From assembly GCA_012728235.1 (NCBI GenBank), contig JAAYFL010000003.1, positions 1-32,600 of the forward strand: 32,600 nt of DNA, read 5' to 3'. The stretch comes from Synergistaceae bacterium. Its GTDB lineage: Bacteria > Synergistota > Synergistia > Synergistales > Synergistaceae. Both the position numbers and the translations under genes were made by a program. A model generated the notes under the pieces. That model saw nothing but the letters and a program-made list of their open reading frames with translations, was not told the origin of the DNA and did not search any database. Positions within the stretch are counted from its first letter, which is position 1, and each line of letters starts with the position of its first letter. Of the stretch, positions 1 through 32,600 are shown in pieces.

Positions 1-117
<117 letters not shown>

Positions 118-160
118 TCATTTCTTTAAAAATTTTCCTATTTACTTTATGTCTCATTAA

Positions 161-631
161 TTACCAGCGGTAGTGTGCAAACGCACGGTTGGCTTCAGCC
201 ATGCGATGTACGTCTTCGCGTTTTTTTACAGAACCGCCTTCAGCCTTGCATGCATCAGTAAGTTCACGAGCAAGACGTTCTACCATAGGCATTCCCTTGC
301 GCCCACGTGAATATCTTATTATCCAACGTATTGCAAGCTCACGTCCTCTTTCAGGCCTTACTTCAACAGGCACCTGGTATGTTGCACCTCCGACTCTGCG
401 AGGACGAACTTCTACCAAAGGACTGACATTCTCCATTGCTTTTTCAAAAACTTCAAATGGTTCAATATTAAGTCTCTCTCCTGCCAAATCCAGTGCTCTA
501 TACAAAATTTTTTCCGCTGTGCTTTTCTTACCGTCAAGCATCAGACAGTTGATAAATTTTGATATTATAGGGCTCGTGTAGACTGAATCGGGCGGAGTAA
601 TTCTCTTTCTAATGTGACCTTTTCTTGACAT
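161..631 (-). CDS. rpsG: 30S ribosomal protein S7
   Basis: Encodes 156 residues, the usual bacterial length. S7 is the primary assembly protein for the 3' (head) domain of 16S rRNA and lies next to the E site. The N-terminus (MSRKGHIRKRITPPD) and the internal VEVRPRRVGGATYQVPVEV segment are characteristic of S7. The ATG is preceded by GGAGG about 10 nt upstream. It sits 28 bp after rpsL and before fusA, the classic str order. S7 represses the str operon in E. coli; no comparable rpsL-rpsG leader structure can be judged here because the gap is so short. Confidence 0.98.
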   Translation of the reverse strand: MSRKGHIRKRITPPDSVYTSPIISKFINCLMLDGKKSTAEKILYRALDLAGERLNIEPFEVFEKAMENVSPLVEVRPRRVGGATYQVPVEVRPERGRELAIRWIIRYSRGRKGMPMVERLARELTDACKAEGGSVKKREDVHRMAEANRAFAHYRW

Positions 632-659
632 TAGAACAAAACCTCCCTTTTACTGTTTA

Positions 660-1031
660 CTATTTAGGCTTGCGAGCACCGTAGAGCGAACGGGCTTGAC
701 GGCGATTTTCAACACCACTGCAATCTAATGTTCCTCTAATTATGTGATAACGCACACCAGGTAAGTCCTTTATACGTCCACCACGAATAAGCACCACTGA
801 GTGCTCCTGCAAGTTGTGACCGACTCCCGGTATATATGCGGTAACTTCGAAACCGTTTGTCAGACGTACACGGGCTATCTTACGAAGAGCTGAGTTCGGT
901 TTTTTTGGAGTAGCTGTGTATACACGTGTGCAAACTCCACGACGCTGCGGGTTCTCCTGCAGCGCAGGTGACTTCGATGTACGTCTTTTATCTGCTCTTC
1001 CTGTGCGAATAAGTTGGCTAATTGTCGGCAA
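660..1031 (-). CDS. rpsL: 30S ribosomal protein S12
   Basis: Encodes 123 residues. S12 sits at the decoding centre and takes part in tRNA selection. Family motifs are [11 protein letters not shown] and KDLPGVRYH; the latter holds the Asp that RimO methylthiolates in many bacteria. The lysines whose mutation gives streptomycin resistance (in PKKPNS and GRIKDLP) are present, so the sequence looks streptomycin-sensitive. The start is TTG rather than ATG (TTG CCG ACA), supported by an AGGAGGGAGC Shine-Dalgarno just upstream and by the conserved [10 protein letters not shown]-terminus. It follows the L7Ae-like gene by 34 bp, in one transcript. Confidence 0.98.
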
Positions 1032-1065
1032 TAAGCTCCCTCCTTCCTAGTTATATTGTCTATTT

Positions 1066-1314
1066 CTACTTTTTAAGGAGGCCAGCTGCTGCCGTTTTTC
1101 TGGAAATGGCACAGGCTCTCCCTAGTTGCAATGATTTTTCGGTCCATTCTATTGGTATTGCATTTTTTTGAGCTTCTTTAATTATCTCCGCTAAAACAAG
1201 AGGATCTGCTTCTCGTGAAAGAAAAATTTTACTCACTTTGCCTGCCCTAAGCATCCTTAAAACGCTGTTACAGCCTGTAATTCTATCTCTCGAAGCAAGC
1301 TCATTTAAAGGCAC
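1066..1314 (-). CDS. L7Ae/L30e-family RNA-binding protein (YbxF-like)
   Basis: A small kink-turn RNA-binding protein of the L7Ae/L30e/Gadd45 fold, found just before rpsL in many Firmicutes and related phyla. Motifs are the NSVLRMLRAGKVSKIFLSREA segment (read as shorter pieces: NSVLRML, GKVSKIFLS) and the C-terminal CAISRKTAAAG. A longer reading frame opens at a GTG at 1341. The GTG at 1314 is preferred: it has a GGGGGTG ribosome-binding site 6-7 nt upstream, gives 82 residues like B. subtilis YbxF, and the promoter at 1348-1376 would place the transcript start at about 1341. It is the first gene of the str operon. Confidence 0.88.
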   Translation of the reverse strand: MPLNELASRDRITGCNSVLRMLRAGKVSKIFLSREADPLVLAEIIKEAQKNAIPIEWTEKSLQLGRACAISRKTAAAGLLKK

Positions 1315-1347
1315 AAGAACACCCCCTGTGCACAAAGGCACCGAGAT

Positions 1348-1376
1348 ATAATAACAGCGTATGCGGTGCCTGTCAA
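1348..1376 (-). promoter_or_regulatory. Promoter of the str operon (L7Ae-like, rpsL, rpsG, fusA)
   Basis: On the minus strand TTGACA (1376-1371), a 17-nt spacer, then TATTAT (1353-1348). This is a perfect -35 and a 5/6 match -10 at ideal spacing. Transcription should start near 1341, about 27 nt ahead of the GTG start at 1314. The promoter lies between the arms of a 10-bp inverted repeat (see 1355-1397). Confidence 0.8.
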
Positions 1377-1397
1377 TAATGACTGCTGCATACGCTG
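1355..1397 (-). repeat. 10-bp inverted repeat around the str promoter; possible rpoC terminator or operator
   Basis: CAGCGTATGC (1355-1364) and GCATACGCTG (1388-1397) are perfectly complementary and 23 nt apart. The left arm lies in the spacer between -35 and -10, and the -35 hexamer is in the loop. Read as RNA from rpoC, the hairpin is followed by UUAUUAUAU, so it could end the rpoC transcript; as DNA, it could be an operator. GCTGCATA is also repeated directly at 1385-1392 and 1394-1401. Confidence 0.55.
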
Positions 1398-1406
1398 CAT
1401 ATTTTT

Positions 1407-1428
1407 GAAAATTACTGTTTTTCAGTAA
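1407..1428 (-). terminator. Weak hairpin after rpoC
   Basis: On the minus strand TTACTG, loop AAAAA, CAGTAA, then TTTTC, starting 23 nt after the rpoC stop codon. The stem is only six base pairs and AT-rich, so termination would be partial. It may act together with the larger inverted repeat just downstream. Confidence 0.4.
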
Positions 1429-1450
1429 AACTACTTAGTTTGCTGTGTCT

Positions 1451-4400
1451 TTAATTTAGCTCAGCTGTCTCTTCTGAAGTTGCTTCTACTGTTGTGCAGC
1501 TATCAGAAACCTCTAAGCTCTTATATTTCTCTATTCCTGTTCCTGCTGGGATAAGAAGACCTATTATTACGTTTTCTTTCAATCCCATCAACTCGTCTAC
1601 ATCTCCTCTTACAGCTGACGCCGCCAAAACTTGGGCCGTCTGCTGGAAGGATGCTGCAGAGAGGAAACTATCAGTTGCAAGTGCAGCCTTTGTTATTCCA
1701 TGTACAACTGGGCGCCATTGTGGCTCTTCTTTTAAACGCCTTACAAAAGAGACTCTCTGAATAAGTTGTTTATATTCGGAAGCACCCTGTTTTGGACGTA
1801 TAGTAATAGTGTCAGAAGAAACACGAGAGATCTCGTCTAACATGTCTAAGGTAATTTCGGTTCCCGGCTCTGCTAAAACTTCTCCTTCGGAATCAACTAT
1901 TTGTTCAAGCAATATCTTTCCAACCGCTTTATCCGTAAGCACTTGTCTGATGATTTTTTCTTTCGTAATAATCGAACCGTTGCTCTCTATACCAGAAATT
2001 GTTCCCTCTACAAGACCGCGTACCACAGATCCATCAATCACATTCGATATGTCTGTGATAATTTCACCCTGAGAGTTAAATGCTTGGACAACAGGCTTGC
2101 TAAAATAGTGCTCTATCATAACTTGATGCATAGCATCTGCGAGGTTTAGATGTTCCGGAGACCTCCAAAGCTTAATTGAATCAATGTTTTCGTTGCACAA
2201 AATATTGATTGTTTTTTCATCTAAAATAGTATCAGACTTAATAAGCAACTTGTCTTTAACCTTCACATCCGAGGCAAGCCATGCAGAATCTATACTGCTT
2301 TCGAGCACTTTGATATCTCTGACTTTTAAAGGCTGAGGTGCTGCAGAAACTATTTTTGTTAAATCTGATGAGGACAATCTTGAACCGGACTCTACCACAA
2401 TATCCTTTGCCTCATCTATAAAGTCTTCAATAAGCTCAAGACCTTCCATAGATCTTCTAAATGTAGCGTCTCCGATTATTATTCTTATTTCGCCCTTGTC
2501 ATCTGACACTATAATATCTCCGGAGGCTCCTCTTGGCTGAAGAGCCGCAGAAAGAGCGACCTTGTTAATTTCTAACTTCTCATCTTTGTCTTTTAAGGAC
2601 TTGATGGGCCATTCTACAAGTTTATAGTCTGAAAGAAAGTCAAATGACTTCTCAAGAGACTCAACATTACCCGCTCTCACTTCGTTTACTGCTGCTTCAA
2701 TGTCGTCTCTGAATACCAGTTCGCCTGAAACAAAAGAGGTGTCCCCCTCTTCCAGTACGCGTACACGGTTAACAGGGGCAACTTTCCGCAGTATTGTCTC
2801 GACGTGTTTGTCATTTATGGAAACACCTTGAGATCTATAAACTTCTTGAATGCCATCCAGCAGATAGTGTTGAACAGCTTCAAGCCCTTCCACATCAAGG
2901 AGCTGCTGAGGATCTATATATCCTTCTGTAAGCAACATGCCTTTGGTTATTGTTGCTCCCTCTGTAATAGACATGAGCAGGTTCTGCGATGCCGGTATGT
3001 TATAAGAAACTTTTTCTTCTTCACCGTCTTTACCCTCGACGGCTATAATCAGTTTCTTCTTTCCGTTCATCTCACGGATTTCCAACAATGTCCCGTCGAC
3101 TTCGGCTAATATTGCAACTTTTTTGGGTTTGCGAATTTCAAATAGCTGCTCAATTCTCGGAAGCCCTTGGGTAATATCCTCCCCCGTAAACTGACGAACT
3201 CCTCCAGTATGGAAAGTACGCATTGTAAGCTGAGTTCCAGGCTCTCCTATTGACTGTGCAGCAACAACTCCCACGGTTTCTCCTATTGCAACTTGTTTGC
3301 GAGAAGCCAAATCCTTACCATAGCAAGAACGACAAATCCCGTTCTTAAGTGCACATGTTAATGGGCTACGAACCCAAACTGAAGTAATTCCGAGACTTTC
3401 AACAAGTTTAGCTTTTTCGTGCGTTATCTCTTCATTTTTCTCTAAGAGCAATCCTTCATGAGCAGCCTTATCTTTTGTCTTCGGATATTCAACATCTTCT
3501 AAACTTAAGCGTCCTGCCAGTCTCTCTGACATAGATATGGTGACCTTTCCATCTTGCTGCAAGAGAGGACGAACTTCGATTCCCTGATTTGTTCCACAAT
3601 CCTCTTCCATAATTATGAGATCTTGAGCAACATCAACGAGCCTACGAGTCAAATATCCAGACTTAGCCGTACGAAGAGCTGTGTCTGCAAGTCCTTTTCT
3701 GGCACCATGTGTGGAAATAAAATATTCCAGCGTATTTAGACCTTCTTTAAAGTTTGCAACTATTGGATATCTAAGAATTTTACCTGATGGGTCTGCCATT
3801 AGGCCTCGAATACCGGCCATCTGCGAAACCTGTCCTCTGGATCCTCTGGCACCTGAGTCAACCATAATTCTCAGCGGATTTGTTTCATCCATCTTATCCA
3901 TTATTTTATCCGCTATTATTCTGCCTGAATCAGACCACAATAAATCCTTCTGGCGCATGTATTCATCTTCTGTCAAGATTCCCAAATCATACTGTTCTGT
4001 TAACTCTTCTTCATGAGCCAGCGTAACATCAAGAATTTCTTTCTTTTCTTCGGGAACCACAACGTCATTGACGCCCAGGCTGATTCCACTAGCTGTTGAC
4101 CAGTGATAACCAAGAGTTTTGATGTCATCTAACATGTGAACCATGGCAGCCTGACCAACTTTATCGTAAGCAAAGTCAAGTATTTTTGACATCTGTCTTT
4201 TATTAATTGCTACGTTAATAAATCTAAGTGCTGCGGGGAGTGCCGAATTAAAAAGAACACGTCCAGGAGAAGTCTCTATCCATTTCCCGTCCTTCATAGT
4301 TTCACATTCCCACTCAGGATTCTTCTTTATATATATTTTTGAATTGATGTTCACAGCTCCATGATCCAAAGCGGACAATACGTCCTCCTCGTCTCTATAA

Positions 4401-6493
4401 TGAGAACCTTCTCCTTGGAGACCGTCACGCATGGATGTAATGTAGTAGATACCCAAAATTATATCCTGCGTCGGAACAACAATCGGCTTCCCACTAGCCG
4501 GAGACAATAGATTGTTTGAAGAAAGCATGAGAACTCGTGCCTCTGCCTGAGCTTCAATGGAAAGTGGCACGTGTACTGCCATTTGGTCTCCATCAAAGTC
4601 GGCGTTAAAGGCAGTACAGACCAAAGGATGAAGCCTAATGGCCTTACCTTCAATAAGAACCGGCTCAAAAGCCTGGATACCAAGTCTATGCAATGTTGGA
4701 GCTCTGTTTAACATAACTGGGTGGTCTTTAATTATTCCTTCTAGTATTCCCCAAACCTCGTCTCGACCTCTCTCAATAAATCTACGAGCACTCTTGACAT
4801 TGGGAGCAAATCCGCTCTCCACAAGTTTGTGCATTACAAATGGTTTAAAGAGTTCCAATGCCATTTGCTTGGGCAGACCACACTGGTAGAGCTTAAGTGT
4901 GGGACCGATTACAATTACCGAACGGCCTGAGTAGTCAACTCTTTTCCCCAACAAGTTTTGACGGAAACGTCCCTTCTTCCCACGGAGCAAATCTGTCAGG
5001 CTCTTAAGAGGCCTGTTCCCTGCACCAAGAACTGCTTTGCCTCTACGACCATTGTCTATCAAAGCATCAACCGACTCTTGAAGCATCCTTTTCTCATTGC
5101 GCACAATGATTTCCGGAGCTCTTAACTCAAGGAGTTTACGAAGCCTGTTGTTTCTATTTATAACTCTTCTATATAAATCATTAAGGTCTGATGTCGCGAA
5201 TCGTCCTCCATCGAGCTGCACCATAGGGCGAAGATCGGGGGGGATAACTGGAAGTACAGATAGAACCATACGCTCCGGAAGACTTTTGCTTTTACGAAAA
5301 TCCTCTAAAACCTGTAAGCGTTTTACAAGCTTGCGCTTTTTCTGACCGGTACTTTCTGCAGCTTCTTCCCTGAGAGTAGTGGCCAACAAGTCTATATCCA
5401 CATTATTGAGAAGGGTTAATATACCATCTGCACCTATCCCTGCACTAAATTCTTTATCGTATGCCTTGCAAACAACTTGTTCACGTTCAAGGATAACGTC
5501 CGATTTTTCAAAGGGGGAATTGCCGCCTGTTATTACTATATAGCAGGGATCCTCAAGCGTAATGGTTTCTTCTACGGTCTGGAAACGCTTAGGGTACTTT
5601 TGATTGTACAATCTGTATTCAGTCTCTGAAATTACGTCATTTTTAGCAAAGGGGAGATGAATAGCAAGAGTAACTACAAGAGCTTCTTGTTTGTTTATCA
5701 AAACCTGCTCTGCTTTGAGTTCTGCATCCGATTCTAACAATCCCGCCACTTTTGACTCAGGAACTACTTCGTCAAATAATTGCACTTCTTCGTTCTCTAC
5801 ATCTTCCTTTACTTCTTTGAAAACACGGAAGGCCCTCTCTACTGCAAACAGGTCATCTCCATATTCAGCTTTAATTCTGTTTGCTTGTGAGGGAGAAATA
5901 ACATCTCCTTCCTCAACCGGAATATCCTCAACTTTTGTTATACGAAATGCCTCTTCAGCTTTAAATTTAGAGTCGTAAAAACGATGAATTCTCTCTTCTG
6001 ATGCAGATAGAAGTGAGTTCATGCGCGCAAGGTCTATTCTTCGTCCTTCTGTTACGACCTTATATACTTTCTCTCTGCGTCTTGTAGGCGCAAAATACAC
6101 TACTTTTTCAAGATCTTTTGTGGATGCACCTAAAAGGAGACTCAGTCTACTCGGAATTCCCCTTAAATACCAAATATGAACAACAGGGGCTGCCAATTCA
6201 ATATGCCCCATCCTCTCACGGCGCACGCGGTTATCTGTTATTTCTACACCACAATGGTCGCAAACAACGCCCCTAAATTTGGGACCGCTTCTTTTATATT
6301 TACCACATGAACACTCATAGCTTCTTGTAGGACCAAAAATACGTTCGCAGAAAAGACCATCCTTTTCGGGACGGAGGGTTCTGTAGTTGATAGTTTCTGG
6401 TTTTTTAACTTCCCCACTAGATAACTCCCTTATTCTTTCAGGAGAAGAAAGCCTCATTCTCACTCCGGCTATTTCACGTTTTATGTTGGTCAT
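1451..6493 (-). CDS. rpoC: DNA-directed RNA polymerase subunit beta'
   Basis: Encodes 1680 residues, longer than E. coli (about 1407) or B. subtilis (about 1199) beta'. Beta' forms the catalytic clamp of RNA polymerase. The first zinc site is Cys61, Cys63, Cys78, Cys81. The catalytic NADFDGDQ motif near residue 630 binds Mg2+. The second zinc site uses DCGTNQ and [11 protein letters not shown], and the trigger loop is MRTFHTGG without an insertion. Extra length sits in two places: about residues 140-288, just after the clamp zinc region, and about residues 1270-1590, just before [15 protein letters not shown]. The ATG overlaps the rpoB stop by one base (TAATG), indicating coupled translation. 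Confidence 0.98.
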
Positions 6494-9400
6494 TAATTAT
6501 CATCCCCCTGCTCGTCGGCCTTTGGGTCCGTATCGTTAAAGAGAGCATCTGCTTCTTCTGTTGAAACTGTTTCCAGCTCTAATTCAACTGCATCTTCCGT
6601 GTCGTCACTTACAACATCGTCATGGAATAAGTCCGAACTGGTCGTGGCTGAACTAGGTCCTCCTGATGGGAAAGACTCAATACCGTCAACCGTGGCATCA
6701 GGTTTAAATGAAAGATGACGCCCTCTGGTGTTGTCGTCGTCATCGTTGAGAACAAGTTCCCCAACGCTTCCATCTGTGTAAATAATCTCCACATCCAACC
6801 CAAGACCTTGCAGTTCTTTTATCAATACTCTAAAGCTCTCGGGAACGCCTGGTTTTGATAAGTTCTCACCCTTAACAATGCGTTCATATGTTTTAAGTCG
6901 ACCTCTTATGTCGTCGGATTTTACCGTCAGCATTTCTTGAAGAACATGAGCTGCTCCGTAACCTTCAAGAGCCCAAACTTCCATTTCTCCGAAACGCTGC
7001 CCACCAAACTGTGTTTTCCCTCCGAGAGGCTGCTGCGTAATAAGACTGTAAGGGCCTATAGAACGGGCATGTATTTTGTCGTCTACTAAGTGGATTAGCT
7101 TCATCATATACATAACTCCGACTTCGACCTTATTTGCCATTGGTTCACCTGTACGCCCATCGTACAATGTTATTTTGCAGTCCGTTTCCATTTCCGGATA
7201 TTTTGTTTCCTGTATATTTTTAACGTAAGGAGCTAACTCTTCAGTAGTTGCCGATTCAAATACCGGTGTCACTACCTTCCATCCGTTCTGTAGTGCTACA
7301 AAGCCCAACATCGTTTCTAATACCTGGCCAAGGTTCATACGGCTAGGTACACCAAGTGGGTTCAAGACAACGTCGACTGGAGTTCCGTCTGAAAGATAAG
7401 GCATATCTTCTTCTGCCATAATGCTTGAGACGACTCCTTTGTTCCCATGTCGCCCAGCCATCTTGTCCCCTTCAGTTATCTTTCTGAACTGAGCAACATA
7501 GACTTTTACGACTTCGTTGATTCCAGGAGCCAGGTCATCACCGTTGTTCTCTCTACTTAGACGTTTGATTTCGACTACGGTGCCGCTTTCACCATGTGGA
7601 ACTCTTAGGGAAGTGTCTCTTACTTCTCTGGCTTTTTCACCAAATATAGCTCTAAGTAATTTTTCTTCAGGAGTTTGGTCAGATTCGCCTTTTGGTGTCA
7701 CTTTCCCTATCAATATGTCTCCGGCTTTGACTTCCGCTCCGATTCTCACTATTCCATCTTCGTCTAGATTCTTAAGTGCATCTTCTCCAACATTGGGAAT
7801 ATCTCGAGAAATTTCTTCTGAACCGAGCTTGGTGTCTCTTGCTTCCAACTCATATTCTTCTATATGTATAGATGTGTAAAAGTCTTCTTTTACCAGTTTT
7901 TGACTGATAAGAATAGCGTCTTCAAAGTTATAGCCCTCCCATGAAACAAAAGCTACAACCACATTGCGTCCAAGAGCAAGCTCTCCACCGTCGCATGCCT
8001 GTCCGTCTGCAATAACTTCATTGCCTTTTATTTTCTGTCCCTTCTGGACAAGAGGTTTCTGATGAATGACAGTTCCTTGGTTTGAACGCATGAATTTTGC
8101 CATGTTATAAGTGTCAATATCTCCGCCAGCCGTTTTAATTTCTATTCTATCGGCATCAACATAGACGACCTCTCCTGCCCTGCTTGAAACAACACAAGAA
8201 CCGGAGTCTTTTGCAATGCGATGTTCAATTCCAGTCCCTACTATTGGAGAATCAGGGAAAACAAGAGGTACAGCTTGACGCTGCATGTTTGATCCCATTA
8301 GAGCTCTGTTTGCATCGTCATGCTCAAGAAATGGGATAAGTGCCGTTGATATTGATACGATTTGTTTGGGAGATATATCCATATACTGCAATTCATCGGG
8401 TCTTATCTCTATAGTATTATCATGGTGTCTTACATAGATTCCACCGCTAACAGATTTTGGCAAAACATTGCCCTCTTCATCCATCGGCATATCTGCACGT
8501 CCGACATAGTACTCATCTTCATCGTCGGCAGAAAGATAAACTATCTCTTCTGTAATTTTTCCATTGACGACTTTTTTACGGGGACAAACTAGGAATCCAT
8601 ATTCATTTATACGAGCAAATGTCGCAAGGGAAGTAACAAGTCCGATGTTAGGACCTTCCGGTGTTTCTATAGGACATATGCGGCCATAGTGAGTGTGGTG
8701 CACGTCACGAGCCTCAAACCCTGCTCTTTCACGACTTAGCCCCCCCGGGCCAAGTGCAGAAAGTCGACGTCTGTGCGTAAGCTCGGCTAAGGGGTTCGTC
8801 TGGTCCATAAACTGTGACAGCTGCCCTGAGCCAAAAAACTCTCTAAGTGCAGCCGATATAGGACGAACGTTAATTAAATCTTTCGCCATAGCTGTAGCCA
8901 AGTCAGGAGTCGTCGTCATACGCTCCCTTGCTATTCTCTCCATACGAAGAAGTCCGATGCGTACCTGGTTTTGGAGCAACTCTCCCACCGCGCGTACTCT
9001 TCTATTGCCCAAGTGGTCTATATCGTCCACGTGCTCATTGCCATCACGAAGTGATATAAGTCCCAATATTATTGCCACGAGATCGGGAATTGTTAACAAT
9101 CTCTCTGCACTTGAAACATCCAATCCCAAGCGCCTATTTATTTTATAACGACCGACTCTGCCCAAATTATATCTGCGGGGATCAAAGAACACGCTATCAA
9201 TATATTCTCTTGCGTTTTCCATGCGTGCCGGTTCATTTGGACGAAGCCTCTTGAATAACTCAAGTATTGCTTCATCAGGGGTATCCGTTCTATCACGTTC
9301 AATAGTTGCAGCAATAGCAGAATCAACGTCCCAAACCATAACCTTTGTGCGTCCGTTATTCCAAAGAATCTCTAAATGCTCTTTTGTAAGCCTAGTATTT

Positions 9401-10164
9401 TTCGGAATTTCTATTCTCGCACTGACATCGTTTGATACAATAGCTTCTGCAAGAAGCATACCCATAACGCTGTCTTCTACAAGATCTCTCTCGACTTCCT
9501 TCGCACCGAACAGTGCAAGAAGATCTTCTGTTGACTGTACACCAAATACTCTTAGTATCATCGTAATTGGGATTTTTTTGCGATTATCTATCTTAGTAGA
9601 TATAACACCATCAGTAGCAAGATCAAATTCAATCCACGCGCCTCTGTCGGGAATCAATTTCGCAAGAAACGACTCCCTGCCCGGCACTCCAAGTTCAGCG
9701 AGATAATATACCCCTGCAGATCTGGCAAGCTGGTTAACTACAACTCTCTCTGTGCCGTTAATTATAAAAGTACCCCGCTCAGTCATAGCGGGAAAATCAC
9801 TCAGATAGACTTCCTCTTCTTTTATCTCACCCGTCTTATTATTAACGAGTCTGATAGTGGCACGCAGAGGTCTCGACCATGTTAGGTCCCTGCTGCGAGC
9901 TTCCTCCATACTCATTGATACCGGATCGACAATGTAGTTGACTAATTCAAGAGCAAAAGAACCATCATAGCTTTCGATCGGAAAAACTTCGTCAAATAGC
10001 TCTTGCAGCCCTTGAGAAGCACGCTCTTCTTCATCTGCTTGGAAAAACCAAGAGTATGAATTCCGCTGAACCTCAACAAGATCTGGAAGGGGTATTAAGT
10101 TTTTCTCTTTTCCGAAAACTTTGCGGCGCTCAAATGCTGTGCCTGAAGCTGTTTTAAACTGCAT
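6493..10164 (-). CDS. rpoB: DNA-directed RNA polymerase subunit beta
   Basis: Encodes 1223 residues from the ATG at 10164. The frame opens further upstream, but this ATG has a strong GGGGAGG ribosome-binding site 7 nt away and begins [18 protein letters not shown], which matches the family N-terminus. The rifampicin region near residues 445-475 reads [18 protein letters not shown] then [12 protein letters not shown], with the Asp, His and Ser positions wild type, so it predicts sensitivity. [12 protein letters not shown] near residue 895 is the active-site region. After the usual end the protein carries a roughly 90-residue acidic tail rich in Asp, Glu and Ser. The gene is separated from rplJ-rplL, which usually precede it. 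Confidence 0.98.
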
Positions 10165-10220
10165 AGAGCAACCTCCCCAAGTTAAATTTTTATTCAATAT
10201 AAACAATCATACAAATGGGT

Positions 10221-10248
10221 ATTATAGCAAAAAAGCGACAACTGTCAA
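10221..10248 (-). promoter_or_regulatory. rpoBC proximal promoter P2
   Basis: On the minus strand TTGACA (10248-10243), a 16-nt spacer, then TATAAT (10226-10221). Both hexamers are perfect, and TGC before the -10 adds an extended -10 element. Transcription should start near 10214, giving a leader of about 50 nt before rpoB. The -35 hexamer and spacer coincide with the 3' half of a terminator-like hairpin (10229-10262). Confidence 0.85.
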
Positions 10249-10262
10249 TAGACAGGTATCGC
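10229..10262 (-). terminator. Intrinsic terminator or attenuator upstream of rpoB
   Basis: On the minus strand GCGATACCTGTC, loop TATT, GACAGTTGTCGC, then six T. The 12-bp stem has one G-U wobble and one mismatch. It could end the tRNA-Leu transcript, or attenuate transcripts from the distal promoter P1. The 5' half can instead form ACAGG-cgata-CCTGT, a competing small hairpin. Confidence 0.6.
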
Positions 10263-10301
10263 CTGTTTTACTTAAAAAATAGCCGTTATTTTCATGGCGA
10301 T

Positions 10302-10329
10302 ATTATCATTCACCATCTATTTTTGTCAA
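10302..10329 (-). promoter_or_regulatory. rpoBC distal promoter P1
   Basis: On the minus strand TTGACA (10329-10324), 16 nt, then GATAAT (10307-10302): a perfect -35 and 5/6 -10. It lies between tRNA-Leu and the hairpin at 10229-10262, so its transcripts must pass that hairpin to reach rpoB. Confidence 0.6.
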
Positions 10330-10364
10330 GCTCTGAAAAGAAAAACAATAAAATTCATGTGTTA

Positions 10365-10451
10365 TGGTGTCGAGGAGGGGAATTGAACCCCTATGAGCGC
10401 AAGCCCACTAGATCCTGAATCTAGCGCGTCTACCTGTTCCGCCACCCCGAC
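10365..10451 (-). tRNA. tRNA-Leu (anticodon CAG)
   Basis: An 87-nt tRNA with the long variable arm typical of tRNA-Leu. The acceptor stem GTCGGGG pairs with CCTCGAC (one G-U), the anticodon stem-loop is CTAGA-TTCAGGA-TCTAG with CAG as anticodon, the T arm is GGGGTTCAATTCCCC, and the 3' CCA is encoded. It decodes CUG. It lies between queT and rpoB on the same strand, with its own promoter just upstream. Confidence 0.95.
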
Positions 10452-10466
10452 GAATATAACTTCGCG

Positions 10467-10495
10467 ATTTTAACAGCAAGCAAAAGCTTTGGCAA
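10467..10495 (-). promoter_or_regulatory. Promoter of tRNA-Leu
   Basis: On the minus strand TTGCCA (10495-10490), a 17-nt spacer, then TAAAAT (10472-10467); each hexamer matches 5/6. The start would fall about 10 nt before the mature tRNA 5' end. It begins within 7 nt of the queT stop codon. Confidence 0.6.
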
Positions 10496-10501
10496 GATAA
10501 T

Positions 10502-11014
10502 CTATTTTTTTACCCATGTTCCACTTCCTGTTTCTTTTTTTGAAAGCAAAATAGTATCAAAAGCTCTTGAACGGTACAATAATAGACTTATCGGCAATCC
10601 TATGCCAAAGCATACTACAAATTGGCTAATTCCGATATATAGCATTGTCAAAACTACAGAAACTTCTGTTACTGCAGCAATATAATAACCAACGACAAGA
10701 GCATTAATTATTACCGGAGGGATTGCAGCAATCCATATGTTTGGCGATTTGTAGGTAAGCCAAGCTGCAAACAATGTTGCACCGCTACCCAAAAAAACAT
10801 CAATCAATCCAAAACCGCCACCGCCACCTATTAGATTGGAGAGGACACAGCCTGCAAACAAACCCACTATTGCTTCAGGAATAAAAAAAGGTAATAATGT
10901 CAGTGCTTCAGCTACTCTAAACTGTATTGGCCCAAATGAAATAGTGAAAAAGATGAATGTCAGAGCAACATATAGGGCCGCAATTGCCGCAGACAATGTT
11001 ATTTTCTTTATCAT
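10502..11014 (-). CDS. queT: QueT-family transporter (predicted queuosine precursor uptake)
   Basis: A 170-residue integral membrane protein of the QueT family, thought to be the substrate-binding S component of an ECF transporter that imports queuosine precursors such as preQ1. It has about five or six hydrophobic segments, starting with ITLSAAIAALYVALTFIFF. The family-typical stretch FRVAEALTLLPFFIPEAIVG is followed by a glycine-rich NLIGGGGGFGLID loop. The ATG at 11014 has a GAGAGGAGT ribosome-binding site; a longer frame from 11062 would start inside the promoter. No ECF ATPase gene is in the window. I looked for a preQ1 riboswitch in the leader and found none. Confidence 0.88.
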   Translation of the reverse strand: MIKKITLSAAIAALYVALTFIFFTISFGPIQFRVAEALTLLPFFIPEAIVGLFAGCVLSNLIGGGGGFGLIDVFLGSGATLFAAWLTYKSPNIWIAAIPPVIINALVVGYYIAAVTEVSVVLTMLYIGISQFVVCFGIGLPISLLLYRSRAFDTILLSKKETGSGTWVKK

Positions 11015-11043
11015 ATAAATACTCCTCTCAACCAGGTACAACT

Positions 11044-11072
11044 TTGGTATTATACACTCCATAAGCTATAAT
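11044..11072 (+). promoter_or_regulatory. Promoter of gpsA
   Basis: TTGGTA (11044-11049), a 17-nt spacer, then TATAAT (11067-11072). The -10 is perfect and the -35 matches 4/6. It is superimposed on the oppositely directed queT promoter. Confidence 0.6.
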
Positions 11073-11078
11073 AATCAA
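11049..11078 (-). promoter_or_regulatory. Promoter of queT
   Basis: On the minus strand TTGATT (11078-11073), an 18-nt spacer, then TATAAT (11054-11049). The -10 is perfect and the -35 matches 4/6. The leader would be only about 28 nt. It shares the same DNA with the gpsA promoter. Confidence 0.55.
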
Positions 11079-11112
11079 TAATTTAGAAAATTAAACTTGG
11101 GGGTCCTCATTT

Positions 11113-12108
11113 ATGAAAGTTACTATATTTGGAGCAGGAAGCTTCGGTACGGCAGTTGCTACGCATCTTGCCAATTTGGGAAACTCTGTTCTTATGTGGA
11201 CTATAGATACAGAACAGGCTGATTCAATAAATAATCATGGCATAAATACTTTTTGTTTCAGCGATAAAAAATTGGACGAAAAAATAAGGTGTACTGTCGA
11301 CATGCATGAAGCCTTAAGCTTTTCAGATAGATATATTATGGCCGTTCCCACACAATTTGTGAGGGAGGTTTATGAGAAAATTAACGAAAAAAAACAGAGT
11401 GGAGGCTATATTCTGAATTTGGCCAAGGGCATTGAGATCTCCACAGGAAGTCTGTTACATAAAGTACAACAGGAAACTTGCCCAGACTTGATATATTCTG
11501 CTCTTTCCGGACCCAGTCATGCAGAGGAAGTTCTTTTGGGATGCCCTACAGCCGTAGTGGTTGCTTCTGAATTTGAAGATGAGGCTGGATTTTGGCAGTC
11601 TCTTCTTACTGGCAATAGATTTAGAGTATATACGTCAAGCGATGTAATAGGGGTTGAAATTGGCGGTGCCACTAAAAACATATACGCTATAGCGGCCGGC
11701 ATTTCCAAAGCGATGGAATTGGGAGACAACGCTCTAGCTGCCATTGCATGTAGAGGATTAGCAGAAATAATGAGACTTGGACAAAAAATGGGGGCCTCCC
11801 CTTTAACTCTCTCCGGATTAGCCGGAGTCGGCGATTTAATGGTCACTTGCTATAGTCTTCACTCTAGAAACTTTAGGCTTGGCATCACTGTAGGGAAAGG
11901 CGTAAGTTTGGATGCTGCGATAAAAGAATTGGGACAGGTCGCAGAAGGAGCCTATACCGTAAAAGCCATAATTAAAAATAGCCGTTTTTTTGATGTAGAT
12001 ATGCCTCTTGCAAACGGAGTTTATCGTATCCTTTATGAAAATGCATCACCAAAGCAAATTTTAAATGAACTTTTTACTAGGCCATTAAAAGCAGAGTTAA
12101 ATCTCTAA
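11113..12108 (+). CDS. gpsA: Glycerol-3-phosphate dehydrogenase [NAD(P)+]
   Basis: Encodes 331 residues, normal for GpsA. It reduces dihydroxyacetone phosphate to sn-glycerol 3-phosphate, the backbone for phospholipids, in the cytoplasm. The N-terminal Rossmann motif is FGAGSFGTAVATHLA. SGPSHAEEV follows near residue 135, the catalytic lysine is in GGATKNIYAIAAGI, and the C-terminal helical domain has LSGLAGVGDLMVTCYS and SRNFRLG. The ATG is preceded by GGGGG 8-12 nt upstream. It is the only protein gene on the plus strand and converges on the sirtuin gene; no hairpin terminator is visible in the 53-bp gap. It supplies the lipid pathway that psd and pssA complete elsewhere in the window. Confidence 0.97.
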   Translation: MKVTIFGAGSFGTAVATHLANLGNSVLMWTIDTEQADSINNHGINTFCFSDKKLDEKIRCTVDMHEALSFSDRYIMAVPTQFVREVYEKINEKKQSGGYILNLAKGIEISTGSLLHKVQQETCPDLIYSALSGPSHAEEVLLGCPTAVVVASEFEDEAGFWQSLLTGNRFRVYTSSDVIGVEIGGATKNIYAIAAGISKAMELGDNALAAIACRGLAEIMRLGQKMGASPLTLSGLAGVGDLMVTCYSLHSRNFRLGITVGKGVSLDAAIKELGQVAEGAYTVKAIIKNSRFFDVDMPLANGVYRILYENASPKQILNELFTRPLKAELNL

Positions 12109-12161
12109 TTTGTAGCTTTCCCCTTAGTTTGCTCTACTTGCATTGTTGCTTATTAAAGACG

Positions 12162-12884
12162 CTATAAACTCTTATTAACCTCAGTCAAATAGTTCCCTAT
12201 CCCCTCGTTAACAACAAGGTCAGCAAGATAGTCTAAAGGGGTCTTATCCCTGTTAATTATAACGAGTTTGGCCCCTGAGTCCTTTGCTTGCCTCGGGAAA
12301 TAATTGGCGGGAGAAACGGCTAAAGATGAACCTAGGACAATAAAGGTATCACAATCAGAGCTCCACTTATCTGCCTCTTTAAGTGGTTTTTCTGGCAACA
12401 TTTCTCCAAATAAAACGACACTTGGACGTAAATTCCCTCCACATGAACAGGAAACCTTCCCCAGAAAATCTTCTGTCGTCCCTTTTTTCCCACAAGAATG
12501 ACAAAATACCGGTTCAAGACTCCCGTGAAGCTCTGCCACTCTAACCGCCCCGGCTCGTTGATGCAACCTGTCTACATTCTGGGTTATAATGCCAGTTATA
12601 AAACCTTTCTTTTCCCAGTCTGCAATAAGCTTATGCCCGATATTTGGGAGAATGGTATCGGGAACATAAAGACGCTGCTTATAAAAGTCTACAAACTCAT
12701 CATATCTACGCTCTAAGACTCCAACAGAAGCCATCTCAGTGGGATCAACCTGGGACCAAATGCCATCCCTAGAACGAAAATCTTGAAGCCCTGATTCTGT
12801 GCTTAATCCAGCACCGCTAAAAATCACCACATTGCCTTTTTTAATTCGTTCAGCCAACCAATCTATTCCGTTGTTTTTATTCAC
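12162..12884 (-). CDS. cobB: NAD-dependent protein deacylase, Sir2 family
   Basis: A 240-residue sirtuin, which removes acyl groups from protein lysines using NAD+. The NAD-binding motif is FSGAGLSTESGLQDFRS, the ribose-binding motif is ITQNVDRLHQRAG, and the catalytic His is in ELHGSLEPVF. Four zinc cysteines follow (CHSCG and CSCGG). GSSLAVSPANYFP closes the Rossmann fold. The frame opens at a TTG at 12899, but the GTG at 12884 is preferred because GGAG lies 9 nt upstream, inside the longer reading. The gene follows folD after a gap of about 60 bp and is probably last in the ABC exporter-folD-cobB transcript. Desuccinylase Tyr/Arg residues cannot be judged with confidence. Confidence 0.94.
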   Translation of the reverse strand: MNKNNGIDWLAERIKKGNVVIFSGAGLSTESGLQDFRSRDGIWSQVDPTEMASVGVLERRYDEFVDFYKQRLYVPDTILPNIGHKLIADWEKKGFITGIITQNVDRLHQRAGAVRVAELHGSLEPVFCHSCGKKGTTEDFLGKVSCSCGGNLRPSVVLFGEMLPEKPLKEADKWSSDCDTFIVLGSSLAVSPANYFPRQAKDSGAKLVIINRDKTPLDYLADLVVNEGIGNYLTEVNKSL

Positions 12885-12943
12885 TCTTTTACACTCCAAT
12901 CCGTTTTCACATAATTCATTTAAAACAATCTTCTGTATTATTT

Positions 12944-13840
12944 CTAACGAAGATCGGATAATTTTGGGAAAATAAGGCTATTCCCCAGTCTTCTTTTCGT
13001 GGCACATAGTAATAAATTAACAAGGAGAAGGGAAACAGTAATGGGGCCAACACCTCCAGGAACAGGGCTTATGGCCTCGATATCATTTTCTGATTCTAGA
13101 AGTACATCGCCCACAAGTTTGCCTTGTGGATCAAAGTTCGTTCCCACATCTATAACCCAAGCTTCTTGAGTAAGCTCATTCGTTTTTACTATACCTGGCA
13201 CTCCGGCAGCTACAACTACTACATCCGCCGTAGACAGCATTTTTTTTAGTTGCTTTTCAGATGTTTTGGTGTGGCATACGGCAACAGTTCCATTTTTATG
13301 CATTAACATGTTCGCAACTGCTCTGCCCACATTTGCACTTCTACCAACTACGACACAATTTTTCTCCTCAAACGAACTATAGCCATGCCATTCCAACAAG
13401 GTAAGAGCTGCCCATGCTGTACAAGGTTTTGGCGTGCCTTCTTCTCCTAAATACAGGCGACCCAAGTTTTCGGGATGAACTCCCTCTACATCTTTGTCAG
13501 GAGAAATGGCATTTATAATTTCGCTCATTTTCCAATCTTGCGGCAATGGCGTCTGTAATATTATTCCGTCAATTGCATTATCTTTTGCGATTTTATCTAT
13601 TTCCTTTAAAAAATCGACTTTTTTTATGTCTTTTGGATATTTTATAAATTTTGCCTTAATACCAGCTTCTTCACAAGCTTTAATTTGACTATTTATATAG
13701 CGCTCTGAAGCAAGATTTTCTCCAATTTGAACAGTTACGAGAGTTGGGGACCATCCATGCTCTCCCTGTATTTTTTGAACTTCTGAAGCAACCCATTTCT
13801 TTATTGACAGCGCAACCGGCTTACCTTCAAGCGATCTCAT
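12944..13840 (-). CDS. folD: FolD-type methylenetetrahydrofolate dehydrogenase with altered catalytic residues
   Basis: Encodes 298 residues and aligns along its whole length with FolD, which oxidises 5,10-methylene-THF to methenyl-THF and hydrolyses it to 10-formyl-THF. Conserved parts are SERYINSQ (Tyr48), ILQTPLPQ (Gln96), the NADP-site GRSANVG and VPGGVGPITV. Two of the four key residues known from E. coli (Tyr50, Lys54, Gln98, Asp121) differ: the lysine is Gln52 (codon CAA) and the Asp is Glu119 (KDVEG instead of KDVDG). PCTP is also changed to PCTA. In known enzymes loss of this lysine abolishes the cyclohydrolase, so this protein may be dehydrogenase-only. The C-terminus is extended. 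The ATG has AGAGGTG upstream. Confidence 0.92.
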   Translation of the reverse strand: MRSLEGKPVALSIKKWVASEVQKIQGEHGWSPTLVTVQIGENLASERYINSQIKACEEAGIKAKFIKYPKDIKKVDFLKEIDKIAKDNAIDGIILQTPLPQDWKMSEIINAISPDKDVEGVHPENLGRLYLGEEGTPKPCTAWAALTLLEWHGYSSFEEKNCVVVGRSANVGRAVANMLMHKNGTVAVCHTKTSEKQLKKMLSTADVVVVAAGVPGIVKTNELTQEAWVIDVGTNFDPQGKLVGDVLLESENDIEAISPVPGGVGPITVSLLLVNLLLCATKRRLGNSLIFPKLSDLR

Positions 13841-13888
13841 TTTCTACACCTCTTTGCTATCTGTTTAATAAATTAAAAACCAGCAGTA

Positions 13889-15637
13889 TTACACCCCTAA
13901 GTTCTGTGTATTGTAAAGTTCAGCGTAAACTCCATTTTTCTCCATCAGTGATTTATGATCTCCATCTTCAATAATGACACCATTTTCAAATACAAGTATT
14001 CTGTCTACATTTCTTACCGTTGACAATCGGTGTGCTATTACAAATGTTGTTCTGCCTCTTACCAAACTATCAAATGTTTCCTGTATTTTCGCTTCAGTTA
14101 CACTGTCTAACGCTGAAGTAGCCTCATCTAATATTAAAAATGGAGGATTTTTTAGAAAAATCCTTGCTATTGAGATGCGCTGTTTTTGCCCTCCGGATAA
14201 CATGGCTCCCCTCTCGCCCACAAAAGTATCAAATTCTTGTGGCATGGCCATGATATCATCATAGATCTCTGATTGTTTTGCAGCATCTATAACTTCTTCT
14301 TCTGTCGCACCTGGTCTTCCATATCTGATGTTTTCAAGAATACTGTCAGCAAAAAGGAATACTTCTTGATCCAGCACACCTATATTTTTGCGCAAAGATT
14401 CCTGAGTAACATCGCGTATGTCAATATTATCGAGTAAAATTTCACCTTCATCTACATCATAAAATCTAGGGATAAGTTTGCACAAAGTTGATTTTCCGCC
14501 ACCAGAATGACCCACAACTGCAACTGCCTCTCCGGGCTCCACATGAAGAGAGATGTTATGCAGGACAGGAAGACCCTTTTTATAGGAGAAACTCACATTG
14601 TTTATATCTAATTTCCCTTTAAGTCTGTCAAGCTCTATCGCTGTTGGACTGTCTTGCATCCTCGTTTCAGTTCTCATAAGCGAGACAAAACGCACAAAAC
14701 CAGCCTTACCTTTTGCAAACAATTCGGCGAAGTTAGCAAGTTTTCTTATTGGAGTGATAAAAGTAGCTATATACAAATTAAATGTGATTAGGTCAATATT
14801 ATTCATCTGGTCCTTCATTATTAATATGCCGCCAACCAAGATTACTGTTGCCGGTAATATACAGAGGAAGAACTCCATTGTTGCAGTGAAATGTCCCATG
14901 GTTTTATAGAATTTAGTTTTAGACTTTCTAAAATCCATATTGGATCTCGTAAATTTTTCAAATTCTATTTCTTCATTTGCAAATGCTTTGGATGTTTTCA
15001 TTCCAGATAAACCTGACTCTATGTTAACATTTATGGATGCTGTTTTCTCCTTTACATCAAGGGAGGCTTTTGCCAACTCATACCTTCTATGCCAGATAAC
15101 CAACATAAATATAGGCAATATCAGAAATATTATCAGAGTTAATTTCCACTGAATGGTAAATAAAACGGCAAGAGAACCGATTATTGTTAATATTGAAATA
15201 AAAACGTCTTCAGGTCCATGATGGGCGAGCTCTGTTATATCAAATAAGTCAGTTGTTAATCTGCTCATCAGCTGTCCGATACGGGTCTTATCAAAATATC
15301 CATAAGATAAATTTTGGATGTGTCTATATAAATCGCTTCTGATATCAGCTTCTACCAACACTCCGAATGTATGACCGTAGTATGTCAAAATAAAATAAAA
15401 GAATGCTCTTACTGTGTACGCCAATAACATGATTACCATAACTAGTATGAAAGTACTAAAAGCATTTGAAGGTATTAATTTATATAGAGAATAGCGAGTT
15501 ATAGCAGGAAAAGATAAGTCTATAAGCGCTATTAGAAAAGCACATGACATATCCAGTATGAATAGTTTTTTATGTGGCTTAAAATATGAAAAAAATATAG
15601 AAAGAAGTGTTCTTTTTTGAAATTCCTTTGTGTCCAT
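13889..15637 (-). CDS. ABC exporter, fused permease and ATPase (MsbA/BmrA type)
   Basis: Encodes 582 residues, the usual size of a half-transporter that works as a homodimer or heterodimer. The N-terminal half has about six membrane segments, the first near residues 25-45. The nucleotide-binding domain carries Walker A GHSGGGKST near residues 375-383, the signature LSGGQKQRISIARIF near 480, Walker B FLILDEATSALD and the switch His in IAHRLSTV. The substrate cannot be predicted; lipid-A-like lipid or drug export are both possible. It begins a transcript with folD (48 bp downstream) and cobB. An extended -10 (15680-15688) lies upstream. No partner half-transporter is adjacent, favouring a homodimer. 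Confidence 0.93.
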   Translation of the reverse strand: MDTKEFQKRTLLSIFFSYFKPHKKLFILDMSCAFLIALIDLSFPAITRYSLYKLIPSNAFSTFILVMVIMLLAYTVRAFFYFILTYYGHTFGVLVEADIRSDLYRHIQNLSYGYFDKTRIGQLMSRLTTDLFDITELAHHGPEDVFISILTIIGSLAVLFTIQWKLTLIIFLILPIFMLVIWHRRYELAKASLDVKEKTASINVNIESGLSGMKTSKAFANEEIEFEKFTRSNMDFRKSKTKFYKTMGHFTATMEFFLCILPATVILVGGILIMKDQMNNIDLITFNLYIATFITPIRKLANFAELFAKGKAGFVRFVSLMRTETRMQDSPTAIELDRLKGKLDINNVSFSYKKGLPVLHNISLHVEPGEAVAVVGHSGGGKSTLCKLIPRFYDVDEGEILLDNIDIRDVTQESLRKNIGVLDQEVFLFADSILENIRYGRPGATEEEVIDAAKQSEIYDDIMAMPQEFDTFVGERGAMLSGGQKQRISIARIFLKNPPFLILDEATSALDSVTEAKIQETFDSLVRGRTTFVIAHRLSTVRNVDRILVFENGVIIEDGDHKSLMEKNGVYAELYNTQNLGV

Positions 15638-15679
15638 CTTGTGCTTTACCTTTCTTTACCATGAGTCTTATTTTTGCAT

Positions 15680-15688
15680 ATTATAGCA
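15680..15688 (-). promoter_or_regulatory. Extended -10 promoter of the ABC exporter-folD-cobB operon
   Basis: On the minus strand TGCTATAAT, a perfect extended -10, about 43 nt before the exporter ATG. No good -35 is present at 17 nt, as is usual for extended -10 promoters. It sits in the 264-bp gap between iorB and the exporter, which holds no convincing gene. Confidence 0.5.
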
Positions 15689-15811
15689 TGTAATCGTTCA
15701 TCAAAATCTTTGTGAATAACATCCAGCACTGTATTTAGGCATATTATGATAAAATCTTTAGTTTATTTTACTTAAATTTAAATCGCACACGCATACGGGA
15801 GTAGATATTTC

Positions 15812-15852
15812 CTCAAATTATAATAGCGGCCTCATTATAATTGAGAACCGCT
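15812..15852 (-). terminator. Hairpin region after iorAB with two alternative folds
   Basis: On the minus strand AGCGG-tt-CTCA-attataa-TGAG-g-CCGCT (15852-15825) is followed by ATTATAATTT, resembling a terminator with a weak U-rich tail. An overlapping alternative pairs 15812-15824 with 15834-15845 (CTCAAATTATAAT against ATTATAATTGAG, one bulged base). The two folds exclude each other. It begins about 50 nt after the iorB stop. Confidence 0.45.
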
Positions 15853-15901
15853 AAGCTGTTATACAATGTTATGTCCCATCACGATTTCTATGGGTTTCGC
15901 C

Positions 15902-16483
15902 TTAAAGAGTTAACCCCGTTTTCAACGCCTCTATATTAAGTTCATAGAATTTCGGAGGGATTATGTCTTTTAAAACTGACTCCCAATCGAGGTTTGTTAG
16001 CCCAGTTGCTTTTATTAAAGTTCCAAGAAGCACTATATTTTGAGCTTTGGCATTGCCAAGTCCCTCTGCTATCTTAGTTGCGTTAACCACTTTCAGATTC
16101 GCAACTTTTTCTCTTAACTGTTCAATTGCATCATCCGGATAAACCGCAGCACCAATGAGAACAGGAAGAGGGTAAATCTCAAAGTCATTGACTATAAGTG
16201 TGCCATCTTTTTTCAAATAGTTCAGCCAACGGACAGCCTCTACTTTTTCAAATGATACCAACACGTCCGCACAATTTTTGGAGACTATTGGGGAAGCCAC
16301 TTTTGTTCCATATCTTACATGTGTGGTTACGCTTCCTCCCCTCTGGGACATTCCATGAATTTCTGACATTTTTACGTCATATCCCTTTCGCATCAAGCCC
16401 TCAGAGAGGATCTTGGATGCCAAAATAGTTCCCTGCCCTCCGACTCCTACAAGAAGAATACTTTTTGTGTCATTTTTGAACAT
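15902..16483 (-). CDS. iorB: Indolepyruvate ferredoxin oxidoreductase, beta subunit
   Basis: Encodes 193 residues, matching IorB, which corresponds to the gamma domain of other 2-oxoacid:ferredoxin oxidoreductases. With IorA it oxidatively decarboxylates aryl pyruvates from aromatic amino acids (indolepyruvate, phenylpyruvate) to aryl-acetyl-CoA and reduced ferredoxin. Motifs are GVGGQGTILASKILSEG at the N-terminus and the SEIHGMSQRGGSVTTHVRYG segment (two pieces: SEIHGMSQRGG, VTTHVRYG). It starts 3 bp after the iorA stop, so the two are coupled. Confidence 0.95.
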   Translation of the reverse strand: MFKNDTKSILLVGVGGQGTILASKILSEGLMRKGYDVKMSEIHGMSQRGGSVTTHVRYGTKVASPIVSKNCADVLVSFEKVEAVRWLNYLKKDGTLIVNDFEIYPLPVLIGAAVYPDDAIEQLREKVANLKVVNATKIAEGLGNAKAQNIVLLGTLIKATGLTNLDWESVLKDIIPPKFYELNIEALKTGLTL

Positions 16484-16486
16484 AGC

Positions 16487-18247
16487 TTATTCCTCCCTCT
16501 TTATTGCTTGTGTCGGACAAACTTGTGCACATATCTCACAACCATTACACATGTCTCGATCTATGGAGACGATACCGTCGTTCTGACTGATAGCAGGGCA
16601 ACCTACTTTAAAACAAGCTCTGCATTTTATACATTTTTCCTGGTCTACAAAACACTTCATATCAACACGAGCTTTTATAACTTCTTTTATAAGAGCACAT
16701 GGTGTTGTTGTTATAATGACGAACGGCTCTTCTGATTCATAGCCATCTTTAATGGCTGACTTAGTCTCTCCCAGCTTGTAAGGGTCAATGACACGGATAT
16801 TATCCGGTTTTATACCACATGCTATACAAATCTTTTTAAAGTCAACCTTCTCTGTTGGTTCCCCCATTAATGTACGTCCTGTTCCGGGGTTATCTTGGTG
16901 CCCTGTCATAGCAGTAATACTATTGTCAAGAATACATATGACAATCTTAGCTTTGTTGACAACAGCATCTATAAGCCCTGTTAAGCCAGAGTGAAAAAAA
17001 GTAGAATCTCCTATTACAGCAAACACTTTTTGCTGTCTTTTAGCCTTGAGGTTTGATTTTTCAAAACCAATGGCTCCTGAAATACTTGCCCCCATACAAA
17101 GTACTGAATCTATAGCTGAAAGAGGAGGAGTTGCTCCAAGCGTATAACAACCAATATCTCCAGAAACAACGATATCTTTAAATTTTCTTAACTCGTAGAA
17201 GAAACCTCTATGAGAACAGCCGGGGCATAGTACGGGTGGACGAGGTGGCGCCACTGCTTCTATTTTATAAGACTCACACTCCTCTATTTCAGGACAAAAA
17301 GCACGCTGTATTTTCTCAGGAGTGAGTTCATCTACCCAGGATAATTTCTCACGTCCTACACACTCTATCCCCAAAGCTTTCACAAAATCTTCTAAGTAAG
17401 GTTCGTTTTCTTCTATTATGTAAAGAGTTTTTACGGAAGAAGCAAACTTTTTTATCTTTTCTGAGGGAAGCGGCCATGTAAAGCCTAGTTTAAGATAGGA
17501 AGCTTTTTCGCCAAAAACTTCTTTTGCATGGTTATATGAAATTCCAGATGTTATTATTCCAATTTCACTATCTCTTAATTCTATTCTGTTTAGAGGAGTA
17601 GTTTCACTATATTCTTTTAGTGCTTTAATTCTGTTTTCCATTTCAAATTTTCTTTTTTTTGCATTTGCCGGAGCCATTACATATTTTTCTACATTTTTTA
17701 CATATTTTTTTATCGAAATTTGTGGTCGATCAGAAAGATTCACCATGCTTTTGCTGTGGCAAATACGCGTTGTAACTCGAAATAGTACAGGGATATCAAA
17801 TTTTTCTGATATTTCATAAGCTTCTTTTACAAAATCTACACATTCCTGACTATCTGATGGCTCAAACATCGCTATTTTTGCATGAGATGCATAATATCTG
17901 TTGTCTTGCTCATTTTGAGAGCTAAATAGTCCAGGGTCGTCCGCAGTGACTATTAACAATCCTGCATTTACTCCGGTGTAGGCAAGCGTAAACAATGGAT
18001 CAGCTGCAACATTTAATCCTACATGTTTCATGGCGGCTAGTGCTCTACTTCCTGCGAAACAAGCTCCTGCGGCCAGCTCTAAGGCGACTTTTTCGTTTGT
18101 TGTCCACTGAGAATATACCTCTTTATATTTTGAAAGATTTTCCAGTATTTCTGTAGAGGGAGTTCCGGGATAAGCCGCTGCAATATTTACCCCCGCTTCC
18201 CATGCTCCTCTGGCTATAGCTTCATTTCCTGTCATAATTTCTCGCAT
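16487..18247 (-). CDS. iorA: Indolepyruvate ferredoxin oxidoreductase, alpha subunit
   Basis: Encodes 586 residues from the ATG at 18247, supported by GAGGGT 6 nt upstream; the open frame starts slightly earlier at a TTG. IorA holds the pyrimidine and TPP domains. N-terminal GNEAIARGAWEAGVNIAAAYPGTPS is the pyrimidine-binding domain (shorter pieces GNEAIARGA, AAYPGTPSTE). CPGCSHRGFF and GDSTFFHSGLTGL form the TPP and Mg2+ site. The C-terminus carries two [4Fe-4S] clusters: CIKCRACFKVGCP (CxxCxxCx4C, one residue longer than usual) and CNGCEICAQVCP. It supports aromatic amino-acid fermentation. A strong terminator hairpin ends only 16 nt upstream of the ATG, and no good promoter is visible between that hairpin and pssA. 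Confidence 0.96.
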   Translation of the reverse strand: MREIMTGNEAIARGAWEAGVNIAAAYPGTPSTEILENLSKYKEVYSQWTTNEKVALELAAGACFAGSRALAAMKHVGLNVAADPLFTLAYTGVNAGLLIVTADDPGLFSSQNEQDNRYYASHAKIAMFEPSDSQECVDFVKEAYEISEKFDIPVLFRVTTRICHSKSMVNLSDRPQISIKKYVKNVEKYVMAPANAKKRKFEMENRIKALKEYSETTPLNRIELRDSEIGIITSGISYNHAKEVFGEKASYLKLGFTWPLPSEKIKKFASSVKTLYIIEENEPYLEDFVKALGIECVGREKLSWVDELTPEKIQRAFCPEIEECESYKIEAVAPPRPPVLCPGCSHRGFFYELRKFKDIVVSGDIGCYTLGATPPLSAIDSVLCMGASISGAIGFEKSNLKAKRQQKVFAVIGDSTFFHSGLTGLIDAVVNKAKIVICILDNSITAMTGHQDNPGTGRTLMGEPTEKVDFKKICIACGIKPDNIRVIDPYKLGETKSAIKDGYESEEPFVIITTTPCALIKEVIKARVDMKCFVDQEKCIKCRACFKVGCPAISQNDGIVSIDRDMCNGCEICAQVCPTQAIKREE

Positions 18248-18263
18248 GTTATTACCCTCTTTC

Positions 18264-18299
18264 AAAAAAACCCGACTTTGAATCTATACCAAAGTCGGG
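18264..18299 (-). terminator. Intrinsic terminator of the gyrA-psd-pssA operon, just upstream of iorA
   Basis: On the minus strand CCCGACTTTG, loop GTATAGATT, CAAAGTCGGG, then seven T: a perfect 10-bp stem and U7. It begins 38 nt after the pssA stop. Its T-tract ends 16 nt before the iorA ATG, leaving room only for the ribosome-binding site. Confidence 0.9.
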
Positions 18300-18337
18300 A
18301 AGTATTTTGTGCTGTAGCTTAATCCAAAATACGCTCT

Positions 18338-19081
18338 TTATTTTTTTTCTTGTGCTGTTGTATCATTAATAAGAATCCATTCAGCACAATCAAATCTCAG
18401 TAAGCCCATAGCAATGTATAGAAGGGCGATAAACAAAAAAGCTCTCTCTCTCAATAGAAAAAATGAAATAATAACAAATCCCACAAGGAAATACAATTTC
18501 ATTTTATTAATGTTGTTCTTCGTAAGTTTTTTTGCATTCCAGTACGGAATTGAACTCACCATTAAACCACCCACCATAATCATAGCAGTCATAGCGAAGA
18601 ACGATGTAATTTCTACCTTTGCTATAACAAATGATGCCAACGTTAACCCTGCAGCTGGAATGGGAAGCCCTTGAAATGATCCCTCAGCTGCAATAGTTAT
18701 GTTGAAACGGGCTAACCTAAGAACTCCGCACAAAACAAAAAACGATGTGGATAAAGCCCCAAATATCCCGGCTTGTATGCCGGAATATGCAACGTACATT
18801 AAAAAAGCAGGAGCTACTCCGAAACTTATCGCATCGGCCAAACTATCAAGCTCTTCACCAAAAGCACTGCTACCACCCAAAGTCCTAGCTACTCTGCCAT
18901 CCATTACATCAAAAAAAACGGCAAAACAGATTAAAATCGCCGCAGGAAAAAGATGCCCATGATATGTCATTATAAGAGAAGACATTCCACAGAAAACACT
19001 GCCGCTCGTTATCATGTTGGGTATTAGGTTTTTTAAAGGAATATTCTTTAATTTTCTATTTCGTGTATTTCGTGCTGGCAA
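18338..19081 (-). CDS. pssA: CDP-diacylglycerol-serine O-phosphatidyltransferase (phosphatidylserine synthase)
   Basis: A 247-residue membrane enzyme making phosphatidylserine from CDP-diacylglycerol and serine. The full CDP-alcohol phosphotransferase signature is intact: Asp58, Asp61-Gly62, Ala65-Arg66, Gly75, Asp79, Asp83, within FDVMDGRVARTLGG. About seven or eight hydrophobic segments follow. The start is a TTG at 19081, inside the end of psd (34-bp overlap), with GGAG 10 nt upstream; the next ATG (codon 23) has no ribosome-binding site. It follows psd, whose product consumes its product, so gyrA-psd-pssA are one transcript ending at the hairpin at 18264-18299. Confidence 0.94.
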   Translation of the reverse strand: MPARNTRNRKLKNIPLKNLIPNMITSGSVFCGMSSLIMTYHGHLFPAAILICFAVFFDVMDGRVARTLGGSSAFGEELDSLADAISFGVAPAFLMYVAYSGIQAGIFGALSTSFFVLCGVLRLARFNITIAAEGSFQGLPIPAAGLTLASFVIAKVEITSFFAMTAMIMVGGLMVSSIPYWNAKKLTKNNINKMKLYFLVGFVIISFFLLRERAFLFIALLYIAMGLLRFDCAEWILINDTTAQEKK

Positions 19082-19695
19082 TTCTTTAACACTCCAATCA
19101 CTGTTTCTCCGGCGACAACCCTGTCACCAAGCACCACTGAGGGTACCACGGAAGTTGGAAGATAAATATCAACCTTTGATCCTAATTTTATCATACCGTA
19201 GCGTTGACCTCTACTTAAAGTGTCACCATTTTTTACTCTGCAAACTATTCTTCTAGCAAGTATTCCTGCTATTTGTGTGAGCAAAAATTTTCCATGCTTT
19301 GATTCGGCTCCCACATATAAACGTTCATTTATTTCAGATGCTTTAGGTGCTATTGCAAACCATTTTTTCCCTGGCACGTACCGGATAAATCCGACCGTTC
19401 CATCTACAGGGAAACGGTTTACATGGACGTTTAAAGCATTCATAAATATGCCAATTTTAATGGTTTTTCCGGTGTATTCATGTTCCGCTTCTTCAATCTC
19501 TACTACTTTCCCGTCAGCTGGGCTAAGAAAACCTTCAGATGATTCGGGAAGTCGTTCCGGATCACGAAAGAACCATATGGTTATAGCCAAAGGCAGCAAT
19601 AAGAACATTGATATGTATGGTGAGATAAACCATGAACCTACCACCATAAATAGCAATCCGCCTATGGATGGATAGCCGTCACGTGCAAACTTCAT
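19048..19695 (-). CDS. psd: Phosphatidylserine decarboxylase proenzyme (short type)
   Basis: Encodes 215 residues, the short archaeal/Gram-positive-like PSD form. It decarboxylates phosphatidylserine to phosphatidylethanolamine using a pyruvoyl group made by self-cleavage. The cleavage site is Gly172-Ser173 in MIKLGSKVD, which leaves Ser173 as pyruvoyl on the small chain. SPADG (Asp61) and VHVNR (His91) give the other self-processing residues. Two hydrophobic segments lie near residues 12-42. The ATG at 19695 follows an AAGG-type site and lies 6 bp after gyrA. Making PE from PS fits a Gram-negative-type envelope. Confidence 0.95.
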   Translation of the reverse strand: MKFARDGYPSIGGLLFMVVGSWFISPYISMFLLLPLAITIWFFRDPERLPESSEGFLSPADGKVVEIEEAEHEYTGKTIKIGIFMNALNVHVNRFPVDGTVGFIRYVPGKKWFAIAPKASEINERLYVGAESKHGKFLLTQIAGILARRIVCRVKNGDTLSRGQRYGMIKLGSKVDIYLPTSVVPSVVLGDRVVAGETVIGVLKNCQHEIHEIEN

Positions 19696-19701
19696 AAGAC
19701 C

Positions 19702-22149
19702 TTATTCCTTATCTTCATCATTTCTTATTATACTTACATCTGCCACTGTATCGCCCTGATCGAGCCTTACTATAGTGTATCCAGTAGCAGTACGACTTAA
19801 GCTGGACACTTCTCCCGCATTAATTCTAACCATGCGTCCCTTGCTGCTTATTACAACTATCTCCTCGTCATCGGCAACTCCCCAAGCACCTAGCATATCT
19901 CCTGTTTTCTTAGTGAGTTTCATTGCTCGCACTCCGTAACCGGCACGGTGTCTCTGAGTAAATTCCGAATATGGTGTTCTTTTGCCTATGCCAAATTCAC
20001 TCATAAAGAGAACCATTTTACCTTCTGTTACGATGTCACAACCGACCAATACATCTCCTTCGGCTAGTCTTATACCACGTACCCCCTGAGCTTGTCTGCC
20101 TAACGGACGGAATTCTTCCTCTGTTACTCTTAAAGTCTGTCCTTTTGCTGTCGAGAATAACAACTCATCAGAACCGCTTGTTATCCTAACACAGGAAATA
20201 ACGTCATCTCCTACTAAACCAAGAACCCGACGTCCGGCTCTTGTAAGTCCTTCTAACTCCTCGATGGGAAGACGTTTGGCCGTACCATTGCGAGTCACAA
20301 AGAAAACGTACTTGAGCCCCTCAAATTGACTGTCTTTTATCGCAACAACTTTCTCATCTTTTTCGAGAGTTATTATTGTTCCTATCAATTTACCTTTTCC
20401 GGACTTTGTCTGGGGGATTGTGAAACCTTTTACTCCAAAAACTCTGCCTTTGCTGGTAAATAGGAAAAGGGTCCTATGCGTGTTTGTAACAGAGAGGAGA
20501 GATACTTCGTCTTCTGCTTTTGGCGTTACACCTTTTACGCCTTTACCACCACGAGATTGCACCCTATAATCTTGAAGCAACATACGTCTTATATAGCCGT
20601 CATGGCTCAGTGCAACAACGATGTCCTCTTCAGGGATTAGATCTTCATCAGCGACTTCTCCTATATAATCTTCTATTTCTGTACGACGTTCATCAGCATA
20701 TTGCCTTCTAATTTCTAGAAGTTCTTCTTTTACGACAGAATCCAAAATAACAAGGCTATTAAGAATGCTGTTGTAGCGTTCTATATCCATTAGAAGCTGT
20801 TTGAGTTCACTGTCAAGTTTTTCTCTTTCAAGACCGGTAAGTCTCTGTAATCTCATATCGAGAATTGCTTGTGCTTGTATTTCGCTAAATTCAAGTAGTT
20901 CTGTTAGTTTATTTCTTGCTGTAGCTGCATCGCTTGATGCTCTTATTATCTTTATTACCTGGTCAATAACTTCTAATGCACGAAGGAGTCCTTCTACTAT
21001 GTGTGCACGTTCTTCCGCTTTTCTAAGTCTAAACTCTGTTCTTCTTCTTATGACAGTTCTGCGATGGTCAAGAAAAACATGTATCATCTCTTTAAGAGAA
21101 AACTCTTTTGTCTCTCCATCCAATACTGCCAAGTTTATTACCCCAAAAGTACTTTGCAGCTGTGTTCTTGTATAAAGTTGTCTCAACACCAGATTCGCGT
21201 CAGCATCACGCTGGATTTCGACAACGATACGCATACCTTCTTTATCAGATTCGTCTCGAAGATCCGATATCCCGTCTATCATCCCTGTATGCACAGCATT
21301 CGCTATTGTTTCAATAAAATTAGTTTTATTTACCATGTAAGGAATTTCGGTTATTACTATGCACTGTCTTCCCTTACGCACTTCTTCAATGTCAACTTTT
21401 CCTCTTACTACAATTCTTCCTCGGCCGGTTCTATAGGCATCAACAATTCCTTCTCTTCCGAGGATAATTCCTCCGGTCGGAAAGTCTGGTCCGGGAATTA
21501 TATTCATTAGCTCTCCAAGCTCTATTTCGGGATTCTCAAGCACAGCACAGCAAGCATCTATTGCCTCTCCAAGATTGTGAGGAGGCATGTTGGTTGCCAT
21601 ACCAACAGCTATTCCAGTGCTTCCGTTGATTAATAGGTTTGGTATAACGGTGGGAAGAATTACGGGTTCTTTTAGCGATTCATCAAAATTGGGCATCCAG
21701 TCTACTGTTTCTTCGTTGATATTCGTCAGCATTTCTTCTCCAAGAGCATGAAGTTTTGCTTCGGTATAACGCATAGCAGCTGGGGGATCTCCGTCTATCG
21801 AACCAAAGTTACCCTGTCCTTCTACAAGAGGATATCTCATATTAAAATCTTGTGAAAGTCTTGCCATCGCCTCGTAAATTGAGGAATCTCCGTGTGGGTG
21901 ATATTTACCCATCGTGTCACCAACGATACGAGCAGATTTTCTTGTAGGCTGATTATGCCGTATCCCCAGTTCCAACATATCATATAAAATTCTACGTTGG
22001 ACGGGTTTAAGTCCGTCTTTGGCATTAGGCAGAGCTCTGCCTACAATAACGCTCATTGCATAATTCAGATAACTTGTCTTTATTTCTTCCTCCAGCGGAA
22101 GAGTTTGTATCTTGTGTGTTTCAAATACATTTCCTTGCTTATTGTCCAT
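19702..22149 (-). CDS. gyrA: DNA gyrase subunit A
   Basis: Encodes 815 residues. GyrA cuts and rejoins DNA in the gyrase A2B2 complex that introduces negative supercoils. The catalytic tyrosine is Tyr128 ([10 protein letters not shown]). The quinolone region reads [12 protein letters not shown] with Ser89 and Glu93 at the E. coli Ser83 and Asp87 positions, as in many quinolone-sensitive bacteria. The GyrA box near residue 530 is QSRGGKG rather than QRRGGKG; this motif separates gyrase from topoisomerase IV, so the call as gyrase is well supported. The C-terminal domain shows repeated beta-pinwheel blades. The ATG has GGAGG 7 nt upstream. It heads gyrA-psd-pssA; gyrB is not in the window. Confidence 0.97.
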
Positions 22150-22171
22150 TAAAAAACCTCCGACACTAATC

Positions 22172-22201
22172 CAAATAATAAACGGCGGATGACCGCCGTT
22201 T
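22172..22201 (-). terminator. Terminator after the Lrp-nitroreductase operon, just upstream of gyrA
   Basis: AAACGGCGG (22180-22188), loop ATGA, CCGCCGTTT (22193-22201) is a perfect 9-bp GC-rich stem. On the minus strand it is followed by TATTATTT. It lies between the nitroreductase stop (22244) and gyrA (22149). A possible gyrA -10 (TAAAAT, 22224-22219) lies upstream of it, so the hairpin may be inside the gyrA leader. Confidence 0.75.
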
Positions 22202-22243
22202 AGTTCACAGCCTATGTTATTTTACCACGAATAAACTAAGGTT

Positions 22244-22777
22244 TCACCATTTATTTACATGTAGTGATGTGGGGATAATTCCTTTATGGGGGTCTTTTGT
22301 CTCTAACGGATGCCCTATCGCTGCAATTGCCAACACACCTATGCTGTTTGGAATCTCAAGAACTGTTTTTATTTTATCTTCTAAATTATTGTTAGAATGT
22401 CTTACTCCAATCCAAACAGAACCTAATCTCAATGCAGTCGCAGCAAGCAATAAATTTTCCATCGCTGCCGCACAATCATGCTCCCAGTAGTCAAGCTTTT
22501 CTCCATCACGTTCCAACTCTCCACAAACAACAATAGCGAGAGGTGCCGTTGCAAGCATCTTGGCATGTGGGTGTATTTTTGCAATGTAATTTAACTTTTC
22601 CTTCTTTGTGAGTACTATGAAGTGAAAGGGCTTTAGATTGTGTGCGCTCGGAGCAGCACTAGCACACTCCAAAAGACATTCTATTTCCGCCTGCTTAATA
22701 GACAGCTTTTCATTAAATCTACGAATGCTTCGTCTTGCGAGAATATTGTCTATGGCTGGATTTGAATTATCTATCAA
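22244..22777 (-). CDS. Nitroreductase-family FMN-dependent oxidoreductase
   Basis: Encodes 177 residues of the nitroreductase fold. ARRSIRRFNEK at the N-terminus binds the FMN phosphate, SAAPSAHNLKPFHFIV is the classic second motif, and LRLGSVWIGV with AAIGHP near the C-terminus completes the fold. Physiological substrates of this family vary (nitro compounds, quinones, flavin), and none can be assigned here. The start is TTG at 22777, supported by AGGAG 7 nt upstream; no ATG is near. It follows an Lrp/AsnC regulator by 17 bp and ends at a hairpin terminator. Confidence 0.9.
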   Translation of the reverse strand: MIDNSNPAIDNILARRSIRRFNEKLSIKQAEIECLLECASAAPSAHNLKPFHFIVLTKKEKLNYIAKIHPHAKMLATAPLAIVVCGELERDGEKLDYWEHDCAAAMENLLLAATALRLGSVWIGVRHSNNNLEDKIKTVLEIPNSIGVLAIAAIGHPLETKDPHKGIIPTSLHVNKW

Positions 22778-22794
22778 GAATAAACTCCTGCTTT

Positions 22795-23262
22795 CTATGC
22801 ACCAGGTTGCTTTGGCACATTAAGAGGCCGCCCTGCAATGGGTGACGACAATACAACTGCTGTCGTAGTCATTCCTAAAACACCCATCTGGTTTATAACA
22901 TCTTCCAAGTGTCCAACCGAGGTTACAGCTACTTTAAGAATTATTACATCTCTGCCGGTGATATGATGACATTCCAATACTTCTGGAATGGAAGTTGCCA
23001 GTTCATCAGCTTGTGACAGTTGAGCAACAGGAACAACCAAATTTATAAAAGCCATTATCGGATATCCTATACGTGAATGGTTTACCACAGCCTTGTAACC
23101 TAAAATCACACCAGCCTCTTCCATTCTTCGAACTCTTTCCGCTACGGCCGGAGATGATAGTCCAACTCTTCGTCCCAGTTCGTTAAATGAAATTCTGCCT
23201 TCTTCTTGTAAAGTTTTAAGTATTTGTTTGCCTATATCATCTAACAACTTGTTGTCATACAT
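22795..23262 (-). CDS. Lrp/AsnC-family transcriptional regulator
   Basis: A 155-residue feast/famine regulator. The N-terminal winged helix-turn-helix is LLDDIGKQILKTLQEEGRIS (first half) with FNELGRRVGLSSPAVAERVR as recognition region. The C-terminal RAM domain runs from about residue 70 to 145 and would bind an amino acid and drive oligomerisation. The ATG has GGAG 9 nt upstream. The partner gene is a nitroreductase. In an amino-acid fermenter such a regulator may respond to leucine or other amino acids, but the ligand cannot be read from sequence. Confidence 0.93.
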   Translation of the reverse strand: MYDNKLLDDIGKQILKTLQEEGRISFNELGRRVGLSSPAVAERVRRMEEAGVILGYKAVVNHSRIGYPIMAFINLVVPVAQLSQADELATSIPEVLECHHITGRDVIILKVAVTSVGHLEDVINQMGVLGMTTTAVVLSSPIAGRPLNVPKQPGA

Positions 23263-23334
23263 TTTTTATTTCTCCATTCTTAATTTATATTACTAATAAG
23301 CTAATATCACTTTAATATCTTAGGCACTCAACAG

Positions 23335-23354
23335 AAAAAATACACGTGTATTTT
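23335..23354 (-). terminator. Palindromic hairpin after the MacAB-like operon
   Basis: AAAATACACGTGTATTTT (23337-23354) is a perfect 18-bp palindrome, with two more T on the minus strand. It starts 22 nt after the permease stop. It can act as a weak terminator, or as an operator for the Lrp gene that begins 75 nt further on. Confidence 0.45.
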
Positions 23355-23375
23355 ACTTATATTTCTGAAAGCACA

Positions 23376-24593
23376 TTATTCATATTTGAGTGCATCGATA
23401 GGATTCAAAAGTGAGGCTTTCCAAGCAGGATAATATCCAAAGCCTATCCCAACCATTCCTGAAAAGAGAAAAGCTAATAAAATTGATGACACTGTGAATA
23501 TGGGGGGAGCCTCAGTAAATGAGGAGAGAGCATATCCGGCAAAAATACCCAATATGATCCCTAAAATTCCACCAATCATTGAGAGTATGACTGCTTCCGT
23601 CAAAAACTGAGCCCTTATGTCTATCGCTTTAGCTCCAACTGCCATACGCACTCCGATTTCTCGAGTTCTTTCAGTGACAGAAACAAGCATTATATTCATA
23701 ATGCCTATTCCCCCTACAACAAGCGATATTACCGCTATCGAACCAAGCAACATAGACATTATTGTTGTGGTTTTGCGTCTGGCTTCCAGCATCTGGCTTA
23801 TGTTTCTGACGGAGAAATCATCGGCACTACCCGGTCTGATTCTGTGACGTTCGCGCAATAAAGCTTCTGTTTCGCTCTGAATATATTGTAAGGCGTTCAT
23901 TGAGACGCCCTTAATGTAAATATTTCCTATACGTCCCGGGGTGGTCCAACGCACCAGTCTTTTTTGTGCCGCTGTAAGTGGTACTAAAACAATGTCGTCT
24001 TGGTCACTTCCTGTCTGTGACTGTCCTTTAGAAGCGAATACCCCGACGATAGTGAATGGGACATTATTTACTCTTATGGAGTTGCCTAAAGGGCTCTCTC
24101 CAAAAAACATTTTTTCTACTATTGTCTCTCCTATAACAGCTATTTTAGCGGACTGTCTTACATCGCTCTCATTAATATCTCTGCCTAATGCAATCTCTCG
24201 GTCTTGTACATTAGAATATTTTTCAGTGCTTGCGATAACTCCAGTAGTCCAGTTCGTATTCCCATATACCAGAGTAGCAGATGTATTTATCATAGGAGCA
24301 ACGGCTTCTATCCCTGAGACTTCACGCTCTATGGCTTTTGCATCGTCATATGTTAGATATCTCATTGTATTGCCTGTTTGTTGGGCAGAACGATCGGGAT
24401 ATACCATTATAAAATTGCTACCGAATGATGATATTTGTTCATCAATACTCTTATTGGCTCCTGCTCCAACTGCAAAAGCAGCAATAACCGCTGCGACACC
24501 TATGATAATACCTAGAGCCGTCAGCATAGATCTTGTTTTATTCCGTTTAAGCGCTAAGACAGCAGTCCTTACTATCTCAATTGAAGAGATCAT
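23376..24593 (-). CDS. MacB-like ABC transporter permease (FtsX/MacB family)
   Basis: Encodes 405 residues with four membrane segments: one near residues 20-45, then a periplasmic domain of about 220 residues, then three near the C-terminus. The family stretch IGIMNIMLVSVTERTREIGV precedes the last segments. MacB-type proteins do not carry substrate across the inner membrane; they use mechanotransmission to drive a periplasmic substrate through TolC. In E. coli the ATPase is fused; here it is a separate gene overlapping by 4 bp (ATGA). Last gene of the six-gene operon. Substrate unknown; macrolides, peptides and lipoproteins are known for relatives. Confidence 0.94.
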   Translation of the reverse strand: MISSIEIVRTAVLALKRNKTRSMLTALGIIIGVAAVIAAFAVGAGANKSIDEQISSFGSNFIMVYPDRSAQQTGNTMRYLTYDDAKAIEREVSGIEAVAPMINTSATLVYGNTNWTTGVIASTEKYSNVQDREIALGRDINESDVRQSAKIAVIGETIVEKMFFGESPLGNSIRVNNVPFTIVGVFASKGQSQTGSDQDDIVLVPLTAAQKRLVRWTTPGRIGNIYIKGVSMNALQYIQSETEALLRERHRIRPGSADDFSVRNISQMLEARRKTTTIMSMLLGSIAVISLVVGGIGIMNIMLVSVTERTREIGVRMAVGAKAIDIRAQFLTEAVILSMIGGILGIILGIFAGYALSSFTEAPPIFTVSSILLAFLFSGMVGIGFGYYPAWKASLLNPIDALKYE

Positions 24594-25294
24594 TGTATTG
24601 GCCTCCTGTCCTTGTTTATTTTATCTGCTGTAATTATTCCATCCTTAAAATGGAGGATTCTCTTTGCATATTTTGCTACGTCTTGTTCATGTGTTACAAG
24701 GATTATTGTTATCCCTTCTTCTGTGTTTAATCTACAAAAGAGAGACATGATTTCATCACTTGTCTTCGAATCCAAGTTCCCCGTGGGTTCATCCGCTAAA
24801 AGAATCGGTGCTTTATTTACTATTCCACGTGCAATGGCCACTCTCTGTTGCTGTCCTCCCGATAACTGGGTCGGCTCATGATAAATTCTATCCGAAAGTC
24901 CCATCTCTATAAGGGATTCTTTGGCTCTATCATGACGTTCTTTTCTTTCTATGCCCGCATACAGCAATGGGAGCTCTACATTTTCCAAAGCACTTGTCTT
25001 TTGCAACAAATTAAAGCCTTGAAATACAAAGCCTATCATTTTATTTCTTATAGTCGCCAATTGATCGCTCTCCAGCATACTAATATCTTCACCGTTGAGC
25101 AGATACGTGCCTTCTGTCGGTTTATCCAAACAACCGAGTATATTCATAGTAGTAGATTTGCCTGACCCTGAGGGACCCATCATTGCGACAAATTCTCCCT
25201 CTTTTACTGATAAATTGACACCATGCAAAATTTCGACCTCTTGATTGCCCAACTTGAAACTTTTTCTTATGTTCTTTAACTCAACCAGAGGCAT
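24590..25294 (-). CDS. MacB/LolD-like ABC transporter ATP-binding protein
   Basis: Encodes 234 residues. Walker A is GPSGSGKST, the Q-loop is in FVFQGFNLL, the signature is LSGGQQQRVAIARGI, Walker B is ILLADEPTGNLDS and the switch His is in LVTHEQD. The GNLDS sequence and LGCLDKPTEG are typical of the LolD/MacB/FtsE subfamily. It powers the permease encoded next. It starts directly after the stop codon of the MacA-like gene (no gap) and overlaps the permease by 4 bp. Confidence 0.95.
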   Translation of the reverse strand: MPLVELKNIRKSFKLGNQEVEILHGVNLSVKEGEFVAMMGPSGSGKSTTMNILGCLDKPTEGTYLLNGEDISMLESDQLATIRNKMIGFVFQGFNLLQKTSALENVELPLLYAGIERKERHDRAKESLIEMGLSDRIYHEPTQLSGGQQQRVAIARGIVNKAPILLADEPTGNLDSKTSDEIMSLFCRLNTEEGITIILVTHEQDVAKYAKRILHFKDGIITADKINKDRRPIQ

Positions 25295-26503
25295 TTATTT
25301 GCCCTCTGCTGATACTACTATTCCCGTAATAACAGTATCTCCTTCGGAGAGTCCTGATAGCACTTCTGTCCTCTGTCCGTCTGTTATCCCTTTTTTAACC
25401 TCTGTACGAACTGGAGCTTTTTTCTCTAACAGATATACGGTGGGGACTGTGTCACTTGCCACATTTAATCTTCGACCGCCGCCACCAGCACCACGTCCCG
25501 GTCCCATTGGCATGTCTACTTTGGCAGAAGGATCTACAGGTTTAAATCTAAACGCGCTGTTTGGAACAACTAACACTCCTTGGGCCTCTTGTACTATGAG
25601 AGATACGTTTGCAGTCATGCCCGGCATTAGCATCCCGTTTCTATTTTGTACTTTTACAATTACTGTATATGTCACGACATTACTGGATGTCGTAGGTGAA
25701 AGACGAATTTGCGTTACTTTCCCCTCAAATACTTCTGTGGGATGTGTGTCTACCGTAAACTGAGCTTTTTGCCCTTCTTTGACTCCTCCAATATCAGCTT
25801 CATCTACATTTACTTCAACTTGCATCTGGTTTAGGTCTCTTGCTATTGCTGCTATGCTGGGAGTCTGGTAGCTGGCAGCCACGGTCTGTCCTGAATCTAC
25901 ATTTTTTGCAATTACCACACCATCAACAGGTGAATAGATTTTTGTGTATCCCAAGATTATTTTGCTCTTGGCTAATGAAGCCTCATATTGCTGTATTCTG
26001 GCTCTAACTGCGGCTACCTGTGCTTCCGCTGTGAGGAGTGCTTTTTTATCTGCGTCTACATCAATCGTTGCAACAAGGTCTTTTTGAGCGAGCATTTCAG
26101 TCCTTTTGTAATTTTTTTGAGCATTTTCCAGAACGGCTTGGTAATTCATCAAATCAGCTTTAGCGGACATCAGGTTGGCTTGTGCCTGTAATACATCTGC
26201 TTCTTGTGTCTGTGAATCTATCTCCGCTATCAAATCACCTTTTCTTACTACGCTGTTATAATCAATAAAAACATTTTTTACTGTTCCCGAAATTTGTGTA
26301 CCCACATCTACTGTTTCAACTGCATCTAATGTTCCAGTGGCCTCTATGACGGAGCGTAAATCAGTTTTTGTGACCTTAACTGTTTTATACTGTATTTCCG
26401 ATTTTTTCCCGCTAAAAAAATAATAACCGCCAAGTGCGATTATAGAGAATAATATTAACGTCAGTATTATGTTCCTATTTACATTCTTCCTTTTATTATT
26501 CAT
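25295..26503 (-). CDS. MacA-like periplasmic adaptor (HlyD/RND membrane-fusion family)
   Basis: Encodes 402 residues. One membrane anchor lies at about residues 11-31, followed by the split lipoyl domain (VDVGTQISGTVKNVFID and IYSPVDGVVIAKNVDSG), a coiled-coil hairpin of about 90 residues rich in Ala, Gln and Lys, and beta-barrel domains. It links the inner-membrane permease to the TolC-like channel. A glycine-rich loop (MGPGRGAGGGGRR) interrupts the barrel region. The ATG overlaps the TolC-like gene by 8 bp and has GGGAG upstream. Confidence 0.94.
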   Translation of the reverse strand: MNNKRKNVNRNIILTLILFSIIALGGYYFFSGKKSEIQYKTVKVTKTDLRSVIEATGTLDAVETVDVGTQISGTVKNVFIDYNSVVRKGDLIAEIDSQTQEADVLQAQANLMSAKADLMNYQAVLENAQKNYKRTEMLAQKDLVATIDVDADKKALLTAEAQVAAVRARIQQYEASLAKSKIILGYTKIYSPVDGVVIAKNVDSGQTVAASYQTPSIAAIARDLNQMQVEVNVDEADIGGVKEGQKAQFTVDTHPTEVFEGKVTQIRLSPTTSSNVVTYTVIVKVQNRNGMLMPGMTANVSLIVQEAQGVLVVPNSAFRFKPVDPSAKVDMPMGPGRGAGGGGRRLNVASDTVPTVYLLEKKAPVRTEVKKGITDGQRTEVLSGLSEGDTVITGIVVSAEGK

Positions 26504-27767
26504 TTTTTAACTCCCCCATCGCCTTTTCAAGCGTTAATTGAGAAACCTTATAATCATAAAGAGACAATATGGTATTAGTTTGAGCTGAAGCAAAACTCTC
26601 TACGGCGTCGGACATTTCAAGACTATTGCCTACTCCAGCTTCATACCTTCCCTCAGCCAACTTGTATGTTTCCTGGGCTTGTTTTTCAGCCTCCCTCGAA
26701 GCTGAAAGAGCTTCTTTGGCCTCTTCTAAAGACTGCCAAGCTTTTTTTACCTCAAGAACTATTGAGTTTTCAAGCCCTCTTTTTTCTGCATTTATCGAAT
26801 GTAAATCTGCTGTTGCCGCTAAAACCTTTCCCTTTGTCAAACCACCGTCCAACATGGGCAAGTTAACAGAAACCTTAGCAGTCCACCCATCTGTTTCAAA
26901 TGGGGAAGAGCCGGCCCAGCTATATCCTGCAGATGCATTGATACTTGGCAATAGTCCCTTCTTCTCTATGGCTAGTGATGTTTCTGCATATTCTACTCTC
27001 TTTTTCTTTGCCGATAAGTCCGGTCTGTTGATAAATGCCGTGTTGACTGCTTCTTCTACTGCAACATTGCTATCACTTATATCTAAAACATCTTTTACGT
27101 TTTGTATTTTTAATTTTGCATCTCCCATTTCCGTAGCAAGCTGAACTCTGCTCTGCTCTATAGCAGATTCTGTACGAACAAGTGCAAGCTTTGAATTGGC
27201 AAGATCTGTCTCTGCTTTCGTAACCTCAATTTTTGGTTTCTTCCCAGCTTCATAAAATGATTTAGCCCAATTAAGACGTTTACGATAATTTTCGTATCGT
27301 ATTTCTGCCACTTTATTGCGCCTTATTGCACTATTTAAAGAGTAGTATGCAGCTCTTACGTTAGATATCACTTTGTTCTTTGCGGCCAAGTAATCATATT
27401 TTGTCGCCTCTGTTTCCAAAATTGCGTTTTCTACATTCAACTTCCGTCTGTCCCAATCATATATTGATTGGTCAAGGGTAACAGATGTTCCGTAGGAACC
27501 AGTATCTCCTACTGTAGTTGAGCTTCCTTTTCGTGTGTAACCGACCGATCCAGAAAGCTGAGGAACTCCTGTTGATTTTTTTTGTATAATTGCCGCCTCT
27601 TTGGATTCAATTTTTCTGCTTGCAACCTCAAGGTCCGGATGATTTTTTAATGCGATATTAACGCACTCTTCTAGCGTTAAAACCTCCGAGGCAAAAAGAC
27701 AGCTTGCAGAAACAAAAAGAAACACTGATGCCACAAAAATTCTTTTTATAAATGAATAGGCTTTCAA
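26496..27767 (-). CDS. TolC-family outer-membrane efflux channel
   Basis: Encodes 423 residues with a signal peptide probably cut after Ala26 (SCLFA-SEV). Two repeats of the outer membrane efflux domain follow, each with long amphipathic helices such as SREAEKQAQETYKLAEGRYE. LTLEECVNIALKNHPDL is the family N-terminus. It would form a trimeric beta-barrel and periplasmic tunnel. The start is TTG at 27767, directly after the histidine kinase stop, with AAGGAG 9 nt upstream. Its presence is strong evidence for an outer membrane. Confidence 0.94.
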   Translation of the reverse strand: MKAYSFIKRIFVASVFLFVSASCLFASEVLTLEECVNIALKNHPDLEVASRKIESKEAAIIQKKSTGVPQLSGSVGYTRKGSSTTVGDTGSYGTSVTLDQSIYDWDRRKLNVENAILETEATKYDYLAAKNKVISNVRAAYYSLNSAIRRNKVAEIRYENYRKRLNWAKSFYEAGKKPKIEVTKAETDLANSKLALVRTESAIEQSRVQLATEMGDAKLKIQNVKDVLDISDSNVAVEEAVNTAFINRPDLSAKKKRVEYAETSLAIEKKGLLPSINASAGYSWAGSSPFETDGWTAKVSVNLPMLDGGLTKGKVLAATADLHSINAEKRGLENSIVLEVKKAWQSLEEAKEALSASREAEKQAQETYKLAEGRYEAGVGNSLEMSDAVESFASAQTNTILSLYDYKVSQLTLEKAMGELKNE

Positions 27768-29174
27768 TTAAAACAACTCCTTATTTATTTTCAAAGGTAT
27801 TTTGATTGTAAATTTAGAGCCTACGCCCTCTGTACTTTCCACACTTAACGTTCCTCCGTGACCTTCGATGATGGCTTTCGCAATTGCCAAACCAATACCC
27901 ATCCCTCCACTCGCTCTGGAACGGGACTTGTCAGTCCTGTAAAAGCGTTCAAAAATATTGGGAAGGTCTTGTGCAGAAATCCCTATTCCACTGTCTTTAA
28001 CCGACAACTCAATCACATTCCCTATATTTTTCAGGGACAGAGTAACGGTATTCTCCTCATCCGTATAGCGAAGAGCATTCGATAGAAGATTCCCAACAGC
28101 TTGGTTTATTTTTTGGATATCTACAACTGCCACTATGTTCGGCTCAATCTCACGCAGCAAGGTTACTGATTTATTTTGAAATAAGGGATCGTAGAGAAGC
28201 AAGGATTTTTCTAATTCATCAGACAAATTTGTTAGAGACAATTCAAGGTTATCATCTCTTTCTTCTAAAGCAGAAAGAGTTTCTACTTCAGAAATGAGCG
28301 CGGATAGCCTATCTATTTCCTCTACTGTTAGATCTAAACGTTCTTCAGTTGCTTCCCAAACTCCATCCGCAAAAGCTTCTAAATGAGATTTTATTATTGC
28401 GACTGGACTACGAAGTTCGTGAGCTATATCTGACATTAGCCTTATACGCAATAGTTCTTGTTCTTGCAAGTCTAAGCCGAGCTTTCTAATGCTTTCAATC
28501 AGCACCTGAATCTCCGTTATATTTGTTTTAATTTTAGAATCTAAGTTATAGCTGCCCTTACTGATATTTAAAGCTCGCTTTGCTATGCTCAATATAGGAC
28601 GACTTATTTTCTCTGCCATTAAAAAAACAATAAAAATCGAAATTATTATCATAAAAGCCACAGAGATATATAAAATCTTATTAAATCTTTTGAGAAACGC
28701 CTCTTCAGGTCCGTTTTTAAATGATATGACTGTAAAAGAAACGCTCCCTATTTCGCGTCCTTGGCTTGTAAGCTTATTGCTAAAAGTCAGAAGTTTACTT
28801 GCATTTAGATTCGATCTGTTTCTGTTTAACGGTGCTCTCATGCGTCCGCCATGGTGCCTACTTTGTTTTGAAAATGTTCTTATATGAGCACCATTTTTGT
28901 CATATACAGTTGCTTCTATAATCGGCCAATGTAAAAAACCTCCGTGAATTTTTGAGATAACCTCGTCATTCCAAAAACCACAGCGGTTATAAATCGCTTC
29001 TAAAAAGAGAGTCGCTTCTTGTCTATCTTCTGACAATTTATTTTCTACAAAATGTTTAAATTGCCAATCCAGGAGTCTTGATATAGAGACAGGAATCACC
29101 AGCATGCATATAATAACTATTCCCACATATGTAAGTAGCATTTGAGTGCGAAGTGATATTTTTTTATTTATCAT
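27768..29174 (-). CDS. Sensor histidine kinase (HAMP, HisKA, HATPase)
   Basis: Encodes 468 residues. Membrane segments lie at about 12-30 and 168-187 and frame a periplasmic domain of about 135 residues that carries an unusual basic, histidine-rich patch (RHHGGRMRAPLNRNR, residues 106-120). A HAMP domain follows (EKISRPILSIAKRAL). The phosphorylated His252 is in SDIAHELRSPVA. ATP-binding boxes are NLLSNALRYT, VKDSGIGIS, IFERFYR and GGMGIGLAIAKAI. It overlaps the response regulator gene by 4 bp (ATGA). The order suggests that it senses envelope damage or an efflux substrate and controls the downstream efflux genes and perhaps the Spy-like gene; this is inference. Confidence 0.95.
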   Translation of the reverse strand: MINKKISLRTQMLLTYVGIVIICMLVIPVSISRLLDWQFKHFVENKLSEDRQEATLFLEAIYNRCGFWNDEVISKIHGGFLHWPIIEATVYDKNGAHIRTFSKQSRHHGGRMRAPLNRNRSNLNASKLLTFSNKLTSQGREIGSVSFTVISFKNGPEEAFLKRFNKILYISVAFMIIISIFIVFLMAEKISRPILSIAKRALNISKGSYNLDSKIKTNITEIQVLIESIRKLGLDLQEQELLRIRLMSDIAHELRSPVAIIKSHLEAFADGVWEATEERLDLTVEEIDRLSALISEVETLSALEERDDNLELSLTNLSDELEKSLLLYDPLFQNKSVTLLREIEPNIVAVVDIQKINQAVGNLLSNALRYTDEENTVTLSLKNIGNVIELSVKDSGIGISAQDLPNIFERFYRTDKSRSRASGGMGIGLAIAKAIIEGHGGTLSVESTEGVGSKFTIKIPLKINKELF

Positions 29175-29863
29175 CTTTGGTTCTCCGTTATTTTATAACC
29201 GAAACCATGAACAGTCTGAATATATCCATCTTCTTGGTTCGGGTCGCTTAGTTTTTTCCTGATATTTTTTATGTAGCTGTCTATTGAGCGCTCAAACCCC
29301 ACATATTCATATCCGAGCGCACAATTTATCAATTCGTCCCGGCTCCAAGTTTTCTTAGGACGTTCCGCTATTTTTGAGAAAATTAAAAACTCATTTCGAG
29401 TTAGCGGGATGGTCTCTCCCTCTTTTTTTACCGTAAAATTATCCATGTCTATAGTTAAAGTGCTACCAACATTTATTGTTCGTGTCGACTGCGACTCTAT
29501 TGCATCTGGTCTTCTCAGGTTGGCCCTTATGCGAGCCATAAGTATTTTAGGGCTGAATGGTTTTACAATATAATCATTCGCACCGGCATCAAGACCCAAA
29601 ACCACGTCATTTTCTCCACTTTTTGCCGTAAGCATTATAATCGGAACATTTGAGCTCTTACGAATTTCTTTGCAAACATCTACTCCATTTTTTCCGGGAA
29701 GCATGAGATCAAGAAGAACTAAATCAAAAGCCGGGTTAGCGTAAAAAAGCTCTAAAGCTTCTAGTCCGTCTGTAGCTATTTCTACTTCATATCCATCTCG
29801 TGTAAGGTAAGCTTTTTCAACTTCAGCTATTGCCGGTTCGTCTTCTATTATAAGAATCCTCAT
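29171..29863 (-). CDS. OmpR/PhoB-family response regulator
   Basis: Encodes 230 residues. The receiver domain has the acidic pocket Glu7-Asp8, phospho-acceptor Asp52 (LVLLDLMLPG), Thr79 and Lys101. A winged helix-turn-helix output domain follows, with GYEYVGFERSIDSYIKNIRK and VHGFGYKI. Members of this family bind direct repeats spaced by one helical turn. The ATG has GGAGGG 7 nt upstream. It is the first gene of a gapless operon with the kinase, TolC-like, MacA-like and MacB-like genes. Confidence 0.96.
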   Translation of the reverse strand: MRILIIEDEPAIAEVEKAYLTRDGYEVEIATDGLEALELFYANPAFDLVLLDLMLPGKNGVDVCKEIRKSSNVPIIMLTAKSGENDVVLGLDAGANDYIVKPFSPKILMARIRANLRRPDAIESQSTRTINVGSTLTIDMDNFTVKKEGETIPLTRNEFLIFSKIAERPKKTWSRDELINCALGYEYVGFERSIDSYIKNIRKKLSDPNQEDGYIQTVHGFGYKITENQR

Positions 29864-29898
29864 TCAACTTCCCTCCTCGTATATTAAAATTTTAAGAC

Positions 29899-29916
29899 AT
29901 CATAATGCATTATGAT
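29899..29916. repeat. 18-bp perfect palindrome at the response regulator promoter
   Basis: ATCATAATGCATTATGAT reads the same on both strands. It begins about 7 nt after the -10 hexamer (29928-29923) and so overlaps the expected transcript start. This position fits an operator. Confidence 0.55.
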
Positions 29917-29922
29917 AGGGTT

Positions 29923-29928
29923 ATTATA
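29923..29928 (-). promoter_or_regulatory. -10 element of the response regulator-kinase-efflux operon
   Basis: On the minus strand TATAAT, 60 nt before the ATG of the response regulator. No -35 match lies at 16-18 nt (GAGGAA), suggesting activator dependence. The 9-mer CATAAAATC at 29972-29964 lies 35 bp upstream. Confidence 0.5.
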
Positions 29929-29963
29929 CTTAAACTACTAATGTTTTCCTCTTTCATCCATCC

Positions 29964-29972
29964 GATTTTATG
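29964..29972 (-). promoter_or_regulatory. CATAAAATC motif, shared with the Spy-like gene promoter
   Basis: The same 9-mer occurs at 30701-30709 and 30723-30731, all on the minus strand and all between genes. It lies about 45-55 bp upstream of the expected operon start, where an activator would bind. Confidence 0.4.
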
Positions 29973-29994
29973 TTTGCACTACTCTTTAATTTCC

Positions 29995-30025
29995 AAGCGG
30001 AGCAAAAAATTTTGCTCCGCTTTTT
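29995..30025 (+). terminator. Hairpin with U-tract on the plus strand, between response regulator and Spy-like genes
   Basis: AAGCGGAGCAAAA pairs with TTTTGCTCCGCTT; on the plus strand TTTTT follows. On the minus strand, where the genes lie, the tail is only TTGGAAATT. It may act weakly for the Spy-like transcript, but its good U-tract faces the antisense direction. Confidence 0.6.
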
Positions 30026-30051
30026 AGGGAAGTGTTGTTCTTATTTTTAAT

Positions 30052-30624
30052 CTAGTATCTCCTATGTCTTCTAGGACCTTCTCTGTGTTCATATTTTCCG
30101 GGATTTTCTAGTCTGTCTTCAAATTTCATATCACTAAATTCTGCTCTCAAGGTGATTAGCTTCTTATGTAAAGTACGAAGTTTAGCCTCATTCGGTTTTT
30201 CTTTATCATATTCTTTTGACATATCTTCCCTTGCTTTTCTCATTTTTTCAAAAATAGCCTTTTCCTTTTTTGTCAGATTGAATCTTTCATCGCGTCTACC
30301 ATAGAACGCTGGATTTTTTAAGTTTTTTTCAAAACGCTCTTCTGATATTTCTTGCTGCAATTTTTGAATTTTCTGATGTAACTCTCTGGCCTTTGACTTA
30401 TCCGGCGAAGTTTTAGTCAATTCATCTCTTAATTCAATATGGAATTTTCTTACTTCTTCGTGTTTTGCTCTAACTTCAGGGGAAATGTCCGCTGAATCGT
30501 GTCTTTCGTGCCTGAAATGAGCGCGAGGACCACAAGATAAACCAGGTCCTCCATAATTCTGATAAGCCGTGGCACCGCTTGCATAAACAAAAACAAGAGC
30601 TAAAGCCAACATGTATTTTTTCAT
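30052..30624 (-). CDS. Spy/CpxP-like periplasmic protein with an internal duplication
   Basis: Encodes 190 residues from the ATG at 30624, which has GGAGG 8 nt upstream (the frame opens five codons earlier). A signal peptide (MKKYMLALALVFVYASGATA) is probably cut after Ala20. The mature protein is highly charged and almost wholly helical. Residues 47-113 and 117-183 align without gaps at about one third identity, sharing LH-K, FE, L-NP and Y, so it is a tandem repeat of a Spy-like helical unit. Spy, CpxP and ZraP are periplasmic chaperones or sensors tied to two-component systems. Both ends are rich in His and Arg. It lies 188 bp upstream of the regulator operon, which supports a linked role; the family call is by architecture and context. 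Confidence 0.75.
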   Translation of the reverse strand: MKKYMLALALVFVYASGATAYQNYGGPGLSCGPRAHFRHERHDSADISPEVRAKHEEVRKFHIELRDELTKTSPDKSKARELHQKIQKLQQEISEERFEKNLKNPAFYGRRDERFNLTKKEKAIFEKMRKAREDMSKEYDKEKPNEAKLRTLHKKLITLRAEFSDMKFEDRLENPGKYEHREGPRRHRRY

Positions 30625-30695
30625 ATTTAATACCTCCATATTTTAATCTTTTGTTCGTTGTTCTGTTCCCTTGTAAAGAACAATAACAGAGAGAT

Positions 30696-30731
30696 ATGAT
30701 GATTTTATGATTAAAATATGGGGATTTTATG
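30696..30731 (-). repeat. Four 11-bp phased direct repeats upstream of the Spy-like gene
   Basis: On the minus strand CAT recurs exactly every 11 bp at 30731, 30720, 30709 and 30698: CATAAAATCCC, CATATTTTAAT, CATAAAATCAT, CATATCTCTCT. The first and third share CATAAAATC. One-turn phasing is how OmpR/PhoB regulators bind, and such a regulator is encoded next door. A TGTTAT sequence downstream could be the -10. Confidence 0.5.
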
Positions 30732-30738
30732 GAGATAT

Positions 30739-30780
30739 AAAAAGGTGGGCTGCTATTTAGAAATAGCTGCCCACCTTTTT
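30739..30780 (-). terminator. Strong terminator of the 2-oxoacid oxidoreductase operon
   Basis: AAAAAGGTGGGC and GCTATTT pair with AAATAGC and GCCCACCTTTTT around a 2-nt loop, with a single T-T mismatch. T-tracts lie on both sides, so it can act in both directions. It starts about 30 nt after the last gene of the operon. Confidence 0.9.
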
Positions 30781-30810
30781 ATGTCTTACTCGTTTTTTAT
30801 AAAAAAGAAT

Positions 30811-31359
30811 TTAACCTAGTACTGCTTCTCGTCCAAGCTCATAGGCTTTGAGATTGCTTTCTAGAAATTGTGGTTTAATTGCCCCCAGTTTAGCAGCTAT
30901 AGTCGCTCTGGCTGTCTCATCAGTAATATAATCTGAAACCGCAATGAGAGCTCCTAGCATCACTACATTTACGGAACGGGGATTATTTACTCTCTCCGCT
31001 ATTTGAGTTGCATGAATGGGGACGACCTTAATGTCATTGCGAGTAGGATTATATGTCGCAATATCTTCATTATATATTAAAATTCCACCCTGTTTGACGG
31101 TCTGTTCATATTTCTCGAGAGAGGGTTGATTGAGAGCTATGACAACATCAGAAGCCGATATGAAGGGAGAACCTATCTCTGTATCACTGATGGTAACAGA
31201 ACAATTGGCTGTCCCACCGCGCATTTCAGGTCCATATGAAGGAAGCCATGAAACATAGCGCCCCTCTTCTATTCCTCCATATGCGACCAACTGACCAAGC
31301 ACCATAACGCCTTGTCCTCCAAAGCCTGCACAAAAAAGTGTCTTTAAAAAATTTCCCAT
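30811..31359 (-). CDS. 2-oxoacid:ferredoxin oxidoreductase, gamma subunit (Vor/Kor type)
   Basis: Encodes 182 residues of the POR/KOR gamma domain. Motifs are CAGFGGQGVMVLGQLVA and SYGPEMRGGTANCSV, the latter typical of the 2-oxoglutarate and 2-oxoisovalerate enzymes. Gamma helps bind CoA and assemble the complex. It starts 13 bp after the beta subunit and ends the operon. The substrate, branched-chain 2-oxoacid or 2-oxoglutarate, cannot be settled from this subunit. Confidence 0.93.
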   Translation of the reverse strand: MGNFLKTLFCAGFGGQGVMVLGQLVAYGGIEEGRYVSWLPSYGPEMRGGTANCSVTISDTEIGSPFISASDVVIALNQPSLEKYEQTVKQGGILIYNEDIATYNPTRNDIKVVPIHATQIAERVNNPRSVNVVMLGALIAVSDYITDETARATIAAKLGAIKPQFLESNLKAYELGREAVLG

Positions 31360-31372
31360 CTTTAATACCTCT

Positions 31373-32119
31373 CTACTCGAAATCTTTAAATAGGCCTAGA
31401 GGATAATAAGGTATCATCGATTCTACGACCCAATCACACGACTTAAGAGGTGACATGCCCCAGTTTGTAGGACATGTTGATAAAACCTCTACCAATGAAA
31501 AACCCTTGTTGTCTATTTGGTTTTGAAAGGCCTTTTTAATTGCCCTCTTAAGCGAAGGTAAATGAGCAGGCTTTGCTGCAGATACTCTTTCTATATAAGC
31601 TGGTCCTTCCAATGTTTTTAACATTTCACACATTCTCATAGGATATCCTGCTTTTTGTGGATCGCGACCATCTTTAGTGGTGGTTGTTTTTTGACCTATT
31701 AAGGTTGTTGGTGCCATCTGACCACCAGTCATACCGTATATTGCATTGTTTATAAAGATAACGGTAATATTTTCTGAGCGGTTGGCGGCATGTACTATTT
31801 CAGCAGCTCCTATCGATGCAAGATCACCGTCTCCCTGATATGTAAAGATTAATCGGTCTGGACGAACACGCTTAAACCCTGTAGCCACTGCAGGAGCACG
31901 TCCGTGAGGTGCTTCAATATAATCTATATCAATATAGTTATACATCATGGCCGCACAGCCAACAGGGGCAATCCCTGTTGTTATTTCTTGTATGCCAAGT
32001 TCATCAATCGTTTCACATATAATTCTGTGAACTATTCCGTGTGTACACCCGGGACAGTAGTGTGTGTGAACATCTTTAACCCAACTTTTGGGTCTTTCAT
32101 ATACTATTTTTTCCGACAT
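31373..32119 (-). CDS. 2-oxoacid:ferredoxin oxidoreductase, beta (TPP-binding) subunit
   Basis: Encodes 248 residues. YCPGCTHGIVHRI holds the first TPP-domain motif, APHGRAPAVATGFKR the next, and GDGDLASIGAAEIVHAANR the Mg2+-TPP motif, followed by NNAIYGMTGGQMAPTT. This subunit carries out the TPP-dependent decarboxylation of the 2-oxoacid to acyl-CoA with transfer of electrons to ferredoxin. No [4Fe-4S] ferredoxin motif is in this subunit; a separate delta subunit may lie beyond the right edge. The gene is 13 bp after the alpha subunit. Confidence 0.95.
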   Translation of the reverse strand: MSEKIVYERPKSWVKDVHTHYCPGCTHGIVHRIICETIDELGIQEITTGIAPVGCAAMMYNYIDIDYIEAPHGRAPAVATGFKRVRPDRLIFTYQGDGDLASIGAAEIVHAANRSENITVIFINNAIYGMTGGQMAPTTLIGQKTTTTKDGRDPQKAGYPMRMCEMLKTLEGPAYIERVSAAKPAHLPSLKRAIKKAFQNQIDNKGFSLVEVLSTCPTNWGMSPLKSCDWVVESMIPYYPLGLFKDFE

Positions 32120-32132
32120 TATTTTTCCCTCT

Positions 32133-32600
32133 CTATCGCAATTCCGTAAATATTTTTCGAACTTCTCGTTCTATTTCGCTGACAGTGGGACAGATTCCTC
32201 CGGTATGACCAAAGAAACTTACGGGAATCCTGTATTTTACAGCAGATTCGACGTCCTTCTTCATCTGCCCCCAGTTCATCTCAACGTCAAGCACATGCTT
32301 GCATGTGGGAATCAAACCTTCGAATTCTTTTTCTGGGAAGGGGCTAACCAACAGAGGACGGATAAGTCCTACCTTAAAACCTTCTGTACGAAGCTTGTCT
32401 ACTACACTCCTTGCTATACGGGCTACCGTTCCAAATGCAGATATTACAACATCTGCATCTTCCGTTTTATATGTTTCACAATCCGTTTCGTTTTCTTTAA
32501 TAAGTTTCCATTTTGCCTCAAGGTGCTTGTTATGACGCTCTAATTCCTCAGGGTCGAGAATTAAACTATGTAAAATAGTTCTCTTGCCCCTCTCTTTCAT
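32133..32600 (-). CDS. 2-oxoacid:ferredoxin oxidoreductase, alpha subunit (C-terminal part, cut by window edge)
   Basis: The last 155 residues of the alpha subunit; the gene continues past the right edge, so the Met at 32600 is not a true start. Features are the HLEAKWKLIKENE stretch, DADVVISAFGTVARIARSVV and VGLIRPLLVSPFPEKEF, characteristic of the C-terminal half of VorB/KorA-type alpha chains. The beta and gamma genes follow. The combination suggests an enzyme oxidising branched-chain 2-oxoacids from Val, Leu and Ile, or 2-oxoglutarate. Confidence 0.93.
   Translation of the reverse strand: MKERGKRTILHSLILDPEELERHNKHLEAKWKLIKENETDCETYKTEDADVVISAFGTVARIARSVVDKLRTEGFKVGLIRPLLVSPFPEKEFEGLIPTCKHVLDVEMNWGQMKKDVESAVKYRIPVSFFGHTGGICPTVSEIEREVRKIFTELR

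Follow-up and report, generated by a model that had tools for sequence, protein, structure and literature searches.

A FolD of a Synergistaceae bacterium with linked Gln and Glu in place of Lys54 and Asp121 is predicted to act as a dehydrogenase only, with FchA as the cyclohydrolase

The folD locus and the encoded protein

The stretch of DNA analysed here, hereafter the window, comprises 32,600 nucleotides of contig JAAYFL010000003.1 from the draft genome of a Synergistaceae bacterium (GCA_012728235.1). It carries a folD gene that was identified from its ORF, its domains and an alignment to Escherichia coli FolD, with a sirtuin gene and an ABC exporter gene as its neighbours, as the original prediction had described. 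The codon positions listed below follow from the alignment and from 13840 as the first position of the ORF.

12162 to 12899, minus strand: Sir2 sirtuin gene, 44 bp downstream of folD
12944 to 13840, minus strand: folD of the Gln54/Glu121 (Lys-less) type, predicted to be dehydrogenase-only
13484 to 13486, minus strand: codon of Glu119, aligned with Asp121 in the E. coli enzyme
13685 to 13687, minus strand: codon (CAA) of Gln52, at the place of the catalytic Lys54 of E. coli FolD
13889 to 15637: ABC exporter gene, neighbour of folD

The ORF starts with ATG and encodes 298 aa with no internal stops. The protein matched PF00763 (110 bits, cut-off 32.8) and PF02882 (161 bits, cut-off 27) over nearly the whole length of each domain, and its best solved relatives were FolD structures. 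The predicted model had the FolD fold (pLDDT 83.7), with solved FolDs at a Z of about 31 and low confidence in the stretch 117–131 around Glu119. Both domains and the fold thus place the protein in the FolD/methylene-THF dehydrogenase family. Equivalog models of NCBIfam for bifunctional FolD matched it as well (best 25 of 32, E-values up to 3e-71), all of them under the curated cut-off, the top match reaching 240 bits vs 333.

The alignment to E. coli FolD bore out every residue assignment of the original prediction: Tyr48 and Gln96 correspond to Tyr50 and Gln98 and are kept, Gln52 (YINSQIK) replaces Lys54, Glu119 (KDVEG) replaces Asp121, and the PCTP motif reads PCTA. The protein therefore lacks the catalytic lysine that characterizes bifunctional FolDs, having Gln52 there, and Y48, Q52 and E119 were invariant across an alignment of 8 members of this Gln type. 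Family-wide positions are given below in E. coli numbering.

Residues 54 and 121 across three phyla

FolDs collected from 188 Synergistota genomes and then aligned included Lys54/Gln98/Asp121 (n=37), Lys54/Glu98/Asp121 (n=10) and Gln54/x/Glu121, the window type (n=16), while most of the remaining Synergistota had a second Lys-less class (n=85), in which Asp121 is retained, residue 54 is small or hydrophobic (Ala, Ile, Leu or Val) and residue 98 is in most cases Phe or Leu. The ten proteins with Glu at 98 that keep both Lys54 and Asp121 form a YKED variant (for example L059, L062 and L064, from G110, G111 and G109, respectively). The N-terminal domain of FolD went undetected in 40/188 of the genomes, most of them with FchA (for example G011, G013, G014 and G015 of group f3).

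A profile built from Gln-type proteins and scanned with the pattern KD[VAI]EG, by which Glu was pre-selected, found Gln-type FolDs also in Omnitrophota and Planctomycetota. When 99 Planctomycetota genomes were sampled with a family model neutral to Gln/Glu, 52 FolDs were Gln-type, 28 Lys-type and 11 other. The 16 Synergistota and nearly all 52 Planctomycetota Gln-type proteins come from unbiased family searches. About two-thirds of the sampled FolD-bearing Synergistota and Planctomycetota genomes had a Lys-less FolD. A search of viral contigs found no relatives there. The replaced residues pointed out originally are real, but what had looked like a lone oddity is a large subfamily present in three phyla.

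In 276 aligned FolDs, Glu121 accompanied Gln54 in 97/97 cases and Asp121 accompanied Lys54 in 78/79, meaning that the two catalytic residues are indeed both replaced, as one linked signature rather than as independent hits. Gln-type FolDs typically also have Val, Ile or Met for Phe123, Ala for Pro143 and Ala for Gly145. They retain Tyr50, His190 and the GGVGP loop, which argues for a dehydrogenase that probably still works. The lone Lys54–Glu121 protein, from G017 (L173, about 1560–2500), has Lys54/Glu98/Glu121 (YKEE) and groups with the Synergistota Gln types, possibly as a return to Lys or through long-branch misplacement.

Phylogenetic trees pointed to few transitions. A careful tree of 55 FolDs, from which the four trait columns had been removed, needed 1 change between Lys-type and Lys-less proteins, and a quicker tree of all 276 needed 2. 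In the 55-FolD tree, the Synergistota Gln types formed a strongly supported group (100/95), and those of Planctomycetota and Omnitrophota formed another (99/98). The best tree thus suggests that the Gln/Glu pair arose twice, although a constraint uniting every Gln type in a single clade was not rejected (AU p 0.27). These trees are unrooted, which makes gain and loss of bifunctionality indistinguishable, and long branches may distort their deep order. Since very few changes part the Lys-type FolDs, that of E. coli included, from the Lys-less ones, bifunctional FolD could be the derived form. We offer only tentatively, as a rather unlikely reading, that Lys-less dehydrogenase-only FolDs are deep branches possibly as old as the bifunctional enzyme, that the latter arose later and made FchA dispensable, and that Gln54–Glu121 marks one ancient lineage.

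FchA in the window genome and alongside Lys-less FolDs

The window genome is a 1.57-Mb draft in 163 contigs with a completeness of 96%. It has a single FolD (one PF02882 match and one PF00763 match), and searches with these two models revealed no second, Lys54-bearing copy. A single PF04961 protein (209 aa, 202 bits) is encoded directly downstream of Fhs, so that the search proposed with the original prediction, for another FolD or for an FchA, yielded no second FolD and one FchA-like protein. Its sole NCBIfam match was the FchA equivalog NF045657 (9e-54, 182 bits, under the cut-off of 275), and its closest solved structure was a methenyl-THF cyclohydrolase. We also considered FTCD in place of FchA; the formiminotransferase domain (PF02971) was not found in the genome, so that no FTCD is visible to which the PF04961 protein could belong. 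A need for 10-formyl-THF is indicated by three genes with a formyltransferase domain, the family of Fmt and PurN among others.

Pooled over the samples, PF04961 (FchA/cyclodeaminase) accompanied 95/97 Gln-type FolDs vs 59/76 Lys-type genomes (p 3e-5, uncorrected for kinship). Genomes that share ancestry do not count as independent samples, and a test that corrects for this would need more than the 2 independent contrasts available in the tree. In Synergistota, FchA is near-universal (167/188 genomes) and its presence cannot, for that reason, separate the FolD types: all 16 Gln-type FolDs were accompanied by it, and by simple counting it occurred with 93/98 Lys-less vs 41/46 Lys-type FolDs, a difference that was not significant (p 0.29). 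The phylum-level contrast between Lys-less and Lys-type FolDs comes from Planctomycetota, where 59/61 Lys-less vs 18/28 Lys-type genomes had PF04961 (p 1e-4), and from gene context. When only short, stand-alone PF04961 genes were counted in Planctomycetota, the link was weaker (29/52 vs 8/28, p 0.03); a long-frame PF04961 gene, which may be FTCD rather than FchA, was the sole copy in 21 Gln-type Planctomycetota, and one long PF04961 protein, from another of the scanned genomes (L225), looks like a bifunctional FTCD.

Among the 36 genomes of the Gln-type profile search, PF04961 was missing in 3, two of them Lys-type (Clostridium and Dethiobacter) and one a Phycisphaeraceae with Ile54; every Gln-type match in this wider scan had PF04961, while both Lys-type matches were without it. 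PF04961 was unseen in some Lys-less genomes (G127, G163, G167, G089, G105, G198, G276 and G313), G276 and G313 being Gln-type Planctomycetota. G167 is rated 100% complete and has a Lys-less FolD (L096, Ala54/Leu98), its missing PF04961 match reflecting a gap in the assembly or else the use of a different cyclohydrolase.

Gene neighbourhoods supported the FolD–FchA link independently of co-occurrence. In Omnitrophota, fchA lay immediately upstream of Gln-type folD at 12/17 loci, several of them after fhs. In Synergistota, it was found beside 37/85 hydrophobic-type vs 8/48 Lys-type folD genes (p 0.002) and adjoined 0/16 Gln-type genes, half of which (8/16) had an adjoining sirtuin gene. An FchA match stood beside folD in Planctomycetota in 2/52 Gln-type and 0/28 Lys-type cases.

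The sirtuin–folD pair is kept in 8 Synergistota genomes of four genera, all with a Gln-type FolD, the sirtuins being 65–80% identical, and no sirtuin was seen beside the 48 Lys-type or 85 hydrophobic-type folD genes of this phylum. We know of no functional link between the two genes. The idea that Gln52 mimics an acetyl-lysine in connection with the adjacent sirtuin was dropped, as it found no support and as no sirtuin gene adjoins Gln-type folD in Planctomycetota or Omnitrophota.

Predicted division of labour, alternatives and known systems

Substitution of Lys54 in E. coli FolD by Asn (K54N) left cyclohydrolase activity undetectable and dehydrogenase activity at about 19%, and the authors of that study regard the lysine as essential for the cyclohydrolase (PMC5688156), in keeping with what the original prediction had said of this residue. 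In human MTHFD2, Asp155, which by numbering is Asp121 of E. coli FolD, contacts the pterin (PMC9173628). With its folate- and NAD(P)-binding machinery kept, the window FolD would oxidize 5,10-methylene-THF reversibly to 5,10-methenyl-THF. The needed lysine being Gln52, the cyclohydrolase function is probably lost, while Glu119, one carbon longer than Asp, may help to re-seat the pterin beside Gln52 so that dehydrogenation stays efficient; the separate FchA encoded beside Fhs would then interconvert methenyl-THF and 10-formyl-THF. Judging from these sequence comparisons, we consider it very probable that the window FolD is a dehydrogenase-only enzyme whose cyclohydrolase step is carried out by FchA, within an old subfamily that has fixed the changes of Lys54 to Gln and of Asp121 to Glu as a pair. 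The FchA gene beside Fhs, the single FolD, the genomics of three phyla and the K54N enzyme all lend support to this reading, which is also that of the original prediction.

A different outcome would be that Glu121, Gln54 and a water replace Lys54 in an alternative cyclohydrolase centre, leaving the enzyme bifunctional and FchA redundant or serving another flux. The change of both sites together without exception (97/97) speaks of a joint constraint, which may just as well concern how the dehydrogenase binds its pterin. The two Gln-type genomes without PF04961 (G276 and G313) and the 21 with its long-frame form only would fit such a centre, and computational work on MTHFD2 left undecided whether the lysine is the catalytic base (PMC9173628). 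However, FchA almost always accompanies a Gln-type FolD, operons included, and K54N abolished detectable cyclohydrolase activity in the E. coli enzyme (PMC5688156), and we consider the alternative centre improbable. Still less credible is a protein of the FolD fold that has degenerated or taken on a new role, acts on another substrate and has no methylene-THF dehydrogenase activity. It could be invoked because two active-site residues are replaced and a change of Lys54 alone cuts the E. coli dehydrogenase to about a fifth, but this is the only FolD of a genome that also has formyltransferase-domain genes, Fhs and FchA; it is intact, of full length and conserved over several genera with its dehydrogenase motifs kept, and Omnitrophota operons join Gln-type folD with fchA and fhs.

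In a draft of 163 contigs, one could suspect that the Lys54 codon was misread in sequencing or misassembled. This is refuted by the same Gln with its linked Glu in independent genomes from further genera and from other phyla. The FolD of a genus-mate (G141), 66% identical to that of the window, also has Gln, as do those of 14 more Synergistota genomes; the CAA codon is not an error, a doubt raised with the original prediction, and this explanation can be set aside with near certainty.

The only models that Gln-type proteins match carry the name 'bifunctional FolD'. Because about two-thirds of the FolD-bearing genomes sampled in Synergistota and Planctomycetota are Lys-less, metabolic models built on that name would assign an activity that is probably lacking and conceal a need for FchA. 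The coupling of Lys54/Asp121 vs Gln54/Glu121 offers re-annotation a simple signature, and mutagenesis a clean target for how FolD joins or splits its two activities, and the Gln/Glu signature makes gain vs loss of bifunctionality testable. In the literature searched, in which subscription papers were thinly covered, we found neither this signature nor its breadth described.

The division of labour between FolD and FchA is itself already known. Aluri and colleagues are said to have studied the FolD, FchA and Fhs of Clostridium perfringens in 2016; that FolD is reportedly a monofunctional dehydrogenase, with FchA supplying the cyclohydrolase. The likeness lies in the separate FolD, FchA and Fhs genes, the comparison being one of gene sets and not of residues 54/98/121. 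As in a FolD that works with FchA, the window genome has an FchA gene and no second Lys-bearing FolD.

With canonical bifunctional FolDs (E. coli, PDB 1b0a; human MTHFD1 and MTHFD2) the window FolD has its domains, fold, Tyr50 and Gln98 in common, at 33–38% identity. It differs from them in the replacement of Lys54 by Gln and of Asp121 by Glu and in the FchA of its genome, E. coli being without FchA (it was not among the control genomes with a PF04961 match). A dehydrogenase without cyclohydrolase is also known from yeast, in the NAD-dependent methylene-THF dehydrogenase (Barlowe and Appling 1990, as cited in PMC11064299). That enzyme (PDB 1edz) has the same fold as the window FolD (Z 23.4), but the two share just 20% identity when structurally aligned, and the yeast enzyme belongs to a different, eukaryotic branch. 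In the fhs–fchA–folD clusters of acetogens and syntrophic acetate oxidizers, FolD and FchA are annotated separately beside Fhs (PMC3584212, PMC8515935). The folD of the window genome sits outside its fhs–fchA cluster, unlike those of acetogens, and the Omnitrophota Gln-type loci resemble the acetogen clusters.
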